This document shows positions 1-64,000 of a DNA stretch of 64,000 nt, piece after piece. Source of the DNA: an uncultured Prevotellaceae bacterium (GTDB lineage: Bacteria > Bacteroidota > Bacteroidia > Bacteroidales > Bacteroidaceae); contig CADCEQ010000004.1 in assembly GCA_902800435.1 (NCBI GenBank), positions 47,011 through 111,010 of the forward strand, in the 5' to 3' direction. Every line of letters starts with the position of its first letter. Within the stretch, counting starts at the first letter, position 1. The notes beneath the pieces are model-generated. The model saw only the letters and a program-made list of their open reading frames with translations, had not been told where the DNA came from and ran no database searches. Position numbers and translations under genes: made by a program.

Positions 1-1
1 T

Positions 2-778
2 ATCCTCCAGTACGTGCAGACCGACGAGACGATGAGCAACATACCGCGGATGATTCAGCAGTATATCCATGAGAACATCGACATCAACCAGCTGAAGAAA
101 CTCGTGACTCAGGACGGCTTCATTGAAACGGTTAAGTCGGCCATCCCCAAGGTGTGGGCCGTTATATCGCAGAGCATCAGCATCGTCTCGAGCGTCTTCT
201 CCCTGACGATGGTAGTCCTCTACACCCTATTCATATTGTTAGACTATGAGGAGATTTCCAAGGGTTGGTCGCAACTGCTGCCCCGCCGCTACCGTCCGTT
301 TGCCAAGCGCCTGGTGGCCGACGTCGAGGAGGGTATGAACAAGTACTTCCGCGGGCAGGCTCTGGTAGCACTCTGCGTGGGCATCCTTTTCAGTATCGGC
401 TTCACTATCATCGACTTCCCGCTGGCTGTCGCCCTTGGTATGTTCATCGGCCTGCTCAACATGGTGCCCTACCTCCAGCTCCTTGGCTTTATTCCAACCA
501 TCATCCTGGCCATTGTCAAGGCAGCCGATACGGGACAGAACTTCTGGCTCATCATGCTCATGGCCTTGGTGGTCTTCGCCGTGGTGCAGATTATCCAGGA
601 TACCGTCCTTGTTCCGAAGATTATGGGTCACGTCACGGGACTCAACTCCGCCATCATTCTGCTGTCGCTCAGTATCTGGGGCTCGCTTCTCGGTATCCTC
701 GGCATGATTATCGCCCTGCCGATGACAACACTGCTCATCAACTACTATCAGAAGTACATTATTAAACAGAGTAAATGA
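2..778 (+). CDS. AI-2E family transporter, 5'-truncated by the window edge
   Basis: The reading frame is open to the window edge (an in-frame GTG lies at 14 but no stop precedes it), so the true start is outside the window. The visible ~258 residues contain an amphipathic N-terminal stretch, then several hydrophobic segments typical of the C-terminal half of the AI-2E/PerM (formerly DUF20) membrane family, including a Gly- and Pro-rich GLLNMVPYLQLLGFIPT stretch and a final membrane segment followed by a short basic tail. Members of this family are implicated in export of autoinducer-2 or in ion/proton antiport; the substrate cannot be told from sequence. The gene converges on the GH127 gene and is followed by a strong hairpin. 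Family assignment is fairly secure, function is not. Confidence 0.85.
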   Translation: MLQYVQTDETMSNIPRMIQQYIHENIDINQLKKLVTQDGFIETVKSAIPKVWAVISQSISIVSSVFSLTMVVLYTLFILLDYEEISKGWSQLLPRRYRPFAKRLVADVEEGMNKYFRGQALVALCVGILFSIGFTIIDFPLAVALGMFIGLLNMVPYLQLLGFIPTIILAIVKAADTGQNFWLIMLMALVVFAVVQIIQDTVLVPKIMGHVTGLNSAIILLSLSIWGSLLGILGMIIALPMTTLLINYYQKYIIKQSK

Positions 779-787
779 GCCTGAAAG

Positions 788-842
788 TTTGCTCCGGGCA
801 AACGCTGCGTTTACCCGGAGCAAAGAGGGCGTTTACCCGGAG
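788..842. terminator. Hairpin between convergent genes with an extra copy of one arm
   Basis: 17-base arms (788-804 and 808-824) pair with one mismatch (C799/A813) and a 3-base loop. A further 14-base copy of the right arm core (GCGTTTACCCGGAG, 807-820) recurs at 829-842. The element lies between the transporter gene (+) and the GH127 gene (-), so it may terminate both. There is no long T run. Confidence 0.6.
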
Positions 843-863
843 TAACACCGGAATGTATCCCGA

Positions 864-3800
864 CTATCTTATTATTGTCTTTTTCCCGTTGTTGATGTAT
901 AGTCCTTGACGGGTGGGATTTGTCTTGACGCCGCTGAGGGTGTAGTAGCCGTCGTGCGACTGAATGGCAGGATTCAAATGGCTGATGCCAGTGGTCAGCG
1001 TCACATACTGCTCCACATCCTCAACGAACTGGATATCGAGGATGTCGCTCTTGCCCGTTGTGGAGGTCAGGCCGAAGATGGTCTGGCCCATGCATACCGA
1101 GGGGCGGTCGCCGCTGAAGTTGTCGTAGAGGTTGCTCTTCGTCAGGTCCCAGGCGATGACCTGCTGTTTCTGGCCGTCGATGGTGACCTCGCTGACGGTG
1201 GTGGGAGCCACCTGCGAACCCTTGTTCGTGCCGTTGAGCCACCAGAGGTAGCTGGCGCCGGTGGTTGTCTTGAGGTTCGTGCCGCGTACGACGAGATACT
1301 TCTGCGCACTGGCGATGGTATAGTCAAGGTTGCCGTAATTCAGCGTCAGCGCCACATTGTTGGCACCCGTCCCGGCATTGACGTGGATGATGTTCTGCTT
1401 CGTGTCGTAGGTGATGTTCGAGGCACTGACACGGTTTCCGTCGCCCGTCGTCCACTGGTTACAAACGAACTTGTAGCGGTCGGGGTTCTCCTCGTAGCCG
1501 CTCATCAGGCGCATGTAGTAGAGGCCGGGAATGAGCGTTGACGACGAGGCCGTCAGGCGCACGACGAACTTCTCCTTGGCGTTGCCGTCGTTGTCGACAG
1601 CCAAGGCGGTAGGGATGGCGTACTCCACGTTATAAAAACCGTTCTCGGCATCCTTCACCGACGAGGCCACGGTGATGTCGGCAATCTTCTTGCCGTCAAC
1701 GGAGAGCGTGCCCTTGCGGCCTTTGTCGGCCGTGGTGAAGCGAAGCATGACGGCGAGGCTGTCCTTCACACCTTTCTTATTATAGAGCGTATACTGGATG
1801 TAGCCGTTGGCGCGGGCGTCGCGGTAGGCTTCGCCGTTGTAGTTGCCCGTGGTCGACTCGCTGGAGTACTTGACCTCGTGGCCGGCCTCGCTCTGCTGTT
1901 CGCCGGGAGCCACGAAGTCGAGCGTGCGCTCGGCCAGTGCGGCGGCGGCATTCTCGTCGGCTGCCATCGAGCTCTTCTTGAAGTTCTCCTCGGTCTGCTG
2001 GTACCAGTAGCAGGCGTAGCGGGCGTGGTGGATCTTGTAGAAGGGTACAAGCTTGAGCGTCGACCACTTGTAGCTGTCGATGCCGGGACGGCTGACATCG
2101 ATTGTGAACGTCAGCTCAGGCGTGCGCAGACGCTCGATGCGGCTCAGCACGTCGGCGCGGTTGCCGATGAGCATCGGAGCCGTCGTCAGCTTCTTCGACG
2201 AGGCCATCGAGCCAGGGGCGTGGTCCATACGACCGGCACCGGCATACTCGTTCTGCAGCTTCTCGCCGTCGGAAGTCTGGGCAGCCAAGAGGATGGGACC
2301 GTACTTGAAGGCGATATAGTCGGTGTAATTGGGGCACGTCTCGTAGCGCAGCTCCATGGGCAGGCTGACCTCTATCTTGTCGCCCTCGGCCCAGTCGCGG
2401 CTGACGGTGGCATAGCTGGCGGTGCCCTGCTTGACGGTGATGTCAACGGGCTGACCGTTGACCGCAATGGCAAAGCCCTCGCCCACCCACTGCGGGTGAC
2501 GGATGGCCACGGTGTAGTGGCCGGCCTTGCCGATGGTGAGGGTCGTCGCCTGCTGGTCGGGGAAGGCGGTCTCCTGGGTGACGACAAAGTCGTCGCTCAC
2601 GAGCGAAGAGGGGGTGAAGAGGTTGACGTAGAGCGTCTCCTTGCCGTCGTGGCTGTAGATGAAGTGACCGTACTTGGAGTGGTTCTCCATGCCCGTGCCC
2701 ACGCAGCACCACATGCCCTGGTTCACCTTTGAGTAGATGCGGTAGCCCTGTGGGCGCAGGGTGGTGAAGTAGACGTAGCCGCCGGTCTCAGGGTCCTGGG
2801 TCGAGAGAATGTGGTTCCACGTGGCCTGCTCGTAGAAGTCGACGTACTTGGCATCGCCGGTGCGGTCGGCCAGCATCTCACTGAGCTTCAGCATGTTGTT
2901 CGTGTTGCACGACTCGGGTCCGTCGAGCTGGTCGATGTAGCGGTTGGAGTTGCTCTTCGACAGGAAGTGCTCGCCAACAGAGTTGCCGCCGATGCAGACG
3001 GTGCGGTTCTTGGCCACGTCGGTCCAGAAGTTCTCGGCGGCCTTGCGGTAGGTCGTTGCCGTCTGGTCAAGCTCGTAGATGCGCTCAAAGCCGATGTACT
3101 TCGGCACCTGCGTGTTGGCGTGCTTGCCGTCGAGGAACGTGGTGTTGAGCGTCTGCATGTTGTTGATCATGTCCTTGTGCGAGTATTTCTTGGCCGCCGT
3201 CAGGTACTTCTTGTCGCCAAAGAGCTGGTAGGCGTCGAGCAGCGTCTCGTTCATGCCGCCGTGCTCACAGCCGAGGAAGCCCTGGAAGGCGCTCTCCGAC
3301 ACCTTCGCCACGAGGTTGACGCTCCAGTCGGCCATCTTGTGGAACAGCTCCTTGGCCACGTCGCTATGGGCGTAGACGTAGGCATCGCGCAGACCGGCCA
3401 GCACCTTGTGCTGACAGTAGAACGGCACCCAGCCCCAGTTGCCCTGAATCTTCGACAGGTCGCCCTTGTAGAGGGCCTTCCACGAGTCGTTGATGGGCTG
3501 GCCGCCGATGAAGCCGTAAAGCCCCTCGGTGTTCTGGTCGTACTGGTCCTGGCAGTCCTTCAGTACCTCGAGCATATAGTCCAAGCGCTCCTTCAGCTTC
3601 GTGCGCTGCGCCTCGTCGTGCGAGGCGGCGTAGGCCATGGCCAGTGCCGACACATAGTGGCCGCCGACGTGGCCGCTCAGGTCGAAGCCCGCGTCGCCGC
3701 CCCAGTTGGGGAAGTTGGGGTGCTTCGTCAGCCAGTTATAGTACTTGCTGGTCTTGTCGGTGGTCGATGCCAGTCCGGCCTGGCGCACGAAGGGCGTCAG

Positions 3801-3983
3801 CAGGCGGTTGACGTCGTACTTCATCAGCAGTTCGATGTTCTTGTCCAAGGCGGTTTTCATTGGCCCGTCGAGCAGGGTGACCTCCTGCAGGTCGAAGTGC
3901 TTCGGGTAGAGTAGGCTCTGGGCCTGGGCGCTAATGCATAATATGGTGGCCAGACCTATGGTTAGCAATCTCTGTCGTTTCAT
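864..3983 (-). CDS. GH127 family glycoside hydrolase (probable beta-L-arabinofuranosidase), secreted
   Basis: 1039 residues with a Sec signal peptide (about 1-22). Residues ~25-620 match the GH127 fold. The zinc-site residues known from Bifidobacterium HypBA1 are visible: Glu357 and Cys359 in GPESCNTNNM and Cys426-Cys427 in GMWCCVGTG; Cys426 would be the unusual cysteine nucleophile, and Glu338 (GEHF) is a likely acid/base. Family members release beta-L-arabinofuranose from arabinosylated glycans or glycoproteins. A C-terminal extension (~640-1039) is beta-rich and ends in a tag-like stretch (LSGVKTNPTRQGLYINNGKK, then TIIR) shared with other secreted proteins here. It has its own promoter in the divergent region at 4017-4047. 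The family call is strong; the exact substrate (arabinoxylan, pectin or extensin) is open. Confidence 0.9.
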   Translation of the reverse strand: MKRQRLLTIGLATILCISAQAQSLLYPKHFDLQEVTLLDGPMKTALDKNIELLMKYDVNRLLTPFVRQAGLASTTDKTSKYYNWLTKHPNFPNWGGDAGFDLSGHVGGHYVSALAMAYAASHDEAQRTKLKERLDYMLEVLKDCQDQYDQNTEGLYGFIGGQPINDSWKALYKGDLSKIQGNWGWVPFYCQHKVLAGLRDAYVYAHSDVAKELFHKMADWSVNLVAKVSESAFQGFLGCEHGGMNETLLDAYQLFGDKKYLTAAKKYSHKDMINNMQTLNTTFLDGKHANTQVPKYIGFERIYELDQTATTYRKAAENFWTDVAKNRTVCIGGNSVGEHFLSKSNSNRYIDQLDGPESCNTNNMLKLSEMLADRTGDAKYVDFYEQATWNHILSTQDPETGGYVYFTTLRPQGYRIYSKVNQGMWCCVGTGMENHSKYGHFIYSHDGKETLYVNLFTPSSLVSDDFVVTQETAFPDQQATTLTIGKAGHYTVAIRHPQWVGEGFAIAVNGQPVDITVKQGTASYATVSRDWAEGDKIEVSLPMELRYETCPNYTDYIAFKYGPILLAAQTSDGEKLQNEYAGAGRMDHAPGSMASSKKLTTAPMLIGNRADVLSRIERLRTPELTFTIDVSRPGIDSYKWSTLKLVPFYKIHHARYACYWYQQTEENFKKSSMAADENAAAALAERTLDFVAPGEQQSEAGHEVKYSSESTTGNYNGEAYRDARANGYIQYTLYNKKGVKDSLAVMLRFTTADKGRKGTLSVDGKKIADITVASSVKDAENGFYNVEYAIPTALAVDNDGNAKEKFVVRLTASSSTLIPGLYYMRLMSGYEENPDRYKFVCNQWTTGDGNRVSASNITYDTKQNIIHVNAGTGANNVALTLNYGNLDYTIASAQKYLVVRGTNLKTTTGASYLWWLNGTNKGSQVAPTTVSEVTIDGQKQQVIAWDLTKSNLYDNFSGDRPSVCMGQTIFGLTSTTGKSDILDIQFVEDVEQYVTLTTGISHLNPAIQSHDGYYTLSGVKTNPTRQGLYINNGKKTIIR

Positions 3984-4016
3984 CTGTTTTTCGCTTTTAG
4001 TTACTTGTTTTGGCTA

Positions 4017-4047
4017 CAAAAGTACGCATTTTCCGCGAAAAAGCAAA
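4017..4047 (-). promoter_or_regulatory. Bacteroidota-type promoter of the GH127 gene
   Basis: On the minus strand TTTG (4044-4047), 19 bases, then TACTTTTG (4017-4024), matching the Bacteroidota -33/-7 consensus. It lies ~34 bases ahead of the GH127 start. Confidence 0.7.
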
Positions 4048-4064
4048 CAATAAGAGGGAAACAT

Positions 4065-4096
4065 TTTGGCGGTTAGCGCGAAAAACAGTAATTTTG
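4065..4096 (+). promoter_or_regulatory. Bacteroidota-type promoter of the 4149 lipoprotein gene
   Basis: TTTG (4065-4068), 20 bases, then TAATTTTG (4089-4096), divergent from the GH127 promoter. Confidence 0.7.
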
Positions 4097-4148
4097 CAGC
4101 CTGAAACGACAACGAGAGACTTCTTTGAGACAAATAAAACATTAGAAA

Positions 4149-4769
4149 ATGAAGAAAGACAAGCTGAGAATGATGGCAATAGCCGCAAGTGCTTTGCTGT
4201 TGACGACGGGTTTTACGGCCTGTGGTGGTGACGATGACGACGACCCCATTCAGGAGACTGAGGAGCAGAAGTCGTACTTCGACCGCGAACTGGAAACTGC
4301 CGATGTGACCTACGAGGTGAGACTGGGCAAGGACGAACTGAGCCTTTATGATGTGGAAGTGGAATACCGTGGCGATGACAAGAAGGACAACACCATCACG
4401 ATGACCAATGCCACGTGGAGCAAAACATACCATCTGACCAAGGCTTCGCTGCCCGGTGACTTCGTGCTGCGTGCTAGACCGAAACTGAAGGAAGGTCTGC
4501 AGTTGGATAAGGATGCTAAGTTCGAAGTGGGCTGCATCACGAAAATTATCGTGAAGGTGAAAAACAAGTATGGCCGTCTCATCTGCGATGTCGACGGTAT
4601 GGGATTGGTGCAGACCGATTTCGTGACGATGACCACAGAGCAGATCGTGAATCCGTGGAGCTCGTGGGCCTCAGATTTGATGGGCTCGCTGTTCAGCCAG
4701 GATAAGAAAACAGTCGAGGTGTACGATAATAAGATAGTCTACAACGACATGACACAGCGCTACTGGTAA
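4149..4769 (+). CDS. Hypothetical surface lipoprotein
   Basis: 206 residues. A signal peptide ends in a lipobox with Cys25, followed by GGDDDDD, which resembles the acidic lipoprotein export signal that sends Bacteroidota lipoproteins to the cell surface. The rest is soluble and of mixed charge with several beta-prone stretches; I do not recognise a domain. It stands alone between a divergent GH127 gene and a convergent GH51 gene, so a link to glycan use is only by position. Its stop codon is part of a perfect 74-bp palindrome. Confidence 0.75.
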   Translation: MKKDKLRMMAIAASALLLTTGFTACGGDDDDDPIQETEEQKSYFDRELETADVTYEVRLGKDELSLYDVEVEYRGDDKKDNTITMTNATWSKTYHLTKASLPGDFVLRARPKLKEGLQLDKDAKFEVGCITKIIVKVKNKYGRLICDVDGMGLVQTDFVTMTTEQIVNPWSSWASDLMGSLFSQDKKTVEVYDNKIVYNDMTQRYW

Positions 4770-4840
4770 TGCCGCAGAGGTAAGACGAAGGGGAGGGAAC
4801 CGGCCGGTTCCCTCCCCTTCGTCTTACCTCTGCGGCATTA
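4767..4840. terminator. Perfect 74-bp palindrome between convergent genes
   Basis: 37-base arms with no mismatch and no loop (centre between 4803 and 4804; core GGGAACCGGCCGGTTCCC). The palindrome includes the TAA of the lipoprotein gene (4767-4769) and the TAA of the GH51 gene (complement of 4838-4840). It would act as a very strong hairpin in either transcript; there is no T run. It may also be an assembly fold-back artefact. Confidence 0.75.
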
Positions 4841-6853
4841 TTTCTTGACCTTGTAGATGCGGAACGACATGGCGGGCACGTCGTCAAGCAGCAGGGTGGC
4901 CTTCTTGCCGGCGTCGAGCTTCAGGCTGCCGGTCTTCGGCGTGATCTTCTCAGGCTGGTCGAGTGTGTTCTCGTCGTCCATCGAACCGTTGTGGCTCAGG
5001 GTGATGGTCTCGGCCGTGCGCTCGCCCTTCATGCCGGTGAGCTGGATGCTGACGGGCTGAGCCTGCTTCGACGTGTTGACCACCTTGACGATGACCTCGT
5101 TGGTGCTTTTCTCAAAGACAGCCGAGGCGAACAGACCGTCCTGACCGTCCTGTCCAGCCACGGGCTTCTTGTCCATCGTCAGCGACAGCACGTTGCTGCC
5201 CTTGTTCATGGCAAAGAGTTGCTGCACGTAGTAGCTGACCGATTTGAACGAGCGCAGGTTGTCGTACCAGATGGCATCGGGACGCCACTGCCAGCCCTCG
5301 ACGTGGGCGAAGAGCGGGGCGTAGGTGGCCATGTGGACGATGTCGGCATTGCGCTCGATGCCCGTCATGTGGGCAGCCTCATAGAGCGACGTCTCGAAGT
5401 GGTTCCACTTCTTACCGGCTCCGTGGCAGGCATACTCGCCGGCAAACACGCGGGGGCCCTTGCGGTCATACGTGTCGTAGCGCAGGCCGTGGCTGAGGAA
5501 CCACTTCTCGTTGCGGTAGTAGTGCTCGTCGTAGAGATCGACTTTCAGCTCCTTCATGCGGGGCTGCAGCAGGTCGAAGTCCCAGCCCTCGCTGTTCGGA
5601 CCGGTGGTGCCGATGAGCTTCAGCGTGGGGTATTTGGCGCGCAGGGCGGCATTGAACTTCTTCAAGCGCTCGGTGAAGACGGGGCCGTAGCCGCCGTGCT
5701 TCTCGTCGTAGTCCCACTGCTCGTTGCCGACGCCGAGGTACTTCAGGTTGAACGGTGCGGGATGGCCCATGTCAGCGCGCACCTTACCCCACTTCGTCGT
5801 GACGTCGCCATTGGCAAACTCCACGAGGTCGAGGGCATCCTGGATGTAGTCGTCGAGCTGGTCGACGGGCACGTGTACGCCGGGCTTCGTCGGATCAGGG
5901 TTCTGGAACTGGCACGACAGTCCGCATGAGATGACGGGCAGGGGCTCGCATCCGAAGTCCTCGCAGAGCTGGAAGAACTCAAAGAAGCCGAGGCCGTACG
6001 ACTGGTAGTAGTCGGGGAAGTAGCGCTGGGTGAAGGTGTAGTGCCAGCGGTTCTCGTTGAGCGGACGGTTCTCGACGGGGCCGACCGAGTTCTTCCACTG
6101 GTAGCGGGTCTCGAGGTCGGTACCCTCGACAATGCAGCCACCGGGGAAGCGGAACACGCCGGGCTTCATGTCGAAGAGGGCCTGTGCCAGGTCCTGGCGC
6201 ATGCCGTTCTCACGGCCTTTCCACGTCTTGACGGGGAACAGGCTGACGTGCTCAACGTCGGTGGTCACCTTGGAGTCGCCCCACACGCGGAGGTGAGCCT
6301 TGTCGAAGGTGCGACGGGGCTTCAGGATGGCGGTGTATTTCTTCCACTCCTTGCCGCTGACGTCCACGCCGGCGTTGCCGAGTTTCTGGTCGTCGTTCAT
6401 CGTGGCGTTGTCGACGATGTCGACATACAGCTTGGCCTTGCCGCCGTCGGGCACGCGGGCCCAGACGGAGAAGCGGTACTCCTCGCCGCCCTTCACGCCC
6501 ATGCCGAAGAAGCCGCGGTTCTCAATCATCGTATGCTTGTCGCTATGGCCCGACGGAGCCAAGCGCACGTAGTGGGGGTTGCGCTCGAAGGGACCGTCGT
6601 CCTTCAGCGTCACCTTGCCCGAGATGTCCCAGCCGGCAAAGTGGTTGGGGAACTCGAACGAGCGGTTCATCACCAGTTCGGCATAGAGGCCGCCGTCGGC
6701 AGCGTAATTGATGTCCTCGAAGAAGATGCCGTACATCGTCGACTGCACGGGGGCACCGAGCTTCTTGGTGTTGACATCCATCACATGGGTCTGTGCCGAA
6801 GCACAGAGTGTCGCCGAAAGAGCTACGGCGCAGGTAAAGAGTCTTAGTTTCAT
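4838..6853 (-). CDS. GH51 alpha-L-arabinofuranosidase, secreted
   Basis: 671 residues with a Sec signal peptide (about 1-20). Residues ~50-210 look like a carbohydrate-binding (CBM4-like) module, the barrel covers ~230-520, and a C-terminal beta domain follows. The GH51 acid/base Glu378 is in GVGNEQWDYDE and the nucleophile Glu473 is in FAGEYACHG. The enzyme removes alpha-L-arabinofuranosyl side chains from arabinoxylan or arabinan; the signal peptide places it in the periplasm or at the surface. It lies 30 bases after the nuclease gene and 34+30 bases downstream of the hybrid regulator gene, so the three probably form one transcription unit. Strong family call. Confidence 0.93.
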   Translation of the reverse strand: MKLRLFTCAVALSATLCASAQTHVMDVNTKKLGAPVQSTMYGIFFEDINYAADGGLYAELVMNRSFEFPNHFAGWDISGKVTLKDDGPFERNPHYVRLAPSGHSDKHTMIENRGFFGMGVKGGEEYRFSVWARVPDGGKAKLYVDIVDNATMNDDQKLGNAGVDVSGKEWKKYTAILKPRRTFDKAHLRVWGDSKVTTDVEHVSLFPVKTWKGRENGMRQDLAQALFDMKPGVFRFPGGCIVEGTDLETRYQWKNSVGPVENRPLNENRWHYTFTQRYFPDYYQSYGLGFFEFFQLCEDFGCEPLPVISCGLSCQFQNPDPTKPGVHVPVDQLDDYIQDALDLVEFANGDVTTKWGKVRADMGHPAPFNLKYLGVGNEQWDYDEKHGGYGPVFTERLKKFNAALRAKYPTLKLIGTTGPNSEGWDFDLLQPRMKELKVDLYDEHYYRNEKWFLSHGLRYDTYDRKGPRVFAGEYACHGAGKKWNHFETSLYEAAHMTGIERNADIVHMATYAPLFAHVEGWQWRPDAIWYDNLRSFKSVSYYVQQLFAMNKGSNVLSLTMDKKPVAGQDGQDGLFASAVFEKSTNEVIVKVVNTSKQAQPVSIQLTGMKGERTAETITLSHNGSMDDENTLDQPEKITPKTGSLKLDAGKKATLLLDDVPAMSFRIYKVKK

Positions 6854-6883
6854 TTGTAGTATGTTTGAAATGTTAATGATTTA

Positions 6884-7798
6884 TCATAGGTTCCAGAGCC
6901 ACTTGATGTTCTCGACACTGGTGTTCTCCACATCCTCCTCAATGGCGTCGGGCAGGTTGCAGAAGAAGTCGATGCCCGTGCGCCGCTCCAGTTCGCGGAT
7001 GTTGATGACGTAGTTGCCGAGCGGGTCGTTAGATCGGTCTTCGCTCAGGTGCTCCGCCCAGAAGGCAAGGGCCTTATAGCCGTTGCCCGATTTACGGAGC
7101 AGGGCCATAAAAAAGTATTTCGGCACAACCAGCCCGTTCCTTAGCTTCGTCATGATAGGGTCTTTCACGCCGCCGTCGCTGTTGACCACATCGATGGTTC
7201 CACCCTTGCAGACGTAGAGTGTGTCCTCTGCCTTCGAACCGGTGCTGATCCAGGAGCGCAGCTTCTTCTCCATCTCCTCCCACAGACCAGCATTGAAGGC
7301 ACTATGCTGGGGTTGCATATTGGTGAGGTAGAACGTCTGGATATTGGCAGCGCTGTTGTAGAGCCGGTCGGCCGACGGGCAGATATGGCCATGGTCGAAG
7401 CCGCTGCCCCAGAAGGGGTCGTAGTCAAAATAGCTGCCTGCGGGCATGTCGGGGTCAAAGGGGTATTGATTGGAGTCGGAATAGTAGCGCTTGGTCTTCT
7501 GCACGCGGTTGGCAGCGTACATCTGGTAGCACGACCATCGCTGCGACCGCTTGTCGCAGTCCCACTCCACACTGTAGTTGATGCCGTACTCATCGTTGGT
7601 GGTATGGATGATGACGATGCTGTTGCCGCCCTTCACCTTCGGAAACTCCAGCCGCTGCAGGGCAGGCTCCCGGCTGGCATCGTTGCGGTTGGCATTGTAT
7701 TCCACGGGTACGTCGACGCCATCGTCGTCATCGCCGCAGGAAACCATAAGGAAGGCTGCGACGACGAGCGGCAAGTATAATCTAATTAGATACTTCAT
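6884..7798 (-). CDS. DNA/RNA non-specific endonuclease (NUC1 type), lipoprotein
   Basis: 304 residues. The lipobox is VSCGDDDD with Cys21, implying a surface or outer-membrane lipoprotein. The nuclease core (~85-270) carries FDHGHICPSADR, the family's DRGH motif in a DHGH variant; His138 would be the general base, and N/Q/E residues of the NMQPQHSAFNAGLWEEME stretch would bind the metal. Family members cut DNA and RNA without sequence preference and usually serve nutrient scavenging or attack. Its place between a hybrid sensor gene and GH51 is unusual: it could be co-regulated with arabinan/xylan use, or simply share the transcript. Family call strong, biological role inferred. Confidence 0.88.
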   Translation of the reverse strand: MKYLIRLYLPLVVAAFLMVSCGDDDDGVDVPVEYNANRNDASREPALQRLEFPKVKGGNSIVIIHTTNDEYGINYSVEWDCDKRSQRWSCYQMYAANRVQKTKRYYSDSNQYPFDPDMPAGSYFDYDPFWGSGFDHGHICPSADRLYNSAANIQTFYLTNMQPQHSAFNAGLWEEMEKKLRSWISTGSKAEDTLYVCKGGTIDVVNSDGGVKDPIMTKLRNGLVVPKYFFMALLRKSGNGYKALAFWAEHLSEDRSNDPLGNYVINIRELERRTGIDFFCNLPDAIEEDVENTSVENIKWLWNL

Positions 7799-7832
7799 GT
7801 TGGACTGTTATTATAGGTTGTGAAGTTACGTT

Positions 7833-10800
7833 TCAGCCTTGCTCGGCATACTCGGAGGGAGCGACGCCGAAGTGCTTGCGGAATATGGTAGAGAAGTGGG
7901 CGAGGTTTGAGAAACCTACGGTGTAGGCCACCTGGGTGACATTAATCTTCTGCTCCTTCAGCAGACGGGCAGCCTGCTCGAGGCGTATGTTACGGATAAA
8001 CTCGCTGGTCGAAATGCCCGTCAGTTCCTTCATCTTGCGGTGCAGCTGGGCACGGCTGATGCCTACTTCCTGAGTGAGCATGTCGACGTTGAAGTCGCTG
8101 TTCGACAGGTTCTTGTTGACCACCTTCATGATTCGCTCCATCAACAGCTCATCGTTGCCCTTTACCTCTGGCTGCTCTACGCGGTCAGCCTGCTGTTGGG
8201 CACCGCTGAACTTGCCTTTCAGGCGCTGGCGATTGTGGATGAGGTTCTCGATGTTCATGCGCAGCTCCTCAAGGTCGAAGGGCTTGGCGAGGAAGGCATC
8301 GGCACCGCGCTCGAGACCTTCGAGACGGTTGGAGACATCGGCCTTCGACGTCAGCATGATGACTGGAATATGCGAGATATTGATGTTGGTCTTGATCATG
8401 CGGAGCATGGTGAAGCCGTCCATCTCGGGCATCATGACATCACTGATAACAAGGTCGTACTCGTTGGTAAGCAGTTCGCGCAGGCCTTCCTTGCCGTTAG
8501 TGCAGGTGCCGAACTTGTAGAAACGACCCAGTTCAGTGGAGATGTAGCGGCCTATCTCAAGGTCGTCGTCGACGATGAGCACACGGTATTTGCCACCCTT
8601 TTTCGTTTCGTTGGTGGCGGCGCTCTCGGTGGGTTCTGGTATTTCAGGTATTGTGTCAATCTCCTCAGGAGCCAAGTGAGCGTTGCCTAAGGGCAGGGTG
8701 ACGGTGAAGACGGAGCCTCGCTCGTCGGTGCGGTTGGCGGCCTCGATGGTGCCGTGGTGCATGTCGACAATCATCTTGCAGAGGTTCAGCCCGATACCAG
8801 TGCCGTCAATGTGCATGCGACGTGAGTTGCCACCCTGGTAGAAGCGCTCGAAGATGTGCTTCTGTCCGTCGTTGTCGAGTCCGACACCGGTGTCAACCAC
8901 CTTTACTACAGCCTGTTTGTCATCGTGTGAGAGGACCACATCAACGGTGCCGCCGTCGAACGAGTATTTGAAGGCGTTGGAGAGCAGGTTCGTGATGACC
9001 TTATCGAACTGGCCTGGGTCAATCCATGCTTCAAGCTTGTCAAAGCCCTCGTGGTTGAAGTTGAACTTGATGTCGCGCTCCTCGGCGTTGTACTCGAACA
9101 TCTTGCAGACACCCTGGATGAAGCTGACGAGGTCGGTCTTCTGACAGTGCAGGTGCATCTGCTGCTTGTCAATCTTACGGACATCGAGAATCTGGTTGAC
9201 GAGGTTCAGTATACGTGTGGCGTTGTGCTCGATGGTGTCCACATCGCGCTGTGCCTCCTTCTGATCGTTGGTAAGCCGACGGCGCAGGTTGGAGAGCGGT
9301 GCCATGATGAGTGTCAGCGGCGAGCGGATGTCGTGGGTGGCATTGATGAGAAACTTCATTTTCTCCTCGTTCATCTGCTGGTTGGCCCTGCGGCGGTAGG
9401 TCATGAACACGTAAGTGGCAAGTCCTGCCAATACCAGCAGGTAGAGCAGATAGGCGAGACGGGTGCGATACCAGGGGGCACGGATGGTAACGGTGATGGT
9501 CTTCTCGGGCGAATAGACATTTGCCGCGAGGGCGCGAACCTTCACCTTGTAGTCGCCGGGTTGCAAGTGGCTTAGGGTAATTTCGTTGACTCCCTCTGCC
9601 TGTCGCATCCACTGCCCGCCATTGACGCTGTACTCAAACGAGACATTTGCGGGGTTGTCGAAATTGAGTTGCGAGAAGGCGAGGGTGATGGTGTGGTCGA
9701 GGTAGGAGAGGGTGAAATGGTCGCTTTCGGCCACGGGGCGCTCGGTTACGTGGACGCCGTTGATGACGCTATTGGCGTTGACATAGGTGTTGCCTAAGAG
9801 GAATGCCGTCAGTACCACTTCGTCGGCAGGGCGGCTGACGCTCTTGACGTTTTGTGGTCTGAAGACCGTCAGACCGTCGTTGTTGCCGAAATAGACGTCG
9901 TCGTCGTCGGTGTGCATGCCTACACCATAGAGATACTCCTTCTTGAAGAGTCCGTTGCCATTGACATGGCCCACGAACTGCTTCTTGCGGGCGTCATACT
10001 GCCAGATGCCCATGGACGTGGCACACCAGATGTCGCCGTCGTTCGACTGTACGATGTAGTTCACCGTTTTGTCGCTGAGCTGCTCACTGCCGGGGAAGAG
10101 GGTTGTCTGTTTCTTGTCGTGGATATAAAGGTAAAGTCCACGGTCGGTACCGATGGCAATGTTGCCGTCCTTCAGTTCGCAGATGGAGTAGCACATGACA
10201 CCGTCGAGCTGCTGGTTCCAGCCGTGGGAGAGGAAGCTGCCCGTCTTGGGGTCGAAGCAGGAAACGCCCGAGGCAGTACCCATCCAGATGATGCCGTCGC
10301 GGTCGGGCGTCATGCACATGACCCAGTCGTTGCAAAGGTGCCCCAATTTGGTGGTGTCGTTCTCGGTGTTCTTGTAGTTCTTCAAAGTTCCCGACTGCAT
10401 GTTATAGACACAGAAACCGCGCGAGAAGGTCGAGATGTAGATGTTGCCCTCGTCGTCGCTGGTCATGTCGTTGAACTTGTCACAGTCGAAAGTAACCTTC
10501 TGGCTGTAAGCACCTGTCAGCGGGTCGTAGGCAAACAGACCGTCGTCGGTACCTATCCAATAGCGGCGCTGGCGGTCGCGGAAGATGAACTCAACGGCAT
10601 CGGGAGCTGCAGGATGGGCCACGACGCGTCCCTTGTTGTTGAAGCCGTAGACGCCAACGCCTTGGACGGTACACCAAACGATGCCGCCGTCGCCCTCACA
10701 GACAGAGGAGATGGACGAGCCGACATTGATGTTCTGAGCCTCGAAACTCCAGTTCTTGAAGGTGATGGGACGCTGGGGAATAAGAACCAGTCCCTTGCGC

Positions 10801-11726
10801 TGCAGGCCAAGCCACATGTTGCCACGACGGTCGCAGAGGATACTCCACACTTTGGCGGTGTTGAGATTGACGCCGAAGATATTAACGTCGTACCGCTCCA
10901 ACTGCCGACTGCCGCGTAGGATGCGGAACAAGCCCTGGCCTCGCGAACCTATATAAATATTACCATTGGCATCTTTTCCTGCAGAACTGAATAATACGTC
11001 CTTGCCGGCCAGGTGGCTCATGTCGATGTCGGCCTCCGACATCTTGCCGTTGTGGTAGGACATGATGCCGTGTACACCGACGATCCATAGTTCGTCGCCA
11101 CGCTCCACGATCCCTATCGGTTCGCCTTTCGACTGGAATAGCTCTATTTTTTTGCCAGACTTCATGACCACGGTGTTGTCATAGCCTGTTTTCCAGATAC
11201 GCCCATGAGAGTCTAAGTAAACTTCGCCAAAATACTGGTTGTTATTCTTGTCGGCAAAGTCGTTCGTTTGTTTCGGCTGTCCGTCCTCGCCGACCAGAAA
11301 CGCGCCATAACCGGATGTCGCCACGAGGATTTGGCCGTCGGGGAGCTGGAGCATACTACTGACACGCGGGAGAATACCATTCGGGAAAGGATAATGCACG
11401 AAACCGTCGATGGCTTCGTCATAACGGTCGAGGCCGCGGTTGGTACCCACCCAGAGCCTGCCTTCTTTATCCAGGAGCAGGCTTACAACGACGCTGTTGC
11501 AGATTGAGGTAGGTGACTCTTCGTTATGTAGGAACGTTTCAAAGTGATAACCGTCGTAGCGGTTCAATCCATAGTCGGTCGCAATCCAGATGTAACCGTA
11601 TTTATCTTGACAAAGGTCGGCAATGAGACTGCTCGAAAATCGGTCTGACGGAAAGAAGTTTCCCATCTGAGCTGAGACATGGGAAAAAACGATGAGACAA
11701 AATAGCAGTGTAGCAATTTTCTTCAT
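7833..11726 (-). CDS. Hybrid two-component system sensor/regulator (HTCS)
   Basis: 1297 residues in one chain. A signal peptide (1-19) precedes two seven-bladed propeller regions built of Reg_prop repeats (~25-650, recurring DxxGxxWxGT-like strands) and a Y_Y_Y domain (~665-750). A membrane helix spans ~757-777. The histidine kinase carries His798 in INATHDIRSPLT and a GHKL ATPase domain (~905-1025); the receiver domain carries phospho-acceptor Asp1096 in DLVISDVMMPEMDG; an AraC-type DNA-binding domain occupies ~1195-1297. HTCS proteins sense a specific oligosaccharide in the periplasm and switch on the adjacent polysaccharide utilisation genes. Here the neighbours are GH51, GH127 and GH30, so an arabinoxylan or arabinan fragment is the likely ligand (inference). 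All catalytic residues appear intact. Confidence 0.95.
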   Translation of the reverse strand: MKKIATLLFCLIVFSHVSAQMGNFFPSDRFSSSLIADLCQDKYGYIWIATDYGLNRYDGYHFETFLHNEESPTSICNSVVVSLLLDKEGRLWVGTNRGLDRYDEAIDGFVHYPFPNGILPRVSSMLQLPDGQILVATSGYGAFLVGEDGQPKQTNDFADKNNNQYFGEVYLDSHGRIWKTGYDNTVVMKSGKKIELFQSKGEPIGIVERGDELWIVGVHGIMSYHNGKMSEADIDMSHLAGKDVLFSSAGKDANGNIYIGSRGQGLFRILRGSRQLERYDVNIFGVNLNTAKVWSILCDRRGNMWLGLQRKGLVLIPQRPITFKNWSFEAQNINVGSSISSVCEGDGGIVWCTVQGVGVYGFNNKGRVVAHPAAPDAVEFIFRDRQRRYWIGTDDGLFAYDPLTGAYSQKVTFDCDKFNDMTSDDEGNIYISTFSRGFCVYNMQSGTLKNYKNTENDTTKLGHLCNDWVMCMTPDRDGIIWMGTASGVSCFDPKTGSFLSHGWNQQLDGVMCYSICELKDGNIAIGTDRGLYLYIHDKKQTTLFPGSEQLSDKTVNYIVQSNDGDIWCATSMGIWQYDARKKQFVGHVNGNGLFKKEYLYGVGMHTDDDDVYFGNNDGLTVFRPQNVKSVSRPADEVVLTAFLLGNTYVNANSVINGVHVTERPVAESDHFTLSYLDHTITLAFSQLNFDNPANVSFEYSVNGGQWMRQAEGVNEITLSHLQPGDYKVKVRALAANVYSPEKTITVTIRAPWYRTRLAYLLYLLVLAGLATYVFMTYRRRANQQMNEEKMKFLINATHDIRSPLTLIMAPLSNLRRRLTNDQKEAQRDVDTIEHNATRILNLVNQILDVRKIDKQQMHLHCQKTDLVSFIQGVCKMFEYNAEERDIKFNFNHEGFDKLEAWIDPGQFDKVITNLLSNAFKYSFDGGTVDVVLSHDDKQAVVKVVDTGVGLDNDGQKHIFERFYQGGNSRRMHIDGTGIGLNLCKMIVDMHHGTIEAANRTDERGSVFTVTLPLGNAHLAPEEIDTIPEIPEPTESAATNETKKGGKYRVLIVDDDLEIGRYISTELGRFYKFGTCTNGKEGLRELLTNEYDLVISDVMMPEMDGFTMLRMIKTNINISHIPVIMLTSKADVSNRLEGLERGADAFLAKPFDLEELRMNIENLIHNRQRLKGKFSGAQQQADRVEQPEVKGNDELLMERIMKVVNKNLSNSDFNVDMLTQEVGISRAQLHRKMKELTGISTSEFIRNIRLEQAARLLKEQKINVTQVAYTVGFSNLAHFSTIFRKHFGVAPSEYAEQG

Positions 11727-11755
11727 AGTTATGGTAAATTGTCTATTTCAGTGTG

Positions 11756-11763
11756 CAAAGATA
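11756..11763 (-). promoter_or_regulatory. -7 box of the HTCS gene
   Basis: Minus strand TATCTTTG, 30 bases ahead of the HTCS start; a clear -33 TTTG at consensus spacing was not found. Confidence 0.55.
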
Positions 11764-11854
11764 GTAATAATTTACAAAGATTGTGTTTTTATTACGTATC
11801 ATTTAATTTTTTTTATGTCTCATCGTCTCAAGGCGGTACTTCCAGCGAGACGGA

Positions 11855-12019
11855 TAAAAGAAAAGTGGCTACCGGTATTCACATACGGGCAACCACTGTG
11901 ATTAGTTTTACCATAACTAATTCTTTCTACAAAAACTAACTACTAACTATAACTAATAACCTTATGTATGAGATTTCTTCTTGATAATCTATCTGTTTTT
12001 CTTTCACGGTGCAAAGTTA
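11855..12019 (-). ncRNA. Candidate small RNA A (promoter box, AU-rich body, terminator)
   Basis: Minus strand: TAACTTTG (12012-12019) begins the unit, an AU-rich body with repeated TTAGT steps follows, and the end is a 10-bp hairpin with two G-U pairs (arms 11888-11897 and 11864-11874) followed by TTTTCTTTT. Predicted transcript ~150 nt from about 12005. It has no reading frame worth calling. Candidate B at 15133-15370 has the same layout. Inference only. Confidence 0.4.
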
Positions 12020-12108
12020 AGCATTTTTTCGCTAACACATTATTTCGTATGTTTCGCATCGTTTCTTATTCGTAAACAAGTTCGTTTTCCCTACAAAAAC
12101 TTACAGAT

Positions 12109-13617
12109 TTAACGGCCTAAGTATACTTTTCGGGAAGAACCGTCAGCCGATTTTTCGATGCACAGCCCCTTTGGCGTGTCGAGGCGCCGGCCGTGAATAT
12201 CGTAGTAAACCTTCGTGTCATCAGTGTCCACAGCACGCTCTTCAATGGCAGTACTACCCTTGTCGATCATGAAGATGTAGGTGTTCAGACTGCGGGCAGG
12301 CATGGGGACGATCACTTCCTTTGTCGGTTCATCGATGGCGATGGGGCTCTCCTGGCAGAGATTTTCGGGCTCGTTGCCGGTAGACAGCAGGTGGGTGCCG
12401 CTCTTCACCTGGTAGGGCAGCAGAATTTTCAGGTCAACGCCATTCTTGGTGGTATCGATGGCCATGACGATGAGCGAGTCGCCCTTGATATAGGCCGAAT
12501 ACTCATGGGTAGCTCCTTCGCCAGAAGTCATGTCGCGCGAGGTGACCAGACGGGTGGAGCCGGTGACATGCTTTGAGAAGTGAGACATAACGTAAGCACG
12601 GGGCAGCAGCTTGTTCTTGGTATTCTTCATGTCGCCGATGTTATATTTCGTCTCGCCTGTGCCGACAAAAGCCCAATGCGCGCGCATATACCAATATATA
12701 TAACCAGTACAGCCAGCCAACATACACTCGTTGAGCTCCTCGGCAAAAATCAGCTGCTCGTGCCAATTGGGCAGGTGGTCAATATTATCGGTCACTGAAT
12801 GCTCAGTCATCCAGACTTCCTTGCCGTATTTGGCGGCAAGCACGGCCGACTGCTTCATGTAAGTGAGTGGTGCATGTCCATAGAGGTGGCCTGCCACAAT
12901 GTCGATTTGCTCGCGGCACGTCGGGTCATTCATCAGCGGGTCAGTATAGTTCTGGGTGAATCCCAAGCTCTCGCCACTGATCAGCTTCACGCCAGAATAG
13001 GTCTCGCGGTCAAGCATGTAAGCATAGTTCTTCACCAACTTAACCAAATCGGCAGGGTCGTAGAGACATCCTGAGTAGTCAACCCACCAGTCAGGCTCGT
13101 TCTGGATGGACACGGCATCGACAGTAACGCCCTTTGACTTCATCCACTTGAGGAAAGTGTTCAGCCAGGGGAAGAACTTATCGTAGCAGTCCTCGCGCAG
13201 CTTGCCTCGCTTTTTTCCTTGCGAGTCTGAGTTGCCGCCTTGAGCCGTACCGTTGGTCTTGTATTCACCGGGGGGCGACCATGGGGTACCAAACACGATA
13301 CCGCCGCGCTGCTTCACAATTCTGGCCGAAGGCAGCGAGCCGTTCCAGTCGTAGTCGCCCCAGTTGTCGCCTGTGAAACTGGGCGAAATCTCCATACGCA
13401 TGATGTTCAGTCCGATTTTGGATTCATCACCATAGAGTAATCTCGCGGGTTGGGTGTCAGTACCAAAGGGTTTCATGGCTCCGTCACAGCTGGCAGCGCC
13501 GAAGCCTGTGATGGTCTGTTTGCGGGTGTCTTTCACCGCGAGTGAAATCGATGCAGCCTGGATAGCCGTGACGGTAGCCAGTGCAAGCATTGTGGTAAAA
13601 ATCTTTTTCATTGGCAA
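12109..13617 (-). CDS. GH30 family glycoside hydrolase (xylanase/glucuronoxylanase type), secreted
   Basis: 502 residues with a Sec signal peptide (about 1-23). The GH30 barrel opens with QTITGFGAASCDGAM; the acid/base Glu174 lies in SIQNEPDWWVDY and the nucleophile Glu272 in WMTEHSVTDN. GH30 enzymes close to this layout cleave glucuronoxylan or other beta-xylans; some other subfamilies act on beta-glucosides, so substrate is not certain. After the barrel and its beta side domain the protein ends with YYDIHGRRLDTPKGL and a short basic tail, a version of the C-terminal tag seen in other secreted proteins here. It is transcribed from its own promoter in the divergent region with the MATE gene. 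A second GH30 lies at the window's right end. Confidence 0.88.
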   Translation of the reverse strand: MPMKKIFTTMLALATVTAIQAASISLAVKDTRKQTITGFGAASCDGAMKPFGTDTQPARLLYGDESKIGLNIMRMEISPSFTGDNWGDYDWNGSLPSARIVKQRGGIVFGTPWSPPGEYKTNGTAQGGNSDSQGKKRGKLREDCYDKFFPWLNTFLKWMKSKGVTVDAVSIQNEPDWWVDYSGCLYDPADLVKLVKNYAYMLDRETYSGVKLISGESLGFTQNYTDPLMNDPTCREQIDIVAGHLYGHAPLTYMKQSAVLAAKYGKEVWMTEHSVTDNIDHLPNWHEQLIFAEELNECMLAGCTGYIYWYMRAHWAFVGTGETKYNIGDMKNTKNKLLPRAYVMSHFSKHVTGSTRLVTSRDMTSGEGATHEYSAYIKGDSLIVMAIDTTKNGVDLKILLPYQVKSGTHLLSTGNEPENLCQESPIAIDEPTKEVIVPMPARSLNTYIFMIDKGSTAIEERAVDTDDTKVYYDIHGRRLDTPKGLCIEKSADGSSRKVYLGR

Positions 13618-13645
13618 GGTATTTGTAATTATTCTGATTGCGGTG

Positions 13646-13653
13646 CAAAGGTA
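13646..13653 (-). promoter_or_regulatory. -7 box of the GH30 gene
   Basis: Minus strand TACCTTTG, about 29 bases ahead of the GH30 start codon. Confidence 0.6.
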
Positions 13654-13702
13654 CGAAATAATCGTTGAGAGAAATATAAATAATGTTTCGCGGCTTTTCG
13701 CT

Positions 13703-13732
13703 TTTGTATCATATATTTTTTTCGTACCTTTG
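13703..13732 (+). promoter_or_regulatory. Promoter of the MATE gene
   Basis: TTTG (13703-13706), 18 bases, TACCTTTG (13725-13732), 20 bases before the start codon. Confidence 0.7.
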
Positions 13733-13752
13733 CAACGTCTAAACCATCATCG

Positions 13753-15129
13753 ATGAAAAGAAACAGCGAAGAACTACTGTCGTACATCCGGGAAGGACGG
13801 ACAATGACCCGTTCTGAGAAGATGAGGCTGATTGTCAGCCTCAGTATTCCCAGCATCCTGGCGCAGATTTCGGCTACGGTGATGTTCTTTATCGATGCGT
13901 CAATGGTTGGTCACCTCGGGGCCAAGGCATCGGCTTCTATTGGACTGGTGGAGACTACCGGCTGGCTGATGGGCGGACTGGCTTCGGCAGTCAACATGGG
14001 ATTCTCCGTGCAGGTAGCCCACTTCATCGGTGCCAACGACTTCGAGGCGGCGCGCCGAGTGTTGCGCCAGTCACTCGTCTGTGCCCTGTCATGGGCTGTC
14101 TTTATCTCACTGATGTCTGTTATTATTGCGCCATTTCTGCCCTATTGGATGGGTGGTGGCGAAGAAGTGGCTCACGATGCCTCGCTTTATTTTGCCATCT
14201 TCGGCGTTTTTGGCATCTTCTTCCAGATGGAGGGATTGGCCGGCTCAATGCTGAAATGCTCCGGCAATATGAAGATTCCCAGCGTTCTGAATATTGGCAT
14301 GTGCGTGATGGACGTTCTGTTCAACTACTTATTTATATATATACTCAATATGGGCGTGGTAGGTGCTGCAGTGGGTACTGGCGTAGCTATGCTCATTACA
14401 GCCGGGCTTATGCTGTGGTTCCTGCTGGTTAAGTCGCCCATGCTGGCGCTGAAAGGTCGGCCCGGATCATTCCGTCCTAAGGAAGACACTGTGAAGACGG
14501 CCTTCAAAATCGGGGCTCCGATGGGATTGCAACATATGCTGATGGGCGGTGCTCAGGTTGTGAGCACCATCATTGTCGCTCCCTTGGGAACTGTTGCTAT
14601 TGCAGCACATTCTCTGGCCATTACCGTTGAGAGTCTGTGCTACATGCCGGGCTTCGGCATAGCCGAGGCTGCTACGACGCTTGTCGGTCAGGGCATCGGC
14701 GCCGGACAGCGGCTGCTCACCCGCTCGTTTGCCTACATGTCGGTAGGGCTGGGCATTGCTGTGATGACCATTATGGGCGTGTTCATGTGGATTTTCGCCC
14801 CTGAACTGATGGGCATTATGTCGCCTGTTGAGGAAATCATTACCTTGGGAGCTGACGCTCTGCGCATTGAGGCCTGGGCAGAGCCGATGTTTGCTGCTGC
14901 TATTGTCTGTAATGGCGTGTTCATTGGTGCTGCCGACACTATTAAGCCAGCCATTATGAGTCTTACTTCGATGTGGGCTGTTCGTCTGACACTTGCAGCT
15001 ACGCTTGCCCCCCGTTACGGTCTGCGTGGCGTCTGGACGGCAATGGCTATCGAGCTGACGTTCCGTGGCGTCATCTTCCTCATCAGGCTGTTTAGAGGCA
15101 ACTGGCAGAAAAAGAAGAATAATGAATAG
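13753..15129 (+). CDS. MATE family efflux transporter
   Basis: 458 residues with about twelve membrane segments arranged as two similar halves, the hallmark of the MATE (NorM/DinF-like) family. The N-terminal helix region SLSIPSILAQISATVMFFID and the later GAPMGLQHMLMGGAQVVSTI stretch are the corresponding positions of the two halves. It would export cationic compounds or drugs in exchange for Na+ or H+ in the inner membrane. It stands as a single gene. The upstream Met at 13753 fits the promoter spacing; a Met 17 codons later is an alternative. Substrate unknown. Confidence 0.9.
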   Translation: MKRNSEELLSYIREGRTMTRSEKMRLIVSLSIPSILAQISATVMFFIDASMVGHLGAKASASIGLVETTGWLMGGLASAVNMGFSVQVAHFIGANDFEAARRVLRQSLVCALSWAVFISLMSVIIAPFLPYWMGGGEEVAHDASLYFAIFGVFGIFFQMEGLAGSMLKCSGNMKIPSVLNIGMCVMDVLFNYLFIYILNMGVVGAAVGTGVAMLITAGLMLWFLLVKSPMLALKGRPGSFRPKEDTVKTAFKIGAPMGLQHMLMGGAQVVSTIIVAPLGTVAIAAHSLAITVESLCYMPGFGIAEAATTLVGQGIGAGQRLLTRSFAYMSVGLGIAVMTIMGVFMWIFAPELMGIMSPVEEIITLGADALRIEAWAEPMFAAAIVCNGVFIGAADTIKPAIMSLTSMWAVRLTLAATLAPRYGLRGVWTAMAIELTFRGVIFLIRLFRGNWQKKKNNE

Positions 15130-15441
15130 AATAAAAAAGTGCGGTTACTGAACATCTCGTCCACAAACCGCACTTACAATATTAATAACCAAAAAACCTT
15201 TTTCTGAAAAAGTGATGTACGTCTCACGACGTGATCACATTATCCTTTCTAACTAATCTTTACCTTAACAATAATACCTATGAAGCAATCTAATTTACCT
15301 TTTACTACTAATACCTTTTATGTCTTTTACTATTGAAGATGTCTTGTTTTCTTTTGACGATGCAAAGGTACGACGTTTTCTCAATATAACAATGGCCTTT
15401 GGCCACTTTTTGCATAAAAGGAGTATTTCTTTTGACGTAAA
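15130..15441 (-). other. 312-bp gap with candidate small RNA B
   Basis: No credible protein gene. It contains a minus-strand promoter (15363-15392) and a hairpin/terminator (15133-15175) that together would define a ~220-nt transcript. Confidence 0.5.
15133..15392 (-). ncRNA. Candidate small RNA B (promoter, AU-rich structured body, terminator)
   Basis: Minus strand: TTG at 15390-15392, 19 bases, TACCTTTG at 15363-15370 form a good promoter that faces no gene. The predicted transcript (about 15356 to 15133) contains a hairpin at ~15212-15238 (GTGAT, ACGTC arms), a CTTTTT/AAAAAG hairpin, and ends in a perfect 10-bp hairpin (15137-15146 with 15166-15175) followed by six Ts. It cannot be a leader, because the next minus-strand gene is far away. 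Same architecture as candidate A. Confidence 0.45.
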
Positions 15442-16239
15442 TCAATCGTTTGTGTGCGAACACACTTCCGAAACGAGGTTTGTTAGTTCCACGAACTGCG
15501 GGATGGTGAGCTGCTCGGGGCGGAGGGAAAGAAGTGAAGCGTGAGAAGTGAAAAGTGAAGAGTCTTTCGGCAGCAGCTGGCGCAGTGATACGCGGAGCAT
15601 TTTCCTTCTCTGGTTGAAGGTGGTCTTGACCACGCGGCGGAAGAGTTGCCAGTCGCAGCCGAGGTCGGTCGTCTGGTTGCGGGTCATACGTATGACGGCA
15701 CTTTGCACCTTAGGAGGCGGGTTGAAGACATCGGGCTCGACGGTGAAGAGGTATTCTACATTGTACCATGCCTGAATGAGTACCGAGAGAATGCCATACT
15801 GCTTGTTGCCTGGAGCGGCTGCCATGCGGACAGCCACCTCATGCTGAATCATACCAGTACAGCAGGGAATAAGGTCCTTGTTGTCGAGCATCTTGAAGAA
15901 AATCTGCGACGAGATGTCGTAGGGATAGTTGCCGGTAAGCACAAACTGCTGGCCTCCGAAAACCTCGTTGAGATCCATGCGCAGGAAGTCGCCTGAGATG
16001 ATGTCGAGGGAGGGAAGTGTGTTCTTTAGATATGCCACACTTTCGCGGTCAATCTCTACCACTTTCAGCGGACGGGGCTTTTCGACGAGGAACTGCGTCA
16101 TGACACCCATACCAGGACCAACCTCCAAGACAGGCAGGGTGGGGTAGGGCTCGTCGACAGTGTCGGCGATGCGCTTGGCAATGTTCAGGTCAACGAGGAA
16201 ATGCTGGCCGAGGTTCTTCTTGGGGCGGACTTGTTTCAT
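15442..16239 (-). CDS. rsmA: 16S rRNA dimethyladenosine transferase
   Basis: 265 residues from the Met at 16239 (MKQVRPKKNLGQHFL), which I prefer over a Met eight codons earlier because the latter would overlap the upstream gene and families start here. It methylates two adjacent adenosines near the 3' end of 16S rRNA. The SAM motif EVGPGMGVMTQFL and the catalytic NYPYDISSQIF motif are intact. Oddity: the C-terminal region carries DSSLFTSHASLLSLRPEQ, encoded partly by a short tandem-like AGTGAAAAGTGAA sequence (about 15530-15560) that also occurs, inverted, in the corA leader; it looks like a tolerated insertion. The start is 5 bases past the stop of the mtnN-like gene, so the two are likely co-transcribed. 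Confidence 0.93.
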   Translation of the reverse strand: MKQVRPKKNLGQHFLVDLNIAKRIADTVDEPYPTLPVLEVGPGMGVMTQFLVEKPRPLKVVEIDRESVAYLKNTLPSLDIISGDFLRMDLNEVFGGQQFVLTGNYPYDISSQIFFKMLDNKDLIPCCTGMIQHEVAVRMAAAPGNKQYGILSVLIQAWYNVEYLFTVEPDVFNPPPKVQSAVIRMTRNQTTDLGCDWQLFRRVVKTTFNQRRKMLRVSLRQLLPKDSSLFTSHASLLSLRPEQLTIPQFVELTNLVSEVCSHTND

Positions 16240-16243
16240 GCGA

Positions 16244-16912
16244 CTACATTTGGAGTGATTCAACGAAGGTGCGTGTCATCTGGAACGAGTTGTCGGCAAT
16301 GGTTTCCCAGAAGTTATGGTACTGCGAGGCGTTGGTGTCGCGCAAGGGTACATCGCTGATGACGCGGAACGTGATGAACGGTACCTTATTTATATAACAG
16401 GTCTGTGCGATGGCACACGACTCCATATCGACGGCCTTGGCCTCGGGGAAGTGACCAATAATCTCGCGCATCTTCTCGCGTGAGTCCACAAACCAGTCAC
16501 CAGTGACAATGAGGCCCTGATGGATGGCAAGTGTTTGCCCACTTTTCACTTTCAGCTCATCACTCTTTCGAAGCAAGTAAGGGTCGGCATCAAAGCGTGC
16601 TGGCAGGCCTTGCACCTGACCGTACTGGGTAGAACCGTCGACAGCTGTGCCACAGTAGACATCGTGATAGGCCAGTTGCGTGCTGACTACGATGTCCTGC
16701 ACATTGACATCGTCGCCGTTGCCGCCTGCACAACCACTTGAAATGATGGCGTCGGGGTGGAATTCGTTGATCATCCGTTGGGCTCCGAGGGCCGCGTTTA
16801 CTTTACCAATACCACACTTCTGCACAACGACACTGCCGTCGGTAAAAAGTGACTGGAGCTGGTGCAATTCCTTGTCCATAGCCACGATAATTCCTATCTT
16901 CATATTCGTCAT
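16244..16912 (-). CDS. mtnN: 5'-methylthioadenosine/S-adenosylhomocysteine nucleosidase
   Basis: 222 residues (the Met three codons in, giving MKIGIIVAMDKEL, may be the real start). The enzyme cleaves adenine from methylthioadenosine and S-adenosylhomocysteine, recycling the by-products of SAM-using enzymes such as RsmA encoded just downstream. Visible family marks: the AMDKEL start with the first catalytic Glu, the SSGCAGG turn, VDMESCAIAQ with the ribose-binding Met-Glu pair, and the VISDVP catalytic Asp near the end. A minus-strand TAATTTTG at 16929-16936 is its probable -7 box. Cytosolic. Confidence 0.92.
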   Translation of the reverse strand: MTNMKIGIIVAMDKELHQLQSLFTDGSVVVQKCGIGKVNAALGAQRMINEFHPDAIISSGCAGGNGDDVNVQDIVVSTQLAYHDVYCGTAVDGSTQYGQVQGLPARFDADPYLLRKSDELKVKSGQTLAIHQGLIVTGDWFVDSREKMREIIGHFPEAKAVDMESCAIAQTCYINKVPFITFRVISDVPLRDTNASQYHNFWETIADNSFQMTRTFVESLQM

Positions 16913-16928
16913 TTTTGTTTTACCTGTG

Positions 16929-16936
16929 CAAAATTA
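16929..16936 (-). promoter_or_regulatory. -7 box of the mtnN-rsmA unit
   Basis: Minus strand TAATTTTG 17 bases ahead of the mtnN start. Confidence 0.5.
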
Positions 16937-16990
16937 CGAAATAATTCTTAATTCTTTGCAAGTTAGTGCCAATAAAAAGCTTTTTCTTTG

Positions 16991-16998
16991 TAACTTTG
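16991..16998 (+). promoter_or_regulatory. -7 box very close to the 17004 start codon
   Basis: TAACTTTG ends five bases before the ATG at 17004, so the transcript would begin at or just before the start codon. Confidence 0.5.
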
Positions 16999-17003
16999 CA
17001 TGT

Positions 17004-18023
17004 ATGGAAAGTAAGAACCTTGGCAGCCGACTCATGAAAATCGTGATGCCGCTCGTGCTGGGCGGTGCCATCCTTTATTGGATGTATCGCGACTTCGACT
17101 TCCAGACCATTGGGCATGTTATGCTCCACGAAATGGACTGGACGTGGATGCTGCTGTCGTTCCCGTTCGGTATTCTGGCGCAGATGTTGCGCGGCTGGCG
17201 TTGGAAGCAGACGCTCGACCCCATTGGCGAGCACCCGCGCCGCTCGACGACTGAGAATGCCGTCTTCCTCAGCTATGCTGCCTCGCTGGTCATTCCGCGT
17301 ATTGGCGAGTTCACCCGGTGCGGCGTGCTGAAGCGGTGGGACGGTATCTCGTTCTCGAAAGCATTGGGGACGGTGGTCACCGAGCGGGCTGTCGACACTG
17401 CCATCGTGATGCTCTATTCGGGACTGATCCTGCTGTTCCAGATGTCGACCTTTGGCTCTTTCTTCCGCAAGACGGGGACGTCTTTCAACATCATCCTGAG
17501 TGGCTTCTCGACAACTGGCTGGCTGGTGACGGCCATCTGCGGCGTAGCCGCCCTGCTGCTGTTGCATCTGCTGCTGAAGCGCCTTTATATATATAATAAG
17601 GTGAAAACCACGCTGAGCGACATCTGGGAAGGCATCCTCTCGCTGCGGGCTGTCCGCAACCTGCCGCTTTATCTCGTGTTCTCCGTCGGTATTTGGGTGT
17701 GCTACTTCCTGCACTTCTACCTGACCTTCTTCTGCTTCGATTTCACTGCGCACTTGGGTATAGGCTGCGCTCTCGTCTGCTTTATCGTTGGCAACTTCGC
17801 GGTCATCGTACCCACGCCCAACGGTGCCGGTCCGTGGCACTTCGCCGTCAAGACCATGCTCATCCTTTACGGCGTGCAGGACGAGCAGGCTCTCTTCTTC
17901 GTGCTTATCGTCCACACCGTCCAGACGATGCTCGTCATGCTGCTGGGTATGTGGGCGTGGCTCAGGTTATCCTTCACTCCGAAGAAGCAGGCCTCTTTAG
18001 GTCAGACTTTGTACCATAAATGA
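17004..18023 (+). CDS. Flippase-like integral membrane protein (lysylphosphatidylglycerol synthase TM region family)
   Basis: 339 residues, start chosen at MESKNLGSR because it follows a -7 box; an ATG ten codons later (MKIVMPLVLGGAIL) is a real alternative and would give a normal leader. About eight hydrophobic segments are visible, with the family's FLSYAASLVIPRIGEFTRC and IVPTPNGAGPWHFAVKTML motifs. This family (COG0392, UPF0104) covers the membrane domain of MprF and related lipid flippases; members without the synthase domain probably move lipids or lipid-linked intermediates across the inner membrane. The following gene starts 12 bases downstream. Family call good, substrate unknown. 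Confidence 0.85.
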   Translation: MESKNLGSRLMKIVMPLVLGGAILYWMYRDFDFQTIGHVMLHEMDWTWMLLSFPFGILAQMLRGWRWKQTLDPIGEHPRRSTTENAVFLSYAASLVIPRIGEFTRCGVLKRWDGISFSKALGTVVTERAVDTAIVMLYSGLILLFQMSTFGSFFRKTGTSFNIILSGFSTTGWLVTAICGVAALLLLHLLLKRLYIYNKVKTTLSDIWEGILSLRAVRNLPLYLVFSVGIWVCYFLHFYLTFFCFDFTAHLGIGCALVCFIVGNFAVIVPTPNGAGPWHFAVKTMLILYGVQDEQALFFVLIVHTVQTMLVMLLGMWAWLRLSFTPKKQASLGQTLYHK

Positions 18024-18035
18024 CGGTTTGAATAA

Positions 18036-19043
18036 ATGGTATATAGATTTCTATTCATTTTGGCAATGATGGTCTGGTCGTTTCCATCGTATGGCCGCGC
18101 TGACAAGAGGGATGGATTCTCGATTGTCGGCGTATGGATGCTGAAAAGCGAGATTGCCCCCGACGGCAAGGAAACCTCATCAATATACACGCAATACACC
18201 AGGTGTAAAATCTATGATGCCGACAGCACTTACTACACAGTACAGCTACATGCCGTAGGCGACGAGATGATGATCATTGCCCACGAAATGGGACGCTACC
18301 GGCTGAACGACTCTATTTACATGGAGCGCGACAGGGTGATGCCCTTCACTGTGATTGACGACACCACCTTCGTGACCGAGTTCGAGGGATACAAGGAGAC
18401 GATGGTGCGCTCGAACACGATGACCGAGGAACGCAAGCAGGAGATTCGTGACCTGGTGCGTAAGTATCCTAACGAAGCGGAGGCCCCCGTGAAGCATTTT
18501 GTGCTTTCCACTACAGAGCGTAAGCTGAAAGCAGAGAACAAGGTCTTCCTCTACATTATTATATTTTTAGTGGCAGCGACAATAGGCATCGGCATATACG
18601 TTTACCGCTTACGAAAGCGGAAGCGCGAGATAGAACGGAAACTGGCCGAGATAGAGGAGGTCAACGCCCTGCGTCCAGAGCCTGTGGCTATTGCCATGAA
18701 GCAAGTGGAGATGGAGTTCTTCCAGTCAGAATACTACCTTACGCTTCGCCGCCGCATTGAGGCAGGCGAGAATATCAAGGCGCAGGAGTGGAAAGAGCTA
18801 GACCGAGAGCTAAAAGTGGTATACCCGAACTTCAGCAACAGTCTCTATGCACTACATAACCTGTCGCCCACAGAGTATCAAGTATGCATGTTGCTGAAGA
18901 TTCGCACCAAGCCCGTGGAGATAGCAGCCGTGCTGAACAAGGACAAGAGTACCATCAGCAGCATCCGCACACGCCTCTGCAAGAAGGTATTGGGCAAGGA
19001 AGGAAGCGGAAAAGACTGGGATGAGTTCATCCTGTCGTTGTAA
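18036..19043 (+). CDS. Membrane-anchored helix-turn-helix regulator with periplasmic domain
   Basis: 335 residues. A signal peptide or N-terminal anchor (1-20) is followed by a periplasmic segment (~22-165, lipocalin-like strand pattern starting FSIVGVWMLKSE), one membrane helix (~170-190), a basic/coiled stretch (RKRKREIERKLAEIEEV) and a C-terminal domain (~225-335) ending in a LuxR-like helix-turn-helix: LSPTEYQVCMLLKIRTKPVE then AAVLNKDKSTISSIRTRL. No kinase is present, so it would be a one-component membrane regulator. It is followed by a TlpA-like gene whose upstream region carries paired 13-base repeats, the likely operator (inference). This architecture is common but poorly characterised in Bacteroidota. 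Confidence 0.72.
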   Translation: MVYRFLFILAMMVWSFPSYGRADKRDGFSIVGVWMLKSEIAPDGKETSSIYTQYTRCKIYDADSTYYTVQLHAVGDEMMIIAHEMGRYRLNDSIYMERDRVMPFTVIDDTTFVTEFEGYKETMVRSNTMTEERKQEIRDLVRKYPNEAEAPVKHFVLSTTERKLKAENKVFLYIIIFLVAATIGIGIYVYRLRKRKREIERKLAEIEEVNALRPEPVAIAMKQVEMEFFQSEYYLTLRRRIEAGENIKAQEWKELDRELKVVYPNFSNSLYALHNLSPTEYQVCMLLKIRTKPVEIAAVLNKDKSTISSIRTRLCKKVLGKEGSGKDWDEFILSL

Positions 19044-19082
19044 CGTCGTTTGCTACTCATAACGAGACACTTACACGAGGTT

Positions 19083-19137
19083 TGCAAACTATTTGCAAAC
19101 TCCTTTTTCATACGTTGAGACAAATGCAAACTATTTG
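19083..19137 (+). promoter_or_regulatory. Paired 13-base direct repeats upstream of the TlpA-like gene
   Basis: TGCAAACTATTTG occurs at 19083-19095 and again exactly at 19125-19137; the repeats start 42 bases apart (four helical turns) and lie just upstream of the -33 box at 19150. A binding site for the adjacent helix-turn-helix protein is the obvious reading. Confidence 0.6.
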
Positions 19138-19149
19138 TCAACCACGTTA

Positions 19150-19181
19150 TTTGGAACTGAAGCAGGAAAAGTGTACCTTTG
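19150..19181 (+). promoter_or_regulatory. Promoter of the TlpA-like gene
   Basis: TTTG (19150-19153), 20 bases, TACCTTTG (19174-19181), giving a leader of about 23 bases. Confidence 0.75.
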
Positions 19182-19210
19182 CAATCATAAATCTAAAAAC
19201 CAAAACAAGA

Positions 19211-20308
19211 ATGAAAATATTGATTATTGCAGTATGTGCTTTCGCACTATGTGTCTCGGCTCAGGCACAAAGGCTACGGGTAGGCGAGCATAGCTCGGGA
19301 ATGCAAGTGAAGTACACCGTCAAGGGTGTGAGTAATGAAAACGGCAAGACGGTGTATCTGGAAGACCGCCTGACATCGAAGGCGGTGGACAGCACCGTTG
19401 TGGCCAAAGGCAAGTTTGCGTTCAAAGGCCAGGCCGACAAGGATGCCATATTCGGCATCACCTTTGACCAGAAAGACTGGCGCAGCTGGCGGATGCTGTT
19501 CTTCAACGATGGCAAGACCGTCAGCGTCAACATGAACGACAGCACGCTGAAGGGCTCACCGCTGAACGAGCGTCTGGCTTACTATAATAAAGAAATCTCG
19601 GGTCTGCCGAGCAGCTATTATCCAAAGCATAAGGGTAAGATGACGAAGAAAATGTTTGAAGAGGAGCGCGAGACCCTTCTGCCTGCTGCACTCATCGTAG
19701 AAGGTCAGAGATGTTTCGGAACGAAAGGATTGCTTAGCATGCTGGAAGAGAAACCTGCCTATGCCGAGCATCCAAACGTCAAGAAGTATGAAGAGACCCT
19801 GCGGTGGATGGATACGGCTAAGGTAGTCGTGAAATCAGCAAAAAGTGATGAACAGAAAGCTGCCGACAAGAAAGCCAAAAATACTTATGTGGGCCAGCAG
19901 TTCACAGACTTTGAGATGACAGCCCCAGACGGGAAGACACACAAACTGAGCGAGTACGTCGGCAATGGCCGCTGGGTGTTTGTCGACTTCTGGGCCTCAT
20001 GGTGCGGTCCCTGTCGCAGAGAGATGCCCAACGTGGTGGCTGCTTATGAGAAGTTCCACGAAAAGGGTCTCGATATCGTGGGCGTGTCGCTCGACGGGCA
20101 GAGGGCACCGTGGGTGGAGGCCATCGAAGAGCTGAAGATGCCCTGGGTGCATCTCTCCGACCTGAAGGGCTGGAAGTCGCTGGTAACCAAGGTCTATAAG
20201 GTCAATGCCATCCCCGACAACCTGCTCATCGACCCACAGGGCAAGATTGTGGCCCGCGGACTTTATGGAGAAGGCTTGGAAACCAAGTTGGCAGAGGTTC
20301 TCAAATAA
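19211..20308 (+). CDS. TlpA-like thiol-disulfide oxidoreductase with DUF4369-type N-terminal domain
   Basis: 365 residues from MKILIIAVCAFALC, chosen because the promoter lies between this ATG and any upstream one. A Sec signal peptide (1-20) is followed by a beta-rich DUF4369-like domain (~28-140), a helical linker, and a thioredoxin fold (~225-365) with the active site WCGPCRREMP. These proteins are exported or anchored thiol reductases/isomerases, often in surface-glycan or stress loci. The upstream regulator and repeats suggest induced expression. Family call strong; partner unknown. Confidence 0.9.
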   Translation: MKILIIAVCAFALCVSAQAQRLRVGEHSSGMQVKYTVKGVSNENGKTVYLEDRLTSKAVDSTVVAKGKFAFKGQADKDAIFGITFDQKDWRSWRMLFFNDGKTVSVNMNDSTLKGSPLNERLAYYNKEISGLPSSYYPKHKGKMTKKMFEEERETLLPAALIVEGQRCFGTKGLLSMLEEKPAYAEHPNVKKYEETLRWMDTAKVVVKSAKSDEQKAADKKAKNTYVGQQFTDFEMTAPDGKTHKLSEYVGNGRWVFVDFWASWCGPCRREMPNVVAAYEKFHEKGLDIVGVSLDGQRAPWVEAIEELKMPWVHLSDLKGWKSLVTKVYKVNAIPDNLLIDPQGKIVARGLYGEGLETKLAEVLK

Positions 20309-20355
20309 CGTAGGACTCGCGTAAAGACAATTTGAGCCTAATGACCGATTGGGGC

Positions 20356-21744
20356 TTAAAGATTATTGAGCAGCGCTGTCTTTCCGTCGGCAATGAGCTT
20401 TAGCACCAGTTCGCCGAAGAGCGTGTTCTGCCAGGCAAACCAGGGGCGTGTGAACTTCGTAGCGTTGTCCTTGTGGAACGACTCGTGCATGAACCCCGTC
20501 CCGGCATCAGTCTGTAGCAGCATACGCATGCATTGGCGTATCTCGTCGTCACTCTGGGCCGTAAAGCATTTCATCATGATGCTCATGGGCCACACCATGT
20601 CGTAGCCGATGTGGGGGCCGCCGATGCCCTCGCCAGCCTTGCCGCGAAAGAACCAGGGGTTGTCCTCACTCCACACAAAGCGGCGCGTGTTCTGGTAGAC
20701 GGGGTCGTCCATCGGCACGTCGCCTAAGTAGCCCATCGCCAACAGTGACGGCACGTTGGCATCGTCCATCAGCAGGTGATTGCCGAAGCCATCGACCTCG
20801 AAGGCGTAGATTTTACCGTATTTGGGATGCTCCACGATGGCATACTTGTGCAGCGCCTGCTCCACCTCATCGGCCAATGAGGTACAGGACTGCGCAAGGT
20901 CTGTGCGATGGTTTACCGTGGTCAGTATCTCGGATGCCTTGCGCAGCGAGCTGACGGCCATGAAGTTGGAGGGGATGAGGAATGGCAGGATAGTGGCATC
21001 GTCGCTGGGACGGAACACGGAGGCGATAAGCCCCACAGGACGTACGGGCGCGCCGTAGCCGTCCCAGCCTACGGTGTCGAATGCTCGGTCTGTCTTGCGT
21101 AGGAAGCGGTAAGTCCCGCGTCCCTCCTTACGCTGTTGCTCGCGGAAGGTCTTCAGAATCTTTTCGATAGCCTGCAGCCACTGCTCGCCGAAAACGCTGT
21201 CATCGCCCGTCACCCGCCAATACTCGTAGGCCAGGCGGATGGGGTAGCACTCGGAGTCAATCTCATATTTCCGTTCATGCAGCTCGGGCTTCATGTCGGT
21301 CTTGTCGCTCTGCCACTCGCCGCTTGTCGGTCCGTCGTTGAAGGCATTGGCGTATGGATCGATGTTGATGCACTTCCACTGCCGCAGGATGACGCCACGC
21401 AGCATCTTCTTAAGCGCAGGGTCATCGTTGGCAAACTGCACGTATGGCCACACCTGTGCCCCTGAGTCGCGCAGCCACATGGCGTGGATGTCGCCCGTAT
21501 AGACGAAAGTGTCGTCCTCGCCGTCCACGACCCGATAGTGGACGGTGGTCTCCAACGTGTTCGGGAAACAGTTTTCGAACATCCACGCCAGCTTGGGATT
21601 CCCGTTGAGTAGACGCTTCACCTCGTCAATTTTCTTGTCGATGACCTCCGAGCGGAACAGCCTGTCTTCCACCTTCGGACGCCTGGACTCCTGGGCGTTA
21701 GTGTTCAGCCACAGGCAGGCCAAAAGCAATACAATCTTTCTCAT
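20356..21744 (-). CDS. GH125 exo-alpha-1,6-mannosidase, secreted
   Basis: 462 residues with a signal peptide (about 1-17). The sequence follows the GH125 family (formerly DUF1237) throughout: YTGDIHAMWLRDSGAQVWPY near the start, SECYPIRLAYEYW, and LLMDDANVPSLLAMGYLG. GH125 enzymes are inverting and remove alpha-1,6-linked mannose from N-glycan cores or fungal mannan. It is only six bases downstream of the GH92 gene, so one mRNA would supply both alpha-1,2/1,3- and alpha-1,6-mannosidase activities. No SusC/SusD lies next to it, so the mannoside may enter by another route. Confidence 0.92.
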   Translation of the reverse strand: MRKIVLLLACLWLNTNAQESRRPKVEDRLFRSEVIDKKIDEVKRLLNGNPKLAWMFENCFPNTLETTVHYRVVDGEDDTFVYTGDIHAMWLRDSGAQVWPYVQFANDDPALKKMLRGVILRQWKCINIDPYANAFNDGPTSGEWQSDKTDMKPELHERKYEIDSECYPIRLAYEYWRVTGDDSVFGEQWLQAIEKILKTFREQQRKEGRGTYRFLRKTDRAFDTVGWDGYGAPVRPVGLIASVFRPSDDATILPFLIPSNFMAVSSLRKASEILTTVNHRTDLAQSCTSLADEVEQALHKYAIVEHPKYGKIYAFEVDGFGNHLLMDDANVPSLLAMGYLGDVPMDDPVYQNTRRFVWSEDNPWFFRGKAGEGIGGPHIGYDMVWPMSIMMKCFTAQSDDEIRQCMRMLLQTDAGTGFMHESFHKDNATKFTRPWFAWQNTLFGELVLKLIADGKTALLNNL

Positions 21745-21750
21745 CGGCAG

Positions 21751-24738
21751 TTATGGTCTGTTTTGTTTCTTTGTGCCAAAGTCAGAGGGCTGAGGACCCA
21801 TCTGGAACTCGAGGGTACCGCCGCGGACGATATCGTCGTACATGATGTACGAACGTGTATAGGGCTTGCCGTTCAGGCGGACACTCTGGATATAGATATT
21901 CTCATTGCTCACGTCGTGGGCCTTGACAGTAAAGGTCTTGCCGTTGCCAACCTTCATCGTCACCTCTGGGAACAGTGGGGAACCGAAGACGTATTTGCCG
22001 CCGGCGGGCTCAACCTGATAAATGCCCATTGCCGAAAGGATGTACCACGCCGACATCTGCCCCACGTCCTCGTTGCCGCTCAGTCCGTCGGGAGCATTGC
22101 GGTAGAGCTCACCAAGCGTCTGTCTGATGAGTTTGGCACCTTTCCAGGGCTGCCCCACATAGTTGTGCATATAGAGCACGTGGTGGCTGGGTTCATTGCC
22201 GTGGGCGTACTGGCCGATAAGGCCGGAGATGTCGGGTGGAGCCTCCTCGCCCAAGTCGCCATCGACGATGAATAGCGAGTCGAGCTTTGCGACAAACCGC
22301 TTCTCAGAACCGAAGAGCGACACCAGTCCGTGGACGTCGTGGGGTACGAGCCAGGTGTACTGCCAGGCGTTGCCCTCGGTATAGTCGCGGTTCTTGGGAG
22401 CTGAGTGGAAGGGGTTAAACGTTGAATGTTGAACGTTCGACGTTGAACGTTCTGAGAACGAGTAGTTACCCTTGCTGTCAAGGCCGCGCATAAAGCCTGT
22501 GGCGGGGTCGAAATACTTGCGGTAGCTCTGGGCTCGTCGGTCGAAGTATTTCTGGTCGGCCTTATGCTTGAGTTTCTCTGCCACACGTGCCACACACCAG
22601 TCGGCCAGAGCATACTCCATTCCGCGACCAACGGTTTCCTTGTCGCTGAACAGGTCGCAGGGAATGTAGCCGTACTCCTTCAGCAGCTTCAGGCCACGCT
22701 CGTCGAGCATAGCCGACGCCTTCATGGCCTCAAGAGCCTGTTCGCGCTGCGTCGTCAGCCCCTTCAGCACCAGGTCGGCCAGCACGGGGATGGCGGGATT
22801 GCCCACCATGCAGTTGGTCTCGCAGCCCATGAGGTGCCACACGGGCAGCTTGCCCTGTTCGCGCCAGATGTTGAGCATCGTCGTGGCGATGTCCTCCTGT
22901 CTCTCGGGGTGAATGAGTGTCATCAGCGGGTGGGCAGCACGATAGGTGTCCCACAGCGAGAAGGTGGTGTAGTTCATGTAGTCGCCCTGATGCACCTCAC
23001 CGTCGGAACCGCGATATTTGCCGTCAACGTCGCAGAATACCGACGGTGCCGTCATCGTGTGATACATCGCTGTGTAGAAGATGGTACGCTGGTCGGGCGT
23101 GCCGCCTGTCAACTGAATTTTCCGCAGCTGTGCGTCCCACTTGCGGTCGGCCTCGGCCACAGTGCCCCTGAAGTTCCAGCCCTGCTGCTCAGCCTTCAGG
23201 TTAGCCTTGGCACCCTCGATGCTGACAGCCGAGAGTCCCACCTTTATTAACAGGGGCTGGTCGCCGCCGGCGAAGCGGATGACCTTGATGTTCTTCTCGT
23301 CTTTGCAAATCTCCACAGGACGCGAGAACTCAGCCACGAAGAACACCTTCTGGCGGTCGGCCCATCCATGCGAGAAGCGATAGCCGGAAATGACGGTCGG
23401 ACTCTCCTGACGCGCCTGGCAGTCGGTGACGCCGTCCCCGCCGATGCCCTGCTGCAGGTCAATCCTCATATAGCCCGTCGCTGCGTTGGCAGGCAGGGTG
23501 TAGCGGTGCAGTCCTGTGCGCTCAGTAGTCGTCAGTTCCACGCGGATGCCGTTGTCGGGCATCACGGAGTAGTAACCCGGACAGGCATACTCAGCCCGAT
23601 GCGAGAACGTCACCTGTTTCTGCTCGGCATCGAGCACGGGCAGAAAGGCTATGTCACCCAAATCGGCACACCCCGTGCCGCTGAGGTGCAGATGGCTGAA
23701 GCCGATAATCACCGAGTCGCTGTAGTGATAGCCCGAGCACCAGTCCCATCCGTTCAGGCGGTTCGTAGGGCCAAGCTGTACGAAGCCGAAGGGCACGTTG
23801 GCACCAAGGAACACATGTCCGTGCCCGCCCGTTCCAATTATGGGATTGACGAGGGCGGTTAATGACTCATCGGGGCTTCCGCCGTTAACGAGAGGAGCAG
23901 TAAGCCGGACGAAGACGGGATAGTGGTCTGAGGGCAGCCGGCGCTGGTCGGTCCAGTAGGTGTTGGTCAGCACGCCGTATCGGTCGACGGTGAACTGCGG
24001 CGACACAAGCACGTGGTCGATGCGGCTGCGGGTTTTCCGTTCCTGGTGAAAGGCGTTGAACGTCCCGTTTTCAGCAAAGCGCAGGCGGGCTGCCGCGTAA
24101 CTGTCGACCAGCTTTCCCGACTGTGTGAAGATGCCGTATATCTCGTTGTTCTGGTCGATGTTGAAGTCACCCGTCAGCACTACGGGAACATCTGTCTGCT
24201 GGCTGATGCGCTTCACCACCATCTTGGCGGCTTCTCGGCGGGCTACGACGCCCACGTGGTCCATGTGCAGGTTGTAGAAGTAGAACCGCATACCCGTCAT
24301 CATGTCCTCAAACAGTCCCCACGTGCAGATGCGGTTGCAGGCAGCGTCCCACCCCAAGCCGGGCTTGTCGGGTGTCGGCGAGAGCCAGAAGTGGCCGTCG
24401 TCTACCAGTCGGAGCCTTTTCTTGTCGTAGAAGATAGGGGCGTATTCCCCTAACTGCTTGCCATCGTCGCGCCCCACGCCGATGTAGCCGTAGCCGTCGA
24501 GTCGCTGGAGCATGTCGTTCAGCTGCTGCTCCAGCACCTCCTGGGCTCCGAAGATGTCGGGATGTTCGAAGTTCAGCTGGTCACACACCACTGGGCAGCG
24601 TTGTGCCCAGCTGTTGCCGCTGTTGACGTCATCGCTGTTCTGATACCTGATGTTGTACGAGCCCACGTAGAGCTGTTGGGCACTGGCTGTGAGCGCAGCC
24701 ACCCAGAGTAGGACGAAGGTTTTAAATACTCTGTTCAT
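21751..24738 (-). CDS. Fusion of an endonuclease/exonuclease/phosphatase domain with GH92 alpha-mannosidase
   Basis: 995 residues with a Sec signal peptide (1-20). Residues ~22-280 form an EEP-superfamily phosphodiesterase: Glu67 in FGAQEVLEQ, His158 in YNLHMDH, Asp191/Asn193 in TGDFNIDQN, and Asp271-His272 in PSDHYPVF. Residues ~297-985 are GH92: NPIIGTGGHGHVFLGANVPF, GWDWCSGYHY, NEPSHHVLYMHNYVGQPW and LSGNEDVGQMSAWY, the latter holding the catalytic acid motif. GH92 enzymes are calcium-dependent exo-mannosidases; the EEP half could cleave a phosphodiester, such as mannose-phosphate in yeast mannan (inference). A short repeat-derived insert (NVQHSTFN, ~22414-22456) lies inside the GH92 domain. 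Operon with GH125. Confidence 0.9.
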   Translation of the reverse strand: MNRVFKTFVLLWVAALTASAQQLYVGSYNIRYQNSDDVNSGNSWAQRCPVVCDQLNFEHPDIFGAQEVLEQQLNDMLQRLDGYGYIGVGRDDGKQLGEYAPIFYDKKRLRLVDDGHFWLSPTPDKPGLGWDAACNRICTWGLFEDMMTGMRFYFYNLHMDHVGVVARREAAKMVVKRISQQTDVPVVLTGDFNIDQNNEIYGIFTQSGKLVDSYAAARLRFAENGTFNAFHQERKTRSRIDHVLVSPQFTVDRYGVLTNTYWTDQRRLPSDHYPVFVRLTAPLVNGGSPDESLTALVNPIIGTGGHGHVFLGANVPFGFVQLGPTNRLNGWDWCSGYHYSDSVIIGFSHLHLSGTGCADLGDIAFLPVLDAEQKQVTFSHRAEYACPGYYSVMPDNGIRVELTTTERTGLHRYTLPANAATGYMRIDLQQGIGGDGVTDCQARQESPTVISGYRFSHGWADRQKVFFVAEFSRPVEICKDEKNIKVIRFAGGDQPLLIKVGLSAVSIEGAKANLKAEQQGWNFRGTVAEADRKWDAQLRKIQLTGGTPDQRTIFYTAMYHTMTAPSVFCDVDGKYRGSDGEVHQGDYMNYTTFSLWDTYRAAHPLMTLIHPERQEDIATTMLNIWREQGKLPVWHLMGCETNCMVGNPAIPVLADLVLKGLTTQREQALEAMKASAMLDERGLKLLKEYGYIPCDLFSDKETVGRGMEYALADWCVARVAEKLKHKADQKYFDRRAQSYRKYFDPATGFMRGLDSKGNYSFSERSTSNVQHSTFNPFHSAPKNRDYTEGNAWQYTWLVPHDVHGLVSLFGSEKRFVAKLDSLFIVDGDLGEEAPPDISGLIGQYAHGNEPSHHVLYMHNYVGQPWKGAKLIRQTLGELYRNAPDGLSGNEDVGQMSAWYILSAMGIYQVEPAGGKYVFGSPLFPEVTMKVGNGKTFTVKAHDVSNENIYIQSVRLNGKPYTRSYIMYDDIVRGGTLEFQMGPQPSDFGTKKQNRP

Positions 24739-24760
24739 GTCAATAATGTTTATTTCGATG

Positions 24761-24768
24761 CAAAAATA
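24761..24768 (-). promoter_or_regulatory. -7 box of the GH92-GH125 operon
   Basis: Minus strand TATTTTTG 23 bases before the GH92 start. Confidence 0.5.
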
Positions 24769-24778
24769 ACCAAAAATC

Positions 24779-24809
24779 TTGAATTGTAGAAAAAAAAGTC
24801 GTATCTTTG
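24779..24809 (+). promoter_or_regulatory. Promoter of pepD
   Basis: TTG (24779-24781), 20 bases, TATCTTTG (24802-24809); leader about 40 bases. Confidence 0.65.
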
Positions 24810-24852
24810 CCCCGTAATCTTTGAAAAACCATCAATAAAGTATTAAAAACCT

Positions 24853-26313
24853 ATGAACGAGATTCAGAATCTACAGCCGCAGTGCATCTGGAAGAACTTC
24901 TATGCACTGACACAGGTGCCCCGTCCGAGCGGACACCTCGAGAAAGTACAGCAGTTCCTGCTGGAGTTTGGAAAGCAGGCCGGCGTCGAGGCCTTCAAGG
25001 ACCCTGCCGGCAACATCGTGTTCCGCAAACCCGCCACACCAGGCTATGAAAACCGCAAGGGCATCATCCTGCAGGCTCACATGGATATGGTGCCGCAGAA
25101 GACGCCAGAGTCAACCCACAACTTCGAGACCGACCCCATACAGCCGTGGATCGACGGCGAGTGGGTGAAGGCTACGGGCACCACCCTCGGCGCCGACAAC
25201 GGACTGGGCGTGGCCTCTATCATGGCCATCATGGAGGCCAAGGACCTGCAGCACGGCCCCATCGACGCTCTCATCACCCGCGATGAGGAGACGGGCATGT
25301 TCGGTGCTAACGAGCTGCCAGAGGGCGAACTGCAGGGCGACATCCTGCTGAACCTCGACTCTGAGACCTGGGGTAAGTTCGTCATCGGCTCGGCTGGTGG
25401 CATTGACGTCACCGCAACCTTAGATTATAAAGAGGTAGAGACCGATCCCGACGACGCTGCTGTTCACGTCACCATCAAGGGCCTGCGCGGCGGACACAGT
25501 GGTCTGGAGATTCACGAGGGACGTGCCAACGCCAATAAGCTGATGGTGCGCCTCGTCCGCGAGGCCGTCGAGGAACTCGATGCCCGTCTGGCCTGCTGGC
25601 AGGGCGGCAACATGCGCAACGCCATCCCCTTCAAGGCCGAAGTGGTGCTCACGCTGCCGAAGGAGAACGTCGATGCCCTGAAGGAGCTCTGCGCCGACTG
25701 GCAGGAGGACTTCCGCGACGAATACAAGCAGATTGAGACGCTCGGCATCGAGGTGCTGGCCGAAGATGTGGAAACGCCTAAGATGGAGGTGCCCGTCGAG
25801 ATTCAGGACAACCTCATCAACGCTATCTACGCCTGCCACGACGGTGTTATCCGTATGATACCCTCCTATCCCGAGGTTGTGGAGACCTCGTCGAACCTCG
25901 CCATCATCAACATCGGCGACGGCAAGGCCTCGCTGAAGATCCTGGCCCGCTCCAGCCGCGAGGACATGAAGGACTACGTCGTGAAGACCCTCGAGAGCTG
26001 CTTCTCGATGGCTGGCATGAAGGTGGAGACTGCCGGCTCGTACGGCGGTTGGGACCCAAATCCCGACTCCGAGATTCTGCACCTCTTATTAAAAGAGTAC
26101 AAGGAACTGTTCGGCGAGGACGGTATCATCCAGGTCGACCACGCCGGCCTTGAGTGCTCCGTCATCCTCGGCAAGTACCCGCATCTCGACGTCGTGAGCC
26201 TCGGTCCCACGATGAAGTCGCCCCACACTACCACCGAGCGCGCCCTCATTGCCACCGTCGCCCCCTTCTGGCAGCTGCTGAAGAAGACCCTCGCCGACGT
26301 CCCCGCGAAATAA
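24853..26313 (+). CDS. pepD: Aminoacyl-histidine dipeptidase (M20 metallopeptidase)
   Basis: 486 residues without a signal peptide, so cytosolic. It follows PepD (beta-alanyl-histidine dipeptidase) from end to end. The metal site and catalytic residues are visible: His-Asp in LQAHMDMV, Asp in LGADNGLG, the catalytic Glu pair in TRDEETGMFG, Asp in LNLDSETWG and the late His in SPHTTTER. The enzyme hydrolyses Xaa-His dipeptides and other dipeptides in peptide use. The next gene (transposase-like) begins 87 bases further. Confidence 0.95.
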   Translation: MNEIQNLQPQCIWKNFYALTQVPRPSGHLEKVQQFLLEFGKQAGVEAFKDPAGNIVFRKPATPGYENRKGIILQAHMDMVPQKTPESTHNFETDPIQPWIDGEWVKATGTTLGADNGLGVASIMAIMEAKDLQHGPIDALITRDEETGMFGANELPEGELQGDILLNLDSETWGKFVIGSAGGIDVTATLDYKEVETDPDDAAVHVTIKGLRGGHSGLEIHEGRANANKLMVRLVREAVEELDARLACWQGGNMRNAIPFKAEVVLTLPKENVDALKELCADWQEDFRDEYKQIETLGIEVLAEDVETPKMEVPVEIQDNLINAIYACHDGVIRMIPSYPEVVETSSNLAIINIGDGKASLKILARSSREDMKDYVVKTLESCFSMAGMKVETAGSYGGWDPNPDSEILHLLLKEYKELFGEDGIIQVDHAGLECSVILGKYPHLDVVSLGPTMKSPHTTTERALIATVAPFWQLLKKTLADVPAK

Positions 26314-26334
26314 CCCCCCAATCCCCCTCCTGTC

Positions 26335-26370
26335 CCCCTATGCTGCAACATTGTTGCAGCAAAGAGAGAC
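26335..26370. repeat. REP-like palindrome, copy 1
   Basis: A 36-base sequence with the palindromic core TGCTGCAACA-T-TGTTGCAGCA and the flank AAAGAGAGAC. Outer GTCCCC (from 26332) and GGGGAC (26375-26380) could extend the hairpin. Copy 2 (26805-26840) differs at one base. Confidence 0.8.
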
Positions 26371-26400
26371 AGGCGGGGACAAACAAAAAGCCCCCCAAAG

Positions 26401-27411
26401 ATGACCTGGGAAGAATTTGAGAAGCACAAGGCCTTCGCAGGTGAGAAGAAACCGTCGATGCTCCGCCGCCGTGTAGGCCATGACTACCAGTCGCGCCGCA
26501 TCTACCTCATCACCATGACCGTGGAGGGCCGGCGCCCCCTGTTAGGCCAGTTTGTCGGCGATGCCGACGCCCCTGACGGCACCCCTGATGCTCCTCACGT
26601 CGAACTGTCACCCTTAGGCGAACAAGTGAGGGCTTATTGGCAGGCTATCGAGCAGCACTACCCCACCATCAAGGTGCTGGCCACCCAGGTCATGCCCGAC
26701 CACCTGCACGGCATCCTCTTCGTCCAGCAACAAATGGACCAGCACATAGGCCAGGCTATCAAGGGCTTCAAAATCGCCTGCAACAAAGCCTACCGCCAAC
26801 TGTTCCCCTATGCTGCAACACTGTTGCAGCAAAGAGAGACCAACGACCGCAGCCACGGCTACCTCTGGGCCCGGAACTACAACGACCACATCCTCGAGTA
26901 TGGCGGAGAGCTGGACCGCTGGTTCTCCTACTTACAGGACAACCCGCGCCGCTTGGCTGTCCGTCGCGCCCATCCCGACTACTTCCGCGTAGTCTTCGGC
27001 CTCACCATCGGCAACAAGACCTACTCAGCCATCGGCAACCGCTTCCTGCTCTCCTATCCACAGAAACAGCAGATTCAGTGTAGCCGGAGCCTGACTGCCG
27101 AGGATGTCAAGGCAGTTGTAGCCTCCACGCTCGCTATGGCCCGGAAAGGTATCATTCCCGTTTCGCCAGCCATCAGCAAAGGCGAGCAGGCTGCTATGCG
27201 TGCGGTGCTCGATGCCCGTCTGCCGCTTATCTACCTGACGCCCTGGGGCTTCAGTGAGTATTCAAAGCCTGGCCATCTATTCTATGAAGCCTGTGCCGAG
27301 GGACGTTTCCTCATATTGGCTCCCTGGCCCCACCAAAACCAGCGCGTCCCTTTAACCCGTGATATGTGTCTTCAGTTGAACGGCATGGCCGCTGACATTT
27401 GTCGCTTGTAA
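26401..27411 (+). CDS. REP-associated/IS200-type (HUH, Y1) transposase-like protein
   Basis: 336 residues. Core features of the Y1 single-strand transposase fold: the strand RRIYLITMTVEGRRPLLGQF, the HUH metal motif in MPDHLHGILFV, and a candidate catalytic tyrosine in GYLWARNYNDHILE. The C-terminal ~130 residues extend beyond the usual transposase core and I cannot assign them. Proteins of the RayT subgroup act on dispersed REP palindromes rather than moving themselves. Consistent with this, one palindrome sits 31 bases ahead of the start codon and a near-identical one lies inside the gene (encoding PYAATLLQQRETN). Activity not proven. Confidence 0.82.
   Translation: MTWEEFEKHKAFAGEKKPSMLRRRVGHDYQSRRIYLITMTVEGRRPLLGQFVGDADAPDGTPDAPHVELSPLGEQVRAYWQAIEQHYPTIKVLATQVMPDHLHGILFVQQQMDQHIGQAIKGFKIACNKAYRQLFPYAATLLQQRETNDRSHGYLWARNYNDHILEYGGELDRWFSYLQDNPRRLAVRRAHPDYFRVVFGLTIGNKTYSAIGNRFLLSYPQKQQIQCSRSLTAEDVKAVVASTLAMARKGIIPVSPAISKGEQAAMRAVLDARLPLIYLTPWGFSEYSKPGHLFYEACAEGRFLILAPWPHQNQRVPLTRDMCLQLNGMAADICRL
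26805..26840. repeat. REP-like palindrome, copy 2, inside the transposase gene
   Basis: 35 of 36 bases identical to copy 1, 470 bases downstream, in frame within the transposase coding sequence. Confidence 0.8.
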
Positions 27412-27469
27412 TATTACAAATAGACTCTCTGAGGTTGACATTTCTTAGCTTCACCTGTACTATATATAA

Positions 27470-28309
27470 ATGGACAGACTGACGACGAACCAGATAGAGA
27501 CGCTGTACAAACGGCATCGTGACCGTTTGCTGCTTACAGCACGTACACTGTTGGGCAACGACGAAGAGGCCAGTGATGTTGTCAGCGATGTCTTTACCGA
27601 GTTGTTGGTCAAAGGGAAAAACTTGGACGACCATCAGGCAGAGAGTTACCTGCAGGTCAGCGTGCGTAACAAGTGCCTCAACCTGCTGGAACATCGCCGT
27701 GTGGTCAAAGGGTCGGTTGCCGGACTTCCTGGCGACACTGAGGATACTGAGTATGAGGAATCTCCGGTAGACGAAATTATCGACTATATGAACACCCAGC
27801 TGAATCCCAAGTCACAGCAAGTTATTGAACAGCATTTCATAGGTAAAAAGAAGTATGGCGAGATAGCTCGTGATATGGGTGTCAGTCGCTTCACAGTCTA
27901 TAAGCACCTGTCACAAGGTATCAGCCAGTTGCGGGCACACTTTGCCTGGTATCATTTAGTAGTAGTCCTGGTACTGCTTTCAGGGGTTGTCTTCGCCATT
28001 CTTATGCAGAGTAGCCGCCCGGTGGATCCAAAGCCTGCGGCGTCACCCGCTACTGAAAAGACCGCTCCATCGAAGGCCGCACCCACCACCATCCACTACG
28101 AGAACGCAACGTTGGAACAGATACTGACTGACATTACTAAATATAATAAGGTAGAATTGCGCTTCATCAACGACGGTGCCCGCCAACTGCGGCTGCACTA
28201 CGACTGGCATCAGGCCGACCCGCTCACCGACATTGCCGCCACCCTCGACGCTTTCGACGGCATCAGTCTGGAACTGCGCGACAACACCCTCTATGTGAAT
28301 CAGCCATGA
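27470..28309 (+). CDS. ECF sigma factor fused to a membrane helix and a FecR-like (DUF4974-type) periplasmic domain
   Basis: 279 residues. Sigma region 2 lies at ~10-77 (EEASDVVSDVFTEL) and region 4 at ~105-155 (KKYGEIARDMGVSRFTVYKH). Then comes a clear membrane helix (~160-180), a Pro/Ala-rich linker (181-205) and a C-terminal domain (~206-277) that fits DUF4974, the C-terminal part of FecR anti-sigma factors (ATLEQILTDITKYNKVEL). Normally the sigma factor, FecR and an STN-bearing outer-membrane receptor are three proteins; here the sigma factor carries the receptor-facing domain itself, so it would be tethered to the membrane. The next gene overlaps by four bases and encodes an STN protein, the natural partner. 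The domain layout is directly visible; the signalling model is inference. Confidence 0.85.
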   Translation: MDRLTTNQIETLYKRHRDRLLLTARTLLGNDEEASDVVSDVFTELLVKGKNLDDHQAESYLQVSVRNKCLNLLEHRRVVKGSVAGLPGDTEDTEYEESPVDEIIDYMNTQLNPKSQQVIEQHFIGKKKYGEIARDMGVSRFTVYKHLSQGISQLRAHFAWYHLVVVLVLLSGVVFAILMQSSRPVDPKPAASPATEKTAPSKAAPTTIHYENATLEQILTDITKYNKVELRFINDGARQLRLHYDWHQADPLTDIAATLDAFDGISLELRDNTLYVNQP

Positions 28310-29637
28310 GACAGGTCATCAGCTTCCTCCTGCTGCTTTGCACAGCTTGTACAGCACAGGCCCAGCGCGTCAGCCGCAATTACCGCGACTGTCCGATGAC
28401 CACTGTCCTTTCCGACCTGAGCCGGGTCTCACAGCGGCAGCGCATCGTCTTCATCTACAACGACTTGGAGGACTACCTCGTCACCCAGCGGTTCGACTCG
28501 CTCAGCGTGTCCGAGGCCATCGTAGTCTGTATTGGCCATTACCCCATCAAACTGACCAGCCGGGGCGACTCCATCCTGCTCGTGGAGTGCAGGCAGCGTC
28601 TGCCCTACAAGGTTAAAGGGCTGTTGGCCAACGAGCATGGATTGCCTGTGGCCGATGCCAACATCAGTCTGACAGCCGACGAATCCTCCTGCGGACAGGG
28701 CATCAGCAACAAGAGCGGGCGCTTCGTTATACCGACCAGTCAGCCGGAAGGCACCATCCACATCAGCCACGTCGCCTACAAGCCTGCCAGCCTCCGCTAT
28801 TCGGCGGGCGACTTAGGCACCATTCGTCTGGAGACAGCCAACATCAGGCTCGACAGCGTCAGCGTGATGGCCAGTGTGCCAACCTTAGCCGAGAGCCGTT
28901 ACATGAAGTATGCCGACAAGATAGCGAAAGAGGTCTGGAACATGCGGATGCCGCAGTTCCACATCGACACCCTGCCTGCCAAGTACCGGCACGCTGATGC
29001 AGTCGTGCTGGCCGACTACGACTGTATAGAGTATCATCTGGTCAGTCAGAGCTATCCTGGTATGCCTTTTAGCCTTGCCAACTTCCACGAGAAATGGATC
29101 AGCACACGCCACCTTCACCGCAGCCGCTACTACGTCAACAGCCCCGAAGCCGCCCGCCGTCTGTCGCTCGTCAGCTACTCACTGCAAACCGACATCACCG
29201 ACGTCACCTTTCACAAGATTACGGTCATGGGCATCAGGGTGATTAATCCTAACGGCAGCACGCGCACCGTCAACACCTACCCCTACTTCAAACCCAGGGC
29301 CAGAAGCCGCGCGACTGCTGTCAACGCTACTGACACCATCCGTCTGGCGCGACTGGAGCCGGGCGACATTCTCGACGTGTTCGTCTATCACAGCTTCGAG
29401 GAACCAATGTCTCCATACGAATTGAAACTGCCCGCCCGCTACCCTGTACTGTACTACGAGGGCAGAGCCGTAGCCGACCGCAAGCTGCAATTCATGCACC
29501 GTGAGACTGGCACCTTGGGGCACAAGATGACAGAGGAGAACGAAGGGCGCGACGTGATTGTCTACACCCAAAGCGACTATTACCAGCCACAGGCGACCGC
29601 CGCCAGTGTCACCGTGGAAGTAAAGCTGAATAAATAA
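28306..29637 (+). CDS. STN plus carboxypeptidase-regulatory-like protein without a TonB-receptor barrel
   Basis: 443 residues with a signal peptide (1-20). Residues ~25-96 form an STN (secretin/TonB N-terminal) domain, and ~100-175 a carboxypeptidase D regulatory-like beta sandwich with VKGLLANEHGLPVADANISL. It is followed by IRLDSVSVMAS, which looks like the TonB-box-adjacent strand of SusC-type receptors. At that point a receptor would continue into plug and barrel; instead there is a ~240-residue unrecognised domain. In standard systems STN contacts the FecR C-terminal domain; here it could contact the same type of domain on the sigma protein encoded just upstream. It overlaps that gene by four bases. 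Confidence 0.8.
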   Translation: MRQVISFLLLLCTACTAQAQRVSRNYRDCPMTTVLSDLSRVSQRQRIVFIYNDLEDYLVTQRFDSLSVSEAIVVCIGHYPIKLTSRGDSILLVECRQRLPYKVKGLLANEHGLPVADANISLTADESSCGQGISNKSGRFVIPTSQPEGTIHISHVAYKPASLRYSAGDLGTIRLETANIRLDSVSVMASVPTLAESRYMKYADKIAKEVWNMRMPQFHIDTLPAKYRHADAVVLADYDCIEYHLVSQSYPGMPFSLANFHEKWISTRHLHRSRYYVNSPEAARRLSLVSYSLQTDITDVTFHKITVMGIRVINPNGSTRTVNTYPYFKPRARSRATAVNATDTIRLARLEPGDILDVFVYHSFEEPMSPYELKLPARYPVLYYEGRAVADRKLQFMHRETGTLGHKMTEENEGRDVIVYTQSDYYQPQATAASVTVEVKLNK

Positions 29638-29646
29638 CAAACAGAC

Positions 29647-30285
29647 ATGATGAAGCATAAGACAAAGAAACACATCCGAACAGTACTGCTGCTACTGACA
29701 GCGCTTGTCTGGCAGCAGGCTGCGGCCCAGTCGACGGGAACGCCGTTAGAGCCGACAGCGAAAGAAAAGAAGGTGTTCAACACCATCCTGGCCGACTTCA
29801 CCACGGGCTGGGTCACCTCCGAGGTGACCACCCCCGAAGGCAGCTACAAATGGCGGAACGGCCAGGGCTTCGAAATCAGCTACCGGCGGTTGCGCAAGGA
29901 CGGCTACGGCATCGGCCTGGAGTTTGCCCACAGCGCCACCAACTACCCTTCGCGGACCTACGGCGGCGAGTACCAGGTGAAGGCCAACTTCTATGGCATC
30001 TCGCTACTCTACGGCGGTTTCGTGGGCCAGAAGTGCATCGCCACTGTCGGCATCGGCGCTGGGTGTGCCTACGCTTACGGCAGCGACAAAGGCAGTATTG
30101 GCTTTGGACTGAAGGAGGCCATCAATGTGGAATACCAGCTGAGTCCGCTCGTCGGCATCGGTGCCGGGCTCGACTACTTCATGAACATATCAGCCGACCA
30201 GCAGCCCGACGGCTACGGCAAGAAATATGACATCACCGGTTTCAAGCGACTGGCACTCCACGTCGGGCTCAGAGTGTACTTCTAA
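29647..30285 (+). CDS. Hypothetical outer-membrane beta-barrel-like protein
   Basis: 212 residues with a signal peptide (the Met at 29650 is an alternative start). It alternates hydrophobic and polar residues, shows many Gly/Tyr-rich strands, and ends with LALHVGLRVYF, a terminal aromatic residue as in outer-membrane barrels. It would make about eight strands. I do not recognise the family. Nine bases separate it from the STN gene, placing it in the sigma operon, possibly as the stimulus channel or sensor (inference). Confidence 0.6.
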   Translation: MMKHKTKKHIRTVLLLLTALVWQQAAAQSTGTPLEPTAKEKKVFNTILADFTTGWVTSEVTTPEGSYKWRNGQGFEISYRRLRKDGYGIGLEFAHSATNYPSRTYGGEYQVKANFYGISLLYGGFVGQKCIATVGIGAGCAYAYGSDKGSIGFGLKEAINVEYQLSPLVGIGAGLDYFMNISADQQPDGYGKKYDITGFKRLALHVGLRVYF

Positions 30286-30300
30286 TAAATCATCAGTAAT

Positions 30301-30930
30301 ATGAAACGCATCATCCTACTATTCACCCTCCTGGCAGCCATGCTGGCAGGCCAGGCACAGAGCAGCTACTGCCTAACGTTCGACGACTACGCAGCTGGCA
30401 CGTGGCACCCGCTCAGCCAACTCGAACTGCAGTACCGCTCGGGCAACAAGTCGCTCTGGAACGGCGGAGCCAGCTACAGGCCCGTGACAGGCGACAGCAA
30501 GACCGACAAGACGTTGAAGAAGGACGCCTGCCTCATCATGCACCACGACTCACTCTACATCAACTGCCGCGGCCTGTCGTGCCAGGGCGTACGTTTTGGC
30601 AACTGGTATGCACCAGCTTGCATCTTCGATCACGACTACTTCCTCTTCACAGCACTGAGTATCAAGGCCAAGAAGTCCACTGCCAACTCGGCCTTCTGGT
30701 TCGGTATCGTCGGTGGGGCCATCGCAGCGGCCAAACACAAGGACGAGTACATGTGCTACATATTCTATCCCAACGCCGGAACGGTGAGAGCCGTAGACCA
30801 AAAGATGATGTACCAACTGCTGGAGGACTATCCCGACCTGCGTAGCAACTACGACGACATGGTGGGCGACGAGGCCGACTGTTCGCCTCAGACCGTCATC
30901 CCACTACTGAAGAAAGCCGGTCTCATCTGA
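30301..30930 (+). CDS. Hypothetical exported protein (resembles DUF6563)
   Basis: 209 residues with a signal peptide (1-20). It includes CLTFDDYAAGTWHPLSQLEL near the start, a hydrophobic Gly/Ala-rich segment (FWFGIVGGAIAAAKH) in the middle that may be a membrane or packing element, and YLLEDYPDLRS-like acidic helices at the end. The name DUF6563 is from memory of similar Bacteroidales proteins and is uncertain. It is the fourth gene of the sigma operon, 15 bases after the previous stop. Confidence 0.55.
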   Translation: MKRIILLFTLLAAMLAGQAQSSYCLTFDDYAAGTWHPLSQLELQYRSGNKSLWNGGASYRPVTGDSKTDKTLKKDACLIMHHDSLYINCRGLSCQGVRFGNWYAPACIFDHDYFLFTALSIKAKKSTANSAFWFGIVGGAIAAAKHKDEYMCYIFYPNAGTVRAVDQKMMYQLLEDYPDLRSNYDDMVGDEADCSPQTVIPLLKKAGLI

Positions 30931-31031
30931 CGCCAGAAAAAAATATCGTCCCCGCTTTTAAACCTTTTGCCCTCCCGAACGTCTAAAGGCTGTTATCTAA
31001 TTAAAATTATTAACAACTAAAATTAACAACT

Positions 31032-31559
31032 ATGAAGAAAGTAATGATGATGCTGGCCATGCTGGCACTTCCGTTTGCCTTGCAGGCACAAACCAAGTTC
31101 CACGATGTAGAAGCTAACGAGGCTACAGGTCCTGTGAAGTCGATTACCCAGTCAGGCATGATGGGCCGTGGCGAGCAGGTTATCAACTTCACCAAGGAAG
31201 GCAAGATGCAGGCAGAAGGTCTGTCGGGCATGGAGTACGATGAGAATGGCTACCTGAAGAAGGCTGAGAGATCAGTCGAGGGTCCTCAGGGCAATATGAA
31301 GATCACCACCACCTTTAAGTGGGAGAACGGCAAGGTGAAGAGCCAGACGATGGATTTCGGCCAGGGCGCAATGACGCAGGTCTACACCTACAACGAGAAG
31401 GGTGCTCCCGCCTCGATGTCGATGGACATGATGGGTCAGGCCATGGAGACTCCTTACACCGACTACAAGTACGATGACCACGGCAACTGGATCAGCCGCA
31501 AGATGTCGATGATGGGCCGCGAAATGGAGCAGACCCGCAAAATCGAGTACTACGAGTAA
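31032..31559 (+). CDS. Hypothetical secreted protein with YD-repeat-like strands
   Basis: 175 residues with a Sec signal peptide (1-20). The mature part is Met-rich, with recurring beta-strand patterns such as MEYDENGYLKKAER and YTYNEKGAPASMSMD that resemble YD/RHS-like repeats, ending RKIEYYE. Function unknown. It follows the sigma operon by 101 bases without a clear promoter, and is closed by a good terminator, so it may be the last gene of that unit. Confidence 0.6.
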   Translation: MKKVMMMLAMLALPFALQAQTKFHDVEANEATGPVKSITQSGMMGRGEQVINFTKEGKMQAEGLSGMEYDENGYLKKAERSVEGPQGNMKITTTFKWENGKVKSQTMDFGQGAMTQVYTYNEKGAPASMSMDMMGQAMETPYTDYKYDDHGNWISRKMSMMGREMEQTRKIEYYE

Positions 31560-31586
31560 GAAAACGCCGCGTGACCGCAAACCTAC

Positions 31587-31618
31587 CCGCACCCCGACAA
31601 CAGGTGCGGTTTTTTTTT
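31587..31618 (+). terminator. Rho-independent terminator
   Basis: CCGCACC (31587-31593) pairs with GGTGCGG (31603-31609), followed by nine Ts. Confidence 0.85.
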
Positions 31619-31671
31619 GCCTGCACCCCTATTTTTTTACCTTTTTGCTTTTTTACCTTTATTTTTTTTAT

Positions 31672-31679
31672 TATCTTTG
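31672..31679 (+). promoter_or_regulatory. -7 box of the corA gene
   Basis: TATCTTTG. The nearest TTTG (31644-31647) is a little too far away, so only the -7 is called. Confidence 0.55.
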
Positions 31680-31845
31680 CACCCGATAAACCAAAATAGT
31701 AACAAAATTATGGACGACTACCCGGCGGATAAACGCAATTCGTAAAGGCGGGGGATAAGGCGAGCAAGGCTGCTAATCCCCTTGCCGCACTATTCACTTT
31801 TCACTATTCACTTTTCACTAGCGAAGCGAAGAAAGGATTAGCACA
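31680..31845 (+). promoter_or_regulatory. Long leader of corA with competing stems
   Basis: A ~165-base leader. GGGGAT (31751-31756) can pair with ATCCCC (31776-31781), or GCAAGG (31764-31769) can pair with CCTTGC (31779-31784); the two stems exclude each other. A perfect tandem pair of CTATTCACTTTTCA (31790-31803 and 31804-31817) follows, then the start codon. It does not match the M-box motifs I know. Confidence 0.4.
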
Positions 31846-32772
31846 ATGAAGACTTACTGGAACACCCAAGGCGGACTGACCCAGCTCACAGAGTGGCAGC
31901 CCAATTGTTGGATACAGATGACGTGTCCGACTGAAGACGACCAGCGCGAGCTGGAAGAGCAGTTCAAAATACCCGACTACTTCATGTCGGACATCAGCGA
32001 TACCGACGAGCGTGCACGCTATGAGTACGACGACGGCTGGATGCTCATCATCCTGCGCATACCCTACGTCAAGGAGGTCCGCTCGCGAACGCCCTACACC
32101 ACCGTACCCCTCGGTATCATCCACAAGCGCGACGTCACCATCACCGTCTGCTACTACGAGACCAACATGATGATCGACTTCGTCTCCTACCAGCAGAAGC
32201 GCAACGAGGGCTTTACCGACCATGTCGACATGATCTTCCGTCTGTTCCTCTCGTCGGCCGTCTGGTACCTGAAGCGCCTGAAGCAGATCAGCATGCTCAT
32301 CGACAAGGCCAAGCGTAACCTCGACAAGGAGGTGAACAACGAGAGCCTCATCGGGCTGAGCCGCCTGCAGGACTCGCTCACCTACTTCCAGACCTCCATC
32401 CGAGGCAACGAGACGCTGCTCTCGAAGCTGAAGTTCAAGCTCCAGATTGACGAGCTCGACGCCGACCTCATCGAGGACGTCAACATCGAGATGACGCAGG
32501 CCCGCGAGACCACCAACATCTACTCCGACATCCTTGAGTCGACCATGGACACCTACCAGTCGATTATCAACAACAACATGAACAACGTCATGCGAACGCT
32601 GACCTCGGTCACCATCATCATGATGTTCCCCACGCTCATTGCCTCGCTCTTCGGCATGAACCTCGTCAACGGCATGGAGGAGAAGTCCTGGGGCTTCATC
32701 TTCGCCCTCATCATTTCCGTACTCGTATCCTTCGGCTGCTGGTGGTTCTTCCGCCACAAGCGGCTGGTGTAA
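31846..32772 (+). CDS. corA: CorA-family divalent cation transporter
   Basis: 308 residues with the CorA layout: a long soluble N-terminal domain with coiled helices, then two membrane helices near the end separated by the signature FGMNLVNG (GMN motif) loop. It forms a pentameric Mg2+ (or Co2+/Ni2+) channel in the inner membrane. Upstream are a terminator and a structured leader; downstream there is another terminator, so it is a single-gene unit. Confident family call, metal specificity not. Confidence 0.93.
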   Translation: MKTYWNTQGGLTQLTEWQPNCWIQMTCPTEDDQRELEEQFKIPDYFMSDISDTDERARYEYDDGWMLIILRIPYVKEVRSRTPYTTVPLGIIHKRDVTITVCYYETNMMIDFVSYQQKRNEGFTDHVDMIFRLFLSSAVWYLKRLKQISMLIDKAKRNLDKEVNNESLIGLSRLQDSLTYFQTSIRGNETLLSKLKFKLQIDELDADLIEDVNIEMTQARETTNIYSDILESTMDTYQSIINNNMNNVMRTLTSVTIIMMFPTLIASLFGMNLVNGMEEKSWGFIFALIISVLVSFGCWWFFRHKRLV

Positions 32773-32799
32773 ACGTTAAAAAACAATAACAAGTTGAGA

Positions 32800-32837
32800 A
32801 AACTTCGGGGTAATGCTGTGCAACTCCGAAGTTTTTT
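32800..32837 (+). terminator. Rho-independent terminator after corA
   Basis: AAACTTCGG (32800-32808) pairs with CCGAAGTTT (32826-32834), followed by Ts. Confidence 0.8.
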
Positions 32838-32930
32838 GTAATTTTACGCCCTAATTCGTCGGCATGCCTGTGCGTGCGACGGTAAATATTGTGTGTGTAC
32901 TCACGATAACAGTAACTAAAAGCAGTTATT

Positions 32931-34898
32931 ATGGACTCTCAAGAAAACATCCTCGAGCAGGGGATCAGTGAAGAAAAAGTAAACCAGGAGCTAGCTCCTG
33001 AAGTAGTAACCGACGAAGTCGCTTCGCAAGCTGAAGAAACCACCGAAGCTGCGGAAGTCACGGCAGCTCCAGAGGCTCCCGAAGTTGCGGAAGTCACAGA
33101 GACTCCCGAGGCTCCAGAAGTTCCCGAAGTCACGGAAGCTCCAGAGACTCCCGAAGCCCCCGAGGCTCCCGTGGAGCGTAAGGTCTATGAGACGAAGAAG
33201 GAGGTGCTCGAGCGCGTGAAGGAGATTGCCCACGGCGAGGAGATGCCCCAAAAGGACGAGGTCGACTATCTGAAGACCACGTTCTACAAGCTCCACATTG
33301 CCGAGCGCGAAGCCAAGCTGAGGGCTTACATCGACGGCGGCGGTGACCCCGAACTGTATCAGATTACCCCCGACGAGGACGAGGAAGTGTTCAAGGCCGA
33401 GATGGGCGTCATCAGGGAGCGCCGCCAGCAGCAGTTCCGCGAGCAGGAGGCTGAGAAGGAGGAGAACCTGCGTAAGAAGCTCGAGATAATTGAGAAGATA
33501 AAGGCCATGGTCACCTCGCCCGAGGAGGCCAACAAGACGTTCCAGGAGTTTAAGGCCCTGCAGCAGGAGTGGCGCGACATCAAGGCCGTTCCCGCCGAGA
33601 AGGCCAATGAGCTGTGGCGCAACTACCAGCTGTACGTGGAGCAGTTCTACGACCTGCTGAAGCTGAACAGCGAGGCCCGCGAATATGACTTCAAGAAGAA
33701 CCTGGAACTGAAGACCAAGCTCTGCGAGGCTGCCGAGAAGCTGGCCGAGGAGACTGACGTCATCAGTGCCTTCCACCAGCTGCAGAAGCTGCACCAGGAA
33801 TATCGCGAGATAGGCCCCGTCTCGAAGGACCTGCGCGAGGAGGTGTGGAACCGCTTTAAGGCTGCCTCGACGGTCATCAACAAGCGCCACCAGCAGCACT
33901 TCGAGGGCATCCGTGCCCGCGAGGAGGAGAACCTTCAGAAGAAGACCGCCCTCTGCGAGAAGGTGGAGGCCATTGCTGCCGAGGAGAACAAGGGCAGCGG
34001 CGACTGGGAGCGCCATACCAAGGAGATTATCGAGCTGCAGCAGGAGTGGAAGACCATCGGTTTTGCCCCGCAGAAGATGAACGTCAAGATATTCGAGCGC
34101 TTCCGCGCTGCCTGCGACGACTTCTTCGGCCGCAAGGCAGAGTACTTCAAGACCCTGAAGGACACCTTCAAGGAGAACGCTGAGAAGAAGCGCGCCCTCA
34201 TTGAGAAGGCCAAGGCCCTGCAGGACTCGACTGAATGGAAGTCGACGGGCGACAAGTTCATCAACCTGCAGAGAGAGTGGAAGCAGATAGGCATGGTGCC
34301 CAAGAAGCTGGGCGACCAGCTGTGGGAGGAGTTCCTCGGCGCCTGCAACAAGTTCTTCGAGGCCCGCAATGCCGCCACTGCCGGCACGCGCGACGAGGAG
34401 CATGCCAACCTGGAGAAGAAGCGCGACGTCATTGCCCGCCTGAAGCTGGTGACCGAGGAGGCCGGCGACAACCTTCAGGAGATGGTGCAGCAGCTGGTCA
34501 ACGAGTATCAGGCTATCGGCCATGTGCCGTTCCGCGAGAAGGACAAGCTCTACGAGGAGTACCACGCCGTGCTCGACAAGCTCTACAAGGAGCTGAACAT
34601 CTCGGTGGCCAAGCGCCGTCTGAACTCGTTCAAGCAGAACCTGAAGCAGGTGGCCGAGCGTGGCGAGAATGCCTTAGACAACGAGCGTGCCCGCCTGTTC
34701 CGCCAGTATGAGGCCATGAAGCAGGAGATTCAGACCTACGAGAACAACCTCGGCTTCTTGAGCGTCAGTTCGAAGAAGGGCAACTCGCTCATCGACGAGA
34801 TGAACCGCAAGGTGCAGAAACTGAAGGACGACATGAATCTGGTCCGTGAGAAGATCAAGGCTATCGACCAGGAGAACCGCGAGAAGCAGGAGTCGTAA
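32931..34898 (+). CDS. DUF349 domain-containing protein with acidic repeat N terminus
   Basis: 655 residues. The N terminus (~1-80) is acidic and low in complexity, built from Pro/Glu/Ala/Val units such as APEAPEV. Residues ~150-600 contain successive DUF349 repeats, each with an LQQEWR-like or LQREWKQIG-like core, and the whole is helical and coiled-coil-rich. DUF349 proteins are widespread in Bacteroidota and poorly understood. It stands alone, ending in a bidirectional terminator. Cytosolic by sequence. Confidence 0.88.
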   Translation: MDSQENILEQGISEEKVNQELAPEVVTDEVASQAEETTEAAEVTAAPEAPEVAEVTETPEAPEVPEVTEAPETPEAPEAPVERKVYETKKEVLERVKEIAHGEEMPQKDEVDYLKTTFYKLHIAEREAKLRAYIDGGGDPELYQITPDEDEEVFKAEMGVIRERRQQQFREQEAEKEENLRKKLEIIEKIKAMVTSPEEANKTFQEFKALQQEWRDIKAVPAEKANELWRNYQLYVEQFYDLLKLNSEAREYDFKKNLELKTKLCEAAEKLAEETDVISAFHQLQKLHQEYREIGPVSKDLREEVWNRFKAASTVINKRHQQHFEGIRAREEENLQKKTALCEKVEAIAAEENKGSGDWERHTKEIIELQQEWKTIGFAPQKMNVKIFERFRAACDDFFGRKAEYFKTLKDTFKENAEKKRALIEKAKALQDSTEWKSTGDKFINLQREWKQIGMVPKKLGDQLWEEFLGACNKFFEARNAATAGTRDEEHANLEKKRDVIARLKLVTEEAGDNLQEMVQQLVNEYQAIGHVPFREKDKLYEEYHAVLDKLYKELNISVAKRRLNSFKQNLKQVAERGENALDNERARLFRQYEAMKQEIQTYENNLGFLSVSSKKGNSLIDEMNRKVQKLKDDMNLVREKIKAIDQENREKQES

Positions 34899-34923
34899 TC
34901 AGACTCCCGATAACCCATACAAT

Positions 34924-34959
34924 AATCCCCTCCGCTTGTTCGAACGGAGGGGATTTTTT
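34924..34959. terminator. Bidirectional terminator
   Basis: AATCCCCTCCG (34924-34934) pairs perfectly with CGGAGGGGATT (34945-34955), followed by a T run to 34959, between the DUF349 gene and the convergent LRR gene. Confidence 0.85.
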
Positions 34960-34980
34960 CGTTGCCTATACCTTATATAA

Positions 34981-36921
34981 TTACTCGACGGTCATCGTAT
35001 AGATGTGGCAGCCGCTGGTGTTCCAGACGACTACGTCGCAATCCTGATCGATGGTCCAGGTGTAGGTGTCCTGAGTCGTCGGCTTGAAGGCCTCACCAAT
35101 CTGGTTGGCAGCGTCGTAGCTGTTGGCATAGATCTGGATGCCGCGGGCGTCACTTGCCTTGTGTGACTCGATAACAACGGTCAGCTTCTGGCCAGCCTTC
35201 ACGCCGGGGATGGTGAAGCAGGGGCAGGACTGCTTGCTGCCACCACCACCTAACCAGAGGTAGGCACCACCAGCATAGTCGCTCAGAGCCGAGGGATAGT
35301 TCACGGCAATGGCCAATGAGCGCTTGGCAGCATAGTCGGGATCGAACTTCAGGCCCTTCAGCTCCTCAATGACCTGACCGTTAGCCAGCAGCGAGCCGTC
35401 GGCACCCACGGTACCCTGAAGCCAGAAGCAGTTGTCCTTCGAAGTCTCGGTGGGTTCCTGGGCAGCACCTTCCTTTGACGGGTCTTTCTCCACATCGCTC
35501 CAGCCCGTGAAAATGCTTGCGGCAGCGTCAGCCTTCAGGTTGGCAACAGTAGCAGCGCTCCAAGTAGTGAAGTTCCAGGTCATCGAAGCCGTTGCGGCTG
35601 CCTCGATGGTGAACTCTGTGGTCACGTAGGCATTCTTACCGGTAAACTTCGGGAATGCTGCCGAAGCCATCACGCCGTGAACCTTCTCTGCCTGGGCCTT
35701 GATGAACTTGAACTTACCGGGAGCGGTCACCTGATAGTCGGTACCCTCTACAAGTTCCGTACCACTGGCAGTTACAAAGCTGTAGGTTGTCGTGGCGGGT
35801 TCCTCCAGAACGCCGGTTGCCGTCAGTTGCGAACTCAGGTCAAGCTCGGTCACGGTTTCGGGAACTTGATATGCGGGCTGCGGGGCGTAGGTGTACTTGC
35901 TTGTAGACGTCACGGCAGGCTTGGTGGGGAGTGTGGCCAGGGTGAACAGGTTGTTCTGAATCTGGAGCGTACCCTTTACCACTTTTGACAGGTCGATGTC
36001 AGTCAGCTTGTTGTCAGAAATGTAGATGTTCTTTACGCTGGTAATCTTGCTCATGTCGATGCTCTCTAACTGGTTGCCGGAAAGCTGCATGTCAGAAATC
36101 ACAGCTCCCTCAGGCAGAATCACTTCGGTAATCTGGTGGTTCTGTGCGTAGAACTGGCTGATGGCGGGATTGTTGCTCAGGTCAAGCTTTGTCAGTTTGC
36201 CTGGTTTGTCCAAACTGGCAGCCATCAGGTTCAGATATTCGAGCTTGGTGTTCTTGCTGACGTCGATGTCCTCCAGCACGCTCTCGAAGTTCGAGACCGT
36301 GTTGTTGTTGATGGTCAGGCTTGTCAGGTTGGCGTTGTTCGACACGTTGATAGCCTTCAGCGAACCCTGCGAGAAGCTGAACTGCTTCAGTTCGTCGAGT
36401 CCCGTCAGGTCAATATTGTCGAGGGATGCCAGACTGATGCCCATCTGCACCACCTTCTTCATCTTCTCCTGGTCTACACTGGTGGGAACGATGCCACCCG
36501 ACAGGTTGACGTACCAGAGGTCGCTGTTACCATAGACCTTGACGATGCCGTCACCGGCAATAGTTCCGGTAAACGTCGTGGCACTCTTGTGCTGGGTGTC
36601 CTCACGTGTCATGCCCTCCTCGTCCTTCAGTCCGCCGTTCTCGAAGCAGACGGTATCGGCCACGATGACACCATCGCCGAAGTCCACGCCATAGATGTCA
36701 TACGCATCGTAGACGCCCAGCGTCAGCGTTACTTCCGAGCCTACTTCGCCCGTGAAGGTAGCCACGAGGTCGGTCTCATACTGCACTCCGTCCAGCTCGA
36801 CGATGGTCTTCTGAGGCTGTTCTGGCTCCGCGGGACCAACGGGGTTGTCCTTGTCATCACACGATGTCAGCATTGCTGAGGCTGTCAGCAACATTGACGC
36901 AAACAAAAAAAGTTTCTTCAT
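34981..36921 (-). CDS. Leucine-rich-repeat surface lipoprotein
   Basis: 646 residues. The signal peptide ends in TSCDDKDNP with Cys21, typical for surface export. Residues ~150-340 hold LRR-like repeats (for example LEYLNLMAASLDKPGKLTKL and SDMQLSGNQLESIDM). The C-terminal ~260 residues are beta-rich with a carbohydrate-binding feel (TWNFTTWSAATV, and a Cys/Gly-rich GGGGSKQSCPC stretch). LRR lipoproteins in Bacteroidota often bind host or food macromolecules. It starts divergently from SusC, so a supporting binding role for that system is possible (inference). Confidence 0.8.
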   Translation of the reverse strand: MKKLFLFASMLLTASAMLTSCDDKDNPVGPAEPEQPQKTIVELDGVQYETDLVATFTGEVGSEVTLTLGVYDAYDIYGVDFGDGVIVADTVCFENGGLKDEEGMTREDTQHKSATTFTGTIAGDGIVKVYGNSDLWYVNLSGGIVPTSVDQEKMKKVVQMGISLASLDNIDLTGLDELKQFSFSQGSLKAINVSNNANLTSLTINNNTVSNFESVLEDIDVSKNTKLEYLNLMAASLDKPGKLTKLDLSNNPAISQFYAQNHQITEVILPEGAVISDMQLSGNQLESIDMSKITSVKNIYISDNKLTDIDLSKVVKGTLQIQNNLFTLATLPTKPAVTSTSKYTYAPQPAYQVPETVTELDLSSQLTATGVLEEPATTTYSFVTASGTELVEGTDYQVTAPGKFKFIKAQAEKVHGVMASAAFPKFTGKNAYVTTEFTIEAAATASMTWNFTTWSAATVANLKADAAASIFTGWSDVEKDPSKEGAAQEPTETSKDNCFWLQGTVGADGSLLANGQVIEELKGLKFDPDYAAKRSLAIAVNYPSALSDYAGGAYLWLGGGGSKQSCPCFTIPGVKAGQKLTVVIESHKASDARGIQIYANSYDAANQIGEAFKPTTQDTYTWTIDQDCDVVVWNTSGCHIYTMTVE

Positions 36922-36956
36922 AAAATAATAATTGTTAGGTTAATAATTACGTGCTG

Positions 36957-36964
36957 CAAAAATA
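36957..36964 (-). promoter_or_regulatory. -7 box of the LRR lipoprotein gene
   Basis: Minus strand TATTTTTG, 35 bases before the start. Confidence 0.5.
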
Positions 36965-37049
36965 CGAAAATAATTCCTTTTGGCAGAAGAAAAATAGTTA
37001 AACAAGTGTTAAATGTTTCTTTTCACTCCATATTGGTCGATAATCTTTG

Positions 37050-37057
37050 TATATTTG
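37050..37057 (+). promoter_or_regulatory. -7 box of the susC-like gene
   Basis: TATATTTG, leader of about 22-28 bases to the ATG at 37085. Confidence 0.5.
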
Positions 37058-37084
37058 CAATCAATTAAGAACGAAAACAGAGGT

Positions 37085-40000
37085 ATGAGAGCATTTCTAC
37101 TATCCTTTTTTATGCTTTTCCTTGCCGTGACGGGAGTGTCTGCCCAGAGAACGCTGACCGGAACCGTGACCGACACGAGTGGTGAGCCCCTTTTGGGTGT
37201 CACGATAACCGTGAAGAATGGAAAGCAGACAGCCGTGACCGACCTGAACGGAAAATACAGCATCAAGATTGACGATGCGAACGCCGTCGTGGTGTTCCGC
37301 TATGTGGGTATGGAGCCTTATCAGGCGGCGGTCAGGAACCAGTCGACGATGAACGTCACGCTGAAGGAGCAGACTACCCAACTGGCTGAGACGGTGGTGG
37401 TTTCGACAGGTTACCAGCGGCTGAGCCGCGAGCGGTCGACCGCAGCCTTCGGATTCGTCGACTCCACGAAACTGAACCGCGTCATGCACAAGGACCTCGT
37501 TTCGGCTTTGGAGGGCCAAGTGGCCGGACTGCGCATGGACATCAATCCGAACACCGGCGAGAGCAACCCGATACTGCGTGGTGTCGGCACGTTCTCGAAC
37601 AGCGTGGGCACGAAGCCGCTTATCGTTGTCGACGACATGGCCACCAATATGGAGCTGTCGGAGATCAATCCCTACGATGTGGAGTCAGTGACGGTGCTGA
37701 AGGATGCCGCCGCCGCCAGCATCTACGGTGCGCTGGCTGCCAATGGCGTCATCGTGCTTACCACAAAGCAGGGCAAGACCGACAAGACGACCGTCAACGT
37801 GAACGCCGACTGGTATATCTCGACCAAGCCGTCGTTCGATGCCATGCACTACGCCTCGACCAGCGACATCATCGACTACGAGACGAAGGTGTATAATGCC
37901 CGCGTGGCCAGCAGCGGCAGCGTCAGGACGCTGTTCGACACCTACGCCAACAACTACTACTCGCCGCTCTACCAGCTCTACCGCGACCAGGCAGAGGGGC
38001 GTATCAGTCAGGCCGACGTCGACCAGACGCTGAGCCAGTGGCGCCAGAACGACTTCTACTCGCAGTACCGCGACCTGGCCTGGCGCACCGCCGTCACCCA
38101 GCGCTACAACATCTCGGTGTCGCAGAAGTCGCAGCAGTCGAACCATTTCGCCTCGTTCAACTACGAGCACGACAAGAACCGCGTCAAGAGCGACTTCAAC
38201 GACATCTTCTCGATTTACCTGAAGTCGAACTTCCAGGTGGCCAAGTGGCTTGGCCTGAAGCTCGGCATCGACACCCGCTTTGCCAACAGCACGTCGCCCG
38301 ACGGCTCCTATACCAGCTACAACATGCAGGAACGCTATGCCGCCATCGAGGATGCCCAGGGCAACCTGGTCCGTTCGCCCTACGTCAACGTGGCGGGCTT
38401 TGCAGGCAGCGCCATCAACGGCACCCGCATCCGCGAGGTGCAGGAGCAGCGCGTCGAGGGCTTGATGCCTTATTCGTTCAACGTCCTGGAGTCGCTCGAC
38501 GAGAGTCTGACCAAGCACCGCAACGTCCGCCTGCGCCCGTTTGTCAACTTAGAGGCCAAGTTCCTGAAGTGGTTCAAGTACAACGTCATGTTCCAGTATG
38601 AGTGGGGGCAGACGCGCAGCGAGCAGTACGACGAGCCCTCCACCTATCAGATGCGCCTGACGCACAACGCCTTCATCGACCAGTCGGGCGAGTGCCTGCT
38701 GCCCGACGGGGGCCGCTTCTTCCAGCAGACCAACAACTCGCGCCGCTATACGTTCCGCAACCAGCTGAACTTCGACAAGAGCTTCCTCGACGCCAAGCAC
38801 AACGTCAACGCCATCATGGGCTTCGAACTGCGCGAGAACCGCTCGCCACGCCTCGTTCAGCAGCTGATGTACGGCTACAACGACACGGCACTGACCTCCG
38901 TCCGCATGGACTGGCAGACGCTCTACAACGAGGGCTGGCAGTCGCTGGTCTATAACGGCACGCAGCGACTGGGCGGACTGACCACCAGCCAGAGCGAGGT
39001 GTTCCACCGCTACGCCTCGTTCTATGCCAACGTGGGCTACAACTACCTGTACCGCTATAACCTGACCGGCAGCATCCGTTGGGACGAGGCCGACCTCTTC
39101 GGACTTGACACCAAGAACCAGCACCACCCGCTCTGGTCTGTCGGCGGCGGCTGGAACATCTCCGAGGAGCAGTTCATGAAGGATGTCTCCTGGCTCGACT
39201 TCCTGAAGCTGCGCCTGACCTACGGCGTGAACGGTAACGTCGACCAAAGCTCGACCACCTACTTCGTGGCCCGTTACCGCACGCTGAGCTACGACCCGAC
39301 CAACACGCAGTACCTGAACTACAGCGACGACAACCTGCCCAATCCGAAGTTGCGCTGGGAGAAGACGTCGACCTTCAACATCGGTCTGGACTTCCGCATG
39401 CTGAACAACCTGCTCAGCGGTTCGCTGGAGTTCTACAACCGCGTGGGCGACGACCTGCTGGTGCGCAAGTATATGGACTCCACACTTGGCGCTTCTTCGC
39501 GCGTAATAAATAATGGTAAGATGCGCAACCGGGGCATCGAGCTCTCGCTGACGGCCAACCTCATCCGCCAGAAGGACTGGGGACTGTCGGCCACGCTGAA
39601 CTACGCTTACAACAACAACAAGATGCTCAACGTGGAGCACAACCCCACCGACATCGCCTCGAACTTCATCACCGCCCCCGAGAACTACCGCATCGAGGGC
39701 ACCAGCTACAACACCGTCTGGACCAGGACGGCAACGAGATGGCGAAGTTCGATGCCGACGGCAATCCTACGGAGGTGACCTACACCTCGACGCTGAAGGG
39801 CACCGATGCGCTTGTGAACATGGGAACCTTCGTGCCCATCCATACGGGGTCGCTGTCGCTCAACCTGCGCTGGCGCGAGCTGGAGCTGAACACGCTGTTC
39901 ATCTTCTCGGGCGGCAACAAGCTGCGCTTAGACGTCACCGACATGAACTCCTACCAGATGGTGACCGACCACGTGAACGACCACACCGTGAAGCACTACT

Positions 40001-40314
40001 ACGAGATGCCAACGGGCAGCGTGGCCCAGCAGAACGCCTCGACGTTCTCGGAGTGGTGGCGCTACGCTGACGAGCAGGTCGTGTCAGCCAACTACCTGAA
40101 GATGCGCAGCATCAACCTGGCCTATCACCTGCCCGACGCCATCATCCGCAAGATCGGCATCGGCCCGACGCGTCTGACGCTGCAGGTGAACAACCTCTTC
40201 TACATCTCGGCTGCCGGTAAGGACATCGACCCCGAGTCGTACTCCGTCAAGACGGGCACCCGCACCCTGCACCAGCCGAAGACCGTCAGCATCGGATTCT
40301 CAACCAGCTTTTAA
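37085..40314 (+). pseudogene. SusC/RagA-type TonB-dependent receptor, frameshifted near 39720
   Basis: Two overlapping open frames encode one receptor. The first (start at MRAFLLSFFMLF) gives a signal peptide (1-20), a carboxypeptidase-regulatory-like domain (GTVTDTSGEPLLGVTITVKN), a plug domain with GVGTFSNSVGTKPLIVVDD, and most of the barrel, but ends with nonsense residues after EGTSYNTV. The second begins in frame inside LDQDGNEMAKFDADG and continues to the terminal FSTSF. The expected YRYAG-like residues between NTV(W) and LDQDG are missing, so a deletion of about 22 bases (three-n-plus-one) between two CTGG repeats fits. There is no STN domain. It may be a sequencing/assembly error, phase variation or a true loss. 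It transports oligosaccharides with the SusD encoded downstream. Confidence 0.88.
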
Positions 40315-40315
40315 G

Positions 40316-40446
40316 GGTAAAAAGGTAAAAAAGTAAAAAGGTAAAAAAGTAAAAGAAATGATGAACATAAAAGTTTATATAGGAAAGGGACTTAAAGGTC
40401 TGGTAAAAGGTTTCTTACCTTTTTACCTTTTTGCCTTTTTACCTTT
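40316..40446. repeat. Inverted A/T-rich repeats around the susD start codon
   Basis: Directly after the susC stop, GGTAAAAAGGTAAAAAAG-type units run from 40316 to 40352. Their inverted form (ACCTTTTT units) runs from 40414 to 40446 inside susD, encoding FLPFYLFAFLPFF of the signal peptide. The start codon lies in the loop between them. Confidence 0.75.
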
Positions 40447-41848
40447 CTTCACCTCCTGCGACTCCTACATCGACATAACGCCGAAGGGGGCCGTCACCGT
40501 CGATTCCGCCCGCCAGTACTACGAGCTCATCGCCAATCCCATGCGCTGCTACAATCCCGCGTCCTACTATTACCTGACGGACGACGTCTGGGCCAAGGAG
40601 TCGAACATCCTCGGCTACGAGAGCACCAGCTTCCACGGCATCAACTTCACGTTCAACGAGCAGGCCGACCGCACGCTGCTGGCCGACAATAATCTCTATG
40701 AGAATATGTACGCTTACATCCTGCGCATGAACCTCATCATCGACAACATCGACGAGGCCGACGGCTCGCAGGGACTCAAGGCGCTGGCTAAAGCCGAGGC
40801 CCGTACTTTCAGGGCCTTCGACCACTTCCTTGCCGTCAACACCTTTGCCAAGGCCTACGACCCCGCAACGGCTGGCAACGACGGTGGCGTCTGTATTCTT
40901 GACCACTACGACCTGGAGGCAACGCCCAAGAAGTCGACCGTTGCGCAGGTCTACGACTTCATCATCCGCGAACTGGAGGAGTCGGTACCCCTGCTGCAGG
41001 AGAAGCCCGAGAACATCTACCACCCCAACCGCGCCTATGGCTACGGTCTGCTCTCGCAGGTCTACCTGTTCCACCGCGACTGGGAGAAGGCCCGTCAGGC
41101 CGCAGAGGCTTCGCTGAAGCTGAACTCGGCACTGGTTGACTACAATGTCATCAAGGATGCTGGCGGCGTGGCACGCTGCAAGGACTACAACCGCGACAAC
41201 AACCCCGAGGTGCTCTCCTACATGTGGATGGGCTCCGGCTGGACCACCGAGGAGGCCGCCCTCTATTACTACGGCATGATCAGCCCGGAGCTGAAGCAAC
41301 TGTTTGAGCCCGACGACCTGCGCTACAGCCTCTTCCTGCGCGATACGGGTACCAGCATCGTCAACTGGTTCGACACGGGCAGCGGTGCCGCCATCTGGAC
41401 GCCGGCCACAACGTCGGAGCGCTTCACTTACATGACTGTCGGACTGCGCACCGCCGAGGTCTTCCTGATAGCCGCCGAGGCCAACGCCCGGCTGGGCAAC
41501 CTCGATGCCGCCGCCGGCTACGTCAACCGCCTGCGTGCCAAGCGACTCTCAACACTCAACACTCAACACTCAACACCCAACTCTCAACAGGAGATGGTTC
41601 AGACCATCATCCAGGAGCGCCGCAAGGAGCTGCTCTTCGGCTTCCACCGCTTCTTCGACCTGAAGCGCCTGAACACCGAGCCGGAGTACCAGAAGACCGT
41701 CACCCGCACCTTCCCCGTGGTGAACGTCAGCGAGACCTATCCTCAGAAGACTTACACCCTGCGCCCCGACTCGCGCCTCTACATCATTCCTTTCCCCCGC
41801 TCGGCACGCGACAAGAACCCGAACTTAACGCTGAACACGGATGAGTGA
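40358..41848 (+). CDS. SusD/RagB-type glycan-binding lipoprotein
   Basis: 496 residues. The signal peptide ends in FTSCDSYIDI with a lipobox Cys, then the SusD fold: TPR helices (RAYGYGLLSQVYLFHRDWEK), IIRELEESVPLL, and the C-terminal ERRKELLFGFHRFFDLKRLN typical of the family. SusD caps the SusC barrel at the surface and captures the glycan. The 5' end is peculiar: the hydrophobic part of the signal peptide is encoded by a short repeat found, inverted, just upstream. A second repeat-derived insert (RLSTLNTQHSTPNSQQ) lies at ~41549-41590. Substrate unknown. Confidence 0.92.
   Translation: MMNIKVYIGKGLKGLVKGFLPFYLFAFLPFFTSCDSYIDITPKGAVTVDSARQYYELIANPMRCYNPASYYYLTDDVWAKESNILGYESTSFHGINFTFNEQADRTLLADNNLYENMYAYILRMNLIIDNIDEADGSQGLKALAKAEARTFRAFDHFLAVNTFAKAYDPATAGNDGGVCILDHYDLEATPKKSTVAQVYDFIIRELEESVPLLQEKPENIYHPNRAYGYGLLSQVYLFHRDWEKARQAAEASLKLNSALVDYNVIKDAGGVARCKDYNRDNNPEVLSYMWMGSGWTTEEAALYYYGMISPELKQLFEPDDLRYSLFLRDTGTSIVNWFDTGSGAAIWTPATTSERFTYMTVGLRTAEVFLIAAEANARLGNLDAAAGYVNRLRAKRLSTLNTQHSTPNSQQEMVQTIIQERRKELLFGFHRFFDLKRLNTEPEYQKTVTRTFPVVNVSETYPQKTYTLRPDSRLYIIPFPRSARDKNPNLTLNTDE
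41549..41590 (+). repeat. CAACACTCAACA-type short tandem repeat inside susD
   Basis: Three to five imperfect copies of a seven- to nine-base CAACACT unit, in frame. Confidence 0.7.
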
Positions 41849-41888
41849 TTTCTTGACTACGAATTATACGAATTAAACGAATTAGAAT

Positions 41889-42698
41889 ATGAAGAAATTT
41901 TACGCAACTATCGCAATGGCCATGATAGCCATGACGTCGTTTGCTGCTGAGCAGAACGACACCACCTACGTCACAATGGACTTTAACCTGAATCCCTGGA
42001 ACTATCCGGTACGTGAAATCACCAAAGGCTGGAGTCCTGACTACAAGGACTGGGATGCACCCGGTGCCTTCCTTTCTGACACCGACTTCTCCTGGCCCGT
42101 CAGCGAAGGCTCTGCCGACAAGATAAAGGTTACGCTCTACGCGGTCGACTTGGATGAATATGAAAAGGTGCCCGTCTACGGGCGCGTAGACCCAGGCACC
42201 GAGGCCGCCTCATTGGGCGTCGGGCCAGACATGATTAACGTGCTCTATACCCAACCGGGAACAACCATGCGCTTCCAGTGTCCTGAGCACTACAAGTTCG
42301 GCAAGATGGTCTTCTACTGCTTCCATTCCTCCAACTTCATGGTAGGCGACGAATACGAAGAGGAGTTTGAGTACGAATATGATACCACCGTCTTCAAGCA
42401 CAAACTGAAGGTCTGGAGGCCCACCTCGCCGAAGAAGAACAGCTACGGCTATGACATCTGGGAAGGCGACGACACCAACATCCTCTTCAACTACCCATAC
42501 TTCACCGCCCATTTCGTCAAGATTGACATCGCACTCGTGTCAGACGGCACCAGCACGCCCGACATCCCCGACGGTATCAGCGAACAAATCGCAGACCGTC
42601 AATCCGTCAATGGTAATTTCTACGACCTTCAGGGCCGTCAGGTAAAGCCTGCTACGAAAGGCGTTTATATCGTAGGCGGCAAAAAGGCTGTCCGTTAA
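41889..42698 (+). CDS. Hypothetical secreted protein with C-terminal tag
   Basis: 269 residues with a signal peptide (1-20). The body is beta-rich and acidic with no domain I recognise. The last 25 residues (FYDLQGRQVKPATKGVYIVG, then GKKAVR) are the clearest example of the tag also seen at the ends of GH127, GH30, GH10 and CotH proteins here. Placed 40 bases after susD, it probably belongs to that operon and may be its surface glycan-binding protein (inference). Confidence 0.7.
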   Translation: MKKFYATIAMAMIAMTSFAAEQNDTTYVTMDFNLNPWNYPVREITKGWSPDYKDWDAPGAFLSDTDFSWPVSEGSADKIKVTLYAVDLDEYEKVPVYGRVDPGTEAASLGVGPDMINVLYTQPGTTMRFQCPEHYKFGKMVFYCFHSSNFMVGDEYEEEFEYEYDTTVFKHKLKVWRPTSPKKNSYGYDIWEGDDTNILFNYPYFTAHFVKIDIALVSDGTSTPDIPDGISEQIADRQSVNGNFYDLQGRQVKPATKGVYIVGGKKAVR

Positions 42699-42733
42699 CC
42701 TGATTGTAATATAAGGTATACCTCTATAATAAT

Positions 42734-43174
42734 ATGGAGCAGGAATTAGACTTCAGACGGCTGCCGCCCAGTTATAAGCGGTGTTTCCTGATGCAGTGCC
42801 CCAGGCGCAGCGAGTGCCTGCGGGCCAAGGTGACCGACAACGTGGCACAGGGCGAACTATGGGGGCCTGCCGTCTATCCTGCCGCTTTGGGCGAAGACGG
42901 CAGCTGCCGCTTCTTCCGCCGGGGCCAGCCAGTGGTCATGGCCTGGGGCTTCCGCAATCTCTATGGCGACACCCGCCGCCGCGACGAGGAGAGTCTGCGT
43001 GCTGCCATCAAGAGCTATCTGGGCAGTGAAGCCGCCTACTACCGCGTGAACCGGGGGGCCAAACTGCTAACCCCTGAGCAGCAGGAGTATATCCTCGGTC
43101 TCTTCCGTCAACTCGGCTACACCAAAGGGCTGGAGTTCGAACACTACGTCGAAACCTACGACTTCGCCACCTAA
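42734..43174 (+). CDS. Small cytosolic protein resembling DUF6078
   Basis: 146 residues, no signal peptide. It has a Cys-containing region (FLMQCPRRSECLRAKV) and conserved-looking WGFRNLYGD, RDEESLRAAIKSYLGSEAAY and LFRQLGYTKGLEFEHYVETY segments. I recall similar uncharacterised Bacteroidales proteins; the DUF number is uncertain. It could bind metal or DNA, but the sequence gives no firm clue. It lies just upstream of the VirE element. Confidence 0.6.
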   Translation: MEQELDFRRLPPSYKRCFLMQCPRRSECLRAKVTDNVAQGELWGPAVYPAALGEDGSCRFFRRGQPVVMAWGFRNLYGDTRRRDEESLRAAIKSYLGSEAAYYRVNRGAKLLTPEQQEYILGLFRQLGYTKGLEFEHYVETYDFAT

Positions 43175-43208
43175 TCCACCACCCATCACCTATCACCCAA
43201 CACCCACA

Positions 43209-43297
43209 TCCAGCACTGACCACTGATCGTCAGACAGTTACGAAGCCCCAATGCCGGTTTTTCCTGCACTGGGGCTTCTGCGTTCCTGCACTGCGCC
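43209..43297. repeat. Left structured inverted repeat of the VirE element
   Basis: Outer part TCCAGCACTGACCACTGA, then GTCAGACAGTTA, a perfect 9-bp hairpin (43242-43250 with 43270-43278), and two inner TTCCTGCACTG copies (one in the loop-arm border). It matches the reverse complement of 45576-45663: 26 or so of the first 32 bases agree and the hairpin has different but equally paired arms. Confidence 0.75.
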
Positions 43298-43473
43298 TCT
43301 TGCACAAATCGTGCTTTAACATAATTTAAAGCGGCAGTCACGAAAAAGTTTCGCGGCGTGACTGGCGGGTTTTCCTGGCAAGAAAAATCGGTTTTCCAGC
43401 CGCGAAACATTTGCTGACCGCCTTTTTGAAAATCCATGACGGCGCGTTTTGCCTGTAAGGCGACTCAGGGGAC

Positions 43474-43504
43474 TTGCAAGTGTCGGAAATATGTACTATC
43501 TTTG
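43474..43504 (+). promoter_or_regulatory. Promoter of the VirE gene
   Basis: TTG (43474-43476), about 20 bases, TATCTTTG (43497-43504), leader about 22 bases. Confidence 0.65.
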
Positions 43505-43532
43505 CACCAGCAAACCAAAAATCCTTTGGCTT

Positions 43533-45566
43533 ATGAAAATTTCAAAATTCACTACAAAAGATGGTGTGTACGGACGTCCCGTAACCACCGAGTTGGAAAC
43601 TATTGTCGAGCGGATGCGCTCAGAGAAGAACCGCGAAGCGGTGGAGCTGATAAGCGCCGGCGTGCGTGGCGACGCTGCCGACCGGCTGCCGCGGTTGCTG
43701 TTCAGCGGCACCTTCGGGCGCGGCGGCATTGACGGCCTGCGCACGATGAGCGGACTGGTGCTGATGGACGTCGACTGTCCGCAGGGCACGACGGAGGCCG
43801 CTGAGTTCAGGTGCCGCGTAGCCCGGGTGCCTTACACCGTGTTGGCGTTCATCGGCAGCAGCCGCCGCACGCTGAAGGTCGTCGTCAGCGTGGCCTTCAG
43901 CGACGGTCGCCAGCCTGTTGACCGTGCTGACTACGAGCGCCTGTTGGCCGACGGACAGCAGACGGCACAGGCTGTCTACCGCTCGTTGGCAGGCGTGGAA
44001 CTGCGGCCCGCCGGCGAGCCGCTGACGGCATCGTGTCGCGTGAGCTACGACCCGCAGCTGTACTTCCAGCCGTCGGCGCAGGCACTGCCGGTGGTGGCCG
44101 AACGGCTGTCGGCGCTGGTGCCTTACATGGCGGCGTCGGTCGACGACGACGGCACGGTGCGCTGGTATCCTGAGGAGGCCGAGCGCGAACGCATCCAGTG
44201 TGAGTTCTATGCCTGCCTGATGCGGGCCATGGAGGAGCATCCGCAGGACGGTGGCGAGGCGATGGTGGCCGCTTTGGCAGGCCACTGCCGGCGTGCTCGG
44301 CTGGAAGAGGAGAGCTGTGTGCGCCGCACGCTGTGGCAGTCGCAGTTGACAGAGTCGGAGCAGGTGGTGCGCCGCATCTTCCGTGCCGCCTACGGTAAGC
44401 CGTATAACGGCAAGACGGTGTCGGCCATGAACCAGAAGGAGCGCATAGCCCGCGACATCCGCTCGTTTATAGAGCGTCGCTACGACATGCGCTTCAATGT
44501 GGTGAAACATGGGGTGGAGTTCCGCCGCCACGATCAGGTCTTCAAGCCCTGGCAGCCGTTGGACAAGCGCGACATCAACCGCATAGCCTTCGAGGAGATG
44601 GAGGAGGGCGGCGAGGGCTGGCCCATCGACGTCGAGCTGTATACGCAGTCGTCGCTGGTCAAGGCGTACAATCCCATCCTGGAGTTCCTCGCCGGTTGCG
44701 GCAACTGGGACGGGCGGCGTAACTATATCGAGGACTATGCCCGGCGGCTGAACACCGACTTCGCGGAGTGGCCGCAGCTGTTCCACCGCTGGTTTCTCGC
44801 CATGGTGGCACAGCCCCTGAACCTCAGCCGCGACCACGGCAACTCCGTCGTCCCCCTGCTCATCGGCACGCAGGCCATGAAGAAGTCGACGTTCTGCAAG
44901 AACATCCTGCCGCCGTCGTTGCGCGAGTATTATATGGACGACATCAAGATGGACAATGCCGAACAGGTGGAGCGCGTGCTGGGGCGTATGTGGCTGGTCA
45001 ACATCGACGAGTACAACGCCAAGACCGACCGCGAGCAGGCGAAGATCAAGCGGCTGCTGACGGAGAAGGACGTGCAGGTGCGCCGTATGCGCTCCGACCA
45101 GTACACGATGACGCCCCGCCTCTGCTCGTTTATTGCCACCACCAACGAGCAGCGCCCACTTATCGACCCCACGGGATCGCGCCGCTACTTGTGCGTGGAG
45201 ATGACGGGCCAGGCCGACATGGAGGGACGCGTGCCCTACAAGCAGATGTACGCCCAGGCCGTCACTGAGCTGCGCCGCGGCGAGCGCTTCTGGTTCGACA
45301 ACGACGACGAGCGCCTTATCCAGGAGCATAACTGCCGCTACCAGCAGCTCAGCACCGTCGACGAAGTGCTCAACGCGCTGTTTGTGAGTGCCGACCGCCG
45401 CAAAGAGCACTTCATGACCACCACGCAGATACAGCAGCACCTGCGCAAGCAGCTCAAGGCCGGCGACGTGCCCTCGCTCGCCAAGCTGGGTCACGCCCTG
45501 CGCCGCCAGCACTTTGCCGACGGAGCCCGCGACGGCATCCACGGCTACTACCTGAAGTGCCGCTAA
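43533..45566 (+). CDS. VirE/VapE-type helicase-primase-like protein (BT4734-like N terminus)
   Basis: 677 residues from MKISKFTTKDGVYGRP, chosen because the promoter lies just upstream. The N-terminal third resembles the BT4734/VirE_N domain (GLRTMSGLVLMDVDC, FIGSSRRTLKVVVS), and residues ~380-620 match the VirE/VapE ATPase: IGTQAMKKSTFCKNIL (445-460), NIDEYNAKTDREQAKIKRLL and SFIATTNEQRPLIDPTGSRR. The usual P-loop GxxGxGKS is altered: both inner glycines are missing (GTQAMKKST). VirE-type proteins occur in phage satellites and genomic islands, where they may act in replication or phage interference. It is the only gene between two inverted repeats, 43209-45663. Confidence 0.85.
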   Translation: MKISKFTTKDGVYGRPVTTELETIVERMRSEKNREAVELISAGVRGDAADRLPRLLFSGTFGRGGIDGLRTMSGLVLMDVDCPQGTTEAAEFRCRVARVPYTVLAFIGSSRRTLKVVVSVAFSDGRQPVDRADYERLLADGQQTAQAVYRSLAGVELRPAGEPLTASCRVSYDPQLYFQPSAQALPVVAERLSALVPYMAASVDDDGTVRWYPEEAERERIQCEFYACLMRAMEEHPQDGGEAMVAALAGHCRRARLEEESCVRRTLWQSQLTESEQVVRRIFRAAYGKPYNGKTVSAMNQKERIARDIRSFIERRYDMRFNVVKHGVEFRRHDQVFKPWQPLDKRDINRIAFEEMEEGGEGWPIDVELYTQSSLVKAYNPILEFLAGCGNWDGRRNYIEDYARRLNTDFAEWPQLFHRWFLAMVAQPLNLSRDHGNSVVPLLIGTQAMKKSTFCKNILPPSLREYYMDDIKMDNAEQVERVLGRMWLVNIDEYNAKTDREQAKIKRLLTEKDVQVRRMRSDQYTMTPRLCSFIATTNEQRPLIDPTGSRRYLCVEMTGQADMEGRVPYKQMYAQAVTELRRGERFWFDNDDERLIQEHNCRYQQLSTVDEVLNALFVSADRRKEHFMTTTQIQQHLRKQLKAGDVPSLAKLGHALRRQHFADGARDGIHGYYLKCR

Positions 45567-45575
45567 TGACCACAG

Positions 45576-45663
45576 GCCAGTGCAGGAAAAGAGGCAGAAC
45601 CAGTGCAGGATCTCAGCACGGTTCTGCCTCTTAACTATCTGACACTCAGCGGTCAGTGCAGGA
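45576..45663. repeat. Right structured inverted repeat of the VirE element
   Basis: GGCCAGTGCAGGAA, a perfect 13-bp hairpin (45589-45601 with 45620-45632) whose arm-loop border again carries CCAGTGCAGGA, then TATCTGAC...GGTCAGTGCAGGA ending at 45663. Ten bases past the VirE stop, so it may also act as that gene's terminator. Confidence 0.75.
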
Positions 45664-45735
45664 AGTGCAAATACAGATTCCGATTAAACGAAACAGCCCA
45701 ACTTGGTTCTCTAACCTGTTGGACCATTCTGTCTT

Positions 45736-46539
45736 TTATTCTGAAAGTGCTAGGCGTAATCCTGTAAGCGAATTTGCTTTGTCAGGATCGCTAACGCCAA
45801 TCTCTGATACTGGGCAATACTGTCTTCGGGAACTATAATCTCCACCTTTTATAATGTATTTTCCTCTTTCTGACTTGCTCGATGATCTCGTGTACTTGGT
45901 GTCAGTCCATTCCCCCACATTCCCCGTCATATCATAAATTCCAAGCTCATTGGGAGTTTTGTCTGCTACAATTCTCGTCCTACAATTGTTTTCGCGTGCC
46001 TCAAAACCACTAAAGTCTTCACCAAGTTGCTTATCTCCGCTGTTCTGAGCGTACCAGCCGACCTCATCAATATTATTGCTACCTGCATATCTTGTCGGTT
46101 TTGCCTTTTTGCCTCCTCGGGCGGCATATTCCCATTCTTCTTCTGTTGGCAGTCGAAACTTCCGATTGGTTATCTTATTCAATTTCTTGATGAACTCCTT
46201 GCAATCTTCCAAGCTCACATTTTCTACAGGAAGAGAATTCGAGTAATTATATAAATATGGTGTCTTGAAAACAGATGGATTAGTTCCCATAACAGCACTC
46301 CATATCCCTTGGGTAACCTCGGTCTCTCCCATAGAGAATGTATTCACCTTCACATCACGAACAGGCTGCTTTACTGAAGCATCACCCTGATCGGGGGTTG
46401 TTCCCATCTGAAAAGAACCGCCTTCCACTTTAATCATCTTGAACGATACTGCTTTGACTTTGAAAGTCTCCACATTCTGTGCTGTTGCTCCTGATGTGCA
46501 GGCGAGCAAAGCGATAATCGCTGATAATGCCATTTTCAT
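45736..46539 (-). CDS. SUMF1/FGE-sulfatase-like secreted protein
   Basis: 267 residues with a signal peptide (1-20). The fold marks of formylglycine-generating-enzyme-like proteins are visible: EGGSFQMGTT, METEVTQG-like (GETEVTQGIW), RLPTEEEWEYAARGG and GNVGEWTDT. The pair of active-site cysteines needed for true FGE is not evident: only CPVS near the end is in place of the usual GGSWxxxxxxCR. So it probably serves another function, such as ligand binding. Last gene of the AT-rich operon. Confidence 0.85.
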   Translation of the reverse strand: MKMALSAIIALLACTSGATAQNVETFKVKAVSFKMIKVEGGSFQMGTTPDQGDASVKQPVRDVKVNTFSMGETEVTQGIWSAVMGTNPSVFKTPYLYNYSNSLPVENVSLEDCKEFIKKLNKITNRKFRLPTEEEWEYAARGGKKAKPTRYAGSNNIDEVGWYAQNSGDKQLGEDFSGFEARENNCRTRIVADKTPNELGIYDMTGNVGEWTDTKYTRSSSKSERGKYIIKGGDYSSRRQYCPVSEIGVSDPDKANSLTGLRLALSE

Positions 46540-46575
46540 TGTCTCAAAATGTAAATGTTACACAAATTATTAAGA

Positions 46576-47478
46576 TTAGTTCCACGAGAGATTCTTGCCA
46601 TCCCATTTCACACAAAGGAAGCATGGGGTGCCACTATCAATGCTGATATCTGACGAGGCGGGCTCGGTTCTTACCTCCTTACCGTCAATCTCTAAGATGA
46701 GGCTGGCATTGGTCATTTTCTTTCCATTGGCTACATAACGGCTGTCAATACAGATTTCCTCACCGGCCTTGATTTCCATCTCAGGCGATATGGCTTCCTC
46801 GCCAGACTGTCCATTCACCTCAATCTTCAGTCCAGGCGTGATGCTGACAGTGGCCTTGGTATAGTACCACTTCTCTTTCGCGTCATACCCTTTGTGCCTC
46901 ACCTTGATGGTTTCGCTTGTGCTGTTGAGTACTTGCAGTCCTTCGAAATTTGTCAGGTAGCTTGACTTGGATGTGGTCGAGGCTCCTCCTTCCGCCAGAT
47001 ACCAACTGGCGCAATACAAGTCACCCCTTTCCAGTTCCATCGTGTGAACGATTTTACCATCTGACAAAGCCGTTGAACCAGGAGCATGGATGGCAATAAC
47101 CTGATAGGGCATGTTTGTATTGATGCCTGCCGGTACTGGCACTCCCAAATGAATGGCTTTCTTCAAGTCAGCCTTAGCTATGGATGTCTCTATCGAATGT
47201 AACCGGCCAACGCTTGCGAAAGCATTACCCTGTAGGATATAGACATCAAAAGTCGCTCCTCCAGCTCCCCAATTATCTTCGTAGTAGTCTCGCCTTCCAA
47301 GATGATTTATCAGGTAGGAACCATAAACGAAGGTCGGTGTAATGGCACAAGTGTCTATGCGTTGAGCATTAGCCCGTATGTCACTACCATTGTCATCTTC
47401 ACTGTCGCCACACCCTGAGAGCGTGGCTACTATTGCCAGCAACATCAATTCTGGAAGCATACATGTAACCTTTTTCAT
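46576..47478 (-). CDS. Hypothetical lipoprotein, paralogue of the upstream gene
   Basis: 300 residues with a lipobox (LSGCGDSEDD, Cys23). It shares KEKWYYTKATVSITPGLK and MTNASLILEIDGKEVRTEP with the 47475 product, so the two arose by duplication. The pattern of strands suggests one or two Ig-like beta sandwiches on the cell surface; no family recognised. Its start overlaps the previous gene's stop by four bases. Confidence 0.7.
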   Translation of the reverse strand: MKKVTCMLPELMLLAIVATLSGCGDSEDDNGSDIRANAQRIDTCAITPTFVYGSYLINHLGRRDYYEDNWGAGGATFDVYILQGNAFASVGRLHSIETSIAKADLKKAIHLGVPVPAGINTNMPYQVIAIHAPGSTALSDGKIVHTMELERGDLYCASWYLAEGGASTTSKSSYLTNFEGLQVLNSTSETIKVRHKGYDAKEKWYYTKATVSITPGLKIEVNGQSGEEAISPEMEIKAGEEICIDSRYVANGKKMTNASLILEIDGKEVRTEPASSDISIDSGTPCFLCVKWDGKNLSWN

Positions 47479-48440
47479 TCTTGTTTCAGTTGTTTATCGT
47501 TCGTAACCCATTCTAATTTCTCGCCATCCCATTTCACGGTCATGCAATAATAGGCGCAGTTTGCTATTTCAACAACAGAGGAAATCGGCTCAGTTCTCAC
47601 TTCTTTGCCGTTAATGTCAAGAATCAGACTTGCATTCGTCATTTTCTTTCCTGTAGGAATATAATAACTGGTTAGATAGCCGCTTTCGCCTGGGGCAACT
47701 TTTCTTTCGTTCGAACTGACATCACCACTTGTCGAGGTTCCATTAGACTCTGTCTTCAAGTCAGGCGTGATACTCACGCTTCCTTTGGTATAGTACCATT
47801 TCTCAGCTACATCAAACCCTTTGTGGATAAACGAGATCGTGTCGTTTGTGAGATTATATACATACAATCCTTCGATAGTACTTATTGGCATTGATTTGAT
47901 ACGTTTTTCTGAAAGCGTGCTTCTTTCTATTTCGTAATCCCAGATGTAAGTGCCGCTTCCACGCTTCAAATCGCCATTGCAAACTATTTTGTTGTCGGTC
48001 AGCACCGGTTTGGTTACACTGGACATTGATATTTCACCGTACTCCTTTGTTCGGTCGATGTTTGACGGAATCTCCACGTCAAAACTTAGGTTTAGGCTGG
48101 TGCGCTCTTCTTCTGTCAGTTCCCGTTTGTTGGCATAGACCCATCCGGCATTGAATATCCTGCTGTCTTGGAAAAGGAATACATAGAACCAATTGTCTTT
48201 ACTTCCCCATATAACATAGTTACTGGGGTTCCAGCCTTGGAATCCTATGAGATACTTGCCATATATCTCGAAATGAGAAAACGAAAATGTGGTGAAATGC
48301 TTTTCACGCTCCGCTGGCGTTTCGTCTATCAAGTTCTTCGGCTCATCCTCGTCGTCGCCACCGCAGCTTGTTAGCAATAGTGGCATACCTAATACTGCTG
48401 AAAGCAATATAGGGTTAAAGAGCTTTAAGTATTGTTTCAT
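47475..48440 (-). CDS. Hypothetical lipoprotein, paralogue of the downstream gene
   Basis: 321 residues with a lipobox (LTSCGGDDEDE, Cys26). Parallel to the 46576 product in its C-terminal two thirds (AEKWYYTKGSVSITPDLK; MTNASLILDINGKEVRTEP), but longer and different at the N terminus (FEIYGKYLIGFQGWNPSNYV). Surface-exposed lipoprotein by its acidic post-Cys run; ligand unknown. Confidence 0.7.
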   Translation of the reverse strand: MKQYLKLFNPILLSAVLGMPLLLTSCGGDDEDEPKNLIDETPAEREKHFTTFSFSHFEIYGKYLIGFQGWNPSNYVIWGSKDNWFYVFLFQDSRIFNAGWVYANKRELTEEERTSLNLSFDVEIPSNIDRTKEYGEISMSSVTKPVLTDNKIVCNGDLKRGSGTYIWDYEIERSTLSEKRIKSMPISTIEGLYVYNLTNDTISFIHKGFDVAEKWYYTKGSVSITPDLKTESNGTSTSGDVSSNERKVAPGESGYLTSYYIPTGKKMTNASLILDINGKEVRTEPISSVVEIANCAYYCMTVKWDGEKLEWVTNDKQLKQE

Positions 48441-48459
48441 TGCTTTTTTTTATTATGAT

Positions 48460-49968
48460 TTATTTTCTTAGTGCATTCAGGATTGCTTCGTACATCTCGC
48501 CTTCAGTCTTGAATTCCCATTTTTTTAATCCTTCTCTGATTTTGGCTGATGCATAGCCAATCTTGTAGTAGAGAAAGTCGCCGAAATTAAAATATGCATT
48601 ATATGTAACCCTTTCATATCCTGACTTGAAAACAATTTCACCTGAGTTTTCATAATGTTCGTAAGCTGTCCAAACGCTATGTTCGGTAATATCCCCAGAA
48701 GGTCTTTTTGAACGATTCCAATCTATTTCCATGCTGCGTTTTGCGTTTTCAGCATTACGTTTTGCTTCTCTTGCTGACCGTTCAGCTACCTCTCTGGTAT
48801 GCAATTCTTTATATTGAGTCCAACCATTTTTTTTGTTATTTTCGAAAACTTCATTTTGCTTTTTTAATAGCCCATCTACCTGGATGCAGAAATTCTTAAA
48901 TCCGTATTTGCTGTAAGTTTTCAGCCTTTTAAAGACATTATTGGCCTTTGTCAGTATATTGTTGTACTGGTTTATTTTTTCTTGGTTCCAACTTGATTCA
49001 GAGCCAAATATAATAAAGCTTTCGTGTACAGGACACTGTAGCGCATAAACAACATAAACTAAGTCCGCTATCTCTCGCGCCTTTTCCATAGTCTTAGCGT
49101 CGGCTATGTTTTTGTATATTGCACAGAACTCCTCGGGGTACTTGTCATAGCTGGCTTTGGCATAATTCGTCTTGTTAATGGCCAGAGCCTTTCTGTATGA
49201 TTCTTCCAACTTCTTGACGGCCTTGTTGTAGTCGTCTTTTATGACCAGATTAGCTGCTTCTTTAAGCTTACTGTCGGTGATTCCTGTCAAGCTGGCAAGG
49301 AAACGAGGTGATACAGCAGGTGTTTCCATAGAGTTAACGTCAAGGCCATTGGGGGAATCTTTCTTCTGGTTACTTGCCTTGGTGGCGGTTTTTATAGTCG
49401 GTTTCTCTGCCGGGAAACCGTACATAAAATTCCCGCTGAAGTAATAGTAAAGGTTTCCTTGCTTGAAGAGCCCCTTGCCCGAGCCATGCAGGAGTCCGTT
49501 GGTTATCTGGCCAGTCCAGACGACGTTGTCGTAACGCTTTAGAGTCTGGCTGTTGTTGGAATTTCGGGAAGAGGAATAAGGATTCCACTTTTTTACCTCA
49601 TTTATGGGTAGAAAGAATGCGGTACCTTTAGTAGTTGGCAGGGGCTTGACCGACTCAGAGTTGCTCAGACAGCGAAAGACGTAAGCGTCGAACTTATCGG
49701 CCGTAAGAAACTCGAATTTGTAGACGATGGTTTTTGTATCGCCAAACCTTGAGAGGTCTGTTGTGGCAATTCTGCCTATGACATACCCCATCCGCTGTGC
49801 ATAGACCGATAGTTCTCCCACCGTGATGTTCTTCTTGGAGGTGTTGTTTATGCAATAGAAACCGTTGGCTGTCGGCCCACGCTGAATGGCTTCCCGGAAG
49901 TATTTCTCCTGTGCCAGCATGGGTACTGCCAATAAGAGGAGAATGGAGATAAAAACTTGTCTTTTCAT
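48460..49968 (-). CDS. Hypothetical secreted protein with MORN-like motif
   Basis: 502 residues with a signal peptide (1-19). The middle region has WTGQITNGLLHGSGKGLF then YYYFSGNFMYGFP, which looks like one or two MORN repeats; the C-terminal half is helical and charged (YKELHTREVAERSAREAKRN). Domain identity beyond that is unclear. Codons are richer in A/T than in neighbouring housekeeping genes. Second gene of the operon. Confidence 0.65.
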   Translation of the reverse strand: MKRQVFISILLLLAVPMLAQEKYFREAIQRGPTANGFYCINNTSKKNITVGELSVYAQRMGYVIGRIATTDLSRFGDTKTIVYKFEFLTADKFDAYVFRCLSNSESVKPLPTTKGTAFFLPINEVKKWNPYSSSRNSNNSQTLKRYDNVVWTGQITNGLLHGSGKGLFKQGNLYYYFSGNFMYGFPAEKPTIKTATKASNQKKDSPNGLDVNSMETPAVSPRFLASLTGITDSKLKEAANLVIKDDYNKAVKKLEESYRKALAINKTNYAKASYDKYPEEFCAIYKNIADAKTMEKAREIADLVYVVYALQCPVHESFIIFGSESSWNQEKINQYNNILTKANNVFKRLKTYSKYGFKNFCIQVDGLLKKQNEVFENNKKNGWTQYKELHTREVAERSAREAKRNAENAKRSMEIDWNRSKRPSGDITEHSVWTAYEHYENSGEIVFKSGYERVTYNAYFNFGDFLYYKIGYASAKIREGLKKWEFKTEGEMYEAILNALRK

Positions 49969-49985
49969 AGTGTAAATAATCGGAG

Positions 49986-50621
49986 TTAGAAACTATAAGC
50001 TACGCCAGCCTCAAGATTAGCAAGCGACCCGCCGGTACTTTTATACTCTTGACCGTCGTAGACAAGTTTGTCTTCCATCAAACTGAGACAGCCGTATCCG
50101 CCTAAGTATATGGCAAAGGTGTTGGTAATGAAGAATCGCGTACGCAGTTTTATACCAAAGTCAATAGATTGTATGCCTTTTTTCTCCAGCAGGTCATCAT
50201 CTATTTTGTTGTAGGAATAGCCGATGCCGCCATGAAGAAGAATCTGAAAACGCTTCTTGGGCATGAAATTAGCGCCTAAGTACACCTTGCCCGCAAACAT
50301 CTTCAGCAGGTCACTACCAGCGTAGCCAGCTTCAATGAGAACCAATTTGTTCTCTATTGAGACATTCATTCCTGAAATGTTGCGACATTTGAAGTTGACA
50401 TCTCCGTCGCCGACGCTCACATTGTTTGTCGTACTTAGTGAAACAGTCCTGTTGCCATAGACAGCACCTGCCGACACAACCCATTTGCCGTTTGGACTCA
50501 CTTCCTGTTTACTTCCCTTCTGCTGATTCGACCCTTTGTAGAATTCATCATCGGACTGGGAGTAAGCCGAAAGACTCATTGTGCTTAGAAGTACAATTAA
50601 CCATGCAATTTTAGTTTTCAT
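49986..50621 (-). CDS. Hypothetical outer-membrane beta-barrel-like protein
   Basis: 211 residues with a signal peptide (1-21). It has a low-complexity linker (KGSNQQKGSKQ), then alternating strands with Gly/Tyr turns and a final ANLEAGVAYSF, the terminal Phe expected of outer-membrane barrels. It heads the five-gene AT-rich operon; no promoter is visible within the ~340 bases directly upstream until the one at 50962. Confidence 0.65.
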   Translation of the reverse strand: MKTKIAWLIVLLSTMSLSAYSQSDDEFYKGSNQQKGSKQEVSPNGKWVVSAGAVYGNRTVSLSTTNNVSVGDGDVNFKCRNISGMNVSIENKLVLIEAGYAGSDLLKMFAGKVYLGANFMPKKRFQILLHGGIGYSYNKIDDDLLEKKGIQSIDFGIKLRTRFFITNTFAIYLGGYGCLSLMEDKLVYDGQEYKSTGGSLANLEAGVAYSF

Positions 50622-50705
50622 TTGATACAGTTTTAGGGATTATTGCCTACTCTATTGGAAGCGATTTTCGGCATACTCGCATTATTTTAGATCATTTTTG
50701 GGAAT

Positions 50706-50955
50706 TTAAAAAGGCGTCAACCATTCGGTGCTTATTCTCTACCTTAGGTTACCGCCAAGTGACCAGTACGTAAATAAGCAAAATTAGTTCACGCCTGGCG
50801 AGCGCGAACTTTCCGAACTGCTTGCTCTTGTTATGTCCCCGTTTGGGAGCGTGCCACCTTGTAGCACTCGTTCCTCCCTAATGATTGTATTATACCATAC
50901 GCAATAATTGTTATGTGGTTCAATTCGTGTTTGTTTTCTCATGTTTGCTGCAATT
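50706..50955 (-). ncRNA. Structured leader or small RNA ahead of the surface-protein operon
   Basis: Minus strand from about 50955: hairpins include an AGTTC/GAACT arm pair with GCGC/GCG extension (~50787-50811), a GGGAG/CTCCC arm pair (~50845-50878), and a final GGCG..AACC/GGTT..CGCC hairpin (50713-50722 with 50747-50756) followed by TTTTT. Because no promoter lies closer to the 50621 start, it may be a leader ending in an attenuator rather than a free small RNA. Confidence 0.4.
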
Positions 50956-50961
50956 CGTTTG

Positions 50962-50969
50962 CAAAAATA
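50962..50969 (-). promoter_or_regulatory. -7 box for the structured leader
   Basis: Minus strand TATTTTTG. Confidence 0.5.
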
Positions 50970-51008
50970 AGGAAAAAAGTTTAGACGGCCAAATAATCAG
51001 CCGAATTT

Positions 51009-51039
51009 TTTGGAGTTTGCGAAAAAAGGTGTATCTTTG
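51009..51039 (+). promoter_or_regulatory. Promoter of the 51058 gene
   Basis: TTTG (51009-51012), 19 bases, TATCTTTG (51032-51039), leader about 13-18 bases. Confidence 0.7.
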
Positions 51040-51057
51040 CGGCAAAGTTATAAGGTC

Positions 51058-52629
51058 ATGGGTACATATATCAATATAGGAAATGCCGGCTTCCAGTCAG
51101 TCCGTAATGGCGAGTATGTCGATAAGTCAAGGCTTATTGCCGTGGTGAACGGTACGCTATTCACTGAGCGTCGTTTCAGTTGCGTGACGCGCTGCCGCCG
51201 CTTTGGCAAGTCGCTGGCCGCGAAGATGCTGGCAGCCTACTATGACCGTTCCGTTGATTCACGTGCGCTGTTTGAAGACCTGCAGATAGTCCACGACCCA
51301 TCGTTTGAGAAGCACCTGAACAAGTATCCCGTCATCTATCTGGATCTGAGCGCCTTTACCGAGCGGTTCAAGAACGACAGTATCGTGGACAGGATCAAGG
51401 AGAAACTGCGCGAAGACATCCTTGAGGCTTATCTGCAGGTAAAGGTGAAGGACGATGACGACCTGATGGAGGTGCTGTTGAGAATCAACGATGCTACGGG
51501 CGACACCTTTATCCTGATAGTCGATGAGTGGGACGCCATCTGCCGTGAGTTTCCGACCACGTCGCCTGCTATGGACAACTACGTGGGGTGGATGCGCCGT
51601 ATGTTCAAGGATGTCAATGCAGCCCGCGTCTTTGCCGGTGTCTATATGACGGGCATCCTGCCCATTAAGAAGTACAAGACGGAGTCGGCGCTGAATAACT
51701 TCATTGAGTACTCGATGGTGGAGCCTGTTGACATGGGGCAGTTCTTCGGTTTCACCAAGGACGAGGTGCGCGCTTTGGCTGCCAGGCATGGCATGGACTT
51801 TGATGAGTTGGAAAAATGGTACGACGGCTACCAGATAGGCGACGAACTCTCGATGTTCAACCCTAACAGCGTGATGCAGGCTGTCAGGACTCGCCGCTGC
51901 CGCAGCTTCTGGGCCTCGACGGGAGCCTTCGATGCCGTGGCGCACTACATCAATATGAATTACGAGGGCCTGAAGGACGACATCATCAGTATGCTAGCAG
52001 GTGGACGATGCAAGGTGAATCCGACCAAGTTCCAAAACGACATATCAATTATTCGCAACAAGGATGACGTGCTCACGGTGCTGATACACTTAGGCTATCT
52101 CAGCTATGACTGGCGGAAGAGCGAATGTTACATCCCCAATAGCGAGGTGGCAGGCGAGATGGTGAATGCCGTAGAGGCCAACAACTGGAAGCCCGTGGTG
52201 GATGCCCTTGAGGCATCAGAGCAGCTGGTGCAGGCTGTGCTCGACGGCGATGCCGAAGCCGTTGCCCGTGGCGTGGAGGCGGCTCACGACGAGCACACGA
52301 GTATCCTCTCCTACAACAACGAGAACTCGCTGGCCTGTGTGTTGAGCATTGCCTTCTACTATGCCCGTAATAACTACATCATCCACCGGGAGTTGCCTAC
52401 TGGCAAGGGTTTTGCCGACCTGGTGCTCATTCCGCGCAAGAACGTCGACTCGCCCGCCATCGTGCTGGAGCTGAAGTTCAACCGAGATGCCGATGCCGCC
52501 ATCGACCAGATCAAGCGCCGCCAATACCCCGCCAAGCTGGACGGCTATACCGACTGTCTGCTGCTCGTCGGCATCAATTACGACCGGGAGTCGAAACAGC
52601 ACACTTGCAGGATAGAGAGGCTGACGTAA
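51058..52629 (+). CDS. AAA-ATPase-like protein with PD-(D/E)XK nuclease C terminus
   Basis: 523 residues from MGTYINIGNAGFQSVRNGEY, chosen because the promoter lies just before it. The ATPase domain has a P-loop-like CRRFGKSLAAKML and a Walker B-like FILIVDEWDAIC; the C-terminal PD-(D/E)XK-type domain has GFADLVLIP then AIVLELKFNRDADAA. These AAA_ATPase_like/PDDEXK_9 proteins occur in many copies in Bacteroidota genomes and are thought to be mobile or defence-related, but function is unproven. Single-gene unit. Confidence 0.87.
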   Translation: MGTYINIGNAGFQSVRNGEYVDKSRLIAVVNGTLFTERRFSCVTRCRRFGKSLAAKMLAAYYDRSVDSRALFEDLQIVHDPSFEKHLNKYPVIYLDLSAFTERFKNDSIVDRIKEKLREDILEAYLQVKVKDDDDLMEVLLRINDATGDTFILIVDEWDAICREFPTTSPAMDNYVGWMRRMFKDVNAARVFAGVYMTGILPIKKYKTESALNNFIEYSMVEPVDMGQFFGFTKDEVRALAARHGMDFDELEKWYDGYQIGDELSMFNPNSVMQAVRTRRCRSFWASTGAFDAVAHYINMNYEGLKDDIISMLAGGRCKVNPTKFQNDISIIRNKDDVLTVLIHLGYLSYDWRKSECYIPNSEVAGEMVNAVEANNWKPVVDALEASEQLVQAVLDGDAEAVARGVEAAHDEHTSILSYNNENSLACVLSIAFYYARNNYIIHRELPTGKGFADLVLIPRKNVDSPAIVLELKFNRDADAAIDQIKRRQYPAKLDGYTDCLLLVGINYDRESKQHTCRIERLT

Positions 52630-52685
52630 GCATCATTATCCCCACCTTCCGTGCTTCGCCGTTGAAAGCTTTGAGGAAACTGAAT

Positions 52686-52750
52686 TGAACCCGGCGGGTA
52701 GAGGGCCTCTACCCGCCGGGTTCAGTCGCTCTACCCGCCGGGTAGCGCAG
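52686..52750. terminator. Long hairpin with an extra arm copy between convergent genes
   Basis: Nearly perfect 19-base arms (52686-52704 with 52706-52724; GAACCCGGCGGGTAGAG) and a one-base centre, followed by a further CTCTACCCGCCGGG copy (52729-52742) that can fold on itself. Same layout as 788-842. Confidence 0.65.
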
Positions 52751-52772
52751 AGTAGGAAAAGCCTGCCCGGAA

Positions 52773-54827
52773 TTAGTTGATCAGGAAGATCTTGGTCTGA
52801 CCGTTGTAGGTGGCCTTGATGGTGGCACGGCCCTCAATGATGGGGCTCACCTCGAACTTCACGCCGGGCACGTCGGATTTTGCCTCCAGCTTGCTGCCCT
52901 TCAGCAGACGGCCGTAGACCTGATAGCGGTTCTGCTCGGCAAAGCCGTTCTGGGCGTTGAAGCGGACGGGCGTCGTGGGGATGTTCAGCTTCTGGCCGTC
53001 GGCGGTGATGGTGACCTGCGGCACCGTGGGAACAAATGCAGTAATACTGGCGGCTCCCTTGGAGAAGCCGATGCCGTGGAGGTCGAAGAGTCCCTGCGGA
53101 CGCTGCGGGCCCTGCTGGGGGCGACGCCCGCCAAACTGTCCGCGCTGCGGCTGTTCGGGCTGCTGCACCTCGGGACCATCAACGACGAGGTAAATGGCAT
53201 GTTTGCCGGTAAGACCCTCGACGGCGGGAACGGGGATGCCCACCAGACCGGTCTTGTTGTGGCCACCAGCAATAGTCTCAACTGCAATTTCCTTACCCTT
53301 CCAAGGGTCATCGAGCATAACGTGAATCTTAAAGTCACCCTTGCCGCTGGGTGTCAGATACAGATTCAGGTGGGCATTGTCGCCAGCCTTTGCGCCCTCA
53401 AATGCCTTCACGCCCTTGGTATCCTTGGCCAGGCCGCCGAAGCCGAAGTACTTGAAGCCGACGATGCCACCGTTCTGGATGCCGGCCAGGTCCATCGAGT
53501 TGTTCCACACGTCGTGGTTGTCCTGCATCCAGTTGTTGGCGTTGGGACCATAGACGAAGCAGGCGTAGCCGGCGCTATAATAATTATAAGGTGGCAGACC
53601 GAAAATCTGGAAGCCCTCGCTGGTCACCTCAGCACCAGTGTAGTGGTTGCCGTCGCTGGCCTTGGCCGTCCAGACATTATCCTTGGTGTAGGGGTCGTAG
53701 CCGGTAATAGTCACCTTACCACCCTTAGCCACGGGTTTCTTGTCCCACGTAATCTTCACGGGAGCCACCATAGCCTGACGGGCGTTGCCGAAGCCGCGTG
53801 GCGGACGGTGGTAGAAGACGTACCACTGGCCGTTGATCTCCTGGATGGAGCCGTGGGTGTTGTGGGCGAAGTTGGTGGTGATGAGTTTCGAGCCGTCCTC
53901 GTTCAGCACGACGCCACGGGAGTCGACCAGCACGCCGCCAGAGCGCCACGGACCGAGGGGCGAGTCGCCGAAGGCATAGCGCAGGGCGCTGTTGGTATTG
54001 CCCAGACCGTACTCCTTGCCAGAGTAGCCCGAGAACACCATGACGTACTTGTTGCCCACCTGACGGATGGAGCTGGCCTCGAAGAAGTTGAAGTCGAGCG
54101 GGTTCTGACCCTTGTAGAGGGCCTTGTACTCGCTGCCCTCCCTGTCGAGCAGACGGCCGTCGGCGCTGCTGGCGGGGATGAACGGGTCGATGGGCTCGGT
54201 GCCCTCGCGCTTCGAGTACATGGTCTTCTGGTCGAGCTCAACAGCCGTCGAGTGCTGGAAACCGTAGAACACGTAGGCGCGGTAGCCGATGTCGTAGTCC
54301 TTGTCCTTCTTGTCGGTGATGTTCTCGATGAACACCGAGGGGTCGAAGTCGATGATGGAGCCGGGCAGGCACTGGCGGCCGTCCTCGGTCAGGTTGACGG
54401 GCGTGAAGGGACCGTTGGGGCGGTCGCCCTTACACACCATCGGCGTGCGGCGCCAGCCGCGGCTGTGTGGGTAGAGCCAGTAGGTCTTCTTGCCTGTGGC
54501 GCGGTCGGTGGTGCATACCAGGTCGGGGGCGTACATCGTGTCCCACTGTCCGTCGACATACCACGTGAAGATGGGGCCTTCGTCGCGCCACTGCGAGAGG
54601 TCCTCGACGGGTGCCGACCACATACGGATGTCGGGACCGCAGTAGGCGGAGTAGTTCACGTCGTGCGAGCCGATGATGTAGGCACGCAGCTTGCCGGGGT
54701 TGTCAGGGTCCTCAAACACGCGGGGTTCGCCGTCGGGCACATGTTCCCACAGGGGCAGGTAGGGGTTCTGGGCATTGACTGCCGTGAAGCCTAAGAGTAG
54801 GGTTAACTGTAAAAAAAGTCTTTTCAT
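52773..54827 (-). CDS. GH43 family glycoside hydrolase with C-terminal accessory domains
   Basis: 684 residues with a signal peptide (1-19). The GH43 five-bladed propeller (~24-370) has the expected triad: Asp32 in VPDGEPRVFED, Asp162 in IDFDPSVFIE and Glu250 in NFFEASSIRQV. GH43 members act as arabinofuranosidases, beta-xylosidases or arabinanases; the specific activity is not readable here. A CBM6-like beta domain (~400-560) is followed by a Gln/Gly/Arg/Pro-rich linker (about 558-582, RGQFGGRRPQQG) and a final small beta domain. It is convergent with the PD-(D/E)XK gene and divergent from the first GH10 gene. Confidence 0.9.
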   Translation of the reverse strand: MKRLFLQLTLLLGFTAVNAQNPYLPLWEHVPDGEPRVFEDPDNPGKLRAYIIGSHDVNYSAYCGPDIRMWSAPVEDLSQWRDEGPIFTWYVDGQWDTMYAPDLVCTTDRATGKKTYWLYPHSRGWRRTPMVCKGDRPNGPFTPVNLTEDGRQCLPGSIIDFDPSVFIENITDKKDKDYDIGYRAYVFYGFQHSTAVELDQKTMYSKREGTEPIDPFIPASSADGRLLDREGSEYKALYKGQNPLDFNFFEASSIRQVGNKYVMVFSGYSGKEYGLGNTNSALRYAFGDSPLGPWRSGGVLVDSRGVVLNEDGSKLITTNFAHNTHGSIQEINGQWYVFYHRPPRGFGNARQAMVAPVKITWDKKPVAKGGKVTITGYDPYTKDNVWTAKASDGNHYTGAEVTSEGFQIFGLPPYNYYSAGYACFVYGPNANNWMQDNHDVWNNSMDLAGIQNGGIVGFKYFGFGGLAKDTKGVKAFEGAKAGDNAHLNLYLTPSGKGDFKIHVMLDDPWKGKEIAVETIAGGHNKTGLVGIPVPAVEGLTGKHAIYLVVDGPEVQQPEQPQRGQFGGRRPQQGPQRPQGLFDLHGIGFSKGAASITAFVPTVPQVTITADGQKLNIPTTPVRFNAQNGFAEQNRYQVYGRLLKGSKLEAKSDVPGVKFEVSPIIEGRATIKATYNGQTKIFLIN

Positions 54828-54865
54828 CGTTATAAGGGGTTTTAGATGTTAGTTATTACAGGATG

Positions 54866-54873
54866 CAAAGTTA
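54866..54873 (-). promoter_or_regulatory. -7 box of the GH43 gene
   Basis: Minus strand TAACTTTG, 39 bases before the start. Confidence 0.5.
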
Positions 54874-54948
54874 CCCAATCCCCGTCAAACGGCGTTTTTA
54901 TAATGTATCTTATTCTTTAGGATTTGTCCCTTTTTGGGGCGGGCGTTG

Positions 54949-54978
54949 TTGCTGAACGGGATAAAAGCGTTACCTTTG
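54949..54978 (+). promoter_or_regulatory. Promoter of the first GH10 gene
   Basis: TTG (54949-54951), 19 bases, TACCTTTG (54971-54978), leader about 15-20 bases. Confidence 0.7.
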
Positions 54979-54997
54979 CAGGAAAAATATATAAGGT

Positions 54998-57508
54998 ATG
55001 AAAAAACTAACGCTACTATCTATCCTGCTTGCAACCATTGCCGGGACCGTTACTGCACAGACCGAAGAGACCATCGACATCAGTGGTAACAACACGTCGT
55101 CGAACTATATCAGCTACAACAAGACCATCTCGCTGCCGGCCTCGAAGACCGTCAACGTGAAGATGGCACGCTACTGCTACTTCTCGTCGACCATCAGCGG
55201 CAGCGGACTTCTCAACCTCTACCCCGGCGGCGAGCGCAGCTACTTGGGCACGGAGAAGGGGGCGGCCTGGCCCAACTGGAACAACTATCGTGGCGACATA
55301 CACATCTACCCGTTCAAGGAGAACGCACCGTCGGCGGGCTTCTACGGCGTGGTGCTGGCTCACGGCGGCAAGTCGTTCTCGCCCGAGAATGTGGAGGACG
55401 CCGTGAAGCAGGGCAAGGTGAACACGTCGATGCAGAACAACCGCGTCACCCTGCACAGCGGCGCCACCATCTGCTGCGAAGCCAATAGCGCCGGAGCAGG
55501 CTTCCGCATCGGTGAGCTGCAGACGGAGGCCGGCTCGAGCATCATCGGCTATATGAAGAAGAACACGCGGGCGGCCTACTTCCTGTTGGGCTGTCTGAAC
55601 ACCGATGCCACGCTGGCAGGAACCATCGCGCCGCCCGACTATAGTGACACCCACCCGTTGGGCATCATCAAGGAGGGTAGGGGAACCTACCGCATCACCG
55701 GCAACCAGAACTACCTGACCGGGGCGCTCCGCGTGATGGAAGGCCGTGTGCTGGTGAATAACGACCGCTCGGAGGCTTTGGTAAAGAAAATGCGCGGTGG
55801 CTTAGGTGCCAAGACCAACGAAAACGAGGCCATCGCCTATGTCTTCACGAAGGGTGTGCTCGGCGGAACGGGAAGCATCGGCGGTAGCGTCGACCTCTAC
55901 GGCACCATTGACCCGGGCGACGTTGAAGCAGGTACGCTGACCATCCGGAACTATGCTACACCCACGAAGAACGCCCACCTCACCGTCCATCCTGCCTCGG
56001 TGCTGCGCTTCAGGATAGACAACGGCGTTGGCCGTCTGGACATTGGCGGTACGCTGAAATACAGCCAGTCGACGGAGGACTTCGCCACAAGCGACGCTCA
56101 GCCCGTTGTGATGCTTGAAGTACCTGACAGCTTTGAGGCTACGGTGGGCATCGAACTGACCCTTCTCACTGCCAAGACCAAGAGCGGAGACTGGCAGTTC
56201 CGCTTTCTGCAGCCAGGCAAGGGTACGTGGGTGCTTGAAGAGCAAAACGACGCCGACGGCTATAAGCTGGTGGCGCGGCTGACATCTATGGAAGATGCCA
56301 ACCCCGACAACCCTGAAGATCCAGATGCCACTGTGCCCATCGGTTCTCCGATGGGCCCCTACTACGATGACGGCATAGCCGACAACACCGACACCCACAC
56401 CCTGCGCTACTACGCCGAACGGAACGGCAAGAACCTCGGCGTGGCCGTCTCGTCATGGAAAGGCAATATGGACGAGGGCGGCAAGCAGTTCAACATGCTC
56501 GTGGCCGAGAACGAGATGAAGATGGAGACGCTGCAGCCGCAGCGCGGACAGTTCTCGTTCGGCAGTGCCGACGGCTTGGTGAGCTTCGCCCAGCGCAACA
56601 AGATGACCATGCGCGGCCACTGTCTCGTCTGGCACCAGCAGCAGCCCGAGTGGCTGAGCAGCGACGGCAAGAAGAACGACAAGGGGTGGACGCGCAAGGA
56701 GGCCCTGGAGATTATGAAGAGCCACATCACCAACGTCATGAAGCACTTCAAGGGCAAGGTCAAGGAGTGGGACGTGGTGAACGAGTGCCTGGACGACGAC
56801 CAGAGCATCATCCGCACCAACCCCGATGCCTACACCCTGCGCCAGAACGTCTGGCAGCGAGCCATCGGCGACGACTACATCGACTCGGCATTCGTCTATG
56901 CCCGCCAGGCCGACCCGACGGCCCTGCTCTACCTGAACGACTATGATGTGGAGATGCAGGGCAAGGCCAAGGCGGTCGCGTTCTATAACATCGTGAAACG
57001 CCTGCAGCAGCATGGCATCCCCATCGACGGCGTCGGCCTGCAGTGCCACTTCTCGGTGGGCAGCGTCGACTCGCTGAAGCTGGAGCGCACCATCCGGCGC
57101 TTCGGCGACGACGGGCTGAAGTGCATCATCACCGAACTGGACATGGGCGTCGGCTCCACATCGGCCAAGGACCTTGAGGAGCAGGCCCGCAACTACCGCG
57201 TCGTCACCGACATCATGCTCAACAACGAGAACTGTCCGTCGATGGTCATCTGGGGCATCAAGGACAACGACTCATGGCGCAGCGGCTCCAACCCGCTGCT
57301 CTACACCGCCCAGCTGGGTCGCAAGCCTGCCTGGTATGCTGTGCGCTCGGCCCTGCGCCACCGGTCCCTCGTTACCGATGTGAAGCCGGTGCAGGCTACC
57401 GTTGCCCCCTCTGATGCCATCTACGACATAAAAGGCCGCCGCATTGGTAGCGGCAGCCTTAAGTCTGGTATATATATAAAAGGTGGGCGTAAGATTGTGG
57501 TACGCTGA
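54998..57508 (+). CDS. GH10 endo-xylanase with a large N-terminal beta-solenoid-like domain
   Basis: 836 residues with a signal peptide (1-21). Residues ~22-430 resemble a passenger or beta-helix domain (YYLTGALRVMEGRVLVNN-like strands; LYGTIDPGDVEAGTLTIRNY) rather than a usual xylan-binding module. GH10 occupies ~470-795: acid/base Glu596 in WDVVNECLDDD and nucleophile Glu713 in CIITELDMGVG. The protein ends with IYDIKGRRIGSGSLKSGIY and a KGGRKIVVR tail, the C-terminal tag. It would cut the xylan main chain outside the cell. Its stop abuts the CotH stop with no spacing. Confidence 0.92.
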   Translation: MKKLTLLSILLATIAGTVTAQTEETIDISGNNTSSNYISYNKTISLPASKTVNVKMARYCYFSSTISGSGLLNLYPGGERSYLGTEKGAAWPNWNNYRGDIHIYPFKENAPSAGFYGVVLAHGGKSFSPENVEDAVKQGKVNTSMQNNRVTLHSGATICCEANSAGAGFRIGELQTEAGSSIIGYMKKNTRAAYFLLGCLNTDATLAGTIAPPDYSDTHPLGIIKEGRGTYRITGNQNYLTGALRVMEGRVLVNNDRSEALVKKMRGGLGAKTNENEAIAYVFTKGVLGGTGSIGGSVDLYGTIDPGDVEAGTLTIRNYATPTKNAHLTVHPASVLRFRIDNGVGRLDIGGTLKYSQSTEDFATSDAQPVVMLEVPDSFEATVGIELTLLTAKTKSGDWQFRFLQPGKGTWVLEEQNDADGYKLVARLTSMEDANPDNPEDPDATVPIGSPMGPYYDDGIADNTDTHTLRYYAERNGKNLGVAVSSWKGNMDEGGKQFNMLVAENEMKMETLQPQRGQFSFGSADGLVSFAQRNKMTMRGHCLVWHQQQPEWLSSDGKKNDKGWTRKEALEIMKSHITNVMKHFKGKVKEWDVVNECLDDDQSIIRTNPDAYTLRQNVWQRAIGDDYIDSAFVYARQADPTALLYLNDYDVEMQGKAKAVAFYNIVKRLQQHGIPIDGVGLQCHFSVGSVDSLKLERTIRRFGDDGLKCIITELDMGVGSTSAKDLEEQARNYRVVTDIMLNNENCPSMVIWGIKDNDSWRSGSNPLLYTAQLGRKPAWYAVRSALRHRSLVTDVKPVQATVAPSDAIYDIKGRRIGSGSLKSGIYIKGGRKIVVR

Positions 57509-59800
57509 TTATCGTACTACCACCTTGCGGCCATTGACGATGTAGATGCCCTTTGAGGGACGGTCAACCAGCTGGCCACTCAGATTATAGAACTTACCGT
57601 CAGCCGACTTGCTTCTGACGCTGGCCACATCGAGCGTCTCGGCAGAGGGAACGAGATAGGCGGCAGTGACGTTGGCGTTGCTGCCGCTGTTCACTTTCAT
57701 GGCATTGATGTGCACGAAACTGTCGTTGCGCGCCCTGCCCTCGTTGGTGGGAGCCGCCTTCAGGTCGGCCAAGGGCAGAACAACGGCCTGCAGCGCCGCG
57801 TCCCAGTAGGGGTCGCTGCTGTTGAACGACACGATGATCTGCTTATAGGGTCCGTGGTCGGTCAGTCGGTTGGCCAGGATGCGCAGTCCGCTCCCCGTGC
57901 CGCGCAGCACGAGCTTGTCGTACAGGCTGACGTCGGCAAAGAGCTTGTAGCTGACGGAGCTGAAGCCGGCCACGGTGCCGCCTCCGTTGACGTTGCGGTT
58001 CAGGTTCCATTCCGTGTTGACGGTCGTGGCCGTCGGCTGCGCGTTGGCGCCCGTGCCGTTCCACTCGTGGAACATCGAGGCCGTGAACTTCGTCCAGTCG
58101 TCGGGAGCTTCGAAGTCGTCGATGTCGACGTAGCTCATGATATAGCCAAGCACATTGTCGGTACGCACGGGGAAGTACTCCGTCAGCAGGCGCTGGCGCT
58201 CGGCCATATAGTGATTGTCGACGGTGTAGAGCTGACCGCGCGACTGCCACTGATGCACGTCGCGGCGGTAGTCGCCCCAGCGGGCTGCCTCAGCGTAGAT
58301 GGCGCCCGAGATGGTGTTGTAGAGGCTGTCCCACACCTCGACCACGCTCTGCTCGCCAAGCAGTCCGTCCTTGGCCAGCAGCTCCTTGGCGCGACGCAGG
58401 TAGCGGCGGGCGAAGTCGTCGTTCTGCAGCAGGTTCTGGAAGATGCCGGTGGGGAAGGCGTTGCCGTTGTTCTTCGAGAGCACGTTCTCACGGGCACTCT
58501 CGAAGATAATCTCCGTGTCCCAGCAGAGGAAGCGGAAGCCCTGGCTGTCCTCGCCCCGGCGGCGGATGGCGTACCAGTTATGGTGGTCCCAGTCGGTATT
58601 GCCGCCATACTGGTTGATAAGCATATAGTCAATGAAGGCGTCCACGTTGAGCAGCGTGTCCAGCTGCTGGTAGGCCGACTCGTCGGTGGCGGCGCGGGTG
58701 GCCGTCTCAACCATCAGCTCCCAGGCGTCGAGCGTGCCCTCGGCAGCTTCGATGTGGTTGCCGCCGTCCTCCTCAATCTTGACCACGTCGATGTCGCTCT
58801 TCTTGCCGCCCAGGTGGTCCTTGCCGAACTGTTCGTCCACACGTTCGGCCATGTTGTAGAGTCCCCAGTACATACCATTAAGAAAGAGGTGGACGTAGAG
58901 GGCGTTGATGCCCAGTCCGCTGATGCGGCGCTGCATGCGCCGGGCCCACACGTCGCGGGAGTACTGTGCCTTGGTGCGGTTGCTCTCGCTCCAGTGCTGC
59001 CAGGCGTTGCCGAAGTGGCAGCGCACCACCAGCTGGTCGAACTTCGACGGCTCGTCGTCGCCAAAGACGGGGTATTGCAGCGTCTTCGGCCCGTATTTCT
59101 CCTTGAACACCAGGCGGAACGAGTGCTTGGGGTTCTTCTCGGCCAGACGGCCGTGACCGCCGTGCAGTCGCAGACCGCAGGTCGTCGACAGGTCGTGCTT
59201 CTGGGGTCCGCCTATCAGCTCGATGCTGGCAGGGCGCGTCCAGCCGTGGCCCGTGGCGTCGCCCACCGGCGGACCGGTAAAGATATAGATGCCGCCCGTC
59301 TCCTCGTCGGGCTCATGGCTGAATAGGTTGTCGCGGTCGGTGACGATGGAGAGGATGGGCAGGTCCGACAGGCCATTCACAATCTTCTGCGCCAGCTGAC
59401 GGTTGCCGGTCATCTCCGGGTCCATGCCGTAGTCGGCGATGGCCGTGCCCCAGATCTGGGTGTACTCGCCCCATGTGTCGGGATAGCCCTTGGGATTGTC
59501 GGGCTGCGCCAGGACGGAGGAGGTGAAAATATACGTTGCCGTGGCTACGGGCGACAGTGAGTCGCCGATGACCTCGACCGCCCTTACCACCGTCGACTGC
59601 TCCAAGTGCAGCGGCTCGGTGTAGCGCTGGCTGGCGGCAGTGGGTGTGCTGCCGTCAAGGGTATAGTGGACATCCGTCCCCTCAATGGCAACAGTGATGG
59701 AGCGGTCGCTGTAAAGACCGTGCGGCTTGCTGAACTGGGGTTGTGCCTCAGCCATCAAGGTGGCAAGCAGAAGTGCAAAGATAGTGTTGGCTCGTGTCAT
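57509..59800 (-). CDS. CotH-kinase family secreted protein with N-terminal chitobiase-like domain
   Basis: 763 residues with a signal peptide (1-19). An N-terminal beta domain (~22-95, VHYTLDGSTPTAASQRYTEP) looks like the chitobiase/beta-hexosaminidase C-terminal or Fn3-like type. The CotH kinase region (~150-560) has LRLHGGHGRLAEKNPKHSFR, GLYNMAERVDEQFG and FLCWDTEIIFESARENV. A beta domain and the C-terminal tag (FYNLSGQLVDRPSKGIY, then NGRKVVVR) finish the protein. CotH relatives are atypical protein kinases; a role in a xylan cluster is not obvious. The start at 59800 is just below a -7 box (59809-59816), so the mRNA may lack a leader. Confidence 0.87.
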   Translation of the reverse strand: MTRANTIFALLLATLMAEAQPQFSKPHGLYSDRSITVAIEGTDVHYTLDGSTPTAASQRYTEPLHLEQSTVVRAVEVIGDSLSPVATATYIFTSSVLAQPDNPKGYPDTWGEYTQIWGTAIADYGMDPEMTGNRQLAQKIVNGLSDLPILSIVTDRDNLFSHEPDEETGGIYIFTGPPVGDATGHGWTRPASIELIGGPQKHDLSTTCGLRLHGGHGRLAEKNPKHSFRLVFKEKYGPKTLQYPVFGDDEPSKFDQLVVRCHFGNAWQHWSESNRTKAQYSRDVWARRMQRRISGLGINALYVHLFLNGMYWGLYNMAERVDEQFGKDHLGGKKSDIDVVKIEEDGGNHIEAAEGTLDAWELMVETATRAATDESAYQQLDTLLNVDAFIDYMLINQYGGNTDWDHHNWYAIRRRGEDSQGFRFLCWDTEIIFESARENVLSKNNGNAFPTGIFQNLLQNDDFARRYLRRAKELLAKDGLLGEQSVVEVWDSLYNTISGAIYAEAARWGDYRRDVHQWQSRGQLYTVDNHYMAERQRLLTEYFPVRTDNVLGYIMSYVDIDDFEAPDDWTKFTASMFHEWNGTGANAQPTATTVNTEWNLNRNVNGGGTVAGFSSVSYKLFADVSLYDKLVLRGTGSGLRILANRLTDHGPYKQIIVSFNSSDPYWDAALQAVVLPLADLKAAPTNEGRARNDSFVHINAMKVNSGSNANVTAAYLVPSAETLDVASVRSKSADGKFYNLSGQLVDRPSKGIYIVNGRKVVVR

Positions 59801-59808
59801 AATGGATG

Positions 59809-59816
59809 CAAAAATA
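59809..59816 (-). promoter_or_regulatory. -7 box touching the CotH start
   Basis: Minus strand TATTTTTG only nine bases before the ATG. Confidence 0.5.
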
Positions 59817-59924
59817 CTACAAAAAAGCGGGAAAACATGCTTCCGGCGGCAACTTTTTTGCTTTATGAAACATAAACGAAAGTATGAGACACAAATAATG
59901 GCGGTTGCTTTCGGCTTTTTTGGC

Positions 59925-59932
59925 TATCTTTG
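59925..59932 (+). promoter_or_regulatory. -7 box of the GH10-CE1 gene
   Basis: TATCTTTG with TTG at 59905-59907 (17-base spacer). Confidence 0.6.
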
Positions 59933-59955
59933 CACACAGAATGACTAAACCCTAA

Positions 59956-62229
<2,274 letters not shown>

Positions 62230-62261
62230 TGGTATGTAACATTATTATAAGTTAACGATAC

Positions 62262-62291
62262 AAAATGCGGCACTTGTTGCCGCATTTTTTT
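62262..62291 (+). terminator. Terminator of the GH10-CE1 gene overlapping the next promoter
   Basis: 11-bp hairpin (AAAATGCGGCA, 62262-62272, with 62278-62288), loop CTTGT, and a T run to 62291. Confidence 0.85.
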
Positions 62292-62293
62292 AT

Positions 62294-62301
62294 TACCTTT
62301 G
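62294..62301 (+). promoter_or_regulatory. -7 box of the terminal GH30 gene
   Basis: TACCTTTG two bases after the terminator T run; a TTG at 62274-62276 in the terminator hairpin could be its -33 (17-base spacer). Confidence 0.6.
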
Positions 62302-62319
62302 CACCGTAAAACTGTAAAT

Positions 62320-64000
62320 ATGAGGAAAAGTCTACTCTTACTGATTTCTTTGCTGCTGACGGCGACGCTGTCGGCACAGCGTGCTACGGTGCGCATCAAT
62401 GCCCAGACCAAGTATCAACACATCACGGGCTTCGGCGGCTTCGTCTGCTCGCCACAGTTCACCTACAACCACATGTCGACCGCCGAGATCAAGAAGGTGT
62501 GGGGCGAGACGAGCTCCGTGGGTTGCAACATCATGCGTCTCTACATCCCCATCGGCAAGAACTCCTGGGGACAGTCCTTAGCTACGGCGAAGCTGGCCAA
62601 GCAGATGGGGCTGATCGTCTTCGCCTCACCGTGGGGACAGCCTGCCGAGTGGAAGACCAACGGCACCAGCAATGCCAAAAACTCGGACGGCACCCAGGGC
62701 TACCTGAAGAAGGAGAACTGGGCCGACTACGCCCAGTATCTGGAGGACTACGTGCAGTACCTGCGCAAGAACGGCGTCGAGCTGGACGCCATCTCCATCC
62801 AGAACGAGCCCGACTGGCCTGCCGACTACGCCGGCTGCATGTGGTCGGCCACCGACATTGCCTCGTTCGTCAAGACCTACGGGCGCACCATCAGCTGTAA
62901 GATCATGGCTCCCGAGACGCTGTCGGTCAACGACAACTACGTCAACGCGCTGAACAAGACCGACATCCTGCCGTGCTTCGACATCTACGGCGGCCACCAG
63001 TACGGCGGCATACAGTCGGCCTACAAGAACCTTGCCTCCAAAGGTAAGGAGATCTGGATGACGGAGTACCTCATCAACTGGAACGAGGGTCAGTCTTCCA
63101 CCCGCAACTTCGACTTCACGAAGGACTTCTTCAACTTCTTCCGGGCCATCAACACGTGTATGCTCGGCAACTTCAACGCCTGGATTCACTACGCCGCCAA
63201 GCGCTACTACGCCATGATGGGCGACGGCCAGAACGGTGCAGGCAGCAGCGGCACCATCACCAAGCGAGGCTACGTGATGGCTCACTTTGCACGCTTCGTG
63301 ACAGGCATGGACCGTATCGGCGCCACGTTCGGTGGTGGCCTTGAGGGCTCGGCCTACCAGTCGCAATCGGGCGACACCGTGGCCGTCGTGATGGCCAATG
63401 CCACCGACAAGGACGTGGAGCTGACCCTTGACCTGCCTTTCTACACCAAGGGCACCTCCCTCTATACGACAACGAAGTCAAAGAACTTCACTGCCAAGCA
63501 ATCGTCGCTCGACGAGGAGACCTGCCGCCCCGTCGTCACCATCCCGGCGCAGAGCGTAGCCACCGTCTACACCATTCGCAGCCGCGACCGCCAGCCCTCG
63601 AACATGAAAGGCACGGCCACCCGCTTCGACCGCATCGACGACATGGCAATCACCAAGACAAACTTCGGCACAACCTACAAGCTGTCGGGAAAGAACAAGA
63701 CCTTCGACAGCAGCAACCCGCTCATATCCAGCCGCAAGAACACCAACTACGGCTACGTGGCACTCAGCGACCGCTATTCGCAGCTGGTGATGCACATCAA
63801 GAAGGTGACGACGACCAGCGGACTGACCGCCGGCGGCACCAAACTGCTCTACGTCAACGCCAAGGGACAGGTGGCCACCCACGACTATGGCCGTCTGGAC
63901 CTGAGTCAGGCCCAGGACTTCGACCTCGTCTTCGACCTCTCGCCCGCTACCCTTGAGGACGGCTGCATCGGTCTGCTGTCGCTGACCCGCGACAACACCC
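62320..64000 (+). CDS. GH30 family glycoside hydrolase, 3'-truncated by the window end
   Basis: 560 residues are visible from MRKSLLLLISLLL (signal peptide 1-20) and no stop occurs before the edge. The barrel begins YQHITGFGGFVCSPQF; acid/base Glu163 is in SIQNEPDWPADYAG and nucleophile Glu249 in WMTEYLINWNEG. It is about as related to the GH30 at 12109 as two members of a family, not a recent duplicate. After the catalytic part (to ~430) the protein continues with a beta-rich domain (from ~440, KTNFGTTYKLSGKN), possibly a carbohydrate-binding module. It most likely acts on glucuronoxylan with the adjoining GH10-CE1 enzyme. Confidence 0.9.
   Translation, partial: MRKSLLLLISLLLTATLSAQRATVRINAQTKYQHITGFGGFVCSPQFTYNHMSTAEIKKVWGETSSVGCNIMRLYIPIGKNSWGQSLATAKLAKQMGLIVFASPWGQPAEWKTNGTSNAKNSDGTQGYLKKENWADYAQYLEDYVQYLRKNGVELDAISIQNEPDWPADYAGCMWSATDIASFVKTYGRTISCKIMAPETLSVNDNYVNALNKTDILPCFDIYGGHQYGGIQSAYKNLASKGKEIWMTEYLINWNEGQSSTRNFDFTKDFFNFFRAINTCMLGNFNAWIHYAAKRYYAMMGDGQNGAGSSGTITKRGYVMAHFARFVTGMDRIGATFGGGLEGSAYQSQSGDTVAVVMANATDKDVELTLDLPFYTKGTSLYTTTKSKNFTAKQSSLDEETCRPVVTIPAQSVATVYTIRSRDRQPSNMKGTATRFDRIDDMAITKTNFGTTYKLSGKNKTFDSSNPLISSRKNTNYGYVALSDRYSQLVMHIKKVTTTSGLTAGGTKLLYVNAKGQVATHDYGRLDLSQAQDFDLVFDLSPATLEDGCIGLLSLTRDNT

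Follow-up and report, generated by a model that had tools for sequence, protein, structure and literature searches.

In REPtrons and TIRtrons, inverted repeats stand on both sides of a RAYT or TIRYT gene, accompanied by scattered REP or TIR repeats (excerpts of PMC3733652). A short intergenic inverted-repeat MITE with an internal 23-nt tandem repeat, BrickBuilt, is described in Porphyromonas gingivalis (excerpts of PMC4596501). In the SaPI and SCCmec systems, short iterons lie beside the gene for a Rep helicase (excerpts of PMC7581432), as they do beside the gene reported below. There, the iteron origin is placed directly downstream of the gene and the island is moved by other enzymes. In addition, BT4734-like is named as an AEP family (excerpts of PMC5862659).

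The stretch of DNA analyzed here (64 kb; hereafter the window) contains a transposable-like unit of 2,465 bp at positions 43205..45669 (no strand assigned), delimited by blastn blocks shared with two related loci, L001 and L004. The block shared with L001 (84% identity) reaches from inverted end to inverted end, from -328 to +106/+109 relative to virE, and the homology block between L001 and L004 has identical limits. The block shared with L004 (79% identity) covers -393 to +106 in window terms and extends about 60 bp beyond the left end; judged by eye, this extra part in L004 looks like a 3' remnant of a DUF6078 gene. Homology between the window and L001 outside the unit comprises only the separate DUF6078 gene, which is present in both, and two short stretches. 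Inside the unit, virE (43533..45566, + strand) is the only gene with a Pfam family. The four other open frames, which overlap virE or the left end, gave no family in the Pfam scan, and neither a transposase family nor an integrase/recombinase domain was found in the same scan of the unit. The genes on both sides point their 3' ends at it, and an exact iteron search, which covered only these 64 kb, revealed no second copy. The original prediction, based on the sequence alone, had placed a VirE-type gene as the sole gene between inverted ends. This proved correct with regard to both the gene and the presence of the ends, but the limits had to be revised, as the homologous unit (43205-45669) is slightly larger than the segment proposed.

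Repeat and motif searches of the sequence define the two ends of the unit. The left end (LE; 43205..43303, + strand) comprises an outer arm, a hairpin, and three TCCWGCACTG iterons, and the right end (RE; 45574..45669, - strand), found by repeat and motif searches, is inverted, with three TCCTGCACTG iterons, a hairpin, and an outer arm. By motif search, the left iterons are on the - strand, namely L1 (CAGTGCTGGA; 43209..43218), L2 (43262..43271; at the arm-loop border of the left hairpin), and L3 (43284..43293), and the right iterons are on the + strand, namely R3 (45578..45587), R2 (45601..45610; at the arm-loop border of the right hairpin), and the outer copy R1 (45654..45663). The outer arms (43205-43246 and 45626-45667; 42 nt) are inverted and 81% complementary. 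An inverted-repeat search combined with folding located the left hairpin at 43242..43278 (arms 43242-43257 and 43263-43278, 16 nt, 88% paired) and the right hairpin at 45589..45632 (arms 45589-45601 and 45620-45632, 13 nt, 100% paired), neither with an assigned strand. Compared with dinucleotide shuffles under DNA parameters, both ends fold more stably (z of -2.9 and -5.3). Exact matches to CAGTGCWGGA number six in the 64-kb window, all of them within the two ends; with one mismatch there are 12 matches, which is not above chance (mean 9.9). These results bear out the inverted flanking sequences, the hairpin in each end with differing arm sequences, and the three CAGTGC(A/T)GGA copies per end that had been predicted. 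Between LE and virE, repeats and their period also mark a series of palindromic units of about 22 bp each (43340..43440, limits by eye, no strand assigned), including an inverted repeat at 43344-43377/43379-43412. A search of the sequence against Rfam at a lax threshold returned three microRNA matches far below the gathering scores, which were rejected.

The virE product (677 aa) combines an AEP-like N-terminal domain (PF08800, residues 49-178), a VapE ATPase/helicase domain (PF05272, residues 389-604), and a C-terminal winged-helix-like part (residues 606-677), as assigned by Pfam, a structural model, and structural matches. The Pfam scan found PF08800 (87.6 bits against a cut-off of 22.4), PF05272, and PF19263, and detected neither the Y1 transposase family PF01797 nor an HUH Rep nuclease domain. 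The structural matches point to VirE as a PriRep1/SaPI-Rep-like initiator helicase. In PADLOC, the N-terminal domain matches a profile for CRISPR-associated PrimPol and gives a weak match to one for RT-associated VirE; an NCBIfam scan gave matches below the curated cut-offs only. The primase motif I (DxD) is intact in the window VirE, as DVD, and is present in six of 29 alignment members (the window counted in) and in two of 66 scored relative loci (78 loci were read, 12 of which were unmatched by the search motif). The catalytic motif of the primase thus appears to have been lost in most relatives. Of 119 genomes sampled from the order, 23 have PF08800 genes, for which we know of no settled purpose.

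For comparison with relatives, one-per-species genomes were scanned with an alignment of 29 homologues, which gave 99 encoding places. Record titles of the best 80 of these 99, which were kept, name Prevotella, Prevotellaceae, Bacteroidaceae, Bacteroidales or uncultured bacterium, and many are from ruminant samples. With the window included, this makes 81 VirE loci, of which 75 could be tested for ends and six have too little flank. Inverted ends of about 100 bp around virE, above shuffles, were found at 53 of the 75 (window included), and a direct-orientation control of the test was passed in nine of 75. The same test did not detect ends at the other 22, some of which have partial genes and some of which are borderline. 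The original prediction had suggested searching genomes for other VirE genes with such ends, and would have abandoned the element if related loci lacked them; the 53 loci answer both points in its favor. Most units span about 2.3-2.8 kb, and over 44 elements the stretch from LE to virE has a 22-bp period (0.432 vs. 0.257 shuffled). At three loci (L021, L017, and L018), the left end lies 0.8-3.2 kb from virE, and in L021 and L017 other genes are found between them, as if the unit carried cargo. The genome of L004 (G002) has 16 matches to the window VirE protein, an unusual expansion.

The sequences of the ends vary between elements. Several copies of the exact window iteron are present in the closest relatives only, and the iteron families include TCCTGCACTG and ATCGTGCTACAAGTGCTAC; in genome G005, an end is made up of two paired outer iterons, one inverted copy at about +57, and three direct copies at 11-bp intervals. 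After two doubtful passes (L033 and L078) had been left out, each left end was compared with 51 right ends; its own partner ranked first in 35 cases and within the top three in 45. Furthermore, end similarity tracks chiefly the VirE C-terminal winged-helix region, beyond overall identity (0/500 permutations). These sequence comparisons indicate coevolving ends, which change between elements and stay matched within one. As for the earlier suggestion that the folded form matters, the ends are indeed more structured than their flanks (z<-2 in 32/42 right ends, 18/51 left ends, and 9/34 miniature ends, compared with 4/97 in the flank control). However, in several relatives the arms that pair are themselves iterons in inverted copy, and some of the pairing may be due to protein binding. 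More distant PF08800 relatives were also compared (18 regions, three of them from G001; seven were dropped for want of a tblastn match), and ends were found at one of 11 places (L231). In this comparison, L230 and L233, which are without the primase motif, have no inverted ends, and neither do seven relatives with an intact DxD, which come from genomes of the order (L220-L224, L226, and L235).

The neighborhood of virE is variable. In the window, a DUF6078 gene (PF19555; 42734..43174, + strand), identified by Pfam and a neighbor survey, lies outside the unit with its 3' end facing it. Such a gene accompanies 14 of the 81 VirE loci and a HU-HIG gene 40 of them (up to 6 kb away); the name DUF6078 was not found in open-licence literature. 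The survey, in which the two genes alternate as neighbors, suggests that they are interchangeable partners of virE units. At L030, one HU-HIG gene lies upstream, and a second one faces it downstream, truncated by the end of the contig. The block shared between loci extends over the adjoining HU-HIG gene in the pairs L026/L075 and L024/L030. Among the 54 loci with enough flank, and with HU-HIG and DUF6078 set aside, common neighbors were found in 3/3 pairs with virE identity of at least 95%, 0/8 pairs at 85-95%, 1/81 at 75-85%, and 1/442 at 65-75%. Gene order can persist in the group, as the two stretches of one region are adjacent in many of 60 relatives. Judged by these sequences, virE units occupy unrelated places in relatives and appear separable from their surroundings.

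Copies of the ends also occur in genomes without virE between them. In the genome of L001 (G001), 17 places with the motif were examined, namely 13 elements with paired inverted motifs and without virE (241-582 bp), one virE unit, two places cut by contig ends, and one lone motif. In G001, no gene other than virE was seen between paired ends when up to two mismatches to the motif were allowed; this covers the complete pairs, two ends being cut by contig ends, and of the three-mismatch matches outside pairs one, the lone motif, was checked. Within that scope, the repeat pair does not surround unrelated genes, the other finding that had been named as fatal to the element idea. By blastn, two of the G001 miniatures are 97.6% identical along 292 bp, a match that reaches one common outer border. 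Miniatures or solo ends are present in four genomes besides G001. G002 has one short end pair (L098), G005 has two miniatures that carry the same iterons as the virE unit of that genome (with a single mismatch in one of the four ends), G050 has two whose ends resemble those of one virE unit there, and G006 has at least four solo ends without a partner within 1.5 kb inward. The G050 unit in question (L304) matches both miniatures at its end, although its gene carries an internal deletion. No virE sequence was found in any of the 18 elements checked, in which the longest ATG frame is 103 aa; a 19-residue match in L122 (E 0.009) was taken as chance. An end of the window type, at one mismatch or less, is found in eight of 150 genomes of the genus of G001, six of them with a single match. 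Searches for further end families gave no extra pairs in 9/10 genomes of one set and none in the six of another. Two other repeats were seen in G005, two TCCTACACTG motifs in inverted orientation, separated by about 480 bp (L108:1486-1963), and a palindrome of about 90 bp, unlike the virE ends, between two conserved gene stretches (L152:696-797). Many relatives lack the palindrome between the same two stretches, and several of these genomes contain it at other places.

All 17 miniatures checked are intergenic, and the gene sides next to them are 3' ends in 20 of 32 cases (within 20 bp in 8 of 32). Flanks of miniatures fall below a z of -1.5 in 7/34 cases; insertion beside terminator hairpins is suggestive only. 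One candidate empty site was found, where two convergent genes are separated by 423 bp with a miniature between them, compared with 78 bp for their G032 orthologues. This difference of 345 bp is close to the 347 bp between the outer iterons of the miniature, at the level of gene order only, as the intergenic sequence has diverged and the match in length may be luck. The loci compared gave no nucleotide-exact empty site, and for L152, a G005 miniature, a search in 60 relatives gave no clear one. Direct repeats of 2-9 bp, as expected of target-site duplication, were not above re-paired flanks at any offset in 18 elements, with an outer border that is not fixed to the base. Y1 transposases (PF01797) gave no hit in the draft genomes G001 and G002 and are present in G005, G006, and G050; the exclusion of a foreign enzyme is thus limited to the two drafts and to the Y1 type. 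Among plasmids, neither a near match to the whole unit nor a distant match to the left end was found. Phages gave 115 records with protein matches, all below 60% identity, and viral contigs gave one weak relative. With these distant matches only, and with neither an integrase domain nor a near plasmid match, the phage-satellite-like replicon also proposed in the original prediction gained no support. The invertible element that it had named as another option likewise found none and stays hypothetical.

Taken as a whole, the locus is probably one member of a family of transposon-like units from Prevotella-type Bacteroidales, based on a replication-initiator helicase that would read their iteron/hairpin ends. 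The minimal element with its own ends that had been predicted is supported by the ends at many VirE loci, the separability of the unit from its surroundings, and the gene-less copies. At the level of sequence, the features that carry this reading are a discrete unit, matched element-specific ends, miniatures and solo ends, the link between ends and C terminus, the likeness to initiator helicases, and the lack of a transposase domain inside. The autonomous unit would have the order LE, palindromic 22-bp units, virE, and RE. The C-terminal winged helix of VirE would recognize the element-specific iterons at both inverted ends, on which VirE oligomers may assemble, and melting of the ends by VirE could allow the hairpins to extrude. 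Copying and intergenic insertion would follow, for the unit as well as for any miniature that shares its ends, often near gene 3' ends and without target-site duplication. The adjoining protein, HU-like (HU-HIG) or DUF6078, could assist in shaping the ends, and cutting and joining would be provided by the host or another source.

VirE may thus bind the ends and drive movement, perhaps by a replicative route. That it drives movement is the best-supported reading, because virE is the gene seen between the ends, and the part of its product presumed to read DNA varies with them. A more specific proposal, which we regard as plausible but somewhat short of probable, is transposition with an AAA+ initiator helicase as the sole dedicated protein, which would read the iteron/hairpin ends by its winged helix, with host enzymes or aberrant replication cutting and joining and with miniatures riding in trans. 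No nuclease, transposase or integrase is recognizable in the unit by Pfam. To our knowledge, each of the well-known DNA transposon families encodes its own DNA-cutting enzyme, and we know of no initiator helicase that cuts and joins DNA alone. A helicase-only family with matched ends, miniatures, and fresh copies, if true, would point either to a novel mode of DNA movement or to nuclease activity concealed in a VapE/AEP protein. It would also propose a testable role for PF08800 genes, and the matched end/protein pairs, which have diverged many times, form a ready-made set for decoding DNA recognition.

The lack of a cutting enzyme in the unit may alternatively mean that the ends belong to a transposase encoded elsewhere, virE being a passenger of its largest element with no part in movement. 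Y1 transposase genes in G005, G006, and G050 could be such a source, and MITEs can outlive their parent element. Nevertheless, this explanation is unlikely, given that virE recurs with ends at 53/75 loci while the end sequences change, that the ends follow the VirE C-terminal region, that virE is the only gene seen enclosed by ends in G001, and that the drafts G001 and G002 gave no Y1 hit. Less likely still is a domesticated, REPtron-like chromosomal system, with VirE kept for the host and the ends and miniatures as binding sites dispersed long ago. The loss of the primase motif in most relatives, the HU-like neighbor gene, and the placement of the miniatures (17/17 intergenic and often near 3' ends, as for REPs in excerpts of PMC3733652) are consistent with it. 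However, dispersal long ago fits poorly with units at unrelated places in relatives, with G001 copies that are 97.6% identical over 292 bp, and with an end family matched in only 8/150 genomes of the genus.

The Rep-like helicase with adjoining iterons could also be read as an integrated replicon, that is, a plasmid or phage-satellite remnant with its origin duplicated on both sides of rep. We consider this very improbable, since the unit has no integrase domain inside, no flanking direct repeats above the control, and no plasmid match, and most units are only about 2.3-2.8 kb. Finally, the ends might be ordinary terminator-like repeats that flank a gene by chance, as the neighboring genes on either side have their 3' ends directed at the unit. 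The element-specific match of the two ends and the existence of gene-less copies leave hardly any room for this, and the sequences of relatives already appear to contradict it.

With the preferred reading of a transposon-like family, the virE units can be set against the described systems. Like classical DDE insertion sequences, they have terminal inverted repeats and miniature derivatives, but a transposase gene is not found inside, and by Pfam virE also lacks the HUH Rep nuclease of Helitron/IS91-type elements. With REPtrons and TIRtrons they share a flanked single gene, gene-less copies elsewhere, and a position near gene 3' ends (excerpts of PMC3733652). The repeats thus flank the gene and also occur without it, as in REPtrons; the REPtron gene, however, encodes a Y1 (HUH) tyrosine transposase, whereas the gene here encodes an AEP/VapE helicase. 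In its workings, the virE system resembles a REPtron or a MITE-bearing transposon, yet it is not classed with either, because the defining transposase is absent. BrickBuilt was rejected as the same system, as its TIRs of 12 nt resemble those of the IS5 family (excerpts of PMC4596501), whereas the ends here are about 100 bp, iteron-based, and matched to virE units. The domains of the window VirE are common with those of BT4734-like AEP primases (PF08800) with a VirE/VapE helicase, but the seven relatives with an intact DxD have no inverted ends, and most scored members of the window clade are without the motif. No description of an element of such design was found in open-licence literature. 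In structural matches, the SaPI and SCCmec Rep helicases (PriRep1, 7pds; the SaPI5 primase-helicase; Cch2) resemble VirE in having a helicase and a C-terminal DNA-binding part. The fold and the iterons of the window unit fit a SaPI-type Rep with an iteron origin, although origin function here is putative. The arrangement differs in that iterons and hairpins here make up the two inverted ends of a unit that has a single gene and miniature forms. A SaPI-type island is further defined by an integrase or recombinase with attachment sites, and the window unit has no such Pfam domain. The virE system thus has a SaPI-like initiator helicase, but without the integrase of the island.
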